A stretch of DNA of 64,000 bases from Porticoccaceae bacterium. Its GTDB lineage: Bacteria > Pseudomonadota > Gammaproteobacteria > Pseudomonadales > Porticoccaceae. Below, piece after piece: positions 1 to 64,000 of this stretch. The notes beneath the pieces are model-generated. The model did not search any database and was not told the origin of the DNA. It was given only the letters and a program-made list of their open reading frames with translations. Numbering within the stretch: position 1 is the stretch's first letter; each line of letters starts with the position of its first letter. The stretch lies in NCBI GenBank assembly GCA_029250825.1, contig JAQXEN010000039.1, forward strand, positions 1 to 64,000. The letters are read 5' to 3'. The position numbers and the translations under genes are program-made.

Positions 1-843
1 AACCCAGACGATGACAACGCCATGCTGCGAATTATCAACACCCCGCGCAGACAGATAGGCCCTACCACCTTAGAAAAACTTGGTGAGTATTCCAATAAAC
101 GCACCTTGTCACTCTACGACGCCATCGACGAAGTCGGCCTCACCGCCACCATGCCAGCCAATAGTTTGGAGCGCCTAAAACGCTTTAAACACTGGGTGCA
201 AAATATCAATCGCAATGTCTATAACGGCAAACCCATTGAAGCCATCAATGAAATGCTCGACGATATCGAATATCTCGACTGGCTAAAGCAAAACGCCAGC
301 AGCGACCATGTAGCTCACAAGCGATGGGACAATGTGCAGTTTTTGCTCAAGCAATTGGCACAGGTGCTAAAGAACGATGAGACCCCCACAGACGAAGAGA
401 AAGGCGACACTAAAATTGAAAATGCCATCTCCAAACTGATCCTCAGAGATCTGCTAGACCGCGAAAAAGAAGAATCGGCGGATGATAAAGTCCAACTGAT
501 GACACTGCATGCAGCCAAGGGGTTAGAGTTTTTACATGTGTTTATGGTGGGTATGGAGGAAGATATTCTGCCCCATAAAAACAGTGTTGAAGGTGGCGCA
601 ATTGAAGAAGAGCGGCGTCTTGCCTATGTGGGTATTACACGGGCGCAGCGCACGCTGACTATGACCAGTGCAAGACAGCGGACGCAGTTTGGGGATACCT
701 CGCCAACTACGCCGAGTCGCTTTGTAGATGAGTTGCCGGAGGATGATCTGGTGCGGATTGGCGGTGGTGTTGAGATGAGTAAGGAAGAGAATCAGGCTAA
801 GGGTGAGGAGTCATTGGCGGCGTTGAAGTCGTTGTTTGGGTGA
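1..843 (+). CDS. rep: ATP-dependent DNA helicase Rep, 3' part (cut by window start)
   Basis: This is the C-terminal ~280 residues of a superfamily 1A 3'-5' helicase that helps replication forks pass bound proteins. The frame is open from base 1, so the ATG at 22 is internal and the gene begins outside the window. Visible landmarks are NPDDDNAMLRIINTPRR (2A domain), VQLMTLHAAKGLEF (motif V) and EEERRLAYVGITRAQ (motif VI), which matches Rep better than UvrD. The tail is short and ends at a TGA at 841-843. It lies 77 bp from the CRISPR array, on the strand opposite to the cas genes. The family call is firm; Rep rather than UvrD is inferred from similarity of these motifs. Confidence 0.88.
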   Translation, partial: NPDDDNAMLRIINTPRRQIGPTTLEKLGEYSNKRTLSLYDAIDEVGLTATMPANSLERLKRFKHWVQNINRNVYNGKPIEAINEMLDDIEYLDWLKQNASSDHVAHKRWDNVQFLLKQLAQVLKNDETPTDEEKGDTKIENAISKLILRDLLDREKEESADDKVQLMTLHAAKGLEFLHVFMVGMEEDILPHKNSVEGGAIEEERRLAYVGITRAQRTLTMTSARQRTQFGDTSPTTPSRFVDELPEDDLVRIGGGVEMSKEENQAKGEESLAALKSLFG

Positions 844-847
844 GCTC

Positions 848-912
848 CCCACTTGTGATCCTGACAGAGCAAAGCGTTGAGGGATCTAACGATCTCTGCA
901 AGCGGGATATCC
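848..912. repeat. degraded palindromic intergenic element next to the CRISPR array
   Basis: The stretch contains cctgacagagcaaagcg, then gagggatct, then a partial reverse copy gatctctgcaagcgggat. The same words (tgtcgggatgaca, gagatccctc, gcaaagagggatct) occur at 5640-5675 and 5846-5922. This looks like a decayed copy of a dispersed, non-coding palindromic element. It fills almost the whole gap between rep and the first CRISPR repeat, so no room is left for a conventional leader on this side. Confidence 0.45.
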
Positions 913-919
913 ATTCGAT

Positions 920-2011
920 TGCGACGGAAACGATCCCATTCCGTCAGGCTATACTCACAAAGTCAGCTATTCCCAGCCCACTGGTGTTGTAGCTTCCGAT
1001 CCCACTCCGTCAGGCTATACTTTAACTACCCGAGCATTGGCTAACGGTTTAGTTGTAGCTTCCGATCCCACTCCGTCAGGCTATACTTAGCGCGGTGTAC
1101 TGAGATATCCCCATAGCGTTGTAGCTTCCGATCCCACTCCGTCAGGCTATACTCTAGATGAGCCAAGACTGGACAGCTAACTCGTTGTAGCTTCCGATCC
1201 CACTCCGTCAGGCTATACTTGACGAGGTGCAGGGTGTTCGCGAGTTTGGGTTGTAGCTTCCGATCCCACTCCGTCAGGCTATACTTGACTTTGAGGTTGG
1301 CGATGCATTTACTCTGTTGTAGCTTCCGATCCCACTCCGTCAGGCTATACTGATCTATTTTGTCTGACTTGGCTAAGACTAGTTGTAGCTTCCGATCCCA
1401 CTCCGTCAGGCTATACTCTAGTCTGTAATTTCACCCCTCAAGATTTCGTTGTAGCTTCCGATCCCACTCCGTCAGGCTATACTTCAGCTCGCCGAACTAT
1501 GGCTGGTGCTGCAGTTGTAGCTTCCGATCCCACTCCGTCAGGCTATACTAGCAATACCGTTATTCAAGGCGGAACTTTAGTTGTAGCTTCCGATCCCACT
1601 CCGTAAGGCTATACTCAAAATATTGGCTTGGTCGGCGCCTGCCTGGTTGTAGCTTCCGATCCCACTCCGTAAGGCTATACTCAAAATATTGGCTTGGTCG
1701 GCGCCTGCCTGGTTGTAGCTTCCGATCCCACTCCGTCAGGCTATACTATAGGTGTAGTACTGGGTTGCGTCGGCTAGGTTGTAGCTTCCGATCCCACTCC
1801 GTCAGGCTATACTCACCAAAACAAACCCCAACGCTGCCGCCGAGTTGTAGCTTCCGATCCCACTCCGTCAGGCTATACTCAAGGAAGACTCATTCGAGTT
1901 GTCCAGCCCGTTGTAGCTTCCGATCCCACTCCGTCAGGCTATACTTGCATTAGCTTGATGCTCGGGCGTGAATGAGTTGTAGCTTCCGATCCCACTCCGT
2001 CAGGCTATACT
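920..2011 (+). CRISPR. Type II-C CRISPR array, 17 repeats and 16 spacers
   Basis: Repeats are 36 bp, begin GTTGTAGCTTCC and end GTCAGGCTATACT. Spacers are exactly 30 bp, giving a strict 66-bp period (repeat starts at 986, 1052, 1118 and so on to 1976). The first repeat (920-955) has a scrambled 5' third plus one change and is the degenerate end. The two repeats at 1580 and 1646 share a C-to-A change at position 26, and the 30-bp spacers following them are identical, so there are 15 different spacers. The repeat shares its first nine bases (GTTGTAGCT) and its 3' -10-like end with the Neisseria meningitidis II-C repeat. That supports the plus orientation and transcription from promoters inside each repeat. 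No spacer match was noticed elsewhere in the window. Confidence 0.97.
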
Positions 2012-2021
2012 ACAAACCACA

Positions 2022-2057
2022 TAACCCACTGATATTAAAAACAATATCAGTGGGTTA
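2022..2057. terminator. perfect 15-bp hairpin between array and cas2
   Basis: taacccactgatatt (2022-2036) and aatatcagtgggtta (2043-2057) form a perfect 15-bp stem with a 6-nt loop (aaaaac). It starts 10 bp after the last CRISPR repeat and ends about 20 bp from the cas2 stop, where transcripts from the array (plus) and the cas genes (minus) would converge. There is no strong T-tract on either side, so an intrinsic terminator, an RNA 3' end stabiliser or an array boundary structure are all possible. Confidence 0.5.
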
Positions 2058-2077
2058 CTGTGATAAAAATTGATCAT

Positions 2078-2410
2078 TTATAGCAATACCAACTGCTGAG
2101 AATTCACTTTTTTCTCATGAATTGTCGCTTCACCTACCCATAAACGCATCCGAGAAAACTGCTTATCGGTAAGCACAAGTGTTCTAATAGACCCTTCTGG
2201 GGGCAATTCACTTTCCATTCGTTTCAGATGTTTTTCTACATTTTCAAGTCCATTACACAATCGACTGTAGATAGAAAACTGCAGCATGTTATATCCATCT
2301 CTCAATAAAAAACTTCTAAATCTCATGTAATTACGCCGATCTTGTTTACCAGTAACCGGCAAGTCAAAAAATACAATTAGTCGCATGAATTTCTGCTTCC
2401 AACAATACAT
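2078..2410 (-). CDS. cas2: CRISPR-associated endoribonuclease/integration protein Cas2
   Basis: Cas2 forms the central dimer of the Cas1-Cas2 spacer integrase. The 110-residue protein has the ferredoxin-like beta-1 strand with the conserved acid, MRLIVFFDLPV, followed by a helix rich in Arg and FLLRDGYNMLQFSIYSRL. Size and motif fit type II Cas2 (about 100-110 aa). The first Met gives an 8-residue leader (MYCWKQKF) before MRLIVFF. Other II-C Cas2 proteins have similar short leaders, so 2410 is kept, with Met9 (2386) as an alternative. It starts 12 bp after the cas1 stop, in the order cas9-cas1-cas2. No truncation is seen, so it is probably functional as a protein even though cas9 is broken. 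Confidence 0.93.
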   Translation of the reverse strand: MYCWKQKFMRLIVFFDLPVTGKQDRRNYMRFRSFLLRDGYNMLQFSIYSRLCNGLENVEKHLKRMESELPPEGSIRTLVLTDKQFSRMRLWVGEATIHEKKVNSQQLVLL

Positions 2411-2422
2411 GGAAATCTCACA

Positions 2423-3379
2423 TCAACTTAACGCTTTAAGCGCAGGTGGAAACAAAGGCTCAGGAAGTTTCAGAAGTTCAATCTCTTTGTTCTTAAAAGC
2501 GGAAACTAAACTTTTGACACATAACCGGACTGCAGATTGCAGAGTATGGTTTTCGTCTTGAATTCTCACCTGCAGCTGTAAAACCTGCGTTAGTGACGCC
2601 CGGTCGTCCTTAGATAGTCCCAACAGCTCTCCAAAGTCAGTGGTTACGGCCCCATCTGCGGAAGTCAGACCAATTATACCAATCGCCCAACTATCCATAA
2701 TTGCTCGAAAAGGCTCTATCAGGTCATCAGCGAGATTGAAGCTATTGAGCTCATTTGTATGATGAATTCCTAAAGCAGGGTGTAGACCAAAAGCAGTTAA
2801 TTCTCTGGCGATAGCAGCCCTAACAACAGAATATCCATAGTTCAACGCGGCGTTAATATATCCATCATCATGACGCTTAAAATCAGTAAATAATGAGGAA
2901 AAGTAGAGTCTTGCAGCTGTGGCTTCACAATTGCTCTGGTCACCCGAATTGACTGATTTTGCAAGGTGAAATAGACGATTAACCCCGGCCACTTTTTGCC
3001 AACTCAAAACACCTGCCTGATTGATGATCTTTTGACAAACCACTTTCTGCCACAGGCGTTTTTTAAATGGCTTACTAATTTCAATTTGTAATTTCAAAAC
3101 AGATAACTGCCTACTGTGCTGACATATTGGCAGTAGCAAACCATTAGGATGATGCTGTTCATCACAGGTCAACATCAGAATGTTGTTGGCAGCTAGCTGC
3201 GAAAGCAAACTTCCAGTAAGCGTCGTCTTTAAACACTCTAGTGTGATAGAGGCAATATCCTCTAGCGGTATTGTCAGCGCTTGACCATCTTGCTCACAAT
3301 GGAATTGGGAGCGCTTCACTGAGAGTCGAGCGGTTTTTGTGATGAGCAGATTATGCCAACCCAAGACGATCGCTCCCAC
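2423..3379 (-). CDS. cas1: CRISPR-associated endonuclease/integrase Cas1 (type II)
   Basis: This is the metal-dependent integrase that inserts spacers into the array. The 318-aa protein has the N-terminal beta domain (LLITKTARLSVKRSQFHCE) and a helical C-terminal lobe. The latter carries AALNYGYSVVRAAIARELTAFGLHPALGIHH, FNLADDLIEPFRAIMD and a later acidic segment, which supply the conserved Glu, His and Asp ligands. Length is as usual for type II Cas1 (about 290-320). The apparent start is GTG; a TTG five codons later (LGWHNLL) fits many homologues equally well. Its 5' end overlaps the cas9 stump by 29 bp, so the original cas9-cas1 coupling is preserved. Confidence 0.95.
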   Translation of the reverse strand: MGAIVLGWHNLLITKTARLSVKRSQFHCEQDGQALTIPLEDIASITLECLKTTLTGSLLSQLAANNILMLTCDEQHHPNGLLLPICQHSRQLSVLKLQIEISKPFKKRLWQKVVCQKIINQAGVLSWQKVAGVNRLFHLAKSVNSGDQSNCEATAARLYFSSLFTDFKRHDDGYINAALNYGYSVVRAAIARELTAFGLHPALGIHHTNELNSFNLADDLIEPFRAIMDSWAIGIIGLTSADGAVTTDFGELLGLSKDDRASLTQVLQLQVRIQDENHTLQSAVRLCVKSLVSAFKNKEIELLKLPEPLFPPALKALS

Positions 3380-4166
3380 ATCGAACTCGGCTAATAGAAC
3401 CTAACATATCGACCTCATATTTGTGAAAATGCTCGAGTCCCGCTTTTACTCCAATTCCTTTAATTTCCCTCTCACCTTTTTCACGCATCTTGGTGAGCTT
3501 CGTTTTACTGATCCAACTATTTTCACGAGATGGTAATGATCTATCGGGGTAAGTGATATTTATTGCCGCGGTATTACTGTGACAACCTGAATAATAACCG
3601 AGTAATAAACCCTTTTTCTTGTGCTTAATTTCAATTAAATCATTACGATGAAGACTGAAACAAAATCGATAATTATCATCCATAATAGGCCAATCTTTTT
3701 TAGCCTTTGCGGCGGTAATAGCACGACTTGGTAAATCCGGTTGGGCACGATCTGCTACATAGATGGGTACCAAATAGTACTGTCCATTCCTCTCAAAAAC
3801 ATCAGTACGGATCATACTTTCGTGAGCAGAAATACCATAATTTATAAGCACGCCATCATTCATAGGTATACGAAGTTTGACGCTATACACTGGTGGACAC
3901 ACTTTACCTAGCTGGTTACTTTTGACTCCAGTTGGCATATAAAATGTTTCCTGAAAAGCTTCTTTGCTTTTTCCCCCAAACCTTTGAAGCTGCTCTTTTA
4001 AAGCCGTATAAAGTGGTAAATTACGTTCTTTATCATGCAGGGTTTCTAAATTTTGGAGTGTAAGGCCCTCTAAGCGCGTCTTAACTACAGCATAACCCTG
4101 ATCAAGATGCTTAGCCGAACGAACAGTTTCCTGATGAGCCGCACCACCTATCTTGCGGTAAGGCAT
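3351..4166 (-). pseudogene. cas9: Cas9 remnant (type II-C), C-terminal WED/PAM-interacting part only
   Basis: The 271 residues align with the last quarter of II-C Cas9 (N. meningitidis Cas9 is about 1,080 aa). Landmarks are SRMPYRKIGGAAHQETVRSAK, YYLVPIYVAD, DDNYRFCFSLHRNDLIEI and GIGVKAGLEHFHKYEVDMLGSISRVR. These belong to the WED and PAM-interacting domains. RuvC-I, the bridge helix, the REC lobe, RuvC-II, HNH and the RuvC-III HHALDA-type motif are all absent. The Cas9 frame actually continues upstream of the ATG (EYVENEVFVSR) to about 4204, where it runs into glxB, so the 5' side was removed by a rearrangement rather than by a stop. The ATG at 4166 lacks a good ribosome-binding site. Cleavage is impossible; whether the fragment is made or helps PAM selection is unknown. 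Confidence 0.93.
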
Positions 4167-4188
4167 TCGGGAGACAAAAACCTCATTT

Positions 4189-4776
4189 TCAACATATTCC
4201 CTGACGTTTTAATTCTTCGCGCATGCGGTTGTGGTTAGAGAATGACCCGTTGTGTACCAGACAGAGATCCTCCCCCGTGGTGAATGGATGGGATCCCTCG
4301 GTTGAAACTGATGACTCGGTGGCCATTCGGGTGTGCCCAATAATATGACTGCCCTGCATTCCTTTCAGATTAAAGGTGTCAGCAATCGCTTGAGGCAGAC
4401 CGACTTCTTTTAGAATTTCGATGGAACGGCCAGCACTATGCACCAAGATATCGGGGTCTTGCTGGGCGAAAAAGTCTTCGGCAACTTCTGCACTGGTGGC
4501 CAATTTAAAAACCGCAACGTTGGCATTTTGGGAGAATTCCACTTGAACGCCGAGGCTGGCTTGGGCTTTTTCTGCGAGAGCTGCCCAAGAATAGTCCGGA
4601 CTATTGTGCGCCAGAGTTAGCTTCACTGAGCCTTGGGGAACTTCATCACCATAAATAGCAAAGCCTGCACTATCGGGACCGCGATCTGTCATGGCAATCA
4701 GCATAGGAGTAAACAGTTCGCCAATCTGCGCTTCGAGTGCTGTGCTTTTTAGATAAAGTCCTACAATTCCACACAT
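4189..4776 (-). pseudogene. glxB: Truncated class II glutamine amidotransferase (GlxB-like)
   Basis: This encodes the N-terminal Ntn-hydrolase domain that releases ammonia from glutamine, as in the GlxB/MgsA subunits of glutamate-synthase-like or N-methylglutamate-synthase-like complexes. The start at 4776 places the catalytic Cys at residue 2 (MCGIVGLYLK). DRGPDSAGFAIYGDE, GHTRMATESSVSTEGSHPF and LVHNGSFSNHN are intact. Homologues continue for roughly another 100 residues after SNHNRMREELKRQGI, but here the frame ends at Cys-stop exactly where Cas9 sequence begins. The expected partners (glxC, glxD, a glnT-type synthetase) are missing. A ribosome-binding site (ggagc) precedes the ATG. It is divergent from the XRE-cupin gene, the usual regulator of such operons. 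Confidence 0.82.
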
Positions 4777-4833
4777 GGTGATTACAGCTCCTATGCCTTT
4801 CAAAGTTTCTTGATAAGAATTATTTATTCTCAA

Positions 4834-5035
4834 AAGGAATAATTAAAAGTCTAGCAGCAATATTCTTATCCGTAGGCTTATTTTTGGCTAATTTCTTATA
4901 GATTGTTAAGTGATTGATTTATATAGGGCTAATAGCCTATATTTCCTACAGGGAATATTAAATCACTGTGGTTTGTCTAAATCAGTCTGGCTTTAACCTA
5001 GTCATCCACCAACACTCTTAAAGGGAGCCGTTTTA
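4834..5035. promoter_or_regulatory. divergent glxB / XRE-cupin regulatory region with inverted repeats
   Basis: About 200 bp of AT-rich DNA separates the two divergent genes. It contains the inverted repeat atatagg (4921-4927) / cctatat (4936-4942), directly followed by a second imperfect one, atttcc-tacag-ggaatat (about 4940-4957). Spacing and symmetry are what one expects for operators of the adjacent HTH-cupin protein, but binding is inferred only. An aagggag ribosome-binding site (5021-5027) sits 8 nt before the GTG of the regulator. Confidence 0.4.
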
Positions 5036-5632
5036 GTGCCCGATATCACTGATAAACAGTTTGGCTTAGATGAGTTTATTGCCATGAAGGTTAAGAAGGC
5101 GCGAATCGATGAGGGGCTGAAAATTGCCGATGTGACGCGTATTTCTAGGATCAGTCAGGGCATGATAAGCAAGATTGAGAATGCTCAGGTTTCCACCAGC
5201 CTTGAGACGTTGAATCGACTCTGCTCGGCTATTGGTCTACCTATTTCGAATCTATTCAGTGATTTTGAGCGGCCGGATGGTGGTGCTCAGTTTACTAGGG
5301 CTGGAGAGGGTTTGGAGGTTGTGCGCCGAGGCACGGATAAGGGTCATACCTATCATTTGCTGACCTATCATCGCGGCAGCAAGAAAGCCTTTGAGCCGTT
5401 TTTGGTGACGATGGATGATCTGTCAGAGGTGTTTCCGACTTTCTCGCATCCTGGTGAGGAGTTTATCTATGTGCTGGAGGGGAAACTATCTTATCGCCAT
5501 GGCAATCATATTTATGAGATGGCCGCGGGGGATAGTTTGACCTTTGATGGAGAGATTCCCCACGGGCCTGAGACTTTGGTTGAGGTGCCGATTAAGCTGC
5601 TGTCGATGATTAATTATTCAGGGGCTGGGTAG
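5036..5632 (+). CDS. XRE-family transcriptional regulator with C-terminal cupin sensor
   Basis: The 198-residue protein has an HTH_3 domain at about residues 14-70 (VKKARIDEGLKIADVTRISRIS, then GMISKIENAQVSTSLETLNRLCSAIG). A cupin_2 barrel follows at about 115-190 (HPGEEFIYVLEGKLSYRHGNH, then GDSLTFDGEIPHGPE), with possible metal or ligand-binding His and Glu residues. Proteins of this build normally sit divergent from glxB/glxC/glxD/glnT-type glutamine amidotransferase operons or polyamine and amino-acid genes and act as local repressors or activators. Here it faces only the truncated glxB, so its main target operon has probably been lost. The start is GTG with a good ribosome-binding site. 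Confidence 0.85.
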   Translation: MPDITDKQFGLDEFIAMKVKKARIDEGLKIADVTRISRISQGMISKIENAQVSTSLETLNRLCSAIGLPISNLFSDFERPDGGAQFTRAGEGLEVVRRGTDKGHTYHLLTYHRGSKKAFEPFLVTMDDLSEVFPTFSHPGEEFIYVLEGKLSYRHGNHIYEMAAGDSLTFDGEIPHGPETLVEVPIKLLSMINYSGAG

Positions 5633-5735
5633 GCTGGGGGAGATCCCTCGTCGCTTTGCTCTGAAGGGATAACAGAATATGGTGGGGGACTGGGAAAGTA
5701 TATGTTGGAGCTAATTAAATTTCTGGAACTCCCTC

Positions 5736-5867
5736 AACTGTTATTTCAAACGCCTTTAACTGTTATTTCGAACGCCTTTAACGGTTATCTCAAACTCCCC
5801 CAACTGTCACCTCAAACTCCCCCAACTGTCATCTCAAACTCCCCCAACTGTCATCTCGAACGCATGT
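5736..5867. repeat. six tandem 22-bp units
   Basis: Units begin at 5736, 5758, 5780, 5802, 5824 and 5846, each starting aactgt or aacggt and all exactly 22 bp. Units 4 and 5 differ by one base. Units 1-2 carry ttatttc..aacgccttt, units 4-5 tca(t/c)ctcaaactccccc, and unit 6 returns to tcatctcgaacgcatgt. Unit 6 is also the left end of the palindromic element at 5846-5922, so the array probably arose by repeated duplication of that end. Confidence 0.85.
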
Positions 5868-5922
5868 GAGAGATCTCGAGATCCCTCTTTGCTCCACTCT
5901 GTCGGGATGACAATTATAATAA
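5846..5922. repeat. palindromic MITE-like intergenic element
   Basis: The left end reads actgtcatctcga and the right end tcgggatgaca, which are imperfect terminal inverted repeats (TGTCATCtCGA against TGTCATCCCGA). The centre contains agagatctc / gagatccctc. It encodes nothing. Related fragments lie at 848-912 and 5640-5675. I cannot assign it to a named repeat family from sequence alone. Confidence 0.5.
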
Positions 5923-6000
5923 GCCTAGTAAGAGGGTTGGGATAACAACGGAATATGGTCGGAACAGAGGGCCTTAGATACAAGGCATAAGACTAACAAA

Positions 6001-6285
6001 CTACAGACTATCGTTTACTCGAATACGCAGTTCTTTACCGGCCTTGAAATAGGGTACGTACTTGCCACTCAGATCAACGGCATCGCCAGTCTTGGGATTG
6101 CGACCTATTCGAGGAGCACGGTAGTGAAGTGAGAAACTGCCAAAACCTCGAATTTCAGTGCGTTGGTTAGTCACCAATGCGTGGGTCATGCGCTCTAATA
6201 TCATCCGTACAGCAAGTTCAACATCCTTGGGCGGAAGCTGGTCTTGGCTGGCGGAGATTTTTTCAATTAGCTCAGATTTAGTCAT
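6001..6285 (-). CDS. ihfB: Integration host factor subunit beta
   Basis: This DNA-bending architectural protein pairs with IhfA. The 94 residues match the family over the full length: [14 protein letters not shown] at the N-terminus, then [27 protein letters not shown], the beta-arm with the intercalating Pro, and [13 protein letters not shown]. The phrase [13 protein letters not shown] distinguishes IHF-beta from HU and IHF-alpha. It lies downstream of rpsA, as in Escherichia and Pseudomonas, but behind the rpsA terminator at 6433-6459, so it probably has its own promoter in the 190-bp gap. Confidence 0.97.
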
Positions 6286-6432
6286 GACACCTTCAGAAGT
6301 TTTTACTCACTATTTTTGCTTTGCAACTATACCAATGGATTGCCGAGATGGTATTGCAGATTACTCTTTGATTTTATTGAAGTTTTAGATTTATACAAGC
6401 AAAACATCACCTAATATCATTTTACAGACGAA

Positions 6433-6459
6433 AAAAAGGGTGGCAGAGCCACCCTTTTT
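6433..6459 (-). terminator. Rho-independent terminator of rpsA
   Basis: On the minus strand a stem aaaaagggtggc / gccacccttttt (12 bp including A-T pairs) with a 3-nt loop is followed by a run of seven T. It begins about 17 bp after the rpsA stop codon. The A-tract on the other side makes it potentially bidirectional, but no plus-strand gene needs it. Confidence 0.9.
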
Positions 6460-6475
6460 CGATCTCAGCTGAACA

Positions 6476-8149
6476 TTATTTGTCCATTTGCGCTTTGATC
6501 AGGTCTCCAATAGTTGCTGGAGATGAGGTGTCGGCTTCAACCTTGCGGTGAGCTTTAACCACTGCTTTCTCTTCTGCAACGTCTTTAGCCTTAACAGACA
6601 GGCTAATAGCACGGGTCTTGCGATCAACGTTGATGATCTTAGCTTCGATCTCTTGGCCTTCTTGCAACTCGTGACGGGCATCTTCTACCTTGTCACGTGA
6701 GAGCTCAGAACCTTTGAGGTAAGCTTCGATATCGTTACCCAGATCAACAGTAGCGCCTTTAGCATCAACTTCTTTGACGATGCCTTTAACAATTGCGCCT
6801 TTGTCGTTCTCGGTTACATAGTTGTTGAACGGGTCGTCAGACAGCTGCTTGATACCCAGTGAGATGCGCTCGCGCTCTGCATCGATGCTGAGTACAACTG
6901 TTTCAACTTCTTCGCCTTTCTTGAAGTTGCGAACAGCTTCTTCGCCAGTTTCGTTCCAAGAGATATCAGACAGGTGAACCAGACCGTCGATGCCGCCGTC
7001 TAGGCCGATAAAGATACCGAAGTCAGTGATTGACTTGATCTTGCCTGAAATCTTGTCGCCTTTAACCATAGTAGTGGCAAAGTCATCCCAAGGATTAGTG
7101 TGACACTGCTTGATACCCAGTGAGATACGACGACGTTCTTCGTCGATATCCAGAACCATAACTTCAACTTCGTCGCCCAGATTAACGATCTTAGATGGGT
7201 GAACATTTTTGTTAGTCCAATCCATTTCAGAAACGTGAACCAGACCTTCAACGCCGTCTTCCAACTCGGCAAAACAACCGTAGTCAGTGAGGTTAGTGAT
7301 CTTAGCTTTAGCACGTGCGCCCTCTGGGTAACGACCTTTGATGTCGCCCCAAGGATCTTCACCCATCTGCTTCATACCCAGTGATACGCGGTTACGCTCG
7401 CGATCAAACTTAAGGACTTTAACGTCAATCTCGTCCCCAACATTGATCATCTCAGAAGGATGCTTGATGCGCTTCCAGGACATATCAGTGATGTGCAACA
7501 GACCATCGATTCCACCCAGATCAACGAACGCGCCGTAATCAGTAAGGTTCTTAATAACACCTTTGAGTGATGCGCCCTCTTCGAGGTTGGCCAGCAGTTC
7601 TTCGCGTTCTACAGAGTTTGCACTCTCCATTACGGCACGACGGCTAACAACAACGTTGTTGCGCTTAGGATCGAGTTTGATAACTTTGAATTCTAATTCG
7701 ATGTTCTCAAGGTGAGTAATCTCACGCAGTGGACGAACATCAACCAGTGAACCTGGAAGGAACGCGCGCAAGCCGCGAACATCAACAGTAAATCCACCTT
7801 TAACCTTGCCGCTGATAACGCCGATAACAACTTCGTCAGCTTTGTGGGCTGCTTCAAGTTCGATCCAGGATTCTGCGCGACGGGCTTTTTCGCGGGAAAG
7901 CTTAGTAGCACCGAAACCATCTTCAACGGCTTCGAGAGCAACCTGTACTTCGTCGCCAATGGCAACTTCGAGTACGCCTTTCTCGTCATAAAATTGGTCA
8001 ATCGAAATAACACCTTCAGACTTCAGTCCAGCATGGACTGTTACCCAGTCTTTATCGATATCGATAATTACGCCAGTAATGATGGCGCCGGGGTTCATCT
8101 CAACGGTTAATAGACTTTCTTCAAATAGATCTGCGAAATTTTCGCTCAT
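6476..8149 (-). CDS. rpsA: 30S ribosomal protein S1
   Basis: This mRNA-binding protein of the small subunit is needed to start translation on structured or weak ribosome-binding sites. The 557 residues contain six S1/OB repeats at roughly 20-90, 105-170, 190-260, 277-347, 364-434 and 450-520. Repeats 3-6 carry the signature [41 protein letters not shown] or a close variant. Length equals the E. coli protein (557). It is flanked by cmk upstream and ihfB downstream, the canonical order. The 188-bp leader between cmk and rpsA is long enough for promoters and for S1 autoregulation, though I see no defined structure. S1 function bears on the non-AUG starts suggested elsewhere in this window. Confidence 0.98.
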
Positions 8150-8337
8150 GGTTTGTACCTGATTTTTGACAGAGACATGACAGAAGAACTGCTAGGTCAG
8201 TCTCTTTTTTCCGCGCGGCCAGTTTACACGGGTCAGTTAAAATAAAGGCCTACAGCAATAAAAGCTGGCGATTGCTGCGTTGCCCGTTTGGTGTTGAATT
8301 TCTAAATTCTGTACTGCAACTACTAAACGACTATCAA

Positions 8338-9027
8338 CTACTTGATGCCTTTAACAGACAGGATATTAAGCACTTGATCTGTTACCTGCTGAATCGACAT
8401 GGTCGAGGTGTCTAACTCAATTGCATCATCTGCTGGTCTCAGCGGTGAAGCATCGCGACTCATATCTCTTTCATCCCGAGAGCGCACCTGCTCCACGAGG
8501 GCGGGCAGACTAACATCTTCGCCCTTTTCAAGCAACTCTTTGTAGCGTCGATTGGCGCGCTCTTCAGCGCTTGCGGTGAGGTATATTTTTAACCCGGCAG
8601 CGGGGAAAACCTCAGTGCCCATATCGCGGCCATCAGCCACCAAACCTGGGGTTCTGGCGAACATCCGCTGGCGCTTTAATAGTGCCAAACGGACTCCTGG
8701 AAACTGAGCCACTTTGGAGGCCAACAGACCGGTTTCCTCCGTGCGCAGTTCAAGGCTCACATCTTCCCCTTCGAGGTAGACTTTAAACTGGCCATTACTT
8801 TCTGTCTCGAAGCGAATATCCATATGCTCAGCCAGGGCCATCAGGCCCTTTTCACTGTCGACACTGATCTGGTGGCGCACAGCTGAAAGTCCCAAAAGAC
8901 GGTAGAGTGCTCCGCTATCCAGATAATAAAAGCCGAGTTTCTTAGCCACTATGCGACTGATAGTGCCTTTGCCGGCTCCACTGGGGCCGTCGATGGTGAT
9001 GATCACAGGGTCGATAGCGGCGGCCAT
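8338..9027 (-). CDS. cmk: (d)CMP kinase
   Basis: This enzyme phosphorylates CMP and dCMP with ATP in the cytosol. The 229-aa protein begins with the P-loop IDGPSGAGKGTISRIVAKKLGF, has the substrate-binding YYLDSGALYRLLGL and DGRDMGTEVFPAAGLKIYLTASAEERANRR, and a C-terminal RDERDMSRDASPLRPADDAIELDTS. All are typical of the bacterial Cmk family. Its ATG directly abuts the stop of the tyrA-aroA gene, so the two are almost certainly translated from one mRNA. Confidence 0.97.
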   Translation of the reverse strand: MAAAIDPVIITIDGPSGAGKGTISRIVAKKLGFYYLDSGALYRLLGLSAVRHQISVDSEKGLMALAEHMDIRFETESNGQFKVYLEGEDVSLELRTEETGLLASKVAQFPGVRLALLKRQRMFARTPGLVADGRDMGTEVFPAAGLKIYLTASAEERANRRYKELLEKGEDVSLPALVEQVRSRDERDMSRDASPLRPADDAIELDTSTMSIQQVTDQVLNILSVKGIK

Positions 9028-11274
9028 TTAGGACTCCTGAGTCTCAACGCCAATGCTCAAACCGATCGCCCTCGCCAGATCGACAAAGCCGGGGAATGAT
9101 GTGGCAATATTGTTGCATTCGATAATTTCAATCTCACCCGCTGCACGCAATCCGGCAATGGCAAAGGCCATGGCTATACGGTGATCATCGTGGCTGTGGA
9201 CAGTGCCACTGCCAAGCTGGCCGCCCTGAATACGAATACCATCGGCTGTGGACTGGGCATCGATTCCCAATGTTACAAGACCATCGGCCATGCTTTGGAT
9301 ACGGTCGCTCTCTTTTACCCGAAGTTCTTCGGCGCCTGTGAGTACTGTCTCGCCCTTGGCACAGGCCGCGGCGACAAACAGGACCGGGAATTCATCAATC
9401 GCCAGTGGCACCTGATCTTCTGGAATCACAATGCCGTTAAGTTCTGCATAACGGATTCTAATGTCGGCAACAGGTTCGCCCCCTACTTCCTTCTCATTGG
9501 ACAGCTCAATACGGGTGCCCATCTGACGCAAGATATTAATTACCCCAATCCGCGTTGGGTTAACGCCCACATGACGCAGGGTAATGTCGGAATCTGGGGT
9601 AATGGCTGCTGCCACCATAAAGAAAGCCGCTGAGGAGATATCCGCAGGCACATCAATACGGGTTGCCGTCAGTGAACCACCACCGCTAAGCGAAGCCTTG
9701 CTGCCGTCACTGACCACCGAGTAACCAAAGCCGCGCAACATCCGCTCACTGTGATCTCTAGTTGGCGCTGGCTCCACGGTTGAGGTCTCACCCTCGGCAT
9801 AGAGTCCAGCCAATAGAACACAGGATTTAACCTGAGCACTGGCCATAGGCAGGACATAGTCAATTGCATTGAGTTTGTTGCCACCTTTTATAAGCATCGG
9901 TGGTCTGCCGCCTGGAGCAGTTTCAATCACGGCACCCATCTCGGCGAGAGGATCAGCCACACGGGCCATAGGTCGGCCCGAGAGAGACTCATCACCGGTG
10001 AGCTCAACATCAAAGGTTTGCCCGGCAAGCAGTCCACTCAGTAGACGCATGGAGGTGCCAGAGTTACCCAAATAGAGTGGCTTGGTCGGTGCTTTTAAGC
10101 CGTGCAGACCAACCCCGTGAATCGCTACTCGGCCCTGTTCTGGGCCTTCGATAATAACGCCCATATCGCGGAATGCCTGCAGGGTTGCGAGACTGTCTTC
10201 ACCCTCGAGGAAACCGGTTACTTCGGTCATGCCGTCGGCAATGGAGCCAAGCATAATGGATCTGTGAGACATTGATTTGTCCCCGGGCACACGAATATCA
10301 CCGCGAGCGGCGCCGCCGGGTGTGACTTTATAATTTATTATTTTTTCTGACATGGTCTGTTGTAATGCCTTTGGGTCAATTGATTTTCCAAAATGGTTGC
10401 GTGCATCGCGAGCTCGCGTAAACACATCCATCAGGTAGGTTTCGTCGCCTTGGTCTATGGCGCTGCGCATCTCAGAGAAGTTATCCATAATCTGATCGAG
10501 AACACTGAGAATTGCCTGTCGATTGGCAAGTGCTATGTCGCGCCACATAATCGGGTCACTGGCGGCAATGCGGGTAAAGTCGCGAAAGCCTCCCGCGGCA
10601 TAGCGAAAAATTTCGCGGTTATCGCGCATGCTTGCCAGTGTATCCACTAGGGAATAGGCTAGAAAATGCGGCAGATGACTGGTGGCAGCCAAGACTTCAT
10701 CATGCTCTTGAACATCCATACAGGACACCAATGCACCCACTGACTGCCAGAGCTTTTCCACAATCTGCACATGGTTTTCACCAGAGGCGGCATGGGGGGT
10801 CAAGATAACCCGATGATCTTTAAATAGATCCGCTTTGGCTGCGGTGACACCACTCTTTTCTGAACCAGCGATGGGATGTCCCGGGACTAACTGCGCTGGC
10901 AGGTAGCCGTAAATTTCTTCCGCCGCGGCGATCACGCTGCCTTTGACGCTGGCTACATCGGTAACTGTTACCTGATCCGAGAGTAACTCTTGGCACTCTT
11001 TGAGAATCGCGGGAACCGTGAGGGTTGGCACACCAATAACAACCAGATCCCCAGCACCCAGCTCAGGGGCAATAGCCGCAAGACTCTGCTCCGGACGATC
11101 GATAACACCCATCTCACGGGCGAGGTCGAGGGTTGAAGAACGGCGAGAGATACCCACTACCTGGTTGGCCAAACCTGAATTGCGAGTGGCCAAGGCGAGA
11201 CTGGAGCCAATAAGCCCCAGACCGATCACCACCAGACGATTAATTACCGGCTGTATTGTTTTAGCTGTTTGCAA
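9028..11274 (-). CDS. aroA: Fused prephenate dehydrogenase / EPSP synthase (TyrA-AroA)
   Basis: This bifunctional 748-aa enzyme covers two steps of aromatic amino acid synthesis. Residues about 10-290 form a NAD(P)-dependent prephenate dehydrogenase: Rossmann motif VIGLGLIGSSLALA, catalytic-region HPIAGSEKSG, and SHLPHFLAYSLV. Residues about 315-748 form 3-phosphoshikimate 1-carboxyvinyltransferase: GDIRVPGDKSMSHRSIMLGS, LGNSGTSMRLLSGLLAG, RVKESDRI and DDHRIAMAFAIAGL. The fusion is known from Pseudomonas and relatives, where hisC lies upstream. Here hisC is absent and pheA ends only 50 bp upstream. The active-site Lys, Arg, Asp and Glu of AroA appear intact. A Gly at the usual glyphosate-sensitive position (LGNSGT) suggests a class I enzyme. 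Confidence 0.96.
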   Translation of the reverse strand: MQTAKTIQPVINRLVVIGLGLIGSSLALATRNSGLANQVVGISRRSSTLDLAREMGVIDRPEQSLAAIAPELGAGDLVVIGVPTLTVPAILKECQELLSDQVTVTDVASVKGSVIAAAEEIYGYLPAQLVPGHPIAGSEKSGVTAAKADLFKDHRVILTPHAASGENHVQIVEKLWQSVGALVSCMDVQEHDEVLAATSHLPHFLAYSLVDTLASMRDNREIFRYAAGGFRDFTRIAASDPIMWRDIALANRQAILSVLDQIMDNFSEMRSAIDQGDETYLMDVFTRARDARNHFGKSIDPKALQQTMSEKIINYKVTPGGAARGDIRVPGDKSMSHRSIMLGSIADGMTEVTGFLEGEDSLATLQAFRDMGVIIEGPEQGRVAIHGVGLHGLKAPTKPLYLGNSGTSMRLLSGLLAGQTFDVELTGDESLSGRPMARVADPLAEMGAVIETAPGGRPPMLIKGGNKLNAIDYVLPMASAQVKSCVLLAGLYAEGETSTVEPAPTRDHSERMLRGFGYSVVSDGSKASLSGGGSLTATRIDVPADISSAAFFMVAAAITPDSDITLRHVGVNPTRIGVINILRQMGTRIELSNEKEVGGEPVADIRIRYAELNGIVIPEDQVPLAIDEFPVLFVAAACAKGETVLTGAEELRVKESDRIQSMADGLVTLGIDAQSTADGIRIQGGQLGSGTVHSHDDHRIAMAFAIAGLRAAGEIEIIECNNIATSFPGFVDLARAIGLSIGVETQES

Positions 11275-11324
11275 TATAACGGACCAGAGTGAAATAAAGT
11301 GATTAAGCGCTACTCAGGCAGCGC

Positions 11325-12410
11325 TTAGAGAACTGCTCGCGGATAGGAACCGAGAATTTTCAGTTCCGCTACATCTTCTGACAACTCCGCCAGCACGGCC
11401 GCAGCAGCCGGGTCGTCCACATGAGCAGCAAAATCAATAAAGAAGATATAAGACCATTTGCTGTTGCGCGACGGTCGCGACTCGAGGCGGGTCATATCGA
11501 CGCCGTGACGCCGGAATGGCTCGAGTAGATTGTGCAGCGCTCCAGGTTTGTTCTGTACCGATACCACGATGGAGGTTTTATCGTCGCCACTGGGCGGCAC
11601 CATTTCGCGGCCAATAATTAAGAAGCGAGTCGAGTTGTCTGGCAGATCTTCAATTTTTTCCCAGAGCTTTTCGAGGCCGTAGAGTTCACAAGACATATCG
11701 CCGGCAATTGCCGCTGAGTTCCACTCACCCTGCACGCGCCGCGCTGCTTCAGCATTGCTGCTAACCGCCACACGCTCGATATTGGGATAGTTAGAATCCA
11801 GCCACTTGCGGCACTGGGCCAACGACTGAGCATGGGAGTAAACCCGCGTCACAGTGTCTTTATTGGTGTTGGGGCCAATCATAAAGTGCTGGTGAATGCG
11901 CAGCTCTACTTCGCCACAGATCTTTACCGAAGAATCGATAAAGCTGTCTAAGGTGTGACTGACCACCCCCTCAGTAGAATTTTCAACAGGTACAACACCG
12001 TAGTTGCAGGACTCTGCCAGCACATCGCGAAATACTTCATCGATTGCGGCTTTGGGAACGGTTATTGCGGAGTCACCGAAGTGCTTGAGTGATGCCTCTT
12101 GGGTAAAGGTTCCCTCGGGTCCTAAAAAGGCGACTTTAATCGGCTGCTCAAGGGCCAGACAGGCAGACATGATCTGGCGAAACAGACGCGCCATATCTTC
12201 ATCACCTAAAGGCCCGTCGTTTTTTTCCATCACTGAGCGCAGCACCTGAGCTTCCCGCTCAGGTCGATAATAGGTTTCATCACCCTGCTGCTTTTTAATC
12301 TTGGCGACATCTTGAGCACAGCGCGCACGGGCACTGATACTGGCCATAAGCTCTTGATCGATGGCATCGATCTTATTGCGCAGATCGAGCAGTGGATTTT
12401 TGTCAGTCAT
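11325..12410 (-). CDS. pheA: Chorismate mutase / prephenate dehydratase (P-protein)
   Basis: This bifunctional enzyme leads from chorismate to phenylpyruvate. In 361 residues there is an AroQ chorismate mutase domain (about 1-90, LRNKIDAIDQELMASISARARCAQDVAKIK). A prephenate dehydratase domain follows (about 93-272, KVAFLGPEGTFTQEA, GVVPVENSTEGVVSHTLD, NSTRFLIIGRE with the catalytic Thr-Arg-Phe). A regulatory ACT domain comes last (about 282-361, NKPGALHNLLEPFRRHGVDMTRLESRPSR), which normally binds phenylalanine for feedback inhibition. It starts 10 bp after gyrA. serC, found between gyrA and pheA in Pseudomonas, is missing here. Confidence 0.97.
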   Translation of the reverse strand: MTDKNPLLDLRNKIDAIDQELMASISARARCAQDVAKIKKQQGDETYYRPEREAQVLRSVMEKNDGPLGDEDMARLFRQIMSACLALEQPIKVAFLGPEGTFTQEASLKHFGDSAITVPKAAIDEVFRDVLAESCNYGVVPVENSTEGVVSHTLDSFIDSSVKICGEVELRIHQHFMIGPNTNKDTVTRVYSHAQSLAQCRKWLDSNYPNIERVAVSSNAEAARRVQGEWNSAAIAGDMSCELYGLEKLWEKIEDLPDNSTRFLIIGREMVPPSGDDKTSIVVSVQNKPGALHNLLEPFRRHGVDMTRLESRPSRNSKWSYIFFIDFAAHVDDPAAAAVLAELSEDVAELKILGSYPRAVL

Positions 12411-12420
12411 TATTTAAACC

Positions 12421-15039
12421 TTACTCATCATCAGCTGGGGTGGCGTCATCAGCCGGCTCTTGATTAGAAACAGCTTCAACCGCATCCTCTTCAATCAAAA
12501 GCTCATCTTCTTCCGGCTCGGCAATACGTGCCAACCTGACCAGGTTCTCAGTATCCTTCAATCGAATAATACGGACGCCCTGTGTATTGCGCCCCACAAC
12601 CGAGACTTCGTCACCGCGGGTTCGCACCATGGTGCCCTGATCCGAAATCAGCATAATTTCATCACCAGAGAAGAGCTGCGTTGCGCCGACCAGTGGCCCG
12701 TTGCGCTCACTCGCCTGAATCGCAATCATGCCCTTGCCGCCACGTCCCTTAGTGGGGAACTCATCGACTTTGGTGCGTTTTCCATAGCCGTTTTCACAAA
12801 CTGTCAGCAGGAAGCCATCCTCTTCTGGAACAACCATCGAGATAACTTCGTGGCCTTCCGGCAGGCGCATACCTCGTACACCTTTGGATACGCGACCCAT
12901 AGAACGGGCATCGGTGCTGGCAAACCGCACCGCCTTGCCTTCTGAACTAAGCAACATTACATCGCTGTCGTCATCAATAATGGCAGTGCCCACAAGGTGA
13001 TCGCCCTCAACCAGATCCACCGCGCGCAAACCAACACTACGTGGACGCGAGTACTGCTCCAATGAGGTCTTCTTCACGGTACCGTTGGCAGTGGCCATAA
13101 TCACAAATTTGTCAGCACTATATTCTTCAACCGGCAGGATCGAGCTAATACGCTCGCCCTCACTGAGAGGCAACAGGTTAACCACTGGACGACCGCGAGA
13201 GTTGCGGCCGGCAACGGGAATCTGAAAGACCTTGAGCCAATAGACCTTGCCGAGATTGGTAAAGCATAGAATTGTTGCGTGAGTGCTAGCCACCAGCAGG
13301 TGCTCAACAAAGTCTTCATCTTTCACTGCAGTTGCAGACTTGCCCATCCCGCCGCGGCGCTGAGCTTGATAGTCGCTGAGTGGCTGAGTCTTGGCATAGC
13401 CGCCGTTGGAGATGGTGACAACGCGGTCTTCTTCTGTAATCAGGTCTTCGATAGTCAAGTCGTGGAGAGATTCAACAATCTCAGTGCGACGCTCATCGCC
13501 AAATTCTTCGATTACCGCTTCTAGCTCTTCACGAATAACCGTCATCAGACGAGTCAGATCACCGAGAATCTCTTGGTACTCGGCAATCTCTTCCAGCTTG
13601 ACCGCAAACTCGGCAATAATTTTCTCGTGTTCCATACCGGTCAAACGGTGCAGACGTAACTCGAGAATATCTTTGGCCTGTTCTGGAGACAGAAAATACT
13701 GGCCATCACGGAGACCGTACTGCTCTTCGAGCCATTCCGGGCGTGTCGCTTCAGCTCCGGCACGATCGAGCATCGGAATCACCGAGCCGGGATTCCAGCC
13801 CCGCGCAACCAGTGCTTCACGGGCTTCAGTAGCTGAGGGGGACTGCTTAATCAGGGCAATAATTTCATCGATATTGGCCAGCGCAATAGCAAAACCTTCC
13901 AGCGTATGGGCGCGTTCACGAGCCTTTTTCAATAGATAGATCGTTCGGCGTGTTACGACTTCACGGCGGTGACGCAAAAATGCCTGGATCAGCTGTTGCA
14001 GATTGAGAATTTTCGGTTGGCCATCGACCAGCGCCACAACGTTGATGCCAAATACACTCTGCAACTGGGTCTGAGCGAAAAGGTTATTCAGCACAACTTC
14101 GGCAACATCGGTGCGCTTGATTTCGATAACCACGCGCAGACCATCTTTGTCCGACTCATCCCGCAGCTCAGAAATACCCTCGAGCTTCTTCTCTTTAACC
14201 AGCTCAGCAATACGCTCGATCAGACGCGCTTTGTTTAGCTGATAGGGAATTTCGGTGATGATAATGGTTTCGCGGCGAGTCTTTTCATTGACCTCGATAT
14301 CGGCTTTGGCGCGCACATAGATGCGTCCGCGACCAGTGCGATAGGCCTGAATAATGCCAGCTCGGCCATTGATAATCGCCGCGGTGGGGAAATCCGGCCC
14401 AGGGATATATTCCATCAACTCATCGACGGTAATCTCTGGATTTTCGATCATCGCCAGACAGCCTTTGACCACTTCGGTAAGGTTGTGAGGCGGAATATTG
14501 GTTGCCATGCCCACAGCAATACCCGAGGAACCGTTAACTAATAGGTTGGGAATGCGCGTAGGCAAAACATGGGGAATCTGTTCGGTTTCATCATAATTGG
14601 GGACAAAATCCACCGTATCTTTCTCGAGATCTTCGAGCAGCGCATGGGCGATTTTGGTCATACGGATTTCGGTGTAACGCATGGCAGCCGCGGAGTCACC
14701 GTCCACAGAACCAAAGTTGCCCTGACCATCCACTAGCATATAACGCAATGAGAATGGCTGAGCCATACGGACGATGGTCTCGTAAACGGCGGAATCACCA
14801 TGCGGGTGATACTTACCAATTACGTCACCAACAACACGGGCTGATTTCTTGTAGGCCTTGTTCCAGTCATTGCCGAGTTCGTTCATGGCAAATAGCGCGC
14901 GCCGATGCACAGGCTTGAGCCCGTCTCTCACATCGGGCAGTGCTCGGCCAACAATCACGCTCATAGCATAGGCTAGATAGGATTGTTTGAGTTCATCTTC
15001 GATATTTACCGGAACAATTTCTTTTGCTAAATCACCCAT
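12421..15039 (-). CDS. gyrA: DNA gyrase subunit A
   Basis: The breakage-reunion subunit of gyrase introduces negative supercoils together with GyrB. The 872-aa protein shows the N-terminal winged-helix/tower domain, with the quinolone-resistance region [19 protein letters not shown] and the catalytic Tyr in [10 protein letters not shown]. Coiled-coil and GyrI-type regions follow, then six C-terminal beta-pinwheel blades and an acidic tail. Ser at the position equal to E. coli 83 is the sensitive form; position 87 is Glu. The GyrA box reads QRRGGMG instead of the usual QRRGG(K/R)G. The gene heads the minus-strand run gyrA-pheA-tyrA/aroA-cmk-rpsA, with its promoter in the 231-bp gap shared with mtaD. 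Confidence 0.98.
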
Positions 15040-15240
15040 AAGTTTCCGTCGCGCCCTGAAGTTTTATCGCTATTATTTTAGATCCGCTAACAACCGCTAT
15101 CAGGCGGTCATTAATGCGTGCCAGTAGGCCCTAAAAGCAGCCTATTTAAAGGCCTGAATTCTACCATACATATCCCTGTAGTGGTTCGCTTTTATTGACC
15201 TGAAACTCACGTCAAAGCTTAACCCGCAGTAAAAAGTCGG

Positions 15241-15266
15241 TATACTCCAAACCTTCGTTCAGGAGG
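15241..15266 (+). promoter_or_regulatory. mtaD: candidate mtaD promoter -10 and ribosome-binding site
   Basis: A TATACT -10-like hexamer at 15241-15246 is followed by a strong aggagg ribosome-binding site a few bases before the ATG at 15271. The matching -35 (around 15218, cttaac) is weak, so the promoter call is tentative; the ribosome-binding site clearly supports the start codon. Confidence 0.4.
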
Positions 15267-15270
15267 CTTC

Positions 15271-16593
15271 ATGCAGCCCATAAAAATCGATTTACTTATC
15301 AACAGCCGATGGATTATTCCGGTGATTCCGGAGAACCGCTTTTTTGAAAACTGCGCTCTGGCCATCGACCAGCAAAAAATTGTCGGCATTTACCCCCAGG
15401 CCGAGGCTCAGAGCAAATTTGATCCCGCTTCGGTGGTCAATTTGGACGACCATATTTTGATGCCAGGCCTGGTTAATGCCCACGGTCACGCGGCCATGAG
15501 CCTGCTCCGTGGTTATGCCGATGACCTGCCATTGCAGCCCTGGCTGGAAGAACATATCTGGCCCGTGGAGGCCCGTGTGCTGAGTGCGGATTTTGTTGCC
15601 GATGGCACCAATCTAGCGATGGCTGAAATGATCAAGACCGGCACTACCTGCTTTGCCGACATGTACTTTTTTGCCGACACTGTGGCCGAACAGGTTCAAC
15701 GCAGCGGCATGCGCAGCCAGATTGGCTTTACCGTATTCGATTTCCCCACTGCTGGGGGCAAAGATCCAGACGACTATATCCACAAGGGCTTGCAACTGCG
15801 GGACAGCTATAAGGGCGACGGGCTGATTAAAATTGCCTGTGCACCTCACGCCCCCTATACCGTGGGAGATGAAACCCTAAGCAGAATTGCCACCTATGCC
15901 AACGAACTGGATATGGCAGTCCATATTCACTGCCATGAGACTGCTCAGGAAGTGGCGGATTCATTAAAACTTTATGGCAACCGACCGCTGCAGCGCCTCG
16001 ATGATTTGGGGGTACTGTTGCCCCAGACACAACTGGTGCATATGACCCAAATCGATGACAGCGATATCCGCCTGATTCAGGACAATAACTGCCATGTAGT
16101 GCACTGCCCTGAGTCGAATTTAAAACTCGCCAGCGGCTTCTGCCCGGTGGGCAAATTGATCGATGCCGGTATTAATGTCGCCATCGGTACTGACGGCGCG
16201 GCAAGCAATAACGATCTCGATCTATTTGGCGAGTTAAAGACTGCAGCCCTGTTAGCCAAAGCAGTAGCCGATGACGCCTCAGCGCTGGATGCTCATGCCG
16301 CCCTGCGTATGGCGACGATCAATGGTGCCAAGGCTCTGGGCTGGGACGATCAGATCGGCAGCCTAGAAGCTGGCAAGAGCGCCGATATAATTGCCGTGGA
16401 AATCAGCTCTCTGAGTCAAAAACCGCTGTATAATCCCGCTTCTCAGCTGGTTTACAGCAATGCTGGCAGCCAGGTGAGCCACAGCTGGGTGGCGGGCAAA
16501 GCTCTGCTGCGCGAGCGCAGTTTGGTGACCCTCGATGAAGAACACCTGATCCGCCGCGCCGATGCTTGGCGTAACCAGATCAGTCCCCTTTAA
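15271..16593 (+). CDS. mtaD: 5-methylthioadenosine/S-adenosylhomocysteine deaminase (amidohydrolase)
   Basis: This TRZ/ATZ-family metal-dependent amidohydrolase deaminates 5'-methylthioadenosine and related nucleosides in purine and methionine salvage. In 440 aa the metal site is visible as LVNAHGHAAMSLLRG, the pair IHCHETAQEV and the aspartate in IGTDGAASNNDLDL. PHAPYTVGD and HCPESNLKLASGFCPV are typical of MtaD-like proteins. It is the first of four plus-strand genes (mtaD-ubiG-mupP-yciK) in the same order as Pseudomonas PA3170-PA3173. The exact substrate (MTA, SAH or another adenosine derivative) cannot be read from the sequence. Confidence 0.88.
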   Translation: MQPIKIDLLINSRWIIPVIPENRFFENCALAIDQQKIVGIYPQAEAQSKFDPASVVNLDDHILMPGLVNAHGHAAMSLLRGYADDLPLQPWLEEHIWPVEARVLSADFVADGTNLAMAEMIKTGTTCFADMYFFADTVAEQVQRSGMRSQIGFTVFDFPTAGGKDPDDYIHKGLQLRDSYKGDGLIKIACAPHAPYTVGDETLSRIATYANELDMAVHIHCHETAQEVADSLKLYGNRPLQRLDDLGVLLPQTQLVHMTQIDDSDIRLIQDNNCHVVHCPESNLKLASGFCPVGKLIDAGINVAIGTDGAASNNDLDLFGELKTAALLAKAVADDASALDAHAALRMATINGAKALGWDDQIGSLEAGKSADIIAVEISSLSQKPLYNPASQLVYSNAGSQVSHSWVAGKALLRERSLVTLDEEHLIRRADAWRNQISPL

Positions 16594-16650
16594 ATAGTAT
16601 CTTAATGAACTTCCCAACCCATAAATTCAAGTCGTAGCTAGCGAGTACTT

Positions 16651-17382
16651 ATGCCAACAAGCAACCGTGAAAATACCGCATCACTCAATGTGGATCCCAG
16701 TGAAGTCGCGAAATTTGAACAGCTGGCGAGCCGCTGGTGGGATCGCAACAGTGAGTTTAAGCCACTGCATGATATCAATCCCCTGCGCGCCAACTGGATC
16801 GATAAGCTGGCGCCGGTTGCCGAGCAGAAGGTCTTAGATGTGGGCTGTGGCGGCGGCATTCTCTGTGAGGCTATGGCTCAGCGCGGTGCAATAGTTACCG
16901 GTATCGATATGGGTGAAGCACCTCTGGCAGTAGGCAAGTTACACAAGCTTGAATCCGGGGTTGAGGTGGATTATCAAAAATCCACTGCAGAAGATTTTGC
17001 CCAGAGCCATGCACAGCAGTTCGATATAGTGACCTGTCTGGAAATGCTCGAGCATGTGCCGGACCCAGGCTCAGTGGTGCGAGCCTGTGCAGCCATGACC
17101 AAACCCGGTGGTAGCCTATTTTTCTCGACTATTAATCGCAATCCCAAGGCCTATCTGCTGGCGATTATTGGTGTGGAGTATGTATTGCGCATGTTGCCCA
17201 AGGGTACTCACGAGTACGGCAAGTTTATTCGCCCGGCGGAGCTGGGAAATTGGATTCGTGAAGCGGGTTTAGAGATCGATCAGATGACTGGCCTGACCTA
17301 TAACCCGATAACTAAGACCTATCGCCTGACTGAAACTGATGTCGATGTTAATTATATGATCTGCGCGCGCAAGCCCGCATAA
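16651..17382 (+). CDS. ubiG: Ubiquinone biosynthesis O-methyltransferase UbiG
   Basis: This SAM-dependent enzyme carries out both O-methylations in ubiquinone synthesis at the inner membrane surface. In 243 aa the features are the N-terminal [36 protein letters not shown] motif [21 protein letters not shown], motif [17 protein letters not shown] and the membrane-interacting insert [18 protein letters not shown]. Length matches E. coli UbiG (240). The gene begins 57 bp after mtaD and ends 11 bp before mupP, consistent with one transcript. Confidence 0.96.
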
Positions 17383-17393
17383 CGGATTCTTTT

Positions 17394-18056
17394 ATGCTTG
17401 ACTTCAAAGCCCTGCTATTCGATCTGGATGGCACCCTACTGGATACAGCCCCTGACTTTGTCACCGCACTGAATACTCAGCTGGCACGACATGGCCGGGA
17501 GGCGTTGCCGGACTCTGCGATTCGCACCAGCGTCACCAACGGCTCGGTGGGGTTAATTCAGAGCGGCTTTAATATAGCGCCGGGGCATGCTCAATTTGAG
17601 ACGCTGCGGGAAGAATTCCTCGAACTCTACTTTGCCAACCTAGCGGATCAAACCGCGCTTTATGCCGGTCTCCAAGAGGTTCTTGATGAGTGCCATGCGC
17701 GGGATATTCCCTGGGGCATTGTCACCAACAAGCCCTGGCGCTATACCGAGGCGGCACTGGTTCAGCTGGATCTTATGGCCGCTGCAGCAACGGTTATCTG
17801 CCCCGACCACGTAACCCTGCCAAAGCCCCACCCGGAAGCGATTTTATTGGCCTGTAAAGAAATCGCTACGGCACCAGAAGACTGCCTCTATGTTGGTGAC
17901 CATGTGCGGGATATCGATGCCGGTCGCGCCGCGGGCACGCGCAATATTGCTGCGGCCTGGGGCTATATTGAGGCTGGCCAAGTGGTTGCAGACTGGCAGG
18001 CGGACTGGATTGTCGAGCAGTCCCAGCAGTTGCATTCGCTGCTATTTGCGGACTAA
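17394..18056 (+). CDS. mupP: HAD phosphatase, N-acetylmuramic acid 6-phosphate phosphatase MupP
   Basis: This 220-aa HAD-superfamily hydrolase has motif I LLFDLDGTLLDTAPDF, motif II IVTNKPWRY, motif III Lys in LPKPHPEAIL and motif IV YVGDHVRDIDAGRAAGTRN. In Pseudomonas the gene between ubiG and yciK is MupP, which dephosphorylates MurNAc-6-phosphate in the cell-wall recycling shortcut. Its position here is identical. Phosphoglycolate phosphatase (Gph) is the common automatic annotation for the same family and cannot be fully excluded. Confidence 0.8.
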   Translation: MLDFKALLFDLDGTLLDTAPDFVTALNTQLARHGREALPDSAIRTSVTNGSVGLIQSGFNIAPGHAQFETLREEFLELYFANLADQTALYAGLQEVLDECHARDIPWGIVTNKPWRYTEAALVQLDLMAAAATVICPDHVTLPKPHPEAILLACKEIATAPEDCLYVGDHVRDIDAGRAAGTRNIAAAWGYIEAGQVVADWQADWIVEQSQQLHSLLFAD

Positions 18057-18119
18057 CCCTCGACACTTAAAGCTAGCACCCAATATCCATAACAACCTGA
18101 TTTGAGAAGAGAAAACACT

Positions 18120-18887
18120 ATGCTATCCAATGCCGAAATTGCCGCTTATCAAGCCCCTGAAAAATTACTCGCCGAGCGGGTGATTATGGTGACAGGTGCC
18201 GGTGATGGAATTGGCAAAAGCGCCGCGCTGCATTGCGCAAAGCATGGTGCCACAGTGATTTTGGCTGGCCGCACAGCGGCTAAATTAGAGCAGGTCTATG
18301 ACAGCATCATGGCCAGTGGCGGTGCTGAGCCGGTTATCTACCCGGTGGATCTCGAGGGCGCGAGCAGCGACGATTTCAACATTCTCAGCAATCAACTGGA
18401 CGAGCAGTTTGGCCGTCTCGATGGGCTGCTTCACAATGCTGGCATTCTCGGTCAGCGCACACCCCTGAGCAACTACCGCAGCGATGTCTGGGACAAGGTT
18501 ATGCAGGTTAATGTCACCGCCGCATTCCAAATGACTCAGGCATTGATGCCAGTACTGGAAAAATCCGACAGTGCATCAGTGGTTTTTACTACCTCCAGCG
18601 TTGGCCGTGTTGGCCGTTCATTTTGGGGAGCTTATGCCGTATCAAAGTTCGCCGTGGAGGGCATGGTTCAGGTCTGGGCGTCAGAGCTGGAGGGCTTGGG
18701 TTCGGTGCGGGTCAATGCGGTCAATCCTGGCGCTACTGGCACCAGCATGCGGATGCAGGCTTTCCCAGCTGAAAATCCCAGCACCGTGACTAGCCCCGAA
18801 GAGATTATGCCAACCTATCTGTATCTGCTGGGAGCCGACAGTGCGGCGGTGAATGGCCAGTCTATCGATGCACAGCCGCAGCGATAG
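18120..18887 (+). CDS. yciK: YciK-family short-chain oxidoreductase
   Basis: This classical SDR of about 255 residues has the nucleotide-binding motif VTGAGDGIGKSAALHCAKHGA, the NAG-type motif LLHNAGIL, a catalytic Ser in VVFTTSSVGRVGRSFWGAYAVSKFAVEG with YxxxK, and VNPGATGTSMR. The ATG at 18120 is preferred because gagaagagaa lies just upstream and the N-terminus then reads MLSNAEIAAYQAPEKLL; an in-frame TTG at 18102 has no such support. It is the last gene of the mtaD-ubiG-mupP operon. Substrate and role are unknown for the family. Confidence 0.87.
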   Translation: MLSNAEIAAYQAPEKLLAERVIMVTGAGDGIGKSAALHCAKHGATVILAGRTAAKLEQVYDSIMASGGAEPVIYPVDLEGASSDDFNILSNQLDEQFGRLDGLLHNAGILGQRTPLSNYRSDVWDKVMQVNVTAAFQMTQALMPVLEKSDSASVVFTTSSVGRVGRSFWGAYAVSKFAVEGMVQVWASELEGLGSVRVNAVNPGATGTSMRMQAFPAENPSTVTSPEEIMPTYLYLLGADSAAVNGQSIDAQPQR

Positions 18888-18898
18888 ATGACTTTAAA

Positions 18899-18920
18899 CG
18901 GCTCTCCTGTGCAAGAGCCG
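18899..18920. terminator. hairpin between convergent yciK and rluB
   Basis: cggctct (18899-18905) and agagccg (18914-18920) make a 7-bp GC-rich stem with an 8-nt loop in the 36-bp gap between two convergent genes. No T-run follows on either strand, so termination may be weak or Rho-assisted. Confidence 0.5.
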
Positions 18921-18923
18921 GCA

Positions 18924-19760
18924 TTACTTCCAAGTATTACCTCGAGCGCGCAATTTCTTCTCTTTGCGCTCACGCATATCCTTTAAGACATGCCGCTCGG
19001 CAAATTTCGGCGGGTGCAAAGCAACGGCTTTAAAGAGCGATACCACCTGCTTCGGATCCAGCTCAAGAAAATCTGAACGGCGAACAATCGATGGCAGTTC
19101 AATAGGACCGTAGCTAATACGCTTGAGGCGGTTCACTTCAACATCCTGAGATTCCCACAGCCGGCGTACTTCACGGGTCCGACCCTCGGCCAGAATCACT
19201 TTAAACCAACGGTTGCGTCCACCCATATCTTCGGAACTGCGGGCGTGCTGGGCTTTGACACTCTTAAAGCTGGCAAGACCATCTTCGAGAACAACACCCT
19301 CGGTGAGACGCTTGATCATTGCCTCGTCCACTTCACCATGAATACGCGCCATATACTCACGCTGCACTTCATAGGAGGGATGCATCAGTCGATTGGCCAG
19401 TTCACCGTGGTTGGTGAACAGGAGTAGACCACTGGTATTGATATCGAGACGACCAATAGCGATCCAGCGTCCACGGGATAGACGTGGCAGGCGGTCGAAT
19501 ACGGTGGGTCGACCATCCGGGTCTGAGGTAGTGCAGACCTCGCCTTCGGGCTTGCTGTACATCAGCACTCTCGGGCTATCGTCGGTGACAATCTTAATCA
19601 CTCGACCGTCAACCAAAATGCGGTCATCCGGGACAGCGCGATCGCCTAGTTTGGCAATTGAACCATTGACTGAAACTCGGCCTGCGGAGATCCACTTCTC
19701 CAGTTCACGACGGGAACCCAATCCTGCAGTAGCCAATACTTTCTGTAATTTTTCACTCAT
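18924..19760 (-). CDS. rluB: 23S rRNA pseudouridine synthase RluB
   Basis: This enzyme converts U2605 of 23S rRNA to pseudouridine. The 278-aa protein has an S4 RNA-binding domain (about 3-60, EKLQKVLATAGLGSRRELEKWISAGRVSVNG). The RsuA/RluB catalytic domain follows, with Asp in IAIGRLDINTSGLLLFTNHGELANRLMHPS and the family motif EGRTREVRRLW. The tail is Lys/Arg-rich (RERKEKKLRARG), as usual in RluB. The start overlaps the end of scpB by 8 bp, the standard scpA-scpB-rluB coupling. Confidence 0.93.
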   Translation of the reverse strand: MSEKLQKVLATAGLGSRRELEKWISAGRVSVNGSIAKLGDRAVPDDRILVDGRVIKIVTDDSPRVLMYSKPEGEVCTTSDPDGRPTVFDRLPRLSRGRWIAIGRLDINTSGLLLFTNHGELANRLMHPSYEVQREYMARIHGEVDEAMIKRLTEGVVLEDGLASFKSVKAQHARSSEDMGGRNRWFKVILAEGRTREVRRLWESQDVEVNRLKRISYGPIELPSIVRRSDFLELDPKQVVSLFKAVALHPPKFAERHVLKDMRERKEKKLRARGNTWK

Positions 19761-20508
19761 GGTTAAAACTGCTCACCTGGTCGTCGGAGTCTAGACTTTG
19801 GTTATCGTCTAATGGGTTGTTAAGGGCATCGTTAATCGCACTCTGACCGTCAGTTTCTTGGTCGAGGCTAAAATTTTCACCATCCACTGACTGTTCGTCA
19901 TTGGCCGCAACCAACTCTGGACCCTCAGCTGAGTTGCCGGCATTTGAAGAGAGCGCCAATTCCAATTCTGGATCGAGCTCGGCAAAGTCTTTGATTTCAC
20001 TGAGTGCCGGCAGCTGCTCGAGACTTTTGATATTAAAGTAGTCGAGGAAGTTTTTGGTTGTGGCGTAGAGCGCCGGCTTGCCCGGTACATCGCGGAAGCC
20101 TACAACTCTCACCCAGTCGCGCTCCTGAAGCGTTCGGATAATATCCGAGCTCACTGCAACACCGCGCACCTGTTCGATATCACCTCGAGTCAGAGGCTGA
20201 CGGTAGGCGATCAGGGCGAGAGTCTCGAGCATCGCTCGGGAGTAACGCTTGGGCTTCTCAGTCCATAGGCGATTGACCCATTGCGCAAGATCTTGGCGCA
20301 CCTGGAAACGATAACCGCTGGCCGTCTGCATCAATTCAAAACCACGGCCGCGACAATCGGCCTCAACCTCTTCAAGAGCAGCTCTAATCTGATCTCGAGG
20401 TGGGCGCTCTTCATCTTCGAAGAGGTTTTCAATACGCGCAATATCCATTGGTTTGCCCGCTGCTAACAGCGCGCCTTCAACAATTCTTTTAATCAGGTCA
20501 GCATTCAT
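19753..20508 (-). CDS. scpB: Segregation and condensation protein B (ScpB)
   Basis: This kleisin-associated winged-helix protein of the SMC-ScpAB condensin helps chromosome segregation. Residues about 5-175 carry the two winged helices: IVEGALLAAGKPMDIARIENLF, MLETLALIAYRQPLTRGDIEQVRGV and LIxxLQERDWVRVVGFRDVPGKPALYATT-type sequence. The C-terminal ~70 residues are acidic, low in complexity (NNPLDDNQSLDSDDQ) and probably disordered. It overlaps scpA by 4 bp and rluB by 8 bp. The partner smc is in the same window at 43961-47458. Confidence 0.95.
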   Translation of the reverse strand: MNADLIKRIVEGALLAAGKPMDIARIENLFEDEERPPRDQIRAALEEVEADCRGRGFELMQTASGYRFQVRQDLAQWVNRLWTEKPKRYSRAMLETLALIAYRQPLTRGDIEQVRGVAVSSDIIRTLQERDWVRVVGFRDVPGKPALYATTKNFLDYFNIKSLEQLPALSEIKDFAELDPELELALSSNAGNSAEGPELVAANDEQSVDGENFSLDQETDGQSAINDALNNPLDDNQSLDSDDQVSSFNHE

Positions 20509-21446
20509 GAGGTTCTAGCTTTCACGTGGATGGGGCCAAAGGTTTCGCTCTGCACAATTTCAACCAATGACTCTTTAATCAGTTCCATGATGGCCAAGAA
20601 GGTCACCACTACGCCTAGTTTGCCCTCGGAGCTTTTAAACAGGCTAACAAAAGGCACAAATTGCTCACCGCGCAGGGACTCCAAGACAATGGTCATACGC
20701 TCTCTGGTGGAGAGTTTCTCCATCTGTACCTGATGGCTCTCGAACATATCGGCGCGGCGCAGCACTTCAGCTAGCGCAGTTAATAGTTCACGCATATCCA
20801 CATCCGGGTGCTGAACTTCTTGGTTGCGCTCTGGGGCATGGGCCGAGGCCTGGTGAATGTCGCGACCGAGGCGCGGCATTTCATCAATATCGTCAGCAGC
20901 TTTTTTAAACCGCTCGTATTCCTGCAGTCGGCGAATCAACTCAGCGCGAGGATCTTCCTCAGTGTCTTCGTCCATCACCTGACGGGGCAACAACATTCGA
21001 GATTTGATTTCAGCGAGCATCGCCGCCATCACCAAATATTCTGCTGCCAATTCCAACTGGATAGATTCCATCAGGCCGATATAGCCCATATATTGACGGG
21101 TAATCTCCGCCACATTGATCTCGAGGATATCGAGATTCTGACGGCGAATTAAATAGAGCAACAAATCCAACGGACCTTCAAAGGCTTCGAGAAAAACTTC
21201 CAGAGCTTCCGGAGGAATATACAGATCCTTCGGCATGATATTCAGTTCTTTACCCTGAACGACAGCGAAAGGCATTTCAGATTGAGATGGGTTTAGCGGC
21301 TGGCCCTCAGTGGAATCAGTCACCTCAGCAGCATCAACTGGTACTTCAGTTGAAACGGCATCACCCAAAGCAACAGCACTATTACTGTCGTCTTCCGGGG
21401 ATTGTTGCTGCAGAGATGAAGCTTCGTTGCTCACAGTGGGACTCAA
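20505..21446 (-). CDS. scpA: Segregation and condensation protein A (ScpA)
   Basis: ScpA is the kleisin subunit bridging the SMC heads. The 313-aa protein has a non-conserved acidic N-terminus of about 75 residues. The ScpA core follows: VFLEAFEGPLDLLLYLIRRQNLDILEINVAEITRQYMGYI, EYLVMAAMLAEIKSRMLLP, and a C-terminal winged helix with FVPFVSLFKSSEGKLGVVVTFLAIMELIKESLVEI. The N-terminal extension makes it somewhat longer than the usual 250-290 residues; a start nearer LNIMPKDLYIP is possible. It is the first gene of scpA-scpB-rluB. Confidence 0.94.
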   Translation of the reverse strand: MSPTVSNEASSLQQQSPEDDSNSAVALGDAVSTEVPVDAAEVTDSTEGQPLNPSQSEMPFAVVQGKELNIMPKDLYIPPEALEVFLEAFEGPLDLLLYLIRRQNLDILEINVAEITRQYMGYIGLMESIQLELAAEYLVMAAMLAEIKSRMLLPRQVMDEDTEEDPRAELIRRLQEYERFKKAADDIDEMPRLGRDIHQASAHAPERNQEVQHPDVDMRELLTALAEVLRRADMFESHQVQMEKLSTRERMTIVLESLRGEQFVPFVSLFKSSEGKLGVVVTFLAIMELIKESLVEIVQSETFGPIHVKARTS

Positions 21447-21504
21447 TTATTTAGTTGCCCCCAATTATAACCGCAATGACCTCTATGGCCATCATGATTA
21501 TCCA

Positions 21505-22119
21505 TTAAGCGGAGAAATCACCCATACCCTGGCGTGTAATCTCTGGCACCGGGCCAGTCATATCCACAACCGTGGTAGGTTCAAGGCCACAGTGGCCGCC
21601 ATCAATTAATACATCCACATGCATTTCAAGGGCGGCACGGATATCGTAGGGGTCAGACAGCGGATACTCATCCCCGGGCATAATCAGCGTCACACTCATC
21701 ATCGGCTCGCCCAACTCCTCCAGCAGAGACTGAGCAATGGGGCTATCCGGCACTCGCAAACCAATAGTTTTGCGCTTGGGATGCATCAGTCGGCGCGGCA
21801 CTTCAGAGGTGGCCGGCAAAATAAAGGTAAACGGCCCTGGGGTGTGGGCTTTGAGACTTCGAAACGCGCTATTATCGACACGGGCATAGCTAGCAAGCTC
21901 GGAGAGATCACGGCACATCAGGGTGAAATTGTGATTTTTATCCACCTGCCTAATGGCACGGATACGATCCATTGCCTGCTTGTCGCCAATATGGCAGCCA
22001 ATGGCATAGACTGAGTCGGTGGGATAGGCAATAACGCCGCCCTTGCGCACAATCTCGGCAGCTTTAGCGATCAATCGCTGCTGGGGATTTTCCGGGTGAA
22101 TACTGAGATAGTCGCTCAT
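21505..22119 (-). CDS. yciO: YciO/Sua5-YrdC-family threonylcarbamoyl-AMP synthase-like protein
   Basis: This 204-aa single-domain YrdC-like protein opens with LIAKAAEIVRKGGVIAYPTDSVYAIGC and has HNFTLMCRDLSELASYA, TPGPFTFILPATSEVPRRLMHPKRKTIGLRVPDS and a C-terminal VDMTG element. It matches YciO more closely than TsaC or Sua5. YciO is related to the enzymes that make threonylcarbamoyl-AMP for tRNA t6A, although whether it fills that role in vivo varies. It precedes scpA by 58 bp on the same strand, an order seen in many gammaproteobacteria (yciO-scpA-scpB-rluB). Confidence 0.88.
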   Translation of the reverse strand: MSDYLSIHPENPQQRLIAKAAEIVRKGGVIAYPTDSVYAIGCHIGDKQAMDRIRAIRQVDKNHNFTLMCRDLSELASYARVDNSAFRSLKAHTPGPFTFILPATSEVPRRLMHPKRKTIGLRVPDSPIAQSLLEELGEPMMSVTLIMPGDEYPLSDPYDIRAALEMHVDVLIDGGHCGLEPTTVVDMTGPVPEITRQGMGDFSA

Positions 22120-22180
22120 GAAAATATCTGGCTCTGTTTAAGGCCGGCATTATCACATAGCAGAGCCGCGAGGGGTGAAT

Positions 22181-23908
22181 TTAGATGACTTTTTCCGGGG
22201 TCAAAAATTGCTCGGCAAACAGCTCCGGTGGAACCGGCTTGCTCACCAGATAGCCCTGAAAACTATCGCAGCCGAGCTGCTCTAAAATATAGCGCTGCGG
22301 CTCGGTTTCAACGCCTTCAGCAACCGTGCTCATACCGAGGTTTTTCGCCAGAGCAATAATACCGGCGACAATGGCACTATCACTTGGGTCTGACTCAATA
22401 TCGGAGATAAATGAGCGGTCAATTTTCAATACATCAACGGGCAATTTTTTAAGATAATTGAGCGATGAGTAGCCACTTCCAAAATCATCCACAGCCACGG
22501 TGATACCCATTTTTTTGTTTTTGTTGAGCTCTTTGATCATCAGTTCTTGATGATCCATCAGGGTGCTTTCAGTGATCTCCAGTTCCAGAACGTTTTTAGG
22601 TAGGCCATTGCGCTTAATTAAATCCTCTAACTTGATATGCAGATCTTCCTGCACCAGATCCTTGACCGAGAGATTTACTGCAAGCACTAAGCTGTGACCC
22701 AGATCCAGCCAGCGCTTAATTTGTACGGCGACATTTTCTAGCACCCAATCGGTCAGCGGATTAATCAGCCCGCTCTCTTCGGCCAGAGAAATAAACACAT
22801 CCGGCGGCACCAGCCCTTTAAGTGGATGCTCCCACCGTACCAATGCTTCGGCACCCACAAGTTCGCCGGTCTTAAAGTCGATTTTGGGTTGATAGTGCAG
22901 CACTAGCTGATCACTTTCGATGGCTTTACGCAGCTCTTGTTCCAACTTCATTCGCTTGGCTATCTCAGCTTCCATACCCCGTTCATAGAAACAAAAATCA
23001 TTGCGCTTTTCCTTGGCCCGAAACATTGCCGAATCCGCGTGCTTGATTAGAGCGCTGACGTCTTCCCCATCATCGGGGAAAATAGAAATGCCAATACTGG
23101 TGGTGACAAACATTTTCTGTTGCATAAAGCCAAAGGGCCGGGCCACCGAGCGACAGATTTTTTCGGCCACATTGGAGGCACCATCGAGGCTGGCTATATT
23201 TTCGAGTACCACGGTAAATTCATCACCGCCAAGGCGCGCAACGAAGTCATTTTCGCGAACACAGTGCCGGATACGCTCAGCAACTGCCTTGAGCAACAGG
23301 TCTCCAGCATCGTGACCCAGAGTGTCATTGATCATCTTAAAGCGATCCAGGTCGAGAAATAAGATCGCAAAACGCTGATTTTCAGTGGCCGCACGATTCA
23401 CCGTGACCGCCAACTGCTGTTTCAAATAGGTGCGATTTGGCAGGCTGGTCAAGGGATCGTGATAGGCGAGCTTTTTAACATCCTTTTCGGCTTTGCTGGC
23501 CTTGATCAACCGTGCAACCCGCTGTTTGATCACCGAGAAATTAATCGGTTTAGAGACATAGTCCGTTGCCCCGGAGGAAAAGGCTCGAACAATGGACTGC
23601 TCATCATCCAGTGCGGTAATCATCAATACCGGAATATCACTGCCATGAGGCAACTCGCGAATCATTTGGCAGGCATCAAAACCGTCCAGCTCCGGCATCA
23701 CCGCGTCCATCAACACCAGATCAGGCATATGGCGTTTACAGATGTTCAGAGCCTGCATACCGTTATTGGCTTCTTCGACCTCGTAATTTTCCCGCGTAAA
23801 GGCATCAACCAGCGCCATGCGCACAGTGCGGTCATCATCTACAACGAGGATGTTGTTGTATTTTTCATTTTTGGTGGGAATCTTGACGGTCTCAGAGTCT
23901 AGGGACAT
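22181..23908 (-). CDS. Response regulator with GGDEF and EAL domains
   Basis: This 575-aa cytosolic protein has a receiver domain (about 18-135; phospho-acceptor Asp in DLVLMDAVMPELDGF, conserved Lys in DYVSKPINF). A GGDEF domain follows (about 150-305; intact active site RLGGDEFTVVLEN), then an EAL domain (about 320-565; EALVRWEHP, ELEITES, AVDDFGSGYSSLNYLKKLPVDVLKIDRSFI, AEGVET). Both the cyclase and the phosphodiesterase signatures look complete, so it could make or degrade c-di-GMP. Its ATG begins 3 bp after the hybrid kinase stop, making that kinase the obvious phosphodonor. Confidence 0.92.
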   Translation of the reverse strand: MSLDSETVKIPTKNEKYNNILVVDDDRTVRMALVDAFTRENYEVEEANNGMQALNICKRHMPDLVLMDAVMPELDGFDACQMIRELPHGSDIPVLMITALDDEQSIVRAFSSGATDYVSKPINFSVIKQRVARLIKASKAEKDVKKLAYHDPLTSLPNRTYLKQQLAVTVNRAATENQRFAILFLDLDRFKMINDTLGHDAGDLLLKAVAERIRHCVRENDFVARLGGDEFTVVLENIASLDGASNVAEKICRSVARPFGFMQQKMFVTTSIGISIFPDDGEDVSALIKHADSAMFRAKEKRNDFCFYERGMEAEIAKRMKLEQELRKAIESDQLVLHYQPKIDFKTGELVGAEALVRWEHPLKGLVPPDVFISLAEESGLINPLTDWVLENVAVQIKRWLDLGHSLVLAVNLSVKDLVQEDLHIKLEDLIKRNGLPKNVLELEITESTLMDHQELMIKELNKNKKMGITVAVDDFGSGYSSLNYLKKLPVDVLKIDRSFISDIESDPSDSAIVAGIIALAKNLGMSTVAEGVETEPQRYILEQLGCDSFQGYLVSKPVPPELFAEQFLTPEKVI

Positions 23909-23911
23909 TTC

Positions 23912-26900
23912 CTACTTGAGGTCATCGGCCAAAATCTCAAAGGCCGTTGCAATCCTCTTTAGCAGCTGCTCCCCATCACTTAGGTCCTCACTTGTTGCGC
24001 TATCCTCCAAGAGCTTGCTCGCCGCGACCAGCTCTCCGGCACCAAAGTTAGCGGCACTGCCTCTGATGGTGTGGGCCATATCCCGCACTTGGCGGATATT
24101 ATTTTCAGCAAGGGCCGTTGCCAACTTGCCGATATAGATTGGAGTATCTTCGAGAAAAGCGGCAACCATCGATGAGACCACTTCACCTACCGCCTCTCGC
24201 AGAGAGGCAATCACTTTGACGTCATAACTTAGGCCGCTGTATTGAGCGGCGGGATGCTGGATTAGCACGGCAGATTCATCCCGGGGGTTGCCGAGGTTTT
24301 TATCTTCCGCTTTTTGCCCTGCTTGCTGTTTCTGCTCATGATCTGTCTCGGGTTCATCTCCATACCAGAGAGCCAGCTTTTCCCTGAGACCAGCCAGACT
24401 TAGCGGTTTTGGCAGAAAATCACTCATACCGGCATGGCGGCAGATACGTTCTTCATTTTCTGAATTATTGGCAGTCATGGCGATAATCGGCAATGTGCCA
24501 GCTTGATCGCCCTCATAAATCCTTATCTGTTTGGTAGCGTCATAGCCGTTCATAACCGGCATATTGCAGTCCATAAACACTAGGTCATAATCTTCTCGAA
24601 CCACTTTCTCCAGCGCTTCTTTGCCATTGTTGGCCAGTGCCGCCTGACAGCCAAGACGCTCTAACATGGCAATCGCCACCTGCTGATTGGCACGACTATC
24701 ATCCACCACTAATATTTTACAGGAGCGGGGTGAAACGGCCTCTTCAGGCAATCGGTCATCATCAAATTCCGCTCCACTGCCAACAATAAAATATTTGGTC
24801 AATATGTCGGCAAGTGAATTAGAGCGCAGAGGTTTATTCAATCGGGGTATCGATAGCTCTCCGCCGATGGCGTCTTTGCTCCAAGGATTACTCAACATCA
24901 CGGCCAGTCGTCTATTAAAATTGGGCTCTAACTTAATAAATTTAATCAGCTCTTTGATTTCAATATCATCGATATCCTGATCGATAAACAGGATATCGAA
25001 ACAGGCCTCAGCCGGGTGCTGACGAATAAGCTCTAACCCCTGAACACCGGATTGAGCAAACTCGGCATTCACCCCCAGCGCCTTGAATTGCTGAGCAGCA
25101 AAGCCCCTGAGAATTTCGCTGGCGCTGACAAACAGCACATGAATATTATCTAGAGTATTTTTGTCGGTACTGGTGTTTTCGTCTCCCTTTGACTTTGACT
25201 CTGGCTCTGGTTTTAACTCTGAAGACTGTGCCACCAGCATCGGCAGACTAAAACCAAACTGACTACCCTGACCCAACTCACTGGAGACAAAAATATCGCC
25301 GCCCATCAACTCAACTATCTGGTTGCTGATCGCCAAACCTAAACCAGTGCCCTGATAGCCTTTTGTATTTGATGAATCCACCTGAGTAAAGGCCTCGAAG
25401 ATACGCGCCTGATCCTCTGGGGCAATCCCGATACCCGTATCCTTGACGATAAATCTCAATCTAATGGTTGAAGCGTTATCCTGTTGCCCCTTATCCGCTG
25501 CAGAGTCAGTCTTTGCGTCATACTGCAAGCTGATATGGATAGAAACTTCACCGCGCTCGGTAAACTTGAGCGCATTGCCTGCCAGATTAATCAACACCTG
25601 ACGAATTCTATCGCTGTCACTATGCAGTGCCAAAGGGACATCATCATCGATCATATAGCCAATATTAAGGTGCTTTTTCAGTGCCGTACTGGAGAGCAAG
25701 CCCACTACTTCATCAAGACTTTCATGGAGTAAATAATCGCGATTGGTAATGCTAATTTTGCCGGCATCGGCTTCGGAAAAATTGAGGATATCGTCAATCA
25801 GCGCCAACAGGTTGTCACCTGATGATTTTGCCGTCTGCACATATTCGTTCTGTTTGAGACTCAGCCCCATAGTCATCAATAGATCCAACATACCCAATAC
25901 CGCATTCATCGGTGTGCGCAGCTCATGGGTTACATTGGCGGCAAATTCCACTTTCATCTCAGCGGATGTCATGGCCATTTTCATTGCTCGCTTAAGTTCA
26001 CGGCGGCGGTTTTCCAACACCTGCATCATGCGGTTAAAGGATTTTTGCATCTCGGTGATATCTACCGGCCCCTGAATTTCAGAGCGAATTTTCTCTTCAC
26101 CCTGCTGTGCTCGTTTCATTACCTTAGATAGGCGTTCGATTGGACTGGTCAGTCGGCGAGAGAAATAAAGCAGCGCAAACAATAAAATGGCTGCGCCGAC
26201 AAAGGATGCCATCAGATTGTTTTGCAGCGTGCTCTTTTGCATCTTGTGCAGGGTGTCCTTGCCCACCACTACAGTAATATAACCCAGCAGCAGATTGTCA
26301 CTGCTCCCCATACCCATCACCTGATCGCCATCGGCACTACTGGCATAAATCGGCGCGACAAATTTCCAAAAGTCGATACTCTCGGCCACCAGACTCAACT
26401 CAGGGGCTTGCTTATTAATCGCCTCAGTTGACAGCTGGGTCGCCTGATCAACAAACTCGCTGCTCTCAGCAACCAGCATCGAGCCGGTAACAAATAGCAC
26501 ATCGGCCTTATCGGTTTCGATCATTATTCCCTTTACCCCAGGAAAGTTCATGGCATCTTCGCCAATATCACCGGCCGCCTCAGGGCTCTGATAGAGCAGC
26601 GCCACCTCACTGCGGCGAGCCAGAGATTCTGTTACCTGTTTACCCTGCAGCAATTCATGCTCTTCGATAATACTGCTGGATATCTTGCTCACCGTTACCG
26701 AGGTAACAAACGCCAAAACCAAAATGCCGAAGATAAAAACCAGAGATATCTGAGTTTTAAAGCGTAATTTGTCGAACCAATTGCGTCTAAATCTAGCCAT
26801 AGTGGGCCACCGCGCCGGCAATACTAGGTCAATTTGCGCACGCATATCATCGGTCAGACTAATACCGAGATGATTACTGGTGCGTTCATTGAGGGTGACA

Positions 26901-27763
26901 AAGACATCATCGAGGGGCTGCATCTTGCGCGCCTCTCTCCCAGCGCTACTCTGAGCACCTTGTAAGCTGGAAGACCGTTTATTGGCAACGGTTTGTGCCA
27001 GACGCCCGAGGCTCAGGCCCATTTTGTAGTTGTTTGGGTAGACAGAGAAAAGTGCGCCGCGCTTTACATGCACCGGGTTAGAGGAGAACACCACAAAGTG
27101 TTTTTCCCAGGAGGCCTGAAGCAAAATCGAGAGTACCGCATTGTTAACAAATGAGCCGTTTGGCTGAATCCATACGGCATCTTGTTCATCGAGAGTTTTT
27201 ATCAGATTGCGATAGACCCCCGCCGCGCTCCTGATATCTTCGGCCTCGTGAATCACCAGCGCAAAGCCACGATGCAAGAGAGTTCCTTCCGCCAGATCAA
27301 AATCCCGTACTGTTGTACCCGGTTTGGCAATAACATGAATTTTTTTAACCGCGGGAACCAAAAAAGATAACTTGTTTGATATGGCCTCAAAACTCGGCGT
27401 CAAGCTAATGCCATAGACTTGCTCAAAATCGCCACTGACAGCGCCGACAATCACTCTGTGATCGGTATTTTGTTCAGCGGCTTGGCGGGCCAAGCGATTG
27501 CCCAGCACCAAGACCGGTGATTGCCTATCAAGGACATGGATAAAATCCACAGGAGACTGATTTTTGGTCATGGCAACGCGCTGGACTTGCTGCTCATAGC
27601 CATCCTCGGCGCCGCGGACAATCTCCTCAAAGACGCGAGCAAAAGGCTCTCGCACCTGTGGATAGACTACCACTAGCTCCACCGCAGCAGCAGAGACGCT
27701 GCAATAGAAAATCAGTACCGCGATAGCACTTAAACATGCCCGCAGACTCCCTGTAAGTTTTAT
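23912..27763 (-). CDS. Hybrid histidine kinase with periplasmic-binding-like sensor, two receivers and HPt
   Basis: Numbering is from the GTG at 27682. Residues about 1-235 resemble an ABC-type substrate-binding protein (PF04392-like, QVYGISLTPSFEAISNKLSFLVPAVKKIHVIAKPGTTV). Transmembrane helix 1 is at about 313-335, a second extracytoplasmic loop follows, and helix 2 is at about 489-510. Then come HAMP, HisKA (NVTHELRTPMNAVLGM), an HATPase domain (DTGIGIAPEDQARIFEAF), REC1, REC2 (FMDCNMPVMNGYDA) and HPt (MAHTIRGSAANFGAGELV). The GTG falls at the end of a signal peptide. Another 27 codons upstream, open and without ATG/GTG/TTG, read IKLTGSLRACLSAIAVLIFY..SAAA, begin with ATA at 27763 and follow an AGGAGG 7 nt away. 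I therefore extend the gene to 27763. The ligand is unknown. Confidence 0.9.
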   Translation of the reverse strand: MKLTGSLRACLSAIAVLIFYCSVSAAAVELVVVYPQVREPFARVFEEIVRGAEDGYEQQVQRVAMTKNQSPVDFIHVLDRQSPVLVLGNRLARQAAEQNTDHRVIVGAVSGDFEQVYGISLTPSFEAISNKLSFLVPAVKKIHVIAKPGTTVRDFDLAEGTLLHRGFALVIHEAEDIRSAAGVYRNLIKTLDEQDAVWIQPNGSFVNNAVLSILLQASWEKHFVVFSSNPVHVKRGALFSVYPNNYKMGLSLGRLAQTVANKRSSSLQGAQSSAGREARKMQPLDDVFVTLNERTSNHLGISLTDDMRAQIDLVLPARWPTMARFRRNWFDKLRFKTQISLVFIFGILVLAFVTSVTVSKISSSIIEEHELLQGKQVTESLARRSEVALLYQSPEAAGDIGEDAMNFPGVKGIMIETDKADVLFVTGSMLVAESSEFVDQATQLSTEAINKQAPELSLVAESIDFWKFVAPIYASSADGDQVMGMGSSDNLLLGYITVVVGKDTLHKMQKSTLQNNLMASFVGAAILLFALLYFSRRLTSPIERLSKVMKRAQQGEEKIRSEIQGPVDITEMQKSFNRMMQVLENRRRELKRAMKMAMTSAEMKVEFAANVTHELRTPMNAVLGMLDLLMTMGLSLKQNEYVQTAKSSGDNLLALIDDILNFSEADAGKISITNRDYLLHESLDEVVGLLSSTALKKHLNIGYMIDDDVPLALHSDSDRIRQVLINLAGNALKFTERGEVSIHISLQYDAKTDSAADKGQQDNASTIRLRFIVKDTGIGIAPEDQARIFEAFTQVDSSNTKGYQGTGLGLAISNQIVELMGGDIFVSSELGQGSQFGFSLPMLVAQSSELKPEPESKSKGDENTSTDKNTLDNIHVLFVSASEILRGFAAQQFKALGVNAEFAQSGVQGLELIRQHPAEACFDILFIDQDIDDIEIKELIKFIKLEPNFNRRLAVMLSNPWSKDAIGGELSIPRLNKPLRSNSLADILTKYFIVGSGAEFDDDRLPEEAVSPRSCKILVVDDSRANQQVAIAMLERLGCQAALANNGKEALEKVVREDYDLVFMDCNMPVMNGYDATKQIRIYEGDQAGTLPIIAMTANNSENEERICRHAGMSDFLPKPLSLAGLREKLALWYGDEPETDHEQKQQAGQKAEDKNLGNPRDESAVLIQHPAAQYSGLSYDVKVIASLREAVGEVVSSMVAAFLEDTPIYIGKLATALAENNIRQVRDMAHTIRGSAANFGAGELVAASKLLEDSATSEDLSDGEQLLKRIATAFEILADDLK

Positions 27764-27823
27764 AGCACTACCTCCTGTACTGCCGTAAAAAAGTCAGCTA
27801 ATCGCCCTAGCAGATTACTGACT

Positions 27824-27858
27824 CATCTAGCCTGCCGTCTAGCTAAGCCAGCTAGATG
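27824..27858. other. hairpin between TonB receptor gene and hybrid kinase gene
   Basis: catctagc (27824-27831) pairs with gctagatg (27851-27858), and the loop holds a further tctagctaag palindrome. It lies just downstream of the receptor stop codon and upstream of the kinase ribosome-binding site, so it may partially terminate or set the ratio between receptor and kinase expression. There is no clear T-run. Confidence 0.35.
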
Positions 27859-27888
27859 CAATCATTACCTATACCGCTTAATAGTAGT

Positions 27889-30018
27889 TTAAAAATTGTA
27901 GCGAACTTCCCCCAATAGAGCCCTGCCTGAGAGCGGCAGGTCATTTGGAATAAATGGCATTGGATCGGAATTAGGACTGGGTTCGCGAGCGTCTTCATCG
28001 AATAAATTATTTGCCGTCAAGGCAAACTCAAGGGAGTTGGCCAGAGTTTTGCGTACCGATAGATCAAACAGTGCATAGTCATCTATATCCGGGCGCACAT
28101 CATCGCTGAGCCGATTGCGATCCATAACCCAGTTGGCGCGCAAATTAACCCTCCAGCCACTGGGCAATATCCAATCGGCGCGAAGATAGAGCTGCTTCTC
28201 TGGAGACTTGGCCGCAGGCACATCGAGTGTCTCATCGGTGGAATTTTGTACTGCTATATTGCCGGTCAAGGTAAAGTTCTCAGCGGCCTCCCAAACCGCC
28301 TCAAACTCCATACCATAACCTGTCTGCTCACCAGAATTTTGTGCGGTGCGAGTGCTGTTATTGGCATCGGGGACAAATTGGATAATATCGGCCCAGTCAT
28401 AGTAGAAAAAATTGGTCATCAATGTCAGTTCGTAATTGGGGCGATAATCAAAAGCCAGTTCATAGCTTTTAATTTCTTCCGGCTTGAGATTGATATTGCC
28501 AAGAATTAAGGGGTTGTTAATAGCTCTTGTCTGGGCAAAAGAAGGTGCGCGAAACGCCTCGCCATAGAGCAACTTGGTGGTGAGCTTATAACTGGTGGAC
28601 CAGACCAACGCCAGCCGAGGATTAGTGGTAGCGCCAAAATCTGAATAATTATCATGTCGCAGTCCTGCGGTTAACTCCCAGTCATTGGCCAGTAGCCAGA
28701 CATCCTGCAAAAACACATAACTATTATCGCGACTGTCTTCGGTAAGAAATACAAATGGGGTATCGGACACATCCACCAAAGGATCTCCGGGGAGAATCAG
28801 CATGCCAGTGTCCGGATTGATGCCAAAGTTTTTGGTCTCAGTGATCTTATCAATTTCCCCATCATAATAGCCGGCACCTACGCTGATATGGTGCTTGGAG
28901 ATACCACTGTGTTCGAGGCGCACATCAAACCTGCTATGACGCTCAAAGATCTCTGGGTTGCCAATTACACCTTCCGGGAAGGGAGGAAATATCGGCACGC
29001 CGAATGGATCGAGAAAGGGGCCAGTGGAGCCTGCAGGGTAAAGAACAAAATCGCCCTCCACTTCCTGAGAGGTATCAAAGTAACTGGTTTGGATTTCAAT
29101 TAATGTTTCATCGAAAATATCTTCATCGGTATAAGTTAGATCAACATTAAACCGTTGACTAGAAAATTTATTCTCTGGATTAAGTGCTTGAGCAGCACCG
29201 GCACCATCGCCGATATTGTTACGAATTTGACTGCCGGCCCTAAGGCGTAATTTTTTATAACTCGCCTCGAGACGCAATTCGATATTTTCTGAAGACCGAT
29301 TTACTGAGCCCGGCGCATTTGAAACAGTGGTTCCGGTAATAAAATCAATTAAGCTCTGTGCATCGCTGTCGATCTGCGAATCGGATCCATCGCTTTTTGT
29401 AAATTCAACACTGCCCATATAGGCCAGATCACCTTTTTTGCCAGCGCCCGTAAACCACACATCAGTAGTATCAAAAGAACCGACCCTAACGCCAGCAGAA
29501 TTATTTTCTATCTCCTGAGGCGTCTTGGTAACTATATTAATTACCCCAGCAAAAGCATCGGCACCATAGAGCGCCGAACCGGGCCCACGAATCACTTCGA
29601 TTCGCGAGATCGCCTCAACCGGCATACCGCCCCAGACAAGATTGCGGTCGCCTTGAAATAAATTAGTAATGGGGATTCCATTAATAAGCATCAAAACCTG
29701 AGGGCTAAAATCTGAGGAGATACCACGAAAAAGATATTCTGGATTATAAATGGCACTCAAACTGACATGCAGACCGGGCACAGACTCCAAGACCTGATCA
29801 ATATCTCGAGCACCCATAGCGCGGATCTGACTGGCAGTAATCACAGAGGCCACCGCGGGGGCTTTGGCTATTGGCTGAATGATTCCAGTGGCAATCGAGA
29901 CATAGTCCTCATCGCCATATAGTCCAGCAAAATCTACATCCGACGCGAGACTGTTCTCGGTAAATATCGTGCCACAGGTCAAACCTAAAATAACAAATAC
30001 TGCATACAGCTTAGTCAT
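27889..30018 (-). CDS. TonB-dependent outer membrane receptor
   Basis: This 709-aa energy-coupled outer membrane importer has a signal peptide (about 1-25, FVILGLTCGTIFTENSLAS). The plug domain lies at about 50-165 (PAVASVITASQIRAMGARDIDQVLESVPGLHVS, IEVIRGPGSALYGADAFAGVINIVTK). A 22-strand barrel follows, ending LLGEVRYNF with the C-terminal Phe needed by BamA. Similarity is to the CirA/FepA/BtuB class, but the substrate cannot be inferred. Its start lies 3 bp after the stop of a citrate-synthase-like gene, so it is translated with metabolic genes rather than with an ABC transporter. The kinase with a binding-protein-like sensor follows. Confidence 0.93.
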   Translation of the reverse strand: MTKLYAVFVILGLTCGTIFTENSLASDVDFAGLYGDEDYVSIATGIIQPIAKAPAVASVITASQIRAMGARDIDQVLESVPGLHVSLSAIYNPEYLFRGISSDFSPQVLMLINGIPITNLFQGDRNLVWGGMPVEAISRIEVIRGPGSALYGADAFAGVINIVTKTPQEIENNSAGVRVGSFDTTDVWFTGAGKKGDLAYMGSVEFTKSDGSDSQIDSDAQSLIDFITGTTVSNAPGSVNRSSENIELRLEASYKKLRLRAGSQIRNNIGDGAGAAQALNPENKFSSQRFNVDLTYTDEDIFDETLIEIQTSYFDTSQEVEGDFVLYPAGSTGPFLDPFGVPIFPPFPEGVIGNPEIFERHSRFDVRLEHSGISKHHISVGAGYYDGEIDKITETKNFGINPDTGMLILPGDPLVDVSDTPFVFLTEDSRDNSYVFLQDVWLLANDWELTAGLRHDNYSDFGATTNPRLALVWSTSYKLTTKLLYGEAFRAPSFAQTRAINNPLILGNINLKPEEIKSYELAFDYRPNYELTLMTNFFYYDWADIIQFVPDANNSTRTAQNSGEQTGYGMEFEAVWEAAENFTLTGNIAVQNSTDETLDVPAAKSPEKQLYLRADWILPSGWRVNLRANWVMDRNRLSDDVRPDIDDYALFDLSVRKTLANSLEFALTANNLFDEDAREPSPNSDPMPFIPNDLPLSGRALLGEVRYNF

Positions 30019-30021
30019 TAC

Positions 30022-30828
30022 TCACACCCTCCAGTGCTTGACCGTCTCGTCTCCTGTAAAGTTGAGTCGAGAAGTCCGTAAGGGAAAAAAACATCCTTCC
30101 TGTTGATCTAATGCATCAATAAAGCAAGGCATTGCTCCGGCAGTAAAAGCCAATGTGGCCATATGGTAAAATTCCATAGGCTTCAACCCTTCATCGGCCA
30201 ATAAGCCAGCACAAACAGCCGCAATATTGATCTCATATTTAAACCGGCTAGCGCTTAAATACTCAGCTACAGCAAAGGCAAGTTTGATATATTTGCCTTC
30301 ACCGCAACCTATTGAACGGGCAAAATCCATCATTGGCTCTACCCGTTCATCCCCAGAAACTAATGGCCGTCCATATCCGTAGACGCTGCGAAACTGCTTT
30401 AACTCTGTTTTAATTATTTGTTCTAAAGTCTCACCCTCAGCCAATCGCTTATCGGCTCGGTATAAAAAATCTGTCGCCCCTTTTATGGGCTTTAATCCAT
30501 AGAGAGTGGCCTCGGTCACTGCCACTGATGCCGCCGCGGCCAGCGCCCCAGTTGAGCGCGCGGTGCCGGCCAATGCCGATACGCGGTTATTCCAGATACG
30601 CGGATCGGGAAAGCTGGTACAGATAACCCACATTCCCTCCATTAAACGCGCGATTTTTGACGACTCTTTTCCGGTGCTGGCAAACAGCAAATACTCCATC
30701 CATGAGCTGTCACTTAAATCCTTAAATACATCTTTGCCCCGCAGCACGACCTTTCCTTCAGGAGACCAGCCACCCATTGAGGTGCACCAATTATCCTCGA
30801 ACTTCTCTAACTTACTGTGAACAGGCAT
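30022..30828 (-). CDS. Half-length citrate-synthase-superfamily protein (subunit 1)
   Basis: The 268-aa protein resembles the short citrate synthase-like/citryl-CoA lyase group. It contains FPDPRIWNNRVSALAGTARS, VTEATLYGLKPIKGATDFL, SVYGYGRPLVSGDERVEPM and KYEINIAAVCAGLLADEGL. Comparing these blocks with citrate synthase, the usual active-site His positions (GPLHGGA, GFGHxVY) read Lys/Ile and Arg, and the later catalytic Asp is not evident. Activity as a plain citrate synthase therefore looks unlikely. It is preceded by a second half-length relative 27 bp upstream and followed within 3 bp by the TonB receptor. The function is not known to me; a heteromeric C-C lyase/ligase or CoA-dependent enzyme working with the ThDP protein is an inference. 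Confidence 0.65.
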   Translation of the reverse strand: MPVHSKLEKFEDNWCTSMGGWSPEGKVVLRGKDVFKDLSDSSWMEYLLFASTGKESSKIARLMEGMWVICTSFPDPRIWNNRVSALAGTARSTGALAAAASVAVTEATLYGLKPIKGATDFLYRADKRLAEGETLEQIIKTELKQFRSVYGYGRPLVSGDERVEPMMDFARSIGCGEGKYIKLAFAVAEYLSASRFKYEINIAAVCAGLLADEGLKPMEFYHMATLAFTAGAMPCFIDALDQQEGCFFPLRTSRLNFTGDETVKHWRV

Positions 30829-30855
30829 ACAGTTTTCTCACTGGGCCGAATGGCC

Positions 30856-31647
30856 TCACGGATTTAATTTGAAGCCGTTGGCAAAAAATGGATACTTCCG
30901 CCAACCCAGTCGCTCTTGCTCGAGGCTGTGAACTGCCGCTCCCGGCAGACGCAATAATAAAAACAGCATCTCGGCTTGTTCCGGTAGAAAATCAAGATCA
31001 TAGAGAGCCGCAGCGGCAACGCCAGAAAAGGCTAAGGGACAGCCGGCAAACGCTTCTAATTCAGTGCGCTGATTATTTAACCAATGCAGGTGGGTGCCTT
31101 GACCAATATCCGCGAGATACGTCAGGGTCTGTTTGACAGGGGTTGGACAGCTAACGCCATTGGGATCAAAACCCGGTGTATGCTCCATAGGTAGCCAAAC
31201 ATCTTCACGTGCGGGCTGGGGTGGCTGTTTAATCAACTGCTGCCAAGCTTTAAGGCTAGTCTGACACTGCTGCCAATACTCCAGAGCATGGAAGACTTCC
31301 CGGGCGCCACCCAAGTTGCCAGCACCCACGGCAGTTGCGGCGATAATTGCCGAAGCATGAGTGGAACCGCCGACTCCGGCGCTCATAGCGGCCCTGACAC
31401 TGTGATCTCTGGGGCCGGGATTGGCCAGCGCAATGGCCAGCCCCTGAAGTAGCGCCGACTGTTCCGGCGTTGGCTGTTGCTGTTTAAATAGCAGGTAGAG
31501 GTAATCTATATAACTCGCATTTTTTAATATATCGCCATAGATATCATAGCCACCGCAATAACAGCTAGCAGCGGCAAATGGATTATCCAGTTCGGGAGTT
31601 TCACGCCAAATTTTTGTGGTGATTTTCTCTATCGGGTTATCGCTCAT
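30856..31647 (-). CDS. Half-length citrate-synthase-superfamily protein (subunit 2)
   Basis: The 263-aa protein has LANPGPRDHSVRAAMSAGVGG, AVGAGNLGGAREVFHALEYW, EHTPGFDPNGVSCPTPVKQ and a C-terminal ERLGWRKYPFFANGF. This is the order of blocks seen in citryl-CoA lyase-like proteins. NLGGA replaces the usual HGGA, while the His in EHTPGFDP may stand for the second catalytic His. It is different in sequence from the neighbouring 268-aa protein, so the two may form a heteromer rather than being redundant copies. It overlaps the upstream ThDP-enzyme gene by 4 bp (ATGA), a strong sign of translational coupling. The family call is moderate and the reaction unknown. Confidence 0.62.
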   Translation of the reverse strand: MSDNPIEKITTKIWRETPELDNPFAAASCYCGGYDIYGDILKNASYIDYLYLLFKQQQPTPEQSALLQGLAIALANPGPRDHSVRAAMSAGVGGSTHASAIIAATAVGAGNLGGAREVFHALEYWQQCQTSLKAWQQLIKQPPQPAREDVWLPMEHTPGFDPNGVSCPTPVKQTLTYLADIGQGTHLHWLNNQRTELEAFAGCPLAFSGVAAAALYDLDFLPEQAEMLFLLLRLPGAAVHSLEQERLGWRKYPFFANGFKLNP

Positions 31648-33434
31648 CCACTTTGCAACACGTTAGTGCGCAAACCGATTGGAGGTGGCTCATTAGTATC
31701 GATGCGCACATCGAGTAAAGTCGGTCCTTTGCGTGCGCAGATAGTTTTTATATCGAGATTATTTAAGTCTGCCGGTGAGTGGATAATATGCCCAGGTGCT
31801 CCCATGGATTTAGCCATCGCTGAAAAGTCTACCGGAGTTAACTGATTGGCTATGGGTTCTGCGCCAGTCAGTGTTTGGCCATGCCTAACCATCCCGTAAG
31901 CGTGGTCATTTAAGATTACAAAAATAATGGTTAATTTTTCTTCTATGGCAACTGTCAGTTCTTGGCCGCTCATCAGCCAACTGCCGTCACCAGTAATACA
32001 GACCACCGGAGTATTATCCAAAGCCATACTGGTTCCCACAGCATTGCCAATAGCCCAACCCATTGAGGCAAAATCAACTGAGGCACTAAATAAACCCCCT
32101 CGGGCTTCACGCTTACCCGAGAACCTTCGATCGAATGGGTTTAGGTAATGGGTTCCCCAGGCCAAGCTATTTCCGGTATCGACTAGGTATCGAGTGTGCG
32201 CAGGAAATAATCTGGGTAAATCCCGCATCAGCCGTTGAGGCTTAATTGGCGTTGCATCGGAACAGTAGCCCTCTTCGTCGTCAAACTGAAAATGTCGAGT
32301 TAAGGTTGCTTCCGACTCGGCACTGGCCGACTTGACTAGACGCAGATAGTTTTTTGTATCGATCCCGAAGCGACTAGCTATGCGATCAAAAATTGTTTCC
32401 AGGCAGCCGCGCACATGGAGCTTTGCCATAGGCGTTCGCGTCAGGTTTGCCTCGGTGGACTCCACATGCACCAGTTTGCCATTGAGAAGATTTGTGGTAT
32501 CCCAAGCATTACTAGAAAACTCTCCAAAGCGCGCACCGATTGCTATTACCAAGTCGACACTGGGGTTAGCCAACACCTCGCTTGCATCAGTATGACCGGC
32601 GAAGCCGAAGACACCCTTAAATTGTGGGTGATAAGGACTGACCAATCCTTTACCTTGGGGCGTCACTATAAGAGGCGCACCCGTTTTAACCACAAGGGAA
32701 AGAATACTGCCAATAGCATCACAGGCTTCATCGCCAATAATAAAGACAGGATTTTTCGCCGAACTCAACTCATGAAAGAGCTGGTCTACTGCATGATCAT
32801 CAATCAGCGCAGGCCTATCCAATAAATTATCCAGTTGATAGTGAGTCTGGCTATTAAGGTTATCCATCGCCATCACATCTCGCGGCATACTGATATGCGC
32901 CGGCCCTGCTGGCGAGCCCATAGCCGACATAATGGCGGTAGCGAGTTTGTGTTCAAACTGGTCAATATGGGAGACAAGGGTGTTATATCTGGTGCAGTGG
33001 GAGTAGAGACCCACTGTGTTGACGCCGGTGCAGGAAGAGTCTTGAATGGCACCTTTGCCAAAGGTTGAAATCGCTGTCTGGGCGGTGATGACTAACATGG
33101 GTACGTTGTTTTCGTAGGCTGAAGCGACCCCGGTAATCATATTGGTAGCGCCAGGTCCGGTGGTTGAGCAACAGACACCCAGTTTGCCACTATTTCTCGC
33201 ATAGCCATCGGCCATAAAGGCGGCACCGGTTTCGTGGCGGGCTACCACAGCGCGAACTCCGCCGCGCCGCTCGCTACGTGCCAGTGCATCATAGAGGGGT
33301 TCTATGGCTCCCCCTGGCACACCAAAAACATATTCGACCCCCAGTTGTTCAAGATAAGCGACTAACAAATCCGCCATCTTTGGTCCCATTGGTGTAACAG
33401 CCCGGCACCGTTCTTTACCTTCTATGTCGGTCAT
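31644..33434 (-). CDS. Thiamine-diphosphate-dependent enzyme, acetolactate-synthase-like
   Basis: This 596-aa protein has the three-domain ThDP fold. The Pyr domain has catalytic Glu in VVARHETGAAFMADGYAR (LGVEYVFGVPGGAIEPLYDAL before it). A central domain follows (VDLVIAIGARFGEF). The PP domain has the GDG..N metal/ThDP motif (VCITGDGSWLMSGQELTVAIEEKLTIIFVILNDHAYGMVRHGQ). It belongs to the acetolactate synthase/oxalyl-CoA decarboxylase/sulfoacetaldehyde acetyltransferase superfamily. No small regulatory subunit (ilvN) is nearby, so a biosynthetic acetolactate synthase is unlikely. It heads the minus-strand unit with two citrate-synthase-like genes and the TonB receptor, suggesting a dedicated 2-oxoacid or acyl-CoA reaction. 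Confidence 0.8.
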   Translation of the reverse strand: MTDIEGKERCRAVTPMGPKMADLLVAYLEQLGVEYVFGVPGGAIEPLYDALARSERRGGVRAVVARHETGAAFMADGYARNSGKLGVCCSTTGPGATNMITGVASAYENNVPMLVITAQTAISTFGKGAIQDSSCTGVNTVGLYSHCTRYNTLVSHIDQFEHKLATAIMSAMGSPAGPAHISMPRDVMAMDNLNSQTHYQLDNLLDRPALIDDHAVDQLFHELSSAKNPVFIIGDEACDAIGSILSLVVKTGAPLIVTPQGKGLVSPYHPQFKGVFGFAGHTDASEVLANPSVDLVIAIGARFGEFSSNAWDTTNLLNGKLVHVESTEANLTRTPMAKLHVRGCLETIFDRIASRFGIDTKNYLRLVKSASAESEATLTRHFQFDDEEGYCSDATPIKPQRLMRDLPRLFPAHTRYLVDTGNSLAWGTHYLNPFDRRFSGKREARGGLFSASVDFASMGWAIGNAVGTSMALDNTPVVCITGDGSWLMSGQELTVAIEEKLTIIFVILNDHAYGMVRHGQTLTGAEPIANQLTPVDFSAMAKSMGAPGHIIHSPADLNNLDIKTICARKGPTLLDVRIDTNEPPPIGLRTNVLQSG

Positions 33435-33573
33435 CTTTTTCCCTTATAAATTAATGCGATACAAAGAAATCATGAAGTATTTTTGTTAAATTCATTAATA
33501 GATGATGATTTGTCGCTTATCAACCTAATCCGCTGACAGCTATGCATCATGGGGCGGTTTGGTTAACCGCGTC

Positions 33574-33601
33574 TCGACATAGACAGCTGAGTGGTTACAA
33601 T
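33574..33601 (+). promoter_or_regulatory. candidate sigma-70 promoter of the 33630 gene
   Basis: TCGACA (33574-33579) and TACAAT (33596-33601) are separated by 16 bp, each one base off consensus, and would start transcription about 20 bp before the ATG at 33630. It lies in the 195-bp divergent region shared with the ThDP operon. I saw no clear operator there. Confidence 0.45.
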
Positions 33602-33629
33602 GCCCTCCTAAAATTGACAAAAGACCACT

Positions 33630-34346
33630 ATGACTGATGCCACTAACACGCGAGAGCAGCCTGCGGAAAAGAAAGAAAGCCTGCTGTTAAATCTTGCCTT
33701 TAATATCGCCATTCCTACTCTAGTGCTCACTAAACTCAGCGGTGCAGACTATCTGGGTATTAAGCTGGCAATTATTGTGGCTCTGTCATTCCCGATTATT
33801 TATGGTGTGCGCGATTTTTTTGTGCGCAGCAAAATCAATTTCTTCTCCGCACTGGGGGTTGTCAGTGTTGCCCTCACCGGCGGCATCAGCCTGATGGAGT
33901 TGGATGCGATCTATATTGCGATTAAAGAGGCCAGCATCCCTGCCCTGTTTGGCCTAGCGACACTGATATCTCTAAAAACCTCCCAGCCTCTGATCCATAC
34001 TTTTTTACTTAATGACTCGGTGCTTGAGATTGATAAAATCAATGCCTCGCTGGTCAGCCGCAACCGCCAAGCGGAGTTTGATCAGTTGCTGATTAATGCC
34101 TCGTGGATTCTGGCTGGTTCATTTCTACTCTCCGCAGTGCTCAACTATTTTCTCGCAGTCTATCTGCTCACGGCAGATCCTGGCACTCAGGCATTTAATG
34201 AGCAGCTTGGCAAAATGACGGCCTTGAGTTTTCCGGTGATCGCGGTTCCGGCTATGCTGGTGATGATTGGCGATATGTTTTATCTGTTCAAAGGTATTAC
34301 GCGGATTACTGGGTTGTCCCTAGACGAAATAATTAAACAGAAATAA
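33630..34346 (+). CDS. VC0807-like integral membrane protein
   Basis: The 238-aa protein has about six hydrophobic segments, including LLLNLAFNIAIPTLVL, LAIIVALSFPIIYGV, FSALGVVSVALTGGISL, ASWILAGSFLLSAVLNYFLAVYLL and LSFPVIAVPAMLVMIGDMFYLF. Its pattern (short polar N-terminus, FFVRSKINFFSALG, a late cytoplasmic loop with SLVSRNRQ) resembles the VC0807 family of uncharacterised inner membrane proteins. It is divergent from the ThDP operon and 22 bp upstream of a YciI gene. Function is unknown. Confidence 0.6.
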   Translation: MTDATNTREQPAEKKESLLLNLAFNIAIPTLVLTKLSGADYLGIKLAIIVALSFPIIYGVRDFFVRSKINFFSALGVVSVALTGGISLMELDAIYIAIKEASIPALFGLATLISLKTSQPLIHTFLLNDSVLEIDKINASLVSRNRQAEFDQLLINASWILAGSFLLSAVLNYFLAVYLLTADPGTQAFNEQLGKMTALSFPVIAVPAMLVMIGDMFYLFKGITRITGLSLDEIIKQK

Positions 34347-34368
34347 ACCGGAATAAAAGAGTAACTTT

Positions 34369-34668
34369 ATGTGGTACGCAATAATCAGTGAAGATGTTGA
34401 AAACAGCCTTACCCAACGCTTGGCAGCCCGTCCAGCGCATTTGCAGAGACTGCAAGAATTGAAAGACGATGGACGCCTGTTTGTCGCTGGCCCGCACCCA
34501 GCAATTGACTCTCTGGACCCCGGTGAGGCTGGGTTTACGGGCAGTTTGGTGATCGCTGAATTCCCGTCTCTGGTCGAGGCTCAGCAGTGGGCTGACGCCG
34601 ACCCTTATATCGCTGCTGGCGTGTATAAGCAGGTTAGAGTTAAACCGTTTAAGAAAGTACTACCCTAA
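34369..34668 (+). CDS. yciI: YciI family protein
   Basis: This small cytosolic ferredoxin-fold protein of 99 aa has [28 protein letters not shown], the conserved His-Asp region ([13 protein letters not shown]) and [30 protein letters not shown]. Full-length E. coli YciI is 98 aa. The conserved acid and His pair suggests enzymatic activity, but the physiological reaction of single-domain YciI is not established. In Pseudomonas the same gene lies beside an intracellular septation-like membrane protein, which may parallel the membrane gene just upstream. Confidence 0.9.
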
Positions 34669-34765
34669 CCACCTCGCAAGACGCAATGATTAGCAGTCAA
34701 GTGGTTATCATTTGCTGCTGATCAGAGTATTATCCAAGCCTTCCTAACTTATCATTTTTGAAACC

Positions 34766-35521
34766 ATGAAATATTTCTGTTCTGCACTATCTGTTTTGGC
34801 ACTACCCCTTCTCGCCCTCTCGATCAGTCAGAGCCTGATTGCTCAGGAAGCTGCAACTGAAAACGTTGAGACTGCCGAGGTAACGACTGAGCCCACAGAG
34901 AAAGTTTATCTACAGGACAAATCAGTCTGGGTGAATGATGAGTTTTTGGTACCACTGCGCTCTACACCCTGTGCCCGCTGCACTATTGTTCATCGGGGCC
35001 TTAAATCCGGCACTCAGCTTCGGCTGTTAGAGATGGTTGATGGCTGGGGACATCTGATCACTGATCGAGGTGTTGAAGGCTGGATGGAAGAGCAGTATCT
35101 GGTGGATCAGCCAATCGCACGTATCAAGGTCAAGCAACAGCAGAAAGAGTTGGCTGCACTAAAAAAACGCAATAGCGAGCTAGAGCAGACTCTCAGCGAG
35201 ATGAGTCAGGCGTCGAAGGAAGTTCGCGGCGAACTCGACAGCAGTCGAGATGATAAAAATGTCTTGGCAATTGAACTGGCTGAGATCCGTGAGATTTCTT
35301 CCGATGCCATTACCCTGAGTGAGCAGAATCAGCAGCTAGTGAAAAACAATCATATGTTACAGCGGGAGAATGATTCCCTGAAGGCCAATGTCGATGACTT
35401 GCAAAAAGATCAGCGCAATGAGTCATTTTTATATGGCGGCTTAACCGTTTTTCTCGGCGCCATATTGGTGATCCTGATTCCTAAGCTGCGCGGTCGCAAA
35501 CGTTTCTCGGAATGGCAGTAG
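34766..35521 (+). CDS. TIGR04211-type SH3/coiled-coil membrane protein (YgiM-like)
   Basis: The 251-aa protein has a signal peptide (FCSALSVLALPLLALSISQSLIAQ), then a bacterial SH3 domain at about 50-112 (VWVNDEFLVPLRSTPCARCTIVHRGLKSGTQLRLLEMVDGWGHLITDRGVEGWMEEQYLV). A long coiled coil follows at about 118-215 (KQQQKELAALKKRNSELEQTLSEMSQ), and a C-terminal transmembrane helix (GGLTVFLGAILVILIP) ends in a basic tail. This is the exact plan of YgiM-type periplasmic SH3 proteins anchored in the inner membrane. A CARC pair in the SH3 domain could form a disulfide. Role in the cell envelope is inferred. Confidence 0.85.
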   Translation: MKYFCSALSVLALPLLALSISQSLIAQEAATENVETAEVTTEPTEKVYLQDKSVWVNDEFLVPLRSTPCARCTIVHRGLKSGTQLRLLEMVDGWGHLITDRGVEGWMEEQYLVDQPIARIKVKQQQKELAALKKRNSELEQTLSEMSQASKEVRGELDSSRDDKNVLAIELAEIREISSDAITLSEQNQQLVKNNHMLQRENDSLKANVDDLQKDQRNESFLYGGLTVFLGAILVILIPKLRGRKRFSEWQ

Positions 35522-35569
35522 CCGGTCACTGTAATACGATTATCACAAACAATACTACTCGGAGACAGC

Positions 35570-36226
35570 ATGCAAAACGTCCACTTCAGATTATTCAGCC
35601 GCTTGCTGTTGGTTCCCTTAGTGCTGTTATGTCAGGCCTTTTCCACTGCTGCCTACAGCGAAAACCCACAGGTTAAACTGCATACCGATATGGGGGATAT
35701 TGTGCTTGAGCTCTATCCTGAGCAGGCGCCGGTATCCGTGGATAATTTTATTAAGCACGCCAATAGCTATCACTACGATGGCTTGATTTTTCATCGGGTA
35801 ATCAAGGGTTTTATGATTCAGAGCGGCGGTCACACCTTTGACCTAACCCCGCGAGAATCCGATCGTGGGCCGATTATCAATGAGTCTTTTAATGGCCTGA
35901 GCAATGGCCGCGGCACCATTTCTATGGCGCGAACCGGTGATCCGGACAGCGCTAAAGCGCAGTTCTTTATTAATCACCGCAACAATAGGTCCCTTAATGC
36001 CAGAGGTTCCAAGGCCGGTTATGCGGTTTTTGGTTCGGTGATTAAGGGCATGGATGTGGTGGATGCTATCGCTGAGACTAAGGTGGCAAATATGGGCATG
36101 TATCAAAATGTCCCGGTGACCGCTATCCGTATCCTCACGGCGCGATTAGTCAATCCCAAAGCTTGGACGCCTCTTGCGGAACCAAAAACGCTGCCAGCTT
36201 TTGAGAGACCTATTCCAATTCAATAG
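35570..36226 (+). CDS. ppiA: Periplasmic cyclophilin-type peptidyl-prolyl isomerase
   Basis: This 218-aa cyclophilin has a Sec signal (LLLVPLVLLCQAFSTAAYS) and the family blocks VKLHTDMGDIVLELYPEQAPVSVDNFIKHA, YHYDGLIFHRVIKGFMIQSGG, RGTISMARTGDPDSAKAQFFINHRNN and GYAVFGSVIKGMDVVDAI. The catalytic Arg (FHRVI) and the QFFINH segment are intact. It has a C-terminal extension of about 30 residues. It is preceded by the ribosome-binding site cggagac and followed by a T-rich region before pdxJ. Confidence 0.9.
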   Translation: MQNVHFRLFSRLLLVPLVLLCQAFSTAAYSENPQVKLHTDMGDIVLELYPEQAPVSVDNFIKHANSYHYDGLIFHRVIKGFMIQSGGHTFDLTPRESDRGPIINESFNGLSNGRGTISMARTGDPDSAKAQFFINHRNNRSLNARGSKAGYAVFGSVIKGMDVVDAIAETKVANMGMYQNVPVTAIRILTARLVNPKAWTPLAEPKTLPAFERPIPIQ

Positions 36227-36235
36227 GGAGTTCGG

Positions 36236-36330
36236 TTTTACAGGCGGCTTTTTTTTAAGAGCACCTTTTTAAGAACAGCTTTATATCAATACTTTTTTAC
36301 AAGCACCTTTTTATAAGCACTTTTTTTACG
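36236..36330. repeat. imperfect T-rich direct repeats upstream of pdxJ
   Basis: The segment repeats (a)agcacctttttaa-like words four to five times (agagcaccttttt, agaacagcttta, caagcaccttttt, taagcacttttttt) after ggcggctttttttt. The first part could act as a ppiA terminator. The rest looks like a slippage-derived array in the pdxJ leader. Confidence 0.5.
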
Positions 36331-36341
36331 AGCTATGCGCT

Positions 36342-37088
36342 ATGACCGACCTCAGTATTAACCTCAATAAAATCGCCCTGATCCGCAATTCCCGCGAGGG
36401 CAATTATCCCGATGTAGTGGAGTTTGCACAGCGCTGTATCGACCAGGGTGCCGATGGCATCACTGTGCACCCGCGCCCCGATCAGCGCCATATTCGCCCG
36501 GATGATGTGCGCCGTCTGGCAGCGCTGGTTAAACCACTGGCCAATATTGAATTTAATGTCGAGGGCAATCCCTTTGCTCCCGCAATCGGCAGCTATCCAG
36601 GTTTTATTGAGCTGGTAAAAGAAACTATGCCAGATCAATGTACGCTGGTTCCCGATGGCGATGACCAGCTGACCTCGGATCACGGCTTTGACCTGACTCA
36701 GTCAGGTGAGCAGCTGCGACCGATTATCCAGCAGTTAAAGAGCATGGGGATCCGCGTCAGCCTGTTTATGGATCCGGATCTTGCACAGATTGAACTGGCC
36801 AAAGAAATTGGCACAGACCGTATCGAACTCTATACCGGCCCCTATGCTGCGGCCTGGGGTGGTGATCAGCAGGAGAGCTTTTTTCAGCAACATCTGGCCG
36901 CCGCCGAGCTATCCACCCGATTGGGTATGGGCGTCAATGCCGGCCATGATCTCAACCTTCACAATCTGGGTAAGTTTGCCAGTATTCCAAGTCTGCTCGA
37001 AGTGTCTATTGGTCATGCCTTTACCGTTGATTCATTGACTTTGGGTATGGCGAACACAGTGCGCAGTTACAAAGCGCTGCTCGGGTAA
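36342..37088 (+). CDS. pdxJ: Pyridoxine 5'-phosphate synthase
   Basis: This TIM-barrel enzyme makes pyridoxine 5'-phosphate from 1-deoxyxylulose 5-phosphate and 3-amino-2-oxopropyl phosphate. In 248 aa it shows LSINLNKIALIRNSREGNYPDVVEFAQRCIDQGADGITVHPRPDQRHIRPDDV, IEFNVEGNP, ELVKETMPDQCTLVPD, IELYTGPYA and GVNAGHDLNLHNL with the catalytic His and Glu residues. The usual ...LRNARG motif reads LIRNSREG. It starts in a T-rich leader and ends 3 bp before the DUF2520 gene. recO, its usual neighbour, is not here. Confidence 0.95.
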   Translation: MTDLSINLNKIALIRNSREGNYPDVVEFAQRCIDQGADGITVHPRPDQRHIRPDDVRRLAALVKPLANIEFNVEGNPFAPAIGSYPGFIELVKETMPDQCTLVPDGDDQLTSDHGFDLTQSGEQLRPIIQQLKSMGIRVSLFMDPDLAQIELAKEIGTDRIELYTGPYAAAWGGDQQESFFQQHLAAAELSTRLGMGVNAGHDLNLHNLGKFASIPSLLEVSIGHAFTVDSLTLGMANTVRSYKALLG

Positions 37089-37091
37089 AGC

Positions 37092-38006
37092 ATGAATACC
37101 CCGGCTGCCGCGATCACCAATCTAACAGTCTCCTGTATAGGCGCCGGGCGTCTCGGCACTACCCTCTGCCGGCTGCTGCTCGACCAGCAGTCTGATATTA
37201 ATGTTTCCATTGGTCAGGTGCTCAATAACAGCTTTGAATCTAGCCTTGAGGCAGTGGAATTTATCGGTGCTGGCACTGCCGTTAAAGACTCTCAGCGGCT
37301 TAACCCAGCGGATATCTGGATGATCACTACACCGGATGACGCGGTGCAAGAGGTCTGCGAAGCACTCTCAGGATCTGGTGTTTTAGCTCCGGGCAATATT
37401 GTCTTGCACTGCAGCGGCGCCTTAAGTTCAAAGATTATCCGCCTGCCCAGTGAACAGTGTTACCGCGCTTCAGTGCACCCAATTCACAGCTTTGCCGACC
37501 CTGAGACATCCCTATCTAGCTTTGCCGGCAGCAGCTGTGCAGTAGAGGGCGACCCTGAGGCCAAGGTGCTGTTAAATAAGTTATTCTCGTCCATCGGTGG
37601 CAATTGCTTCCCTGTAAAAAGTGGGACAAAGGCTCTCTACCATGCTGCTACCGTGATGGCCTGTAATAATCTGGTAGCACTGTTGACCATGAGCAAGCAG
37701 ATGCTCGCCGAAGCGGATATAGATCAGAGCCAGCAGGATCAGATTCTCAACCCGTTAATTCGTCAGACAGTGGATAACTATTTAAATAACGCGGATCCGG
37801 CAGCGGTTTTAACTGGGCCAATTTCCCGCGGCGATCACAATACTGTGGAGGCTCATCTGGATGCGCTATCTGCTCAGCGCCATTGGCGCGATGCTTACAC
37901 TGCACTGGGCGAGACTGCCGTCAGTATTGCTCAGCAACAGGGTTATGCCTCTGATGATGAGTTGGAAAAAATAGTTAATCTGTTAACCAAGACCCCTGAT
38001 TATTAA
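37092..38006 (+). CDS. Rossmann-fold DUF2520 oxidoreductase-like protein
   Basis: This 304-aa protein has a dinucleotide-binding N-terminus (VSCIGAGRLGTTLCRLL), IWMITTPDDAVQEVCEAL, VLHCSGALSS, SVHPIHSFADP and a C-terminal helical DUF2520 domain beginning near YHAATVMACNNLVALL. The plan resembles ketopantoate reductase or pyrroline-5-carboxylate reductase-like proteins. The physiological substrate of DUF2520 proteins is not established. It is coupled to pdxJ by a 3-bp gap. Confidence 0.85.
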   Translation: MNTPAAAITNLTVSCIGAGRLGTTLCRLLLDQQSDINVSIGQVLNNSFESSLEAVEFIGAGTAVKDSQRLNPADIWMITTPDDAVQEVCEALSGSGVLAPGNIVLHCSGALSSKIIRLPSEQCYRASVHPIHSFADPETSLSSFAGSSCAVEGDPEAKVLLNKLFSSIGGNCFPVKSGTKALYHAATVMACNNLVALLTMSKQMLAEADIDQSQQDQILNPLIRQTVDNYLNNADPAAVLTGPISRGDHNTVEAHLDALSAQRHWRDAYTALGETAVSIAQQQGYASDDELEKIVNLLTKTPDY

Positions 38007-38062
38007 CGAGTGACAAACTTATTAATAAAAACTCCTGCACCAGAATGACAAAATAAAATCTT

Positions 38063-38839
38063 ATGAAGCACACCGACAGCCCCGAATATCTAGCGCGCAA
38101 ATCCAACTTCGACCGCCTGATTACCGTCTATGGCCGCAAGCCGGTGTATGAGATTTTAGCCGACCGCTCACTGGAAATTTTCCGCCTGCATCTGGCGGAT
38201 TCCAACCGTGGCGGTGGCATTGTCGATCAAATCAAAACCTTGGCAGCCCAGCGCAATATCGAAATCTGCTACCACAGCCGCGAGCAGTTGGCGCGCATCT
38301 CACGCAATAGCAAACAGGATCAAGGGGTTGCCTGTGATATTCACAGCGCCGGTTATCAGCCCTACAAGCAGGCTCTGGAACAGCTGCCCAGTGCCGATCA
38401 ACGACCACTGATTGCACTGGATGGTATTACCAATCCACAGAACCTCGGGATGATTATTCGCAGTATTACCGCCAGCCCAGCCTATGGTCTGTTGCTGCCA
38501 AGCAAAGGCTGTGCCGATATATCGGCGCTGGTGATCAAGGCCAGTGCAGGCACGGTGTTTAAGGGTAATATTTTGCGCTGTGAGTCACTGGCCAAGGCAC
38601 TGCCAGCCTTTATTGAAAAGGGCTTCGAGGTCTGTACCCTGTCGTCTCATCAGGCGACACCCCTGGCGGAGTTTAAGCCCCAAGCACCGATTATCTATGT
38701 CTTGGGCAATGAGACCGAGGGGGTCAGTAAAGAGATTGCGGCACTGAGCAAGCACCGGGTGGGTATTCCAATGGCCAATGGGGTTGAGTCTCTCAATGTG
38801 GCGATTACCGCCGCATTAATTGCTTTTAGTGGCCTGTAA
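38063..38839 (+). CDS. TrmH/SpoU-family RNA 2'-O-methyltransferase
   Basis: This 258-aa SPOUT methyltransferase has a short substrate-binding domain (VYGRKPVYEILADRSLEIFRLHLAD). The catalytic knot follows: motif 1 LIALDGITNPQNLGMIIRSITAS with Asn and Arg, motif 2 IIYVLGNETEGVSKEIAAL and motif 3 VGIPMANGVESLNVAITAALIAFSGL. The RNA target (rRNA or tRNA guanosine, RlmB-like) cannot be assigned. Its last 14 bp overlap the convergent MFS gene. Confidence 0.88.
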   Translation: MKHTDSPEYLARKSNFDRLITVYGRKPVYEILADRSLEIFRLHLADSNRGGGIVDQIKTLAAQRNIEICYHSREQLARISRNSKQDQGVACDIHSAGYQPYKQALEQLPSADQRPLIALDGITNPQNLGMIIRSITASPAYGLLLPSKGCADISALVIKASAGTVFKGNILRCESLAKALPAFIEKGFEVCTLSSHQATPLAEFKPQAPIIYVLGNETEGVSKEIAALSKHRVGIPMANGVESLNVAITAALIAFSGL

Positions 38840-40106
38840 CAGTCTCAGCTTCTTTTGCCCTGAGTCCCCAGAGTGGTGAGAATGCCGCAGCCAGTGCCGA
38901 GACCAACAATGTTAGCAGGGCGATAACCGCAAAGGTCGGCGCCAGCCCCGTGTGCTCAATAGCAAAACCACAGACCCAGGCACCCAATGGCGCTCCGCCA
39001 AATAGACAGAGTTGATATACCGAGGCTGCACGGGAGCGGTGGGAATGGGGAACCTGGTTGTGCAGTATGGTCCGGCCCAATGTCATCGACAGACCCGAGA
39101 AAGCTCCCCAGGCAAAAATAATTGGAAATAGCAGCCAGAAATTCGGCAACAGCGCGATAAAGAACACCAGTGTGCCGCGTCCTAAAAAGCTAACAATCAT
39201 CAGTCGACCGGGACGCTTAAATGTATCTTTCTGACGACTGACGGAAAAATTGGCCGCTACAATACCCAGAGTAAAGCTTACCTGCATCAAGGCGAACAGC
39301 CCTGCTCCACCCTGATAACCCTGCTGCGCCAGCAGCGGCATACCCACGAGATAGACGCCAAAGGCAAGAAACCCAGTGGCCGAGACCAGCAGCAAAAGAT
39401 GCAGCAGGATTTTGTCCGAGGTAAACAGTGCAAAGCCCGCGCGCAGTTCAGCTAAACTTTCCCGCGGAGCTGGCTTGTCCATAAGCTCAACGGGCACCGA
39501 TGCATCTGTGTCGGACTTATCAGCGACCAGTTCTGGATGACTGCGCTTGATCAGCATCGAGCTGCACAAAAACATCAGCAACTGCAGTCCCAACATCACC
39601 GCCAGCCCGAAGCCTTCCAATTGACCGGCAATGGCAAAACCAATGCCCTGGGCGATAAACTGGATCATCACCACTTTGGCCACGGCCTGATGCATCAGTG
39701 TCTGTGAGGTATAACCTAGCAGGCTTTCTCGCGCCGGCTGAACAAACGCGGACACCGTTCCAAAGGCCATACCAAAGAGTATCAGCACCGTGAAGCTTAG
39801 CTGGTCGTAGATTATTGCCCCGAGCAGCAAGGCTATGGGCAGGGTGTAGAGCATGTAAAGCCGCGACAGCCAGCTGCCCCGATGACGGCGATCAGAGATC
39901 ACGCCACCTGGCAGTATAAAGAGTAGGTTGGGCAGCAATACTGCCAACTGAGCCAGCCCCAAACGGCTGGGGGATTCATTTAATACCCCAACAACCAGCC
40001 AGGGGTAGAGTACGGCGTGCAGGCCCATGGCCAGGTTGCTAGCACCTATAGTCGCTAAATAATGACGGAAGGAAAAGGTTTGATTAGAAGAGGCTTGAGT
40101 GGACAA
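38826..40106 (-). CDS. MFS transporter
   Basis: This 426-aa inner membrane protein has about 12 predicted helices. Features include LATIGASNLAMGLHAVLYPWLVVGVL, the loop 2-3 motif GVISDRRHRGSWLSRLYML (RxxxG signature region), and a central cytoplasmic loop of about 40 residues rich in charged residues between helices 6 and 7. It is closest to the EntS/PF05977-like drug or siderophore exporters, but the substrate is unknown. It begins one base after the stop of the 80-aa membrane protein gene, suggesting co-expression. Confidence 0.85.
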   Translation of the reverse strand: MSTQASSNQTFSFRHYLATIGASNLAMGLHAVLYPWLVVGVLNESPSRLGLAQLAVLLPNLLFILPGGVISDRRHRGSWLSRLYMLYTLPIALLLGAIIYDQLSFTVLILFGMAFGTVSAFVQPARESLLGYTSQTLMHQAVAKVVMIQFIAQGIGFAIAGQLEGFGLAVMLGLQLLMFLCSSMLIKRSHPELVADKSDTDASVPVELMDKPAPRESLAELRAGFALFTSDKILLHLLLLVSATGFLAFGVYLVGMPLLAQQGYQGGAGLFALMQVSFTLGIVAANFSVSRQKDTFKRPGRLMIVSFLGRGTLVFFIALLPNFWLLFPIIFAWGAFSGLSMTLGRTILHNQVPHSHRSRAASVYQLCLFGGAPLGAWVCGFAIEHTGLAPTFAVIALLTLLVSALAAAFSPLWGLRAKEAETVTGH

Positions 40107-40349
40107 TTATTTACCACGTTTTCTGAGAGTGGCGATCACCCAACCAAGGGCGGCAGCGGCGCCAACAATCACCGCCAGCATCAACAGCACAATCACCAGA
40201 TTAGAGGCGAGGCTGCTGAGTGGCACATTGTAGAGCTTTACCGCCATCAGCAAAAAGGCCGCGCAGCCAAACATAGACACCAGCCAAGCCGAGCGCTGTC
40301 TGATTACTTTTTTTGCTGTTGCCTTCAAAAGTGATACCTCTTTATCCAA
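40107..40349 (-). CDS. Small two-helix membrane protein
   Basis: The 80 residues have a basic N-terminus (LLKATAKKVIRQR), helix 1 at about 22-40 (AWLVSMFGCAAFLLMAVKLY), helix 2 at about 48-72 (ASNLVIVLLMLAVIVGAAAALGWVIA) and a basic end (RKRGK). I do not recognise the family. The stop codon directly abuts the MFS start, so it may be a translational leader or accessory subunit for that transporter. Confidence 0.6.
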   Translation of the reverse strand: MDKEVSLLKATAKKVIRQRSAWLVSMFGCAAFLLMAVKLYNVPLSSLASNLVIVLLMLAVIVGAAAALGWVIATLRKRGK

Positions 40350-40421
40350 ACCGAATAATAAATACTGCTAAGACTGCGCTGCTAGTTGATGCTGCTGATA
40401 AAAGCGACTAACCAATACTGC

Positions 40422-40847
40422 TCAGGCTGTGTCTTTGACCCACTCACAACGGATCTTAATATCCGATCGCTGCGGTTCATGGCAGCAACCATCAGTAGCA
40501 AAGACAAAGCTGTGTAGACCGGACATTTCCGTTTCTAAATGCACGGTCGCGCTGACCCAGTACATCTTACGCAGCAGAGACTCAAACTGTTCAAGCCAAT
40601 AGGTCCACTCGTGCTCGACACCCTGATAGGAAGCCCCAAAGTGCACCACTTCTGTGGCCAGACTTAAATCTGCAGCTCCGGGGTCGGTAAGTGAAAACAT
40701 CTCCCGATTAACCAAGCTCCAGCTCTCAGCCGAAGGGAGTGCCTGCATGGCATCACGATTGCTCTGGCGCTGCTGAAAAAGCGCTTCGCTGGCAATATTT
40801 TTAATACAGCCATAGACCACTGACTCGCTGCGAACATCTGTGTTCAT
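40422..40847 (-). CDS. Hypothetical protein
   Basis: The 141-aa soluble-looking protein has no signal or membrane segment. It includes VVHFGASYQGVEHEWTYWLEQFESLLRKMYWVSATVHLETEMSGLHSFVFATDGCCHEPQRSDIKIRCEW, with paired Cys-Cys-His near the C-terminus. Base composition matches the neighbours and a ctagctcct-type ribosome-binding site (aggagctag on the minus strand) precedes the ATG, so it is probably real. No family was recognised. It lies between ligA and the two membrane genes on the same strand. Confidence 0.6.
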   Translation of the reverse strand: MNTDVRSESVVYGCIKNIASEALFQQRQSNRDAMQALPSAESWSLVNREMFSLTDPGAADLSLATEVVHFGASYQGVEHEWTYWLEQFESLLRKMYWVSATVHLETEMSGLHSFVFATDGCCHEPQRSDIKIRCEWVKDTA

Positions 40848-40903
40848 CTCTAGCTCCTTATTTTACTACGCGGTTTTAGCCTGTTGTTAGGTCAAAAATA
40901 GCC

Positions 40904-42937
<2,034 letters not shown>

Positions 42938-42953
42938 TTAAGTATCCTTTAGA

Positions 42954-43823
42954 TCACTGACCGTGACTGCGGCGAAAAGCGACGTCGCGGGCGCGCTGTC
43001 GATAATGATCGATGGTCTGGCGAGTTATGGAGCTGCGAGTTTCATCGAGTACGCTGAGACCCAGGGCTGCAGACATGCTATCCACTGACTGAATCATAAT
43101 ATCGAAGGCGGAGACCGGGTCTTCGATATCGTCCAGGGCCATAAACAGGGTCACACCGGGAGTCGTCATCTGATCGATGGTTTTCAGATCAAAGGTGCCG
43201 GGGTTGACGAGATTGGCCATGCTAAATAGCACTTCTCCAGCACCGTCTTCGCTGAGATGACGCTGAAATATTTTTGACTCGCCGTAGCGAAGACCCACTT
43301 CTAATGCCGCCTCTTGCAACTGCTGGCCATTGAGCAGTTCACCCTTGGGAGCCATTAGATGCATCACTAAAATCTGCTGCTGTACTGGGGCCACTTTCGC
43401 TGGCTCTGCCGCGGCAGGCTTTTCTGATCTAGGGGTATTAGGGCGGTTAGAGGAGTCCGAGGATCCAGACGAGCTTCTGCCTCTCGAAGTAGAGTCCTCA
43501 TCCAGTTCAAACTGTTCCTGTTGGGGTTTTTTAGCACCAAAGTCTGGCTTGTTCTCCAGCGCGCGGCGCAAGTTTTCCTCTACCTGCTGAATATCTTTTT
43601 CGTCCCGAATACCCACCAAACGGGAGCCACCGGAGGGAAACTGGCTATCATTTAATGGATCCTCAAGTTCGCCGGTGCGTGAGTTTTTCTGCAATTTACG
43701 CGATGACATATGGAGGTTTTCATAGCGGTGCTGTTTTATGCGCCGTGCGCCATCCAAGACCACAGCCACCAAAACCAGCAAGCCTACGGCGATTAACACT
43801 TCTCTTGGGCCAATTACATCCAT
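42954..43823 (-). CDS. zipA: Cell division protein ZipA
   Basis: This membrane anchor ties FtsZ filaments to the inner membrane. The 289-aa protein has an N-terminal transmembrane helix (EVLIAVGLLVLVAVVLDGARRI) and a charged, Ser/Pro-rich linker (about 60-145, SRGRSSSGSSDSSNRPNTPRS). The C-terminal FtsZ-binding ZipA domain covers about 150-275 (ILVMHLMAPKGELLNGQQLQEAALEVGLRYGESKIFQRH, TPGVTLFMALDDIEDPVSAFDIMI). It lies between smc and ligA as in most gammaproteobacteria. Confidence 0.96.
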   Translation of the reverse strand: MDVIGPREVLIAVGLLVLVAVVLDGARRIKQHRYENLHMSSRKLQKNSRTGELEDPLNDSQFPSGGSRLVGIRDEKDIQQVEENLRRALENKPDFGAKKPQQEQFELDEDSTSRGRSSSGSSDSSNRPNTPRSEKPAAAEPAKVAPVQQQILVMHLMAPKGELLNGQQLQEAALEVGLRYGESKIFQRHLSEDGAGEVLFSMANLVNPGTFDLKTIDQMTTPGVTLFMALDDIEDPVSAFDIMIQSVDSMSAALGLSVLDETRSSITRQTIDHYRQRARDVAFRRSHGQ

Positions 43824-43960
43824 ACAGTCGGGTACTCAAAATGCATCAAATTTTTATGCCGGGAAATCACTTTTCAGGGATTATTCCGCCCAGCGCACAA
43901 CTCCATCAAAATTTTCTATTGCTAGCCTTCTATCTCTGTCCTTCAATCATCAGCCTCGCG

Positions 43961-46900
43961 TCAAGCATCTGCCAGTTCGGCGGCCTGATTGACATCAACG
44001 CTCACTAAACGGGAGACGCCGGGTTCATGCATGGTTACGCCCATCAGCTGATTGGCCGCTTCCATTGAAATCTTATTGTGGGTAATAAAGATAAACTGTA
44101 CCTGATCCGACATCTCTTTAACCATTGCTGCATAGCGACCCACATTGGCATCATCCAAGGGTGCATCGACTTCGTCAAGCATACAGAACGGCGCCGGGTT
44201 AAGTCGGAAGATGGCAAATACCATCGCAATGGCGGTAAGTGCTTTTTCACCACCGGAGAGCAGCTGGATCGAGGCATTCTTTTTACCCGGGGGGCGCGCC
44301 ATCAGGGTAACACCTGTATCCAACAGGTCGTCGCCAGTCAGCTCTAGATAGGCGTGACCACCACCAAAGAGTTTCGGGAACAGTTCCTGAATATTCTTGT
44401 TAACCAGCTCAAAGGTTTCTTTAAAGCGGGTGCGCGTTTCACGGTCAATTTTTTGGATCGCCGTTTTCAGGGTCTCCATCGCTTCTTCTAGCTCAGCGTT
44501 CTGTGTGTCCAGATACTCTTTGCGCTCGGATTCAATCTTGTACTCATCGATGGCGGCCAGATTAATTGGCCCCAGACGATTGATACGATTACCGATCAAC
44601 TGCAACTGCTCTTCCCAGTCCACCATCTCGGCATCTTCAGCCAAACTCTCAAGCAGCGTTTCAAGATCGGCACTCTTCTCGGCGATCTGCTCTTCAATGG
44701 TGCGGCTTAGAGTAGTGATTTCCTGAGCGGCAATACGCTGAGCCTCCAAGCGGCTACTCACCTCTTGCAACTGCTCCTCACGTTCACTGCGCTGGCTCTC
44801 CTGCTTGCGCATCTCATGACCCACCTCTTCCATGTCTGTGCGCGCAGTATTCAGCTCCCCTTCAATGGTGAGTCTCAACTCAAGCTTTTCTTCCAGCTCC
44901 AGTCGGTATTTGTCAGATGGATCATCTTTGATATCAAAGGCTTCACGCAATTGAGTGCGACGCTCTTGGAGTCTCGCCACCTGTACTTTTAAGCGTTCAA
45001 TACCCTCGAGGATAGAGCTGAGTTGGGTGTTCAATGAGCCTTCGCGCACCGCTAGATCATGACGCTGATCGCGATCTTGGCGAGCCTTTTGGCGGCTGCT
45101 ATCGAGGTGCTCACGGAAACCTTCACGCTGTTCAACTAAGGTCTCACGGCGCTCGGTGTCGGCTTCCATCTTCTCGATAGACTGCTGCAGCAACTGTCGT
45201 GCCTCAGCTAAATTTTCCTGCTCCAGCAGCTGTTGTTGGTGAACTTCATCAAGCTCTTTATCCGCGCGCTCTTTACGGGCTTTTAGCTGCTCAATCTGAA
45301 CCTGAAAACCACTTAACTTGGAGCGCAGATCAGCATAGGTGCTCTGCTGCTGAGCGACACTGCCAGCAATCTCCTGACGCTGTGCTTCGAGTTCCTGCAG
45401 TTGGATCTCATTGCTCTGGCGCTGAGTCTCCAGTTCGCCGATCTGCTCGTCAAGCAACTGCTTCTGCTCACCAATACTGAGCAATTCCTGTTTGCGCTTG
45501 AGCACACCTGCTGTAGCATCTTTATCTCGAGCCACCCGCAGCCAGTTGTTGCCCAGCCAAATGCCGTCCTGAGTAACAACAGATTCAATCGCCGACAGAG
45601 ATGGCTGCAGTGCAAGTGCTTCGGCAAGTGTTTCAGCCGCATAAATATTGCCCAGCAGACCCTGAACGGAATCGCCGTTGACCAGATCACTCAACAGTTT
45701 GGCTTTGTTGCCACTGGGGGCAGCCTCGCCGGTTTTGCCAATCAGTAATAACTCGCCCTTTTTAAAATCGTCGAGCAGGCCGATATTGGCGACTACATCG
45801 TCTACGGCAACGGCCTGTAAATAACTTCCCAGCACGGTCTCGGCGGCAACTTCCCAGCCATCATCCGGCTTCACCGAATCCACAAGGCGCGGATTGGAAC
45901 CCAGACCTTTTGAATCGAGCCATTTTTTCTCAGCATCATCGCCCATTGCTGCCTGTTGCAGTGCTTCCAACGAAGCGCGGCGACCACTGAGGCCCTGCTG
46001 TTGGCTGCGAGCCTGATCCAGTTCAACACTGAACTGTTTGACACTGCTGCGAGCGGTTTCAATCTGAGCACTGTTTTCCAGACGCTGATGTTCGATACTC
46101 TCGCGAGCTTGCTCTGCATCGCTGAGCTGCTCTTGAATCAGTGCCATCTCTTCTTCGGCGGGACTGGCTAAATAGCTACTAGCTTCTGTGGCGAGATTTT
46201 CATGGCGCTCGCTGAGGCGGCGCATCAGTTGCTCGAGATGTTGAATGCGCGACTGCTGAACTTCGGCCTGCTGGCGCGGTGCCGCAGACTGCTGGTTAAA
46301 CTCATCCCAGGCCTGCTGCCACTGCTGCATAGACTCTTCTGCAGCTTGCAGGGTTTCGGTTGAGACCGACTCGGCCTCAAGGGCCAGTTCGAGCGCTGGT
46401 GCCAGCTGGTCAAATTCTGCCTGCCAGCCGGTGGCTTTCTGAATATCGGCATTCAGGTGCTGTTCGGATTCGGTAAAGTTGCGTTCCGTCTGCTCGAGAT
46501 CTTTGTGCAGCTCAGAGGCACGCTGTTGGGCGTGCTCGATGGCCTGTTCGATGCGGGCAACATCGCCGCCTACTTTATAGAAGCGCGCCTGCACCTCGTT
46601 AAAGGTATCGTTTAGATCAGCGGACTGAGTACGCAATTTTTCAATCGAGGTATCACAGCCAATACGCTCGGTAACAATGCGCTCGCGCTCGATTTCTAGC
46701 TCGCCAATTTTGTGCTTCTGTTGCGTGGCGGAGACATTGTAGCCGCGCCATTTTAGGGCCAGTAACTCAGCAGAGTACTGACGCTCTTCTTTTTTGTACT
46801 CAGAATATTTTTCTGCGGCTTTGGCCTGACGCTCGAGACGATTTAACTGACGACCCAGCTCATCGCGAATATCCGTGAGACGCTCAAGGTTTTCCATAGT

Positions 46901-47458
46901 GCGGCGGATACGGTTTTCCGTGTCACGGCGACGCTCTTTGTATTTCGAAATGCCTGCGGCTTCTTCGATATAGACGCGCAGTTCTTCCGGGCGCGCTTCG
47001 ATAAGGCGAGAGATCATGCCCTGTTCAATAATCGCATAGCTGCGTGGCCCGAGACCGGTGCCGAGGAAAATATCGGTGATATCGCGGCGGCGACATTTGC
47101 TGCCGTTTAAATAATAGTTGGACTGACCATCGCGAGTCACTTTGCGCTTGATGCCTATCTCTGAATAGGAGGCATACTCACCGACAATGCGGCCTTCGGA
47201 ATTATCAAAGATCAGCTCAATAGAGGCCTGACCAACCGGCTTGCGGCCACCGGAGCCATTGAAGATAACATCGGTCATGGACTCGCCGCGGAGGTTCTTC
47301 GCGGAGCTCTCACCCATCACCCAGCGAACGGCATCAATAATATTCGACTTGCCGCAGCCATTGGGACCAACGACGGCACAGAGATTACTCGGGAAATGGA
47401 CTGCAGTCGGATCAACGAAGGATTTAAATCCAGCCAGTTTTATCGATTTAAGCCGCAT
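43961..47458 (-). CDS. smc: Chromosome segregation ATPase SMC
   Basis: This 1165-aa condensin ATPase partners ScpA and ScpB, also encoded here. It has Walker A (VVGPNGCGKSNIIDAVRWVMGE), R-loop region, two long coiled coils, and a hinge near residues 510-640 (VDSVKPDDGWEVAAETVLGSYLQAVAVDD, GIWLGNNWLRV). The C-terminal head carries the signature LSGGEKALTAIAMVFAIF and Walker B PFCMLDEVDAPLDDANV. Length is normal. The ATG is followed by RLKSIKLAGFKSF, the family N-terminus. A 194-bp gap separates it from ccmI upstream. Confidence 0.97.
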   Translation of the reverse strand: MRLKSIKLAGFKSFVDPTAVHFPSNLCAVVGPNGCGKSNIIDAVRWVMGESSAKNLRGESMTDVIFNGSGGRKPVGQASIELIFDNSEGRIVGEYASYSEIGIKRKVTRDGQSNYYLNGSKCRRRDITDIFLGTGLGPRSYAIIEQGMISRLIEARPEELRVYIEEAAGISKYKERRRDTENRIRRTMENLERLTDIRDELGRQLNRLERQAKAAEKYSEYKKEERQYSAELLALKWRGYNVSATQQKHKIGELEIERERIVTERIGCDTSIEKLRTQSADLNDTFNEVQARFYKVGGDVARIEQAIEHAQQRASELHKDLEQTERNFTESEQHLNADIQKATGWQAEFDQLAPALELALEAESVSTETLQAAEESMQQWQQAWDEFNQQSAAPRQQAEVQQSRIQHLEQLMRRLSERHENLATEASSYLASPAEEEMALIQEQLSDAEQARESIEHQRLENSAQIETARSSVKQFSVELDQARSQQQGLSGRRASLEALQQAAMGDDAEKKWLDSKGLGSNPRLVDSVKPDDGWEVAAETVLGSYLQAVAVDDVVANIGLLDDFKKGELLLIGKTGEAAPSGNKAKLLSDLVNGDSVQGLLGNIYAAETLAEALALQPSLSAIESVVTQDGIWLGNNWLRVARDKDATAGVLKRKQELLSIGEQKQLLDEQIGELETQRQSNEIQLQELEAQRQEIAGSVAQQQSTYADLRSKLSGFQVQIEQLKARKERADKELDEVHQQQLLEQENLAEARQLLQQSIEKMEADTERRETLVEQREGFREHLDSSRQKARQDRDQRHDLAVREGSLNTQLSSILEGIERLKVQVARLQERRTQLREAFDIKDDPSDKYRLELEEKLELRLTIEGELNTARTDMEEVGHEMRKQESQRSEREEQLQEVSSRLEAQRIAAQEITTLSRTIEEQIAEKSADLETLLESLAEDAEMVDWEEQLQLIGNRINRLGPINLAAIDEYKIESERKEYLDTQNAELEEAMETLKTAIQKIDRETRTRFKETFELVNKNIQELFPKLFGGGHAYLELTGDDLLDTGVTLMARPPGKKNASIQLLSGGEKALTAIAMVFAIFRLNPAPFCMLDEVDAPLDDANVGRYAAMVKEMSDQVQFIFITHNKISMEAANQLMGVTMHEPGVSRLVSVDVNQAAELADA

Positions 47459-47652
47459 AGGTAGTCAGTCTTTTCTGTAATAAGTCGTGCGATGAGTCGC
47501 GTAATAAATCATTCAACAATGCGGCGGCCAAGACTAATCTATGGCCGCCTATAATTGTCGATCATTCTACACGTTCAGGCACTGACACAAAACAGAAATA
47601 ACAGGTCAGGGGCATCCAGCAGAGATCAGCTGAATTGGGCTAAAAATTAAGC

Positions 47653-48882
47653 CTAGGGAGTATAGGGCGAAGCAATCACTAATGAGAGTTCAAGGGCCGC
47701 GGAATTGCTCTCAAGGGTATCGCTAGTGACCTGCCAATCACCCAGCTGAGGTGTGGCGCTGCCGCTGCTGGAGAGTCTTGCCACAACCTTAATGTTGGCC
47801 ACATCGGCGAGGCTGCGACCGGCCATTAGGGCGTCACTGTCATTCAGTACTAACGTAAGAGGCAGGTCGCTGGCTACCAGTTTGCGCGCCGCCAGTGGCA
47901 TAGGTGAGCCACCCGCTTCAATAATGGCGACAAAGACTGTCTGATCCGGAGCAAACTGGATGCTCGGGTCTAAGCTGAGATCAATGCTCACAACAACAGA
48001 GTCACTCGCAATGGACTCGATGCCGCCCAACTCACGGGCCTGTTGTATACCGCCTTGCAGCGCCCTCCAGCTTTCACCCGCTGGATTCAATCCTTTGGCT
48101 GCGCTCTGCCAATAGCTAATCGCCAGGGGGTAATCTGCTTCTTGAAAAGCCTGAATCCCCTTGAGGCCCAGTACAGTTTGATTCTGTGAGTCGGCGCCAT
48201 AGGCGCGATCTAGGGCGGCGATAACACGACCAGAAAAGCGATTGGCATCGACAAAAAACAATGCCTGAGCGTACTGGCCCAGAAGATAGGGTTCATTGGG
48301 CTGAATGCGAATTGCCTCAGCAAAGTAATCCGCGGCCATCGACATCGTGCCACTAGCCACTGCATCCTCCGCCAAGATAGTCCAGTAGTAGAGATTATCT
48401 GGGCGCTGCTTTACTCGTTCAGTGATGCGGGCGATCAGCTCTGGCGTCACTGGTGACTGTTGACTCACAAGCCGCTCAGCAAGGCTCTCGGCAATCTGCT
48501 GATCAACCCCAGAGCCAAGGCTGCGATAGATCTCTATGCTCGCCAGAGAAATCCCTAATATTAAAACTGGCAGCAACCAGATGCCCTGCGTCATGACATT
48601 TTCAGCGCCCTGCTGCGATTCTGCAGTGGCGGTATTGTTTAACAATAGCTGCTCCGCCTCAGCCAACATTTGTATCTGCTGTTCGGCGCTGATTTCACCC
48701 CGCTCGAGCTGCTGTTGATACTGCAGTTGCTGATCGCGAAAAATATCGATATTGGCTTGCTCTGCGATATTTGAGATGGCTTCGCTGTCATTATTATCAC
48801 GGCTTTTGGCGCGATAAAATGGCAGCACCACAAACAGCGCGGCAGCTAAAAGCAATAGGGTTGTGACGAGCCCAAGACCCAT
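47653..48882 (-). CDS. ccmI: Cytochrome c biogenesis protein CcmI
   Basis: CcmI is the apocytochrome chaperone of the Ccm system. The 409-aa protein has an N-terminal transmembrane helix (LVTTLLLLAAALFVVLPFY), a coiled-coil/leucine-rich cytoplasmic loop (QQLQYQQQLERGEISAEQQIQMLAEAEQ) and a second helix (GIWLLPVLILGISLASIEIY). A periplasmic TPR domain follows (about 145-270, PDNLYYWTILAEDAVASGTMSMAADYFAEAIRIQPNEP), with a C-terminal beta-rich domain. It starts within the stop of ccmH and ends the ccm operon. Confidence 0.93.
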   Translation of the reverse strand: MGLGLVTTLLLLAAALFVVLPFYRAKSRDNNDSEAISNIAEQANIDIFRDQQLQYQQQLERGEISAEQQIQMLAEAEQLLLNNTATAESQQGAENVMTQGIWLLPVLILGISLASIEIYRSLGSGVDQQIAESLAERLVSQQSPVTPELIARITERVKQRPDNLYYWTILAEDAVASGTMSMAADYFAEAIRIQPNEPYLLGQYAQALFFVDANRFSGRVIAALDRAYGADSQNQTVLGLKGIQAFQEADYPLAISYWQSAAKGLNPAGESWRALQGGIQQARELGGIESIASDSVVVSIDLSLDPSIQFAPDQTVFVAIIEAGGSPMPLAARKLVASDLPLTLVLNDSDALMAGRSLADVANIKVVARLSSSGSATPQLGDWQVTSDTLESNSAALELSLVIASPYTP

Positions 48883-49376
48883 TATTCGGATTCTCCTGTG
48901 TGGCGATTCAATAATTTGTCGAGACGCTGTTGTTGGTCATCGCTGCGCAAATTTGTCTCTACTGGCTCACTATCACTGACCTTTTTGCGCCGCGATAACC
49001 GCAGTACAATCAAACCACCCAGCAGCACTAAGAGCACCGGCGCGGCCCATAAAAACCAAGTGGCGCGGTTCACTTCTGGGCGGTAGAGGATAAATTCTGA
49101 GTAGCGGTTTTTCAGATACTCTTTGATCTCAGCATCGGTTAAGTCCTGCTCCAACAAGCGCTGCACCTCGGCGCGTAGATCCTGAGAGATAGCTGAATTG
49201 GAATCAGCGAGATTTTGATTTTGACACTTGGGACAGCGCAGTTCTTCAAGCAACTGTTGATAGCGCGGGCGCAAAGATTCATCGGAGAAACTGACCACAT
49301 TTTCAACCGCCATAGCGGCACTGGAAACCAGTAGCATCAGTAAAATGGCTTGCTTTAACCACCCCAGGCCCGGCAT
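48882..49376 (-). CDS. ccmH: Cytochrome c maturation protein CcmH
   Basis: This periplasmic, membrane-anchored thioredoxin-like protein reduces apocytochrome c for haem ligation. The active CxxC is in ELRCPKCQNQNLADSNSAISQDLRAEVQRLL. It also shows DAEIKEYLKNRYSEFILYRP and a C-terminal helix (FLWAAPVLLVLLGGLIVLRL). The start at Met 9 of the open frame (MPGLGWLKQAILLMLLVSSAAMA, 49376) gives a clean signal peptide and lies 4 bp past the ccmG stop; the upstream ATG at 49400 overlaps ccmG by 20 bp. Confidence 0.93.
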   Translation of the reverse strand: MPGLGWLKQAILLMLLVSSAAMAVENVVSFSDESLRPRYQQLLEELRCPKCQNQNLADSNSAISQDLRAEVQRLLEQDLTDAEIKEYLKNRYSEFILYRPEVNRATWFLWAAPVLLVLLGGLIVLRLSRRKKVSDSEPVETNLRSDDQQQRLDKLLNRHTGESE

Positions 49377-49380
49377 GGAA

Positions 49381-49923
49381 TTACTGCCCATTGGCGTCAT
49401 CCACTAGCTGCTGATAAAGGTCGTGAAACTCTTCATTCCACACCCGCTCGTCAACGACTCCAACACGGCGGTGACGAATAATGCCATCGGCATCGACCAG
49501 ATAGGTTTCTGGCGCGCCGTAGACACCCAGATCAATACCCAATACACCCCGGGGATCAAAGATTGAAAACTGATAGGGATCGCCGCGCTTTTGCAGCCAG
49601 TCCTGGGCCAGCTTGCGGTGATCTTTATAATTGAGGCCAACTATTGCCACGCCCTGTTCCGCCAAGCTATTGAGCCAAGGGTGTTCAATCCGACAGGCAA
49701 AGCACCAGGTGGCCCAAACATTGACCAACAGCACCTGACCATCAAAATCATCACGGCTTACCTGACGCTCTGGCTCGTGTAACGCTTCAAGAGAAAATTC
49801 CGGAAAGGGTTCGCCCACCAGCGCCGAGGGCAGATCCAGAGGATCTTTACCAAGGCTAAAAAATAGAAACCCGCCAAGGGCCAGACAGAGAGCCAAGGGA
49901 ATAAACAGGGTTAGTCGATTCAC
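49381..49923 (-). CDS. dsbE: Thiol:disulfide interchange protein DsbE/CcmG
   Basis: This membrane-tethered periplasmic thioredoxin supplies electrons to CcmH/apocytochrome. In 180 aa there is an N-terminal anchor (LTLFIPLALCLALGGFLFFSLG), the active site VWATWCFACRIEHPWLNSL (CxxC is Cys-Phe-Ala-Cys; Cys-Val-Pro-Cys is more usual) and the family's acidic and cis-Pro region GVYGAPETYLVDADGIIRHR. Its start overlaps the ccmF stop by 4 bp. Confidence 0.95.
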   Translation of the reverse strand: MNRLTLFIPLALCLALGGFLFFSLGKDPLDLPSALVGEPFPEFSLEALHEPERQVSRDDFDGQVLLVNVWATWCFACRIEHPWLNSLAEQGVAIVGLNYKDHRKLAQDWLQKRGDPYQFSIFDPRGVLGIDLGVYGAPETYLVDADGIIRHRRVGVVDERVWNEEFHDLYQQLVDDANGQ

Positions 49924-51986
49924 TGTGCAGCCGCCACGGTTGCGTCTGCCTGAGCTTTCAATTGCGCACTTGATTGAGAGCTTGATTGAGAGCTTGATTG
50001 AGTGCTTGGTTTGCGGCGGCGATAACGTTTATCCATCACTGACAATAAACCACCTAAACCAATCATCAACCCCCCCAGCCAGATACAGCGAACAAAGGGT
50101 TTCACATGCAAGCGGATAGCCCAGGCATCGCCTTTAAGAGGTTCGCCGAGAGAGACATAGAGATCACGGGTCAAACCCGCATCCAGCGCCGCTTCAGTCA
50201 TCACCTGATTACGCGCTTCATACTTGCGCTTCTCTGGATACAATACTGCCACCAGACGCTCATTTTTATAGGCACTGATTTGCCCGCGACTGGCACCAAA
50301 ATTGGGGCCCTGAACATAGTCGAGACTATCAAAACTAAACTCATAACCGGCCACCGCCACCCGATCACCAGGAACCATACGCACATCTTTCTGCACGTCA
50401 TAGACAGAGCTTAGACCGACACCAAGGGCGCAGACCGCAATACCTATATGGGCACACTGCATGCCCCAGTAACTGCCGGGCAGTTTGCCGATATTTTTTA
50501 ATTTAGAGCTGGCCTTTGAGGAGCCGCGATCCAGTTTCTGCCACAGATCTTCAAGACTCATGGTCAGCACCCAAAAGCTGGCGCCAAGGGTGATTACCGC
50601 GGTAATCGAATAACTCGCCCAGGAGATGCTGTCAGCCAGAAATAGCGGCAGTATTAAGGCGGCACTGAGACTGATCAGAAATGGCACCATGCCCTTTTGA
50701 CGCAATAGCTGAGCATCGGTTTTCTTCCACCGCGAGAACACTGCAAAGCCCATCGCCACCATCAGACCAAGGGTCATGGGTACAAAGAAGAAATTGAAAT
50801 AGGGAGGACCCACTGAGATTTTACCCAGATCCAAGACATCGGCTATCAGGGGATATAATGTGCCAATCAAAATCATCGCCATAGCGCTGACCAGCAGTAC
50901 ATTATTTAATAACAGCATCATCTCTCGAGATAGACCGCTGTAGCTCACCGCGTCAGCTGCGGCCCTGTGCTGTTGCACAACCGGCCCGCGCAGGGCAAAC
51001 AGTAGCAGCGAGCTGCCCACCACTAAACCGAGAAAAGCGAGAATAAAGATGCCCCGCTCAGGGTCATTGGCAAAGGCGTGAACAGAGGTCAGCACTCCGG
51101 AACGCACTAAGAAGGTACCCAAGAGGCTGAGAGAGAATGCCAAAATAGCCAGCAGTAAGGTCCAGCTGCGAAAGGCACCGCGCTTTTCCGTAACCGAAAT
51201 GCTGTGCACTAGAGCCGTTCCCACCAGCCAAGGCATCAGCGAGGCATTCTCTACCGGATCCCAAAACCACCAGCCGCCCCAGCCCAGTTCGTAGTAGGCC
51301 CACCAGCTGCCGAGGGTGATTCCGATAGTCAGAAATACCCATGCGCTGTTAATCCAAGGTCGCGCCCAGCGCGCCCAGGCGCTGTCGAATTGACCGCCAA
51401 TTAAAGCCGCCACAGCAAAGGCAAAGGCCACTGAAAAACCAACGTAGCCCATATAGAGCATGGGAGGATGGACAATCAGACCAAAGTCTTGCAATAGCGG
51501 ATTTAGATCACCACCCTCGGTAGGTGAAAACGGCAGGATTCGCGCAAAAGGATTTGAGGTCAAAAGGATAAACAGACCAAAGCCCACAGAGATAGCGCCG
51601 AGAATCGACAGCACTCGAGATGAGAGCACTAGCGGCAGATGGTTACTAAACAACGCCACCGCAGCAGACCAAACCGCCAGTATCAGCGCCCAAAGTAACA
51701 GTGAGCCCTCGTGGGCACCCCACACCGCACTGATCTTAAATTGAGTGGGCAATAGGGTATTAGAATTATTTGCCACATATTGCAGAGAGAAATCATCCTG
51801 CACAAATGCTGCGGTCAAACAGGCAAATGAGATCGCCACAAATACCAGCTGTCCGATCGCCAGTGAATGGCCAAGACGCATCCATGTGCGGTAGCCAGCA
51901 AAGGAGCCTGCCATTGGCACGATCGCCTGAGCTATTGAGAGACAAAGGGCGACTATCAACGCCATATGGCCATACTCAGCAATCAT
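49920..51986 (-). CDS. ccmF: Haem lyase CcmF
   Basis: This large inner membrane protein attaches haem from holo-CcmE to apocytochrome c. In 688 aa with about 15 helices, the tryptophan-rich WWD motif is clear (WAYYELGWGGWWFWDPVENASLMPWLVGTALVHS), as are the flanking His residues (IVHPPMLYMGYVGFSV). The C-terminal tail is Ser/Gln-rich (STQSSSQSSSQSSAQ), encoded by the direct repeat ttgagag..cttgatt near 49975-50005. It sits between ccmE (4-bp overlap) and ccmG. Confidence 0.97.
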   Translation of the reverse strand: MIAEYGHMALIVALCLSIAQAIVPMAGSFAGYRTWMRLGHSLAIGQLVFVAISFACLTAAFVQDDFSLQYVANNSNTLLPTQFKISAVWGAHEGSLLLWALILAVWSAAVALFSNHLPLVLSSRVLSILGAISVGFGLFILLTSNPFARILPFSPTEGGDLNPLLQDFGLIVHPPMLYMGYVGFSVAFAFAVAALIGGQFDSAWARWARPWINSAWVFLTIGITLGSWWAYYELGWGGWWFWDPVENASLMPWLVGTALVHSISVTEKRGAFRSWTLLLAILAFSLSLLGTFLVRSGVLTSVHAFANDPERGIFILAFLGLVVGSSLLLFALRGPVVQQHRAAADAVSYSGLSREMMLLLNNVLLVSAMAMILIGTLYPLIADVLDLGKISVGPPYFNFFFVPMTLGLMVAMGFAVFSRWKKTDAQLLRQKGMVPFLISLSAALILPLFLADSISWASYSITAVITLGASFWVLTMSLEDLWQKLDRGSSKASSKLKNIGKLPGSYWGMQCAHIGIAVCALGVGLSSVYDVQKDVRMVPGDRVAVAGYEFSFDSLDYVQGPNFGASRGQISAYKNERLVAVLYPEKRKYEARNQVMTEAALDAGLTRDLYVSLGEPLKGDAWAIRLHVKPFVRCIWLGGLMIGLGGLLSVMDKRYRRRKPSTQSSSQSSSQSSAQLKAQADATVAAAQ

Positions 51987-52447
51987 TTATAGCTCCCAGT
52001 CTTCGCCGCTTCTTTCTGCTTGTAAGCTTCATTCATGGCATCCGCTACTTCCGGAGGGGTATATTTCTCATCGTGCTTAGCCAGTATCTGGGTGGCCTGA
52101 AGCACTAAATTTTCGTCTACTTTACCCGAGGCAATGGCAGCCTCTCCTTCAGCAAATAGATCAGGAAGAATGCCGGTGTGCTCAATCGTCAACATCTCAA
52201 CGCCGTCGGTGATCTTAAACTGTACCCACAGTGAATCCTCAGACCGCAGCACCGACGCATCAACCACCATACCGCCTGCGCGCAGAAAGGTATTCTGAGG
52301 CGCTTCGCCGGAGATAATCTGTGCTGGGGTATAGAAGAAATTGCCATTTTCGCGGAGCATATAGATCACCAGACCGATCACTAATGCGGCAGAGGCGACA
52401 AGCAGTATAACGAGCTGTAAACGTTGTTTACGCAGTGGGTGCATCAA
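51983..52447 (-). CDS. ccmE: Haem chaperone CcmE
   Basis: This periplasmic haem carrier is anchored by an N-terminal helix (LQLVILLVASAALVIGLVIYML). The 154-aa protein has the OB-fold blocks LRAGGMVVDASVLR and VQFKITDGVEMLTIEHTGILPDLF, and the haem-binding His in LAKHDEKYTPPEVADAM (H/DEKYxPPE motif). It starts 4 bp inside the end of ccmD and ends over the ccmF start. Confidence 0.97.
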   Translation of the reverse strand: MMHPLRKQRLQLVILLVASAALVIGLVIYMLRENGNFFYTPAQIISGEAPQNTFLRAGGMVVDASVLRSEDSLWVQFKITDGVEMLTIEHTGILPDLFAEGEAAIASGKVDENLVLQATQILAKHDEKYTPPEVADAMNEAYKQKEAAKTGSYK

Positions 52448-52683
52448 TTACTTTCCTCTGTATTCTCTGAACTAGACGGAGCGCTGGGATTGGTTTTGGC
52501 CGCCAGCTCACGATCCTGCTGGCGCTGCATATCTCGGCTCACTTCATTTAATAACGCGCGCTGCTTATACAGTGGCGCGATCACCAGCCATAGCATGGTC
52601 GCCAATGTCACTGCCACTGATGCCCACACATAGACCCCGTGACCATCCATATTGATCAGCGCTGCAAAATTTTCAAAGTACAT
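52444..52683 (-). CDS. ccmD: Haem exporter protein CcmD
   Basis: This small membrane protein is required to release holo-CcmE from the CcmABC complex. In 79 aa there is MYFENFAALINMDGHGVYVWASVAVTLATMLWLVIAPLYKQRALL, with one helix, followed by a charged cytoplasmic tail (RDMQRQQDRELAAKTNP). The position between ccmC and ccmE settles the assignment despite low general conservation. The tail is slightly longer than in E. coli (69 aa). Confidence 0.92.
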   Translation of the reverse strand: MYFENFAALINMDGHGVYVWASVAVTLATMLWLVIAPLYKQRALLNEVSRDMQRQQDRELAAKTNPSAPSSSENTEESN

Positions 52684-52685
52684 AG

Positions 52686-53495
52686 TTACAGCCCTGCCTT
52701 GGCATTTACCAGTTCACGAACCCAACTGGTTTTGCGCTCTCGGCGCAGAATTTCATTGCGCGTGTGCAGAATTAGCGCCACCCCGTAAAACAGGTAGAAG
52801 CCGACAATCATCACCAGCAGGGGCATAAACATGTCCATGTGCATGCTCGGGGCCGATGTCAGCTTAATGGTGGCCGGCTGATGCAAGGTATACCACCAGT
52901 CCACTGACTTATTGATAATCGGAATATTCACCGTTCCCACCAAAGCCAGAATCGCGCTGGCTTTACTCGCCGCATCGATACTGTGATAGGCGTATTGCAG
53001 GGCCATAACACCGGCGTAGAGAAATAGCAGGATCAGCATTGAGGTAATGCGTGCATCCCAGACCCAATAGGCACCCCAGGTGGGCTTGCCCCAGACTGCA
53101 CCGGTAAATAGCGCAACAAAAGTCAACACCGCACCAATCGGCGCCGCCGCTTTCATCACCATATAGGAAATTTTCATTTTCCAGATCAGACCAATGGCGC
53201 CAGCTATGGCCATGATAAAGTAGCCCGACTGAGCCAAAAATGCCGCTGGCACATGGATATAAATAATTCTGAAACTATTGCCCTGCTTAGCATCTTCAGG
53301 AGCAAAGGCCAGACCCCAGACCAAACCGGTAGCCAGCACCAGCAGAGCCGCCAGAGATAACCATGGCAACCACTGTCCGCTGCGCCGATAAAACCACTTT
53401 GGCGAGCCAAGGCGGTAAAACCACTGCCAGCTTGAGGACTCATTTGGGAGCCATTTGGCGAACAATTTGGAAAACAATTTGGAGAGCCAACTCAT
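52686..53495 (-). CDS. ccmC: Haem exporter permease CcmC
   Basis: CcmC binds haem and loads it onto CcmE. The 269-aa protein has six helices and the WWD-type motif WGKPTWGAYWVWDARITSMLILLFLYAG, flanked by haem-ligand His residues (RIIYIHVPAAFLAQSGYF, and HQPATIKLTSAPSMHMDMFMPLLVMIVGF). The N-terminal ~40 residues (FSKLFAKWLPNESSSWQWFYRLGSPKWFYRRSGQ) are basic and aromatic and exceed the usual length; a later start near MxxxxW is possible but none fits better. Confidence 0.96.
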   Translation of the reverse strand: MSWLSKLFSKLFAKWLPNESSSWQWFYRLGSPKWFYRRSGQWLPWLSLAALLVLATGLVWGLAFAPEDAKQGNSFRIIYIHVPAAFLAQSGYFIMAIAGAIGLIWKMKISYMVMKAAAPIGAVLTFVALFTGAVWGKPTWGAYWVWDARITSMLILLFLYAGVMALQYAYHSIDAASKASAILALVGTVNIPIINKSVDWWYTLHQPATIKLTSAPSMHMDMFMPLLVMIVGFYLFYGVALILHTRNEILRRERKTSWVRELVNAKAGL

Positions 53496-53517
53496 ACCTG
53501 CAAACCTATCATATTCA

Positions 53518-54213
53518 TTAGTTACTGGCCGTAACGCGCAGTGCCCCAGCAGCGGCCAGAGGACAGAGCGCTACCGATGCGGCGAACAGCGCACCCAGAA
53601 TCGCCAGCGGTGGCAGCCAATTTAATCCATCGACAGCGGCATTGACCGTCGCCGTGCCAAAAATAATCACCGGCATATACAGTGGCATCACCAGCAGCGA
53701 CAACAATAATCCCCCCTTGCGCAGGGATACCGTCAAGGCAGCGCCCACAGCACCGACCAAACTCAAACAGGCCGAACCCAGAGCCAAACTGCAGAGCAAT
53801 GGCAAATAGCCGTCAATGGGCAGCGACAACATCAGACCCAACAGCGGTGACACCAGCGTAAGAGGCAACCCGGTGGTCAACCAATGCGCTGTGACCTTGC
53901 CCAGTATTGGCAGCGGCAACAGCTGTGGCGTGATCAACATTTGCTCGAGACTACCGTCATGATAATCACTGGCAAATAAGCCATCCACTGACAGCAGTGT
54001 TGCCAAAAGTGCCATTATCCAAATCATCCCCGCCGCCACCTTTTCCAGTTGCGCAGCTTCAGGGGTCAAACCCAGAGGAATCAGCGTCGACACCATCAGA
54101 AAAAAAACTACCGGACTGGCCACTTCACCACGACGGCGATAAGCCAACAGCAGATCACGGCGCAACCAGGCGACAAAGCCACTATTCATTTTTCTTGGCG
54201 CTGAACTCAACAT
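53518..54213 (-). CDS. ccmB: Haem exporter permease CcmB
   Basis: CcmB is the membrane subunit of the CcmAB ATPase that releases holo-CcmE. In 231 aa, six helices are visible, with the N-terminal FVAWLRRDLLLAYRRRGEVASPVVFFLMVSTLIPLGL and the family block DYHDGSLEQMLITPQLLPLPILGKVTAHWL. It overlaps the ccmA stop by one base and precedes ccmC by 22 bp. Confidence 0.95.
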   Translation of the reverse strand: MLSSAPRKMNSGFVAWLRRDLLLAYRRRGEVASPVVFFLMVSTLIPLGLTPEAAQLEKVAAGMIWIMALLATLLSVDGLFASDYHDGSLEQMLITPQLLPLPILGKVTAHWLTTGLPLTLVSPLLGLMLSLPIDGYLPLLCSLALGSACLSLVGAVGAALTVSLRKGGLLLSLLVMPLYMPVIIFGTATVNAAVDGLNWLPPLAILGALFAASVALCPLAAAGALRVTASN

Positions 54214-54854
54214 TAGACGCCCTGCTCAATGTGAGGCAACAGCTTGTATTTACGCAGGCCATTGAGCGCCAGATCTTGGTGAGTCGAGAGAATCACCGCG
54301 CCGCCCTGCGCCACATGTTGCTGCAGACAGGACTGCAAAAAGGCCACACCCTGCTTATCAATTGACGTAAAGGGTTCATCCAGATACCAGAGACGCGCCT
54401 GACTAATCAGCAGCCGTGCCAGAGCAACCCGCCGATGCTGCCCCGCCGACAGAGCATAACAGGGAATATCGCTATAGCCGGCCAAGCCCACTTGGGTTAA
54501 CGCATCTTTGATTGAGAGATCATTTGACTGAGCCGCAGTGGCCACCATCCAGCGCAGATTTTCTTCCGCACTAAGGTTTAATTTGACCGCGGGTTGGTGC
54601 CCTATATAGAGCATATCTGAGAGGTAGTTGTAGCGGCACTCCGATAGCGCCTGCCCAAGATAGGAGATCTCGCCGACACTGGGCTGCAGAGAGCCAGTAA
54701 GCAGGCGCAACAGCGTAGTTTTACCGCTGCCATTGGCACCTTCGATCTGTAAAACATCGCCGCTGTCCAGAGTAAAGTCGACCGCCGAAAACAGACAGCT
54801 GTCATCGCGTTCGAAGGCGAGATTTTCAACACTCAATAATGGCGCTTGCGACAC
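54213..54854 (-). CDS. ccmA: Haem exporter ATP-binding protein CcmA
   Basis: CcmA is the ABC ATPase of the CcmABCD complex. In 213 aa it shows Walker A IEGANGSGKTTLLRLLTG, Q-loop region, signature YALSAGQHRRVALARLLIS, Walker B LWYLDEPFTSID and H-loop VILSTHQDLAL. It is the first gene of ccmABCDEFGHI, all overlapping or tightly spaced. The promoter should lie in the 175 bp upstream, where I see no clear motif. Confidence 0.96.
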   Translation of the reverse strand: MSQAPLLSVENLAFERDDSCLFSAVDFTLDSGDVLQIEGANGSGKTTLLRLLTGSLQPSVGEISYLGQALSECRYNYLSDMLYIGHQPAVKLNLSAEENLRWMVATAAQSNDLSIKDALTQVGLAGYSDIPCYALSAGQHRRVALARLLISQARLWYLDEPFTSIDKQGVAFLQSCLQQHVAQGGAVILSTHQDLALNGLRKYKLLPHIEQGV

Positions 54855-55029
54855 AGACAGATTCCAGACGAAGTGAACTTTTGGCGTTCGGCATTATGCC
54901 AAAATTAGGCGTGGAATGTTGCAAAAATCTATTTACTGGCTATGCAGCAAAATTGGGCATTAGAGGAGACAAGAGAGTCTTTTAGGGTTGCCGGATTCGA
55001 AAAGCGTTTGAGCGATCAATGCAAGCCGC

Positions 55030-55206
55030 TCAATCAAAGTCGAAATCATAATCTTGGGTTTGCTTTTTGAGCTGGGCCTCTTCTAGTTTTTTCTCGAGAC
55101 GCCGGCGGGCCTCGCGATTAACCTCGGCTTGACGTTTATCCGAGACCGCAGGTGCCTGTTCCTCCGCAAAATCGCCGTCTGTCTCCAGCTCTACATCATC
55201 GCTCAT
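55030..55206 (-). CDS. PA3496-family small envelope-integrity protein (58 aa)
   Basis: The frame encodes MSDDVELETDGDFAEEQAP, then a helical basic stretch NREARRRLEKKLEEAQLKK, and ends QTQDYDFDFD. This acidic N-terminus, Arg-rich helix and DYDF-type end matches the small PA3496 family of Pseudomonas and relatives (putative envelope integrity proteins). A ggtgact element precedes the ATG. Base composition and codon use look native. The gene is short and easily missed; the family call is by recollection of the pattern. Confidence 0.6.
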   Translation of the reverse strand: MSDDVELETDGDFAEEQAPAVSDKRQAEVNREARRRLEKKLEEAQLKKQTQDYDFDFD

Positions 55207-55556
55207 TAGTCACCCTTTAATTAGAGCCTGCAGCGGTTTGCAGTCAAATTCTGCCTCGCCTATCAATAGTGGAAAAATAATTCCAAAACCGGTTTTCGTC
55301 AAGAACTTAAAACTCATACTTTTCAATGAGTTGAAAATTAGTTTTGCCTGACTGGCGATAAAGATATCAAATTCACCGCAACAACAGTGTTAGGCCAAAA
55401 ATGAAGGTAACAAAACAGCCTGAAACTATCGGCCTGTTTCGCACTCCAATCCCTAACTGCGCCGAGCACGTAATCATTTTTATCTAACACCCATTGTTAT
55501 AGAGTCCGTTGGAATCGCTAACGAGATGTACTTAAAAAGCATGGAGCAAACCAAAT
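55207..55556. other. 350-bp gene-free region upstream of msrA
   Basis: No open frame of note. A 7-bp hairpin aactcat (55311-55317) / atgagtt (55326-55332) is present, followed by an AT-rich stretch. The msrA promoter presumably lies in the last 150 bp, but no confident -35/-10 pair stands out. No repeats shared with other parts of the window were seen. Confidence 0.45.
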
Positions 55557-56165
55557 ATGAAACCTAAGTTATCCCTCGCTATTGCTATGATCGCCCTCAG
55601 TCTTTGCAGTTTTATGACGGTGAAAGCCATTGCCGAGGAGCAGAGTGCGGTATTTGCCGGAGGTTGCTTTTGGTGTACTGAGAGCGATTTCGAGAAGCTC
55701 GATGGTGTTATATCCGCTGAATCGGGCTATATCGGTGGTAAAGTGAAAAACCCCAGCTACAAACAGGTCTCAGCGGGAGGCACCGGACACACTGAAGCGG
55801 TGCAGGTCATCTTTGACGACCAAAAGGTCAGTTATAGCGATCTTGTGGAGTATTTTTGGAAGACTATTGATCCTACAGATGGCGGCGGTCAGTTCTGTGA
55901 TCGCGGTCAGCAGTACCGAAGTGAGATTTTTTATAAGACTGAAGAACAGCGCGGTATTGCTGAGGCCTCTAAGAGCGCCCTCTCTAGCAGCGGCCTGTTA
56001 AAAGCACCGCTTGCCACTAAGCTCACCCCCTCTAGTCGCTTTTACCCTGCGGAGGACTACCATCAGGACTACTACCTAAAGAACCCAGTGCGCTACAACT
56101 ATTACCGCTGGGGCTGCGGTCGCGAGAAACGTCTAGCAGAGCTTTGGGGCAGTCCCGGAAAGTAG
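55557..56165 (+). CDS. msrA: Peptide-methionine (S)-S-oxide reductase MsrA, exported
   Basis: MsrA repairs oxidised methionine (S-sulfoxide). The catalytic block is SAVFAGGCFWCTESDFEKLDGV. The body has ESGYIGGKVKNPSYKQVSAGGTGHTEAVQVIFD, WKTIDPTDGGGQFCDRGQQYRSEIFY and the C-terminal YHQDYYLKNPVRYNYYRWGCGR with a candidate resolving Cys. The first ~27 residues (KLSLAIAMIALSLCSFMTVKAIAEE) form a Sec signal, so it probably acts in the periplasm, unlike the cytosolic E. coli MsrA. No msrB is adjacent. Confidence 0.94.
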   Translation: MKPKLSLAIAMIALSLCSFMTVKAIAEEQSAVFAGGCFWCTESDFEKLDGVISAESGYIGGKVKNPSYKQVSAGGTGHTEAVQVIFDDQKVSYSDLVEYFWKTIDPTDGGGQFCDRGQQYRSEIFYKTEEQRGIAEASKSALSSSGLLKAPLATKLTPSSRFYPAEDYHQDYYLKNPVRYNYYRWGCGREKRLAELWGSPGK

Positions 56166-56238
56166 ACTGCCTAACTGAAAGCAGCCATTCTCAAAACCAT
56201 AGAGTTAGTGGGTTACTATGATTAGGAGCTGCCCTATG

Positions 56239-56298
56239 CCTCTGCTTGTAGGACCTCTACTTGTAGCACCTCTGCTTGTAAGACCTCTGCTAGTGAAC
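56239..56298. repeat. four tandem 15-bp units overlapping the end of the stress gene
   Basis: cctctgcttgtagga is repeated at 56239, 56254, 56269 and 56284 with one to four changes. The fourth unit contains the TAG that would end the full-length (frame-restored) universal stress protein on the minus strand, so the repeat may have grown from its 3' end. It fills the space between convergent msrA and the stress gene. Confidence 0.7.
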
Positions 56299-57197
56299 AA
56301 CCAACAGATCCCCATGAGCATGATGAATAACCTTTTCCGAAGTATTGCCAAATAGCTTGTCGGCTACTTTTGCCCCTAGCTTCGCGCCGCGGCGCTGCCA
56401 ATTACCATAGCACCGGTTTCACCTACTGCATCGGCTAACTCAATATCCACCGCGCCGCTTCTAACCTCGGTGATATCAGCAACAATAGAAAGCCTTGTAA
56501 GGGTCTCATTAATAATTTCCTCGGCGCGTTCTAGCGCCTGCTTGCCGATATTTGCCAGCACAGCTGGAAACTGACCTGGCATTCCAGGCATCGGGCCAAT
56601 CAGTGCTTGGGAGTTAAGCCAGTCTGGCACCACGGATACCACATGCAGCTCAACTCCCAGCGCTGCGGCCAGATCATCGGCTTTTTGCAGCACTCGCTCT
56701 CCCAGAAGTCGGTGATCTTCGGTCTCCTCGAGGGTACTAAAGGCCGCCACAACGCGATCAATAGAGGCGGTGCTGTCATTAACTAGCCACACTGGGCAGT
56801 TTGCGTCTCGGAGCAGATGCCAATCTTCTGGCGTGTGCAAAAATTCGGCGATACGAGAATGGCGGTGCACCGCTTTAATAATGAAGTCTGCGGAAATCTT
56901 TTTCGCCTCGACTACAACGCTAAAGTGCCAGCGCCGCCCCCAGTGCATGGTCGATGAAAAGTGATCGCCAAACTTGTCAGTGAGCTGCCGCAGTTTGACC
57001 TCAGCTTCGTCAAGTATTGACTGTTTGACCTCTTGATAGTTGTCGAAGCCGATATAGCGATTCAGTTCTTCAATGGAATCATAAACCGTCATAAATAGAT
57101 GGATATCCCCGCCACTACTGGTGGCCAATTGAATTGCCTGTCCGAGGACCCGCTCGTCACTAGCTGAGCCATCCAATACCACCAGCATATTTCTCAT
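56290..57197 (-). pseudogene. Tandem-domain universal stress protein, frameshifted near the C-terminus
   Basis: The in-frame product (273 aa, stop at 56376) has two UspA domains: about 1-140 (MLVVLDGSASDERVLGQAIQLATSSGGDIHLF, CPVWLVND) and about 145-273 (RVVAAFSTLEETEDHRLLGERVLQKADDLAAALGVELHVVSVVPDW), UspE-like. Domain 2 stops at GAMVIGSAAARS. The missing family end is present in another frame directly after (AKLGAKVADKLFGNTSEKV, then IHHAHGDLLVVH and TAG at 56290). Losing one base within gcgccgcggcgc would explain this. Most of the protein would still be made, so it may be partly functional, or the shift may be a sequencing error. An FNR-like box lies upstream at 57291. Confidence 0.82.
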
Positions 57198-57510
57198 TAG
57201 AACTCCTGAAATCCTATTATTGACGATAACTTGAGTGTAGTAGGCAAATGTTTAGGGGGCAGAAATTATCCGATTACGGGGGAAATCCAACTGATGTAAA
57301 TCAACTCAAGGTCTATACTGAACATGTCAGATACTGAAGGAGATTAGGCCGCGGCGAGCACAGAATTGCTGGATGTGAACTGAAGCACGTAGTACAGATA
57401 TAGCCATTAAGATTGCTAAGTAGCGACCTCGATAGCGACTTGAATCGACCGCTACAGATATCGCTAACAATCTGGCCGCAAACAGACTCATTATTGAAAG
57501 GGATTTTTTA
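57198..57510. other. regulatory gap between the stress gene and fnr
   Basis: This 313-bp divergent interval carries the FNR-like box (57291-57304) and a TATACT -10-like hexamer on the plus strand at 57314-57319. No convincing gene is present: the minus-strand open frame that crosses into fnr (57327-57653) has no family features. Confidence 0.5.
57291..57304. promoter_or_regulatory. FNR/Anr-type binding site
   Basis: ctgatgtaaatcaa matches the TTGAT-N4-ATCAA consensus at nine of ten fixed positions. It lies about 95 bp upstream of the universal stress gene (minus) and about 20 bp before a TATACT on the plus strand toward fnr. It could therefore activate the stress gene, a classic anaerobic target, and repress fnr itself. 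Confidence 0.6.
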
Positions 57511-58260
57511 ATCATCGAGACTACCGTAGAAAAAATAATCGTCGGCTTCGCGAAACCGCTTAGCTGCCACACCTGCCGTATGAACAGACTCTGTTTACCC
57601 CTCGGCCTAGACGCCAATGACCTCAATAAACTCGAACAGTTAATCGAGCGCAAAAAACCACTACAGCCCCGGGAGGGGGTATTTTCTAGCGGCGATCCCT
57701 TCAGCTCTATCTATGCCGTTCGCAGCGGTTCAATTAAATCTTTTTGTATTGATCCCGATGGCCGTGAACAGGTCACCGGATTTTATTTCCCGGGGGAAAT
57801 ATTTGGCTGGGACGGGCTCGCCAATAACCAGTACCAAAACACCGCTATCGCCCTTGAGACCACTTCTCTTTGCGAAATACCCTACGAACAGCTAGATGAG
57901 TTGGGCAATTCAATCCCCCCAATACAGAAGTATTTGATGAAATTGATCAGTCGCGAAATCAATGCAGACCAACAGCTGATCGCACTGCTGGCAGCTAACT
58001 CTGCTCAGCAAAAACTCGCCAGTCTACTACTGAGTATCTCCGACCGTTTGTTACAGCGAAAACTCTCATCGACTCGCATCTTGCTGCCCATGTCTCGGGG
58101 TGAGATCAGCAATTATCTCGGACTTACGGTTGAGACCGTGAGCCGCGTATTGGGTGTTTTCCAGCGCAAGAAATATCTGGCGGTTAATAAAAAAGAAATT
58201 GAAATACTCGACATGCAAGCGCTCCGCGACCTGATGCTCAGCACTGAAGAAGTTGAGTAA
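57511..58260 (+). CDS. fnr: FNR/Anr-type oxygen-sensing transcription regulator
   Basis: This Crp/Fnr protein senses oxygen through a [4Fe-4S] cluster. From residue 1 of the extended frame it has PLSCHTCRMNRLCLPLGL (Cys-x2-Cys-x5-Cys) and a fourth Cys in TTSLCEIPYEQL. A cAMP-like barrel (YAVRSGSIKSF, GFYFPGEIFGWDGL) and an HTH (SRGEISNYLGLTVETVSRVLGVFQ) with the FNR recognition helix E-SR follow. The first ATG (57580) lies between the second and third cluster cysteines, so it cannot be the real start. The frame is open upstream to a stop at 57433 with no ATG, GTG or TTG. The best start is ATC at 57511, 7 nt after aaaggga, which gives 249 aa, close to E. coli FNR (250). Confidence 0.9.
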   Translation: MIETTVEKIIVGFAKPLSCHTCRMNRLCLPLGLDANDLNKLEQLIERKKPLQPREGVFSSGDPFSSIYAVRSGSIKSFCIDPDGREQVTGFYFPGEIFGWDGLANNQYQNTAIALETTSLCEIPYEQLDELGNSIPPIQKYLMKLISREINADQQLIALLAANSAQQKLASLLLSISDRLLQRKLSSTRILLPMSRGEISNYLGLTVETVSRVLGVFQRKKYLAVNKKEIEILDMQALRDLMLSTEEVE

Positions 58261-58334
58261 TTTACAAGCTGCCGATTTACCCTGATAATCCGCCCTAACA
58301 ATTCCCTTAGCTAATTCCACATGGAGAAAATAGA

Positions 58335-58616
58335 ATGGCAACAGCAAGTGCGCGACACATATTGGTTGATAACGAAGAAAAATGTGCATCTCTAAAGCAA
58401 CAGATTGAAGCCGGCGCAGATTTCGCCAACGTCGCAAGTGAACATTCAAGCTGCCCCTCAGGTAGCCGAGGCGGCGATCTAGGCCAGTTCGGACCCGGCC
58501 AAATGGTCAAAGAATTTGATGAAGTGGTATTTAGCGGTGAATTGGGCTTAGTCCACGGCCCAGTTAAAACACAATTTGGCTATCACCTGTTAGAGATCAC
58601 CAGCCGCGAGGGCTAG
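58335..58616 (+). CDS. ppiC: Parvulin-type peptidyl-prolyl isomerase PpiC
   Basis: This 93-aa cytosolic single-domain parvulin has SARHILVDNEEKCASLKQQIEAGADFANVASEHSSCPSGSRGGDLGQFGPGQMVKEFDEVVFSG, ending VKTQFGYHLLEITSREG. Catalytic His (ARHILV) and the GQFGxGQMV and FGYHLL blocks match E. coli PpiC (93 aa). It follows fnr by 74 bp and is preceded by the ribosome-binding site ggagaa. A branched inverted repeat lies just after the stop. Confidence 0.96.
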   Translation: MATASARHILVDNEEKCASLKQQIEAGADFANVASEHSSCPSGSRGGDLGQFGPGQMVKEFDEVVFSGELGLVHGPVKTQFGYHLLEITSREG

Positions 58617-58629
58617 TCTATCTCATCAA

Positions 58630-58678
58630 CCCATCAATGTTTCCGAGAGCAACGTTCGTTGCCTATGACATTGATGGG
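58630..58678 (+). terminator. branched inverted repeat downstream of ppiC
   Basis: An outer 10-bp stem cccatcaatg (58630-58639) / cattgatggg (58669-58678) encloses an inner hairpin gcaac-gttc-gttgc (58649-58662). ctgtttta follows. The position 13 bp after ppiC suits a terminator, but the two-level structure is unusual. Confidence 0.45.
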
Positions 58679-58840
58679 CTGTTTTATCAGCCTCTAGAAA
58701 TCATTCTGCAGCATCGGTTATTGATTGAGCTAAAACTCAGCGAGCCTTACAATAAGGCTCATCCGCTGCGTTAAAAATACACAATTCAAGCGCAGAAAAT
58801 CCGCAATGTGAACAATCGGGTTCAAACACTGGGCATCTAC

Positions 58841-60070
58841 ATGAAAATCTATCGAGTTGGCGGCGCCGTTCGCGACAAATTGCTCAATTATTTCAGTGAT
58901 GAAAATGATTGGCTGGTGGTCGGTGCGACCCCTGAAAAAATGGTCGAACTCGGCTACGTGCCAGTGGGCAATGACTTCCCGGTGTTTATCAAACCCGATA
59001 GCGGTGAGGAGTATGCCCTGGCTCGCACTGAGCGCAAATCCGGTCATGGCTATGGCGGCTTCACCTTTCACGCCGCCGAAGATGTCAGTCTTGAAGAGGA
59101 TCTGGTGCGTCGCGACCTGACCATTAATGCGATGGCCGAAGATGCGGACGGTGAGCTTTACGACCCCTACAACGGGCGAGCTGATCTGGAGAACAAGATT
59201 CTGCGTCATGTCTCCGATGCCTTTACTGAAGATCCATTGAGAGTCTTGCGAGTCGCTCGCTTTGCCGCCCGCTATCACCACCTTGGCTTTACTATCGCGA
59301 CTGAAACACTGGAACTGATGACGGCAATCGCCAGCAGCGGCGAACTGGACTATTTAGTCGCCGAGCGAGTATGGAAGGAGACTGAGCGTGCCCTCGGCGA
59401 ACGCTCACCGGACATCTATATTGCAGTACTGCGCCAGTGTGGCGCACTGGATGTGCTTTTCCCTGAAGTTGCCCGGCTTTTTGGTGTGCCTCAGCGTGCC
59501 GACTATCACCCAGAAATCGACACCGGCATCCACACTTTGATGGCACTACAGCAGTCAGTGCGGCTTTCCCAGAGCAGCAGAATTCGCTTCGCCGTGCTGG
59601 TTCATGATCTCGGTAAAGGCATTACACCAGACCATGTACTGCCCAGTCATCGCGGCCATGAAGCCCGCGGTGTGCCACTGGTTAAAGATGTCTGCGATCG
59701 CTTTAAGGTTCCCAATGATGTGCGCCAGCTAGCCCTGGTGGTGACTGAGTATCACCTGATGTGCCACAAGGCTCAGGAACTTAAGCCCGAGACCATCGTC
59801 AACCTATTGAAAGGGGTGGGTGCGCTAAAATCCCGCGTTCGACTTGAAGACTTTATTTTATGTTGTGAGGCGGATGCCCGAGGTCGAACCGGATTTGAAG
59901 ATCGCGAATACCCCTCTTCAGATTATCTGCGGGCGGCAGCCGATGGAATCAGCAATATCAGCGTTGCCGATCTAGTGGAAGCCGGAATAGATGGCGCGGA
60001 AATTGGTCGGCAATTACATCTGCGCCGTACTGCACGTATGACCGATATCAAACAACAATATTTTCAATAA
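58841..60070 (+). CDS. cca: CCA-adding enzyme (tRNA nucleotidyltransferase)
   Basis: This enzyme adds or repairs the 3' CCA of tRNAs. The start at 58841 gives MKIYRVGGAVRDKLL, identical in placement to E. coli Cca; the earlier GTG adds an unconserved leader. In 409 aa it has the nucleotidyltransferase head (DENDWLVVGATPEKMVELGY, EEYALARTERKSGHGYGGF, EEDLVRRDLTINAMAED) and the neck (DPLRVLRVARFAARYHHLGF). An HD domain follows (FAVLVHDLGKGITPDHVLPSHRGHEARG), with possible phosphohydrolase activity. It ends 10 bp before the SDR gene. Confidence 0.95.
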   Translation: MKIYRVGGAVRDKLLNYFSDENDWLVVGATPEKMVELGYVPVGNDFPVFIKPDSGEEYALARTERKSGHGYGGFTFHAAEDVSLEEDLVRRDLTINAMAEDADGELYDPYNGRADLENKILRHVSDAFTEDPLRVLRVARFAARYHHLGFTIATETLELMTAIASSGELDYLVAERVWKETERALGERSPDIYIAVLRQCGALDVLFPEVARLFGVPQRADYHPEIDTGIHTLMALQQSVRLSQSSRIRFAVLVHDLGKGITPDHVLPSHRGHEARGVPLVKDVCDRFKVPNDVRQLALVVTEYHLMCHKAQELKPETIVNLLKGVGALKSRVRLEDFILCCEADARGRTGFEDREYPSSDYLRAAADGISNISVADLVEAGIDGAEIGRQLHLRRTARMTDIKQQYFQ

Positions 60071-60080
60071 GTAGCCAATT

Positions 60081-60827
60081 ATGACCAATATCAGCCAACC
60101 CCCTGTCGTTCTTATCACCGGGGCCGCCAGACGCATTGGCGCAGTCACCGCGGAGTTATTTCACAATGCAGGCTATCGGGTGATTATTCACTACAACCGC
60201 TCCGCTGCTGACGCCGACCGACTCTGCGAACGTTTTAACAAGCTGCGCGCCGATAGCTGCCTGCTGGTTCAAGCCGATCTCAACGATATGGCCGGTATCG
60301 ACAAAATCATTCAGTTAATCAGTTCTATCGGTAGGCTGGATGTATTGATCAATAACGCTTCAAGTTTTTATCCCACGCCACTAGACCAGTGCACCAATGA
60401 GCAGTGGGACGATCTGATCAATAGCAATCTTAAAGGGCCCTTTTTCCTCACCCAGGGGTTGGCGCCGCAGCTCACTGCCGCCCGTGGCAGCGTGGTAAAT
60501 ATCTCTGATATGCACGCCCGTCAGGCATTGAAAGATCACCCTATCTACACCATCGCCAAGGCCGGCAATATCGCCATGACCAAATCAATGGCGCTGGATA
60601 TGGCGCCCCATGTGCGGGTAAACAGTGTCGCGCCCGGCGCTATCTTGTGGCCTGAGCATGAGGAAGACGATATTTCCAAGCAGAACTCAGTGCTTAACAA
60701 TGTGCCTATGGGACGTCTGGGAAATGAGATGGATATTGCTGGAACGGCATTCTTTTTAGCCGTGGATGCGAGCTATGTGACGGGTCAGACCATTGCTGTG
60801 GATGGCGGTAATTCCAATAGCCTTTAG
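60081..60827 (+). CDS. Pteridine reductase-like short-chain dehydrogenase
   Basis: This 248-aa SDR has the NADPH-binding motif VVLITGAARRIGAVTAELFHNAGYRVIIHYNRS (Arg-rich TGAARRIG as in PTR1/FolM). It also has LINNASSFYPTPL, the variant catalytic segment SDMHARQALKDHPIYTIAKAGNIAMTKSMA and VNSVAPGAILWPE. This matches bacterial pteridine reductases that reduce dihydrobiopterin or folate. folK and folB lie 1.4 kb away on the other strand, which fits pterin metabolism. Confidence 0.85.
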   Translation: MTNISQPPVVLITGAARRIGAVTAELFHNAGYRVIIHYNRSAADADRLCERFNKLRADSCLLVQADLNDMAGIDKIIQLISSIGRLDVLINNASSFYPTPLDQCTNEQWDDLINSNLKGPFFLTQGLAPQLTAARGSVVNISDMHARQALKDHPIYTIAKAGNIAMTKSMALDMAPHVRVNSVAPGAILWPEHEEDDISKQNSVLNNVPMGRLGNEMDIAGTAFFLAVDASYVTGQTIAVDGGNSNSL

Positions 60828-60857
60828 GATTACTGGCGCAAAATGCCTGCTTTAAGA

Positions 60858-61346
60858 TTAAATAGCGTGTAGCTGCTTGTGCATAATGAAGGCATCAACA
60901 TAACCATCGGTAGACTGAAAAGCCTCTGGAATTCTGCCGACAATCGAGAAGCCAAGTTTCTCCCAAAGACGCACAGCACCGGTATTTGTTGAGACAACGA
61001 AATTAAACTGCATCGCCAAAAACCCCTGCTGTGAAGCCGCCTCTTGGGAGTGCTCACACATCATAGATGCGACTCCCCTCCCACGCTGACTCTCATCAAC
61101 CACATAGGCGGCATTACATATATGCGCGCCCAGCAGCGGTTGATTTGGCTTTATATAATATGAGCCTAGAACGCAGTCATTATCATCTACCGCGACAAAG
61201 GTTGCAGATACACTAGAGACCCAAAAATCCTCAGCCTGAATCTCGGTGATATTGGAAAACGCGTAGGTTTTGCCGGCATGAAAAATGGGCCGAATGATGG
61301 CCCAAACAGCGGGCCAATCTGAGGCTTTGTAGGGTCGGATTAAAAT
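60858..61346 (-). CDS. GNAT family N-acetyltransferase
   Basis: The complete GNAT fold is only obtained if the frame is read from ATT at 61346, giving LIRPYKASDWPAVWAII, then VSSVSATFVAVDDNDCVLGSYYIKPN, motif A AAYVVDESQRGRGVASMMCEH and motif B NFVVSTNTGAVRLWEKLGFSIVGRIP (162 aa, the usual size). The first conventional start (GTG, 61103) would discard half the domain, up to motif A. The upstream frame has no ATG, GTG or TTG. ATT at 61346 lies 7 nt after ggag, and a nearby ATG (61358-61360) is out of frame. The substrate is unknown. Confidence 0.75.
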   Translation of the reverse strand: MLIRPYKASDWPAVWAIIRPIFHAGKTYAFSNITEIQAEDFWVSSVSATFVAVDDNDCVLGSYYIKPNQPLLGAHICNAAYVVDESQRGRGVASMMCEHSQEAASQQGFLAMQFNFVVSTNTGAVRLWEKLGFSIVGRIPEAFQSTDGYVDAFIMHKQLHAI

Positions 61347-61408
61347 TATTATTCTCCATGTATAAAGAGGTGCCGCAGGTGCACCTCAATTGGAGTCACG
61401 ATAGACGT

Positions 61409-62083
61409 TTAGCCACTAATAGGCAATAAGGTAATCTCTACTCGTCGATTGAGCTGCTTCCCCGCAGCGCTGTCATTGTCGGCAATGGGCTGTCGCTCAC
61501 CAAAACCAATGGTCTCGAGTCGATCTGGCAAAATTGACTGGGAAGCTAAATAACCCGAAACCGATTGCGCTCGCCGCTCTGACAAGATTTCGTTAAAGGT
61601 TGCGGCACCATCGCTGTCGGTGTGGCCGGCCACTACCACCAATGTCTTGTCATACTCTTCGATCACCAGGGCCACTGAATCAAGTACTGAATAAAAGCTC
61701 CCATTGATATCCGCACTGTTGGTGGCGAAGGTAATATTGCCCGGCATAATCAAATTGATATTGTCTCCCACTCGCTCGACACTAACCCCGGACCCGCGCA
61801 GCTGTTGGCGCAGTTTTGCCTCTTGGGCATCCATGTAATAGCCAATGCCGCCACCAATGGCAGCGCCACCGCCAGCGGCAGCCAAGATGCGCTTATTGCG
61901 CTTGCGGCTGTCTTCATCTTTATTGTCGAGATAGGCAACCACAGCACCAACACCTGCACCGATACTGGCGCCAATAGCGGTTTTGGTGGTTTTTTGTTCG
62001 CCGGTATAGGGATCGAAAGTGGTACAAGATGGTAGTGCGATCACAATTGCGAGAGAGAAAAGACTGACTAGAGATGCTTTCAT
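61409..62083 (-). CDS. OmpA-family lipoprotein with glycine zipper
   Basis: The start at 62083 (MKASLVSLFSLAIVIALPSC) gives a lipoprotein signal with Cys after LPS and an aaagga ribosome-binding site. After the Cys come a glycine-zipper region (TAIGASIGAGVGAVVA, AAAGGGAAIGGGIGYYMDAQEAKL) and a C-terminal OmpA/MotB peptidoglycan-binding domain (ITFATNSADINGSFYSVLDSVA, VVVAGHTDSDGAATFNEILSERRAQSVSGYL, GFGERQPIADNDSAAGKQLNRRVEI). This is the YiaD-like plan linking outer membrane and cell wall. An earlier ATG adds ten unlikely residues. Confidence 0.9.
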   Translation of the reverse strand: MKASLVSLFSLAIVIALPSCTTFDPYTGEQKTTKTAIGASIGAGVGAVVAYLDNKDEDSRKRNKRILAAAGGGAAIGGGIGYYMDAQEAKLRQQLRGSGVSVERVGDNINLIMPGNITFATNSADINGSFYSVLDSVALVIEEYDKTLVVVAGHTDSDGAATFNEILSERRAQSVSGYLASQSILPDRLETIGFGERQPIADNDSAAGKQLNRRVEITLLPISG

Positions 62084-62203
62084 AGTTATTCCTTTAAGTG
62101 TTCTGGGCGTCATTGCCCGGCTGAAAAATAGTTATTTGCTTGATTATAGTGAATGGAGGTTTAACTGCTTCCAAAATCCGTTATCGAGGTCACAGGCCGT
62201 AAA

Positions 62204-62719
62204 TTATTCCCCACGGGTAATATTTTCACCGCGCCAGATAAACTCAATGGGCCAGAGCTTTTGTTTGTCTTTATCAAACTCTTGCCACAGCTGTTCATAG
62301 CTGAGCCCAATCTGGGGATGTACCGCAGTCCCGGCAATTTCCGCCAGCGGCTGCAGCACAAAAGCATTCTTGAGGATCTCATCTCGCGGTATCGACACGC
62401 CATCAATCACGCCAATGCGATCATCCACGGTCAAAATATCAATATCTAGACTCCGCGCGCCAAACTTCGGTGCACTGCGATCGCGGCCCTGCACATCTTC
62501 GATTGCCTTGAGTACTTTTGAGAGTTCGCCAACCGAGCGAGTCGAATGAATACCGACAACCAGATTGTAAAAACTGTCCCCTTCAAAACCCACCGCTTCA
62601 CTCTCAAAAACAGAGGAGATAATCAGTTCGCCAAAAGCATCGGCCAGAGCATCCATAGCCGCCTCAATATTGCGCTGGGCTTCAACGTTGCTACCGAGAC
62701 TAAGATAGATAAGTGCCAC
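62204..62719 (-). CDS. folK: 2-amino-4-hydroxy-6-hydroxymethyldihydropteridine diphosphokinase
   Basis: FolK transfers pyrophosphate from ATP to the pterin precursor in folate synthesis. In 171 aa it shows YLSLGSNVEAQRNIEAAMDAL, EAVGFEGDSFYNLVVGI, LKAIEDVQGRDRSAPKFGARSLDIDILTVDD (HPPK signature with catalytic Arg and Asp pair) and IPRDEILKNAFVLQPLAEIA. His before the Asp (PHP in E. coli) reads IPRDE here. The start overlaps the folB stop by one base, so both are on one mRNA with tsaD. Confidence 0.94.
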   Translation of the reverse strand: MALIYLSLGSNVEAQRNIEAAMDALADAFGELIISSVFESEAVGFEGDSFYNLVVGIHSTRSVGELSKVLKAIEDVQGRDRSAPKFGARSLDIDILTVDDRIGVIDGVSIPRDEILKNAFVLQPLAEIAGTAVHPQIGLSYEQLWQEFDKDKQKLWPIEFIWRGENITRGE

Positions 62720-63078
62720 TAGGGCTTCACTCCTCTTTCAATTAGAATCCCCACATCCTGAGAACCCCTCAGCGCGCCAGGCTTACTCACCCGCAAACGC
62801 AACCAGGGCACAGAAAACTCATTTCTAACAATTCCAGCCACTTCTTCGGCCATGCGTTCAACAAGCAAAAACTCACTCTCTTCGATAAACTTAATCAAAC
62901 GTTTAGCAATTGATTTGTAGTTGAGAGCATATTGAATGTCATCCGTTTCTGCGGCTTGACGAATATCATGAGCCATCTCTAAATCAAGACTAACAGTTTG
63001 TTTAACCTCACGCTCCCAATCATAGATACCAATAATGGTTTCGATACGCAGATCTCTTATATAAACAATATCCATCAA
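62719..63078 (-). CDS. folB: Dihydroneopterin aldolase
   Basis: FolB cleaves dihydroneopterin in folate synthesis. The 119-aa protein has [80 protein letters not shown], with the conserved Tyr and the Glu of the ExxVE-type motif, and a C-terminal Lys in [10 protein letters not shown]. It lies between tsaD (4-bp overlap) and folK. plsY, often between tsaD and folB, is absent. Confidence 0.95.
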
Positions 63079-64000
63079 ACAGCTTCCCCTAGCCCAGTCA
63101 ATTTATCTAATGGCCATCGCGGCGTCGCCGCAATCACCAATTCATTTTTTTCTCCTGCCAGCAGTCGCTGACAGCCAGCATAGGCAATCATTGCCCCGTT
63201 ATCGGTGCAAAACTCGTGGCGGGCATAAAATACCTCAGCACCCTCTTTAGCAAGGGCTGCCTCGAGTTTTTGCCGCAATCTGGCGTTGGCGGATACGCCG
63301 CCGGCGATTACAAGACTTTTCATGCCCGTCTGCTGCATGGCGCGGCGACATTTAATTACCAGAGTATCCACCACCGCTTCCTGAAAGCCAGCACAGATAT
63401 CGAGCATAGTCTGCTCGTCTGGCAACACATCATCACCGCGATTTTTTTCAATTAAATTTCGGGTAAAGGTCTTTAAACCGGAAAAGCTGAATTCGAGCCC
63501 CGGACGGTCTGTCATCGGTCGCGGAAAACTAAACCGCTCAATATTGCCACGATCGGCCATGGCGGCTAGCCGCGGGCCACCGGGATAATCAAGATCGAGC
63601 AGTTTTGCAGTTTTATCAAAGGCTTCCCCAGCGGCATCATCGATCGACTCACCGAGTAACTGGTACTCACCAATCGCGGTGACTTCAACCAATTGCGTAT
63701 GGCCTCCAGAAACCAGCAGTGCAACAAAGGGAAAAGCCGGTGGATTATCTTCAAGCATCGGCGCCAGTAAGTGTCCTTCCATATGGTGAACACCCAACAC
63801 CGGAATACCCAGGGTATAACCCAAGGCAGTGGCCGCAGCTCCGCCAACCATTAGGGCACCCATCAATCCTGGGCCAGCTGTATAGGCAATACCGTCAAGA
63901 TCAGCAGTGGTCACCTCAGCTGAGGCCAAAACTTGCTCTAACATTGGCAATATCTTGCGCACATGATCTCGCGAGGCGAGCTCGGGAACCACACCGCCAT
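63075..64000 (-). CDS. tsaD: tRNA N6-threonylcarbamoyladenosine transferase TsaD, 3' part (cut by window end)
   Basis: TsaD transfers threonylcarbamoyl to A37 of ANN-decoding tRNAs within the TsaBDE complex. The visible ~308 residues cover [48 protein letters not shown] (metal-binding His pair), [30 protein letters not shown] and [13 protein letters not shown]. The GTG at 63992 is internal; the frame runs off the window, and about 30 N-terminal residues are missing. yciO, a relative of the TsaC step, is in the same window but not linked. Confidence 0.97.

Follow-up and report, generated by a model that had tools for sequence, protein, structure and literature searches.

The stretch of Porticoccaceae DNA analysed here (64,000 nucleotides, hereafter the window) carries six open reading frames (ORFs) on its minus strand at 22181-33434, and these genes form a real conserved unit; they are not chance neighbours. 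A biosynthetic role for the module is well supported, and we somewhat favour the view that it is a self-contained circuit that makes, recaptures and senses a small molecule and sets c-di-GMP. The genes and their parts are as follows:

31644..33434, minus strand: ThDP enzyme gene (Pfam TPP_enzyme N/M/C)
30856..31647, minus strand: CS1, 263 aa, predicted citryl-CoA-lyase fold, canonical catalytic residues absent
30022..30828, minus strand: CS2, 268 aa, divergent CS1 paralogue, canonical catalytic residues absent
27889..30018, minus strand: TonB-dependent outer-membrane receptor, 709 aa (Plug and TonB barrel)
26810..27745, minus strand: portion resembling periplasmic binding proteins of ABC_sub_bind type, encoded as a protein of its own in relatives and fused to the kinase here
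23912..27682, minus strand: hybrid histidine kinase fused to the binding protein (HAMP, HisKA, HATPase, REC, Hpt)
22181..23908, minus strand: REC-GGDEF-EAL output, the C-terminal part of a protein of about 1500 aa in relatives
33435..33629, no strand assigned: divergent intergenic region ahead of the operon, presumed promoter, aligned with 11 relatives

The initial annotation had described six closely spaced genes on one strand, and all of its coordinates and spacings were confirmed: the ThDP and CS1 genes overlap by 4 bp, and gaps of 27, 3 and 3 bp separate CS1 from CS2, CS2 from the receptor, and the kinase from the regulator. Pfam likewise recovered the domains it had named (TPP enzyme, TonB receptor, kinase domains, GGDEF and EAL). 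The block CTATTA(A/C)T is kept among the 11 aligned relatives within the presumed promoter. In a search for a riboswitch or other RNA, the window had no Rfam match at the gathering threshold, and 27650-27950 had none at E<=1.

To describe gene order in relatives we used the best 80 named loci of 358, scored only where contigs allow a test. Among these, the ThDP gene lies upstream of CS1 in 68 of 69 testable loci, CS2 lies downstream of CS1 in 72 of 73, and the receptor follows the CS genes and shares their strand in 56 of 61. In 49 of 61 testable loci the binding protein is also encoded on this strand. Counting both strands, it is present in 41 of the 46 loci that reach 20 kb; 38 of these 46 long loci have GGDEF and EAL in a single ORF, and 8 have no such ORF. 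In the 29 best-scoring relatives, the order and strand of ThDP-CS1-CS2 are kept throughout (29/29), and the receptor is also present in 27, the remaining two loci stopping at a contig edge. The module was found at several unrelated genomic sites, and its carriers without a MAG label in the record include MOLA455 (L071), SAR92 H231 (L077), Marinobacter sp. C7 and two Collimonas, sp. OK412 among them. At the level of the class, CS1 profile matches occurred in 41 of 369 sampled Gammaproteobacteria genomes, own genome included; in the 20 of these that were inspected, some on short contigs, the ThDP gene was not seen in 5, the receptor in 5 and the binding protein in 7. The kept order and strand strongly support the earlier proposal of one sense-import-process module, and the scattering across genomes that would have spoken against it is contradicted, as the genes stay together.

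By sequence, the ThDP enzyme is nearest, among solved structures, to natural-product-type acyloin synthases and not to acetolactate synthase. Its best solved relatives are BbmA and CsmA (8x3x 2.2e-85, 8x3z 1.1e-72), and acetolactate synthase 6lpi is more distant at 5.8e-61, these being pairwise sequence scores and not a tree. The catalytic Glu68 is present in 70/70 homologues. Arg occurs in 0/70 at position 306 (W35 F19 Q6 V4 A3 L2 T1), which we take to match R276 of E. coli AHAS II, the residue holding the second 2-oxoacid. Position 519, presumably equivalent to the pocket-shaping Trp W464 of AHAS, is Gly in 70/70, as it is at the aligned position of BbmA and CsmA. A separate AHAS-like gene lies elsewhere in the same genome; the own-genome paralogue L066 keeps the AHAS Arg and Trp, and paralogue L067 has A and S there. 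An ordinary AHAS is ruled out by the changed specificity residues and the gene context.

CS1 and CS2 had no Pfam match at E 0.01, and they matched the NCBIfam citryl-CoA lyase models only with scores that fall far short of the cut-off (best E 2e-10 and 5e-11). Structure models bear out the citrate-synthase-like fold that the initial annotation had assigned to them: the CS1 model (pLDDT 88.6) and the CS2 model (pLDDT 89.3) both had citryl-CoA lyase 6hxp as their best Foldseek hit (E 4.9e-9 and TM-score (query) 0.67 for CS1; E 4.9e-10 and 0.77 for CS2), each at about 20% identity. The models point to proteins that resemble 6hxp and the C-terminal module of ATP-citrate lyase in fold and size, but in which the catalytic His, His and Asp are replaced. 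At these sites CS1 (n=75) has P69 L2 R2 A1 Q1 at 77, P74 A1 at 162 and S46 T27 P2 at 208, and CS2 (n=72) has P70 A1 S1 at 76, R72 at 154 (beside an alignment gap) and A45 S20 T5 G2 at 203. The two are divergent paralogues (profile match 96.6%) that are nearly always paired and carry new invariant residues, and we propose CS2 as a hetero-partner of CS1. An ordinary citrate synthase is ruled out by the absent catalytic residues together with the gene context. As the known catalytic residues are missing, that CS1 and CS2 are enzymes at all is something we infer.

Two known types of pathway resemble this enzyme set. In the cyanobacterin furanolide pathway, the ThDP gene (CybE) also stands beside a CoA-using condensing enzyme (CybF), with BbmA and CsmA as ThDP homologues, but the module has two citryl-CoA-lyase-fold proteins in place of CybF. 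The parts of the source covered here annotate CybF as a 3-oxoacyl-ACP synthase and mention no receptor or c-di-GMP sensor (PMC8777810). No KAS family member was among the listed matches of the six genes or the flanking genes scanned, and we rejected a furanolide cluster because the KASIII-like partner was not seen. The carbazole pathways (NzsH/NzsJ, CqsB3/CqsB1) also pair a ThDP alpha-hydroxy-beta-keto acid synthase with an acyl-condensing partner; in contrast to the module, that partner is KASIII-like and is followed by a cyclase, and NzsE serves as carrier protein, with no receptor noted in the portion of the article covered (PMC7466098). No description of the module or its molecule appeared in the literature searched, most subscription journals lying outside that search, and the covered parts of PMC12247030 and PMC13288894 hold nothing on it.

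Relatives add further genes inside or directly beside the module, each type limited to few loci: a sulfotransferase (L051, L052), a carbamoyltransferase (L056; with an SDR in L145), an O-methyltransferase (L109, L124), an SDR (L143, L144, L270, L276), an ACP with an AMP-ligase (L185), and a MaoC-SDR with FkbH-like and ACP genes (L186/L194, one genome). These tailoring and carrier genes favour making over breaking the molecule, a choice that the initial annotation had left open. The sensory part varies by clade and may be BP-HK-GGDEF-EAL, HAMP-PAS-HK-REC, protein kinase-AAA-GAF-HK or a nearby chemosensory operon. Receptor and binding protein are both absent from L147, L182, L184, L185 and L186, and in L126, L140 and L142 the receptor is encoded on the opposite strand and the binding protein is missing; sensor kinases are kept with ThDP-CS1-CS2 even where both are absent, as in L182, L184 and L186, where a protein kinase-AAA-GAF-histidine kinase and a LuxR-type regulator accompany them. 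Wsp-type systems place c-di-GMP under chemosensory control, and a likeness to them is seen in six relatives, in which CheR, CheW and MCP genes adjoin the module or lie one ORF off; no such genes were seen beside the module in the window.

In the circuit that we favour, CS1 and CS2 would together form a heteromer that depends on CoA or a carrier protein and uses a new active site to elaborate the product of the ThDP step, holding the place of the KASIII-like enzymes in the furanolide and carbazole pathways. The product is assumed to exit the cell, although no exporter is visible, and we infer that it is the ligand of the operon's own receptor, which would return it to the periplasm only; such a return fits the finding that none of the six genes encodes an inner-membrane transporter. 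In LuxP-LuxQ, the AI-2 system, a soluble periplasmic binding protein serves a membrane hybrid kinase with a phosphorelay, and relatives of the module similarly have a separate binding protein gene, its product secreted as judged by eye, beside such a kinase. By analogy, the secreted binding protein may hand the product to the kinase, and the phosphorelay would set the GGDEF/EAL output, whose domains are present, and hence raise or lower c-di-GMP. Unlike LuxP-LuxQ, the module has a PF04392-type and not a LuxP-family binding protein, and it adds a TonB receptor, a GGDEF-EAL output and synthase genes in the same row. By sensing the molecule, the module probably switches the cell between free-living and attached life.

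More tentatively, the module may represent a new class of autoinducer, in which the ThDP enzyme and a heteromeric CS-fold enzyme make a diffusible signal, TonB-dependent recapture brings it to the periplasm alone, and binding protein and kinase read it and set c-di-GMP, with tailoring of sulfo-, carbamoyl-, methyl- or glycosyl-type giving private dialects in relatives. The repeated deletion of the whole module within the genus would fit a social trait that is costly and has been lost. Should the reading hold, roughly one in nine of the class's sampled genomes (41/369, by CS1 match) has the core of an unrecognised biosynthetic, probably signalling, system; a new class of chemical signal is tied directly to c-di-GMP; TonB receptors gain a role in periplasm-only sensing; and a CS-fold pair lacking the known catalytic residues performs new enzyme chemistry.

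The same tailoring genes, and the difference in sensor type between clades, would also be expected of a secondary metabolite aimed at other organisms, with production and attachment switched by a separate environmental cue that the sensors read. We consider this unlikely, though the best of the alternatives, as the receptor and binding protein in the enzymes' gene row suggest a ligand that matches the product. Slightly less probable is uptake and catabolism, in which the receptor imports a nutrient, the ThDP and CS-like enzymes cleave it and the kinase signals that it is present. Both ThDP and citryl-CoA-lyase folds are able to work in the cleavage direction, the receptor shares an operon with the enzymes, and the records of several carriers bear the names Cycloclasticus, Porticoccus or Marinobacter, genera that include hydrocarbon degraders. 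However, the lyase catalytic residues are gone from CS1 and CS2, relatives add sulfo-, carbamoyl- and methyltransferase, SDR and ACP genes, and no inner-membrane transporter, CoA-ligase or dehydrogenase was found among the six window genes (Pfam, NCBIfam).

Alpha-hydroxy acids bind Fe(III), and an alpha-hydroxy-carboxylate chelator could be regained through the TonB receptor and sensed when loaded. By sequence, the solved structures nearest to the receptor are Cir, BtuB and enterobactin receptors, most of the alignment falling in the plug. Its best NCBIfam match is a siderophore-receptor subfamily (TIGR01783), whose cut-off of 223.5 bits it misses with a score of 157.6. Against a metallophore, which we regard as improbable, stands the c-di-GMP output, and the earlier suggestion of a chelate as ligand found no support: no siderophore synthetase or exporter occurs among the six genes (Pfam, NCBIfam), and three short intergenic regions held no Fur-box-like site better than shuffles, the best matches to the consensus (10, 12 and 11 of 19) being equalled by 298, 48 and 32 of 300 shuffles. 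Chance adjacency of primary-metabolism acetolactate synthase and citrate synthase paralogues has family-level similarity in its favour, but we give it almost no weight, since it is already contradicted by an order kept across class and sites, the altered ThDP specificity residues (70/70), the absent CS catalytic residues and the AHAS-like gene elsewhere in the genome.

The sensor genes of this genome are rearranged. The initial annotation had reported a kinase fused to a binding protein; the fused ORF is indeed present in the window, but it is a private rearrangement, as is the split-off regulator, and relatives have a separate binding protein and a kinase-GGDEF-EAL protein of about 1500 aa. 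In the assembled sequence the fusion comes from a lost stop (TGA to TGG at 26807-26809), and the kinase ORF ends at a gained TAG (23912-23914) where L071 has CAG. At 27745-27743 the window has CTG in place of the ATG found in L070 and L071. A stretch resembling a signal peptide, judged by eye, precedes the listed GTG, and the kinase therefore probably starts about 63 bp further upstream. The ABC_sub_bind match in the window kinase is weak (Pfam, E 1.2e-4, under its cut-off); in L032, PF04392 is the sole hit of the binding protein, and the kinase protein has HisKA, HATPase, two REC and Hpt. The nearest solved structures of the binding protein are 3lkv and 3lft. In the split-off output protein, the I-site, GGDEF and EAL motifs are all intact.

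Re-examination of the window bore out all six ORFs, the strand, and the spacings claimed in the initial annotation, and searches of Pfam and NCBIfam upheld the thiamine-diphosphate (ThDP) enzyme, the TonB-dependent receptor, and the REC-GGDEF-EAL regulator. The positions discussed here lie in contig C71, which the window covers from base 1, in a 2.33-Mb draft genome of 93 contigs:

22181-33434, minus strand: the six genes
23912-23914: TAG at the kinase end (CAG in L071, a relative's locus)
26807-26809: TGG (TGA stop of the binding protein in relatives' loci L070 and L071)
27743-27745: CTG at the binding-protein start (ATG in L070 and L071)
27759-27792: GGCAGTACAGGAGGTAGTGCTATAAA block, preceding the binding-protein part
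33435-33629: upstream of the operon, with a CTATTA(A/C)T block kept in 12 aligned sequences

For the citrate-synthase-like proteins CS1 and CS2, Pfam gave nothing at E 0.01, and in NCBIfam their similarity to citryl-CoA lyase stayed below the cut-off. Their fold was confirmed by predicted structures (pLDDT ~89 each), for both of which the best structural match was the citryl-CoA lyase 6hxp.

The module is real and widespread. CS1 matches came from 50 of 143 related genomes, counting the window's own, although the weakest of these matches (such as those in genomes G101 and G134) are not the module. As for which genes stay together, the order and strand of ThDP-CS1-CS2 were kept in all 29 best-scoring loci of other genomes; the receptor was present in 27, the remaining two being truncated by contig ends, and some of the 29 contained frameshifts or stops. 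A second scan retained the best 80 of 358 loci, a set that overlaps the first, and three of the 80 (L081, L102, and L148) had no retained CS1 ORF. Among testable loci of the 80, ThDP lay upstream of CS1 within ~3 kb in 68/69 (in L131 it is on the other strand), CS2 lay downstream in 72/73, and a same-strand receptor and binding protein were found in 56/61 and 49/61, respectively. When the 46 loci of at least 20 kb were considered on either strand, the binding protein was found in 41 and the receptor in 44. A GGDEF+EAL ORF was present in 38 of these 46 and absent from L093, L094, L107, L115, L126, L142, L145, and L147, of which L115 is a remnant left by deletion. The binding protein is absent and the receptor on the opposite strand in L126, L140, and L142, and L147 has no receptor. 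The L147 record, titled Planctomycetota, has ThDP-CS1-CS2 beside genes of clusters c54 and c55, which also adjoin the Agitococcus locus L142; misbinning or transfer is possible. A tandem pair of receptor genes adjoins CS1-CS2 in L111, L126, and L179.

Across the class, a CS1 profile matched 41 of 369 sampled genomes at E<=1e-20, own included. In 20 of these, several on short contigs, we found CS2 in 18, a kinase in 17, ThDP and the receptor in 15 each, and the binding protein in 13. The phylum sample gave 38 matches in 398 genomes at 1e-3, only ten of them, own included, above 100 bits; low-scoring matches probably represent ordinary citryl-CoA lyases, and the one that we inspected by eye (L188) adjoins a CoA-transferase-like gene. 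No description of the module was found in the literature, where longer result lists were covered in part.

The solved structures closest to the ThDP enzyme by sequence are BbmA and CsmA, followed by acetolactate synthases (AHAS). The catalytic Glu is present in all 70 module sequences, window included. These 70 differ from AHAS in never having Arg at the arginine position and always having Gly at the tryptophan position; two paralogues in the genome of the window have Arg and Trp (L066) and Ala and Ser (L067). According to one study (PMC12395478), CybE, of the cyanobacterin furanolide pathway, joins two 2-oxoacids into an acyloin acid, and CsmA and “BpmA” are its homologues; the probable source is that study's reference 28, Liu et al., Nat. 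Chem. 2025.

Profile comparison indicates that CS1 and CS2 are divergent paralogues with a common PxPR motif. In 6hxp, we take two His and one Asp to be the catalytic residues; in the alignment these are instead Pro77, Pro162, and Ser208 in CS1 and Pro76, Arg154 (beside a gap), and Ala203 in CS2. Among the counted sequences, which exclude those beyond length limits, none had His or Asp at these positions, and a single CS1 had His at neighbouring position 76. Other residues are invariant: Arg80 and His156 in 75/75 CS1 sequences, and Trp79, Asn81, Arg154, Asp160, Glu161, Arg162, and Asn201 in 72/72 CS2 sequences. We infer that the pair forms a putative hetero-oligomer with a new site.

Neighbouring genes bear on whether these enzymes make or break a compound. 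In or directly beside relatives' modules lie genes for a sulfotransferase (between receptor and CS1; L051, L052), a carbamoyltransferase (3' of CS2 in L056; in L145 paired with an SDR, both lying between the receptor and the binding protein), an O-methyltransferase (L109, L124; also adjoining L273 on the opposite strand by BLAST), an SDR (between ThDP and CS1 in L143, L144, and L270; 3' of CS2 in L276), and, more loosely associated, a glycosyltransferase 3' of the receptor (L118, L131). In another clade, ThDP-CS1-CS2 adjoins an ACP and an AMP-ligase (L185), and in one genome (L186/L194) it shares a row with a MaoC-SDR, an FkbH-like protein, and an ACP. These biosynthetic genes favour synthesis over breakdown, and the module is probably biosynthetic. 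Two papers (PMC7466098, PMC8777810) offer a precedent in which a condensing enzyme, KASIII-like or of 3-oxoacyl-ACP-synthase type, comes after a ThDP enzyme. In the clade with the ACP genes, the receptor and binding protein are absent in L182, L184, L185, and L186; in L182, L184, and L186, ThDP-CS1-CS2 occurs with a protein kinase-AAA-GAF-histidine kinase and a LuxR-type regulator, this giant kinase being a 653-aa kinase-AAA ORF in L185.

The initial annotation described the kinase as carrying a binding-protein-like sensor. A hybrid kinase and weak ABC_sub_bind similarity were indeed found in Pfam and NCBIfam, but in relatives these are separate genes: a binding protein of ~310 aa, which has a start of its own, precedes a ~1500-aa HK-REC-Hpt-REC-GGDEF-EAL protein. 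The two are fused in the window because TGA reads TGG, and the regulator is split off because TAG replaces CAG; these changes and the altered start may be real or assembly errors. The window regulator has intact GGDEF, I-site, and EAL motifs, and 3lkv and 3lft are the solved structures nearest to the binding protein. The GGCAGTACAGGAGGTAGTGCTATAAA block is kept with small changes in 6/9 aligned sequences and has no Rfam match. None of the six genes encodes an inner-membrane transporter, which fits delivery of the ligand to the periplasm alone. We lean slightly towards a complete circuit in which a product is made, recaptured, and sensed. That it is a true autoinducer system, whose signal is recaptured by the receptor and sensed by binding protein and kinase to set c-di-GMP, seems to us a tentative and somewhat doubtful reading. 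A chemosensory operon occurs near the module in six relatives, directly adjoining it in L146 and one ORF away in L101, L111, L114, L129, and L135; in L101, Pfam identified CheR, CheW, and MCP, and the intervening ORF is REC-PAS-GGDEF-EAL.

Module sites are unrelated: some adjoin VC0807/Sua5, whereas L040 adjoins a class-III aminotransferase and L045 lies near a DNA-binding HU/IHF-type gene. Within the genus, CS1 was matched in 16 of 50 genomes, own included, and seven of the 34 genomes without it were inspected between VC0807 and Sua5. Six sites (L253, L254, L255, L257, L258, and L259) comprised one that was empty (273 bp) and five with deletion scars. What is left in L253 is ThDP codons 1-26 and, after them, the regulator end; L255 keeps a 308-aa ThDP start, and L257, L258, and L259 keep regulator tails. 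The module seems ancestral in the genus and repeatedly deleted, as expected for a dispensable, perhaps social, trait. The seventh site (L256) had just a 34% match to the kinase.
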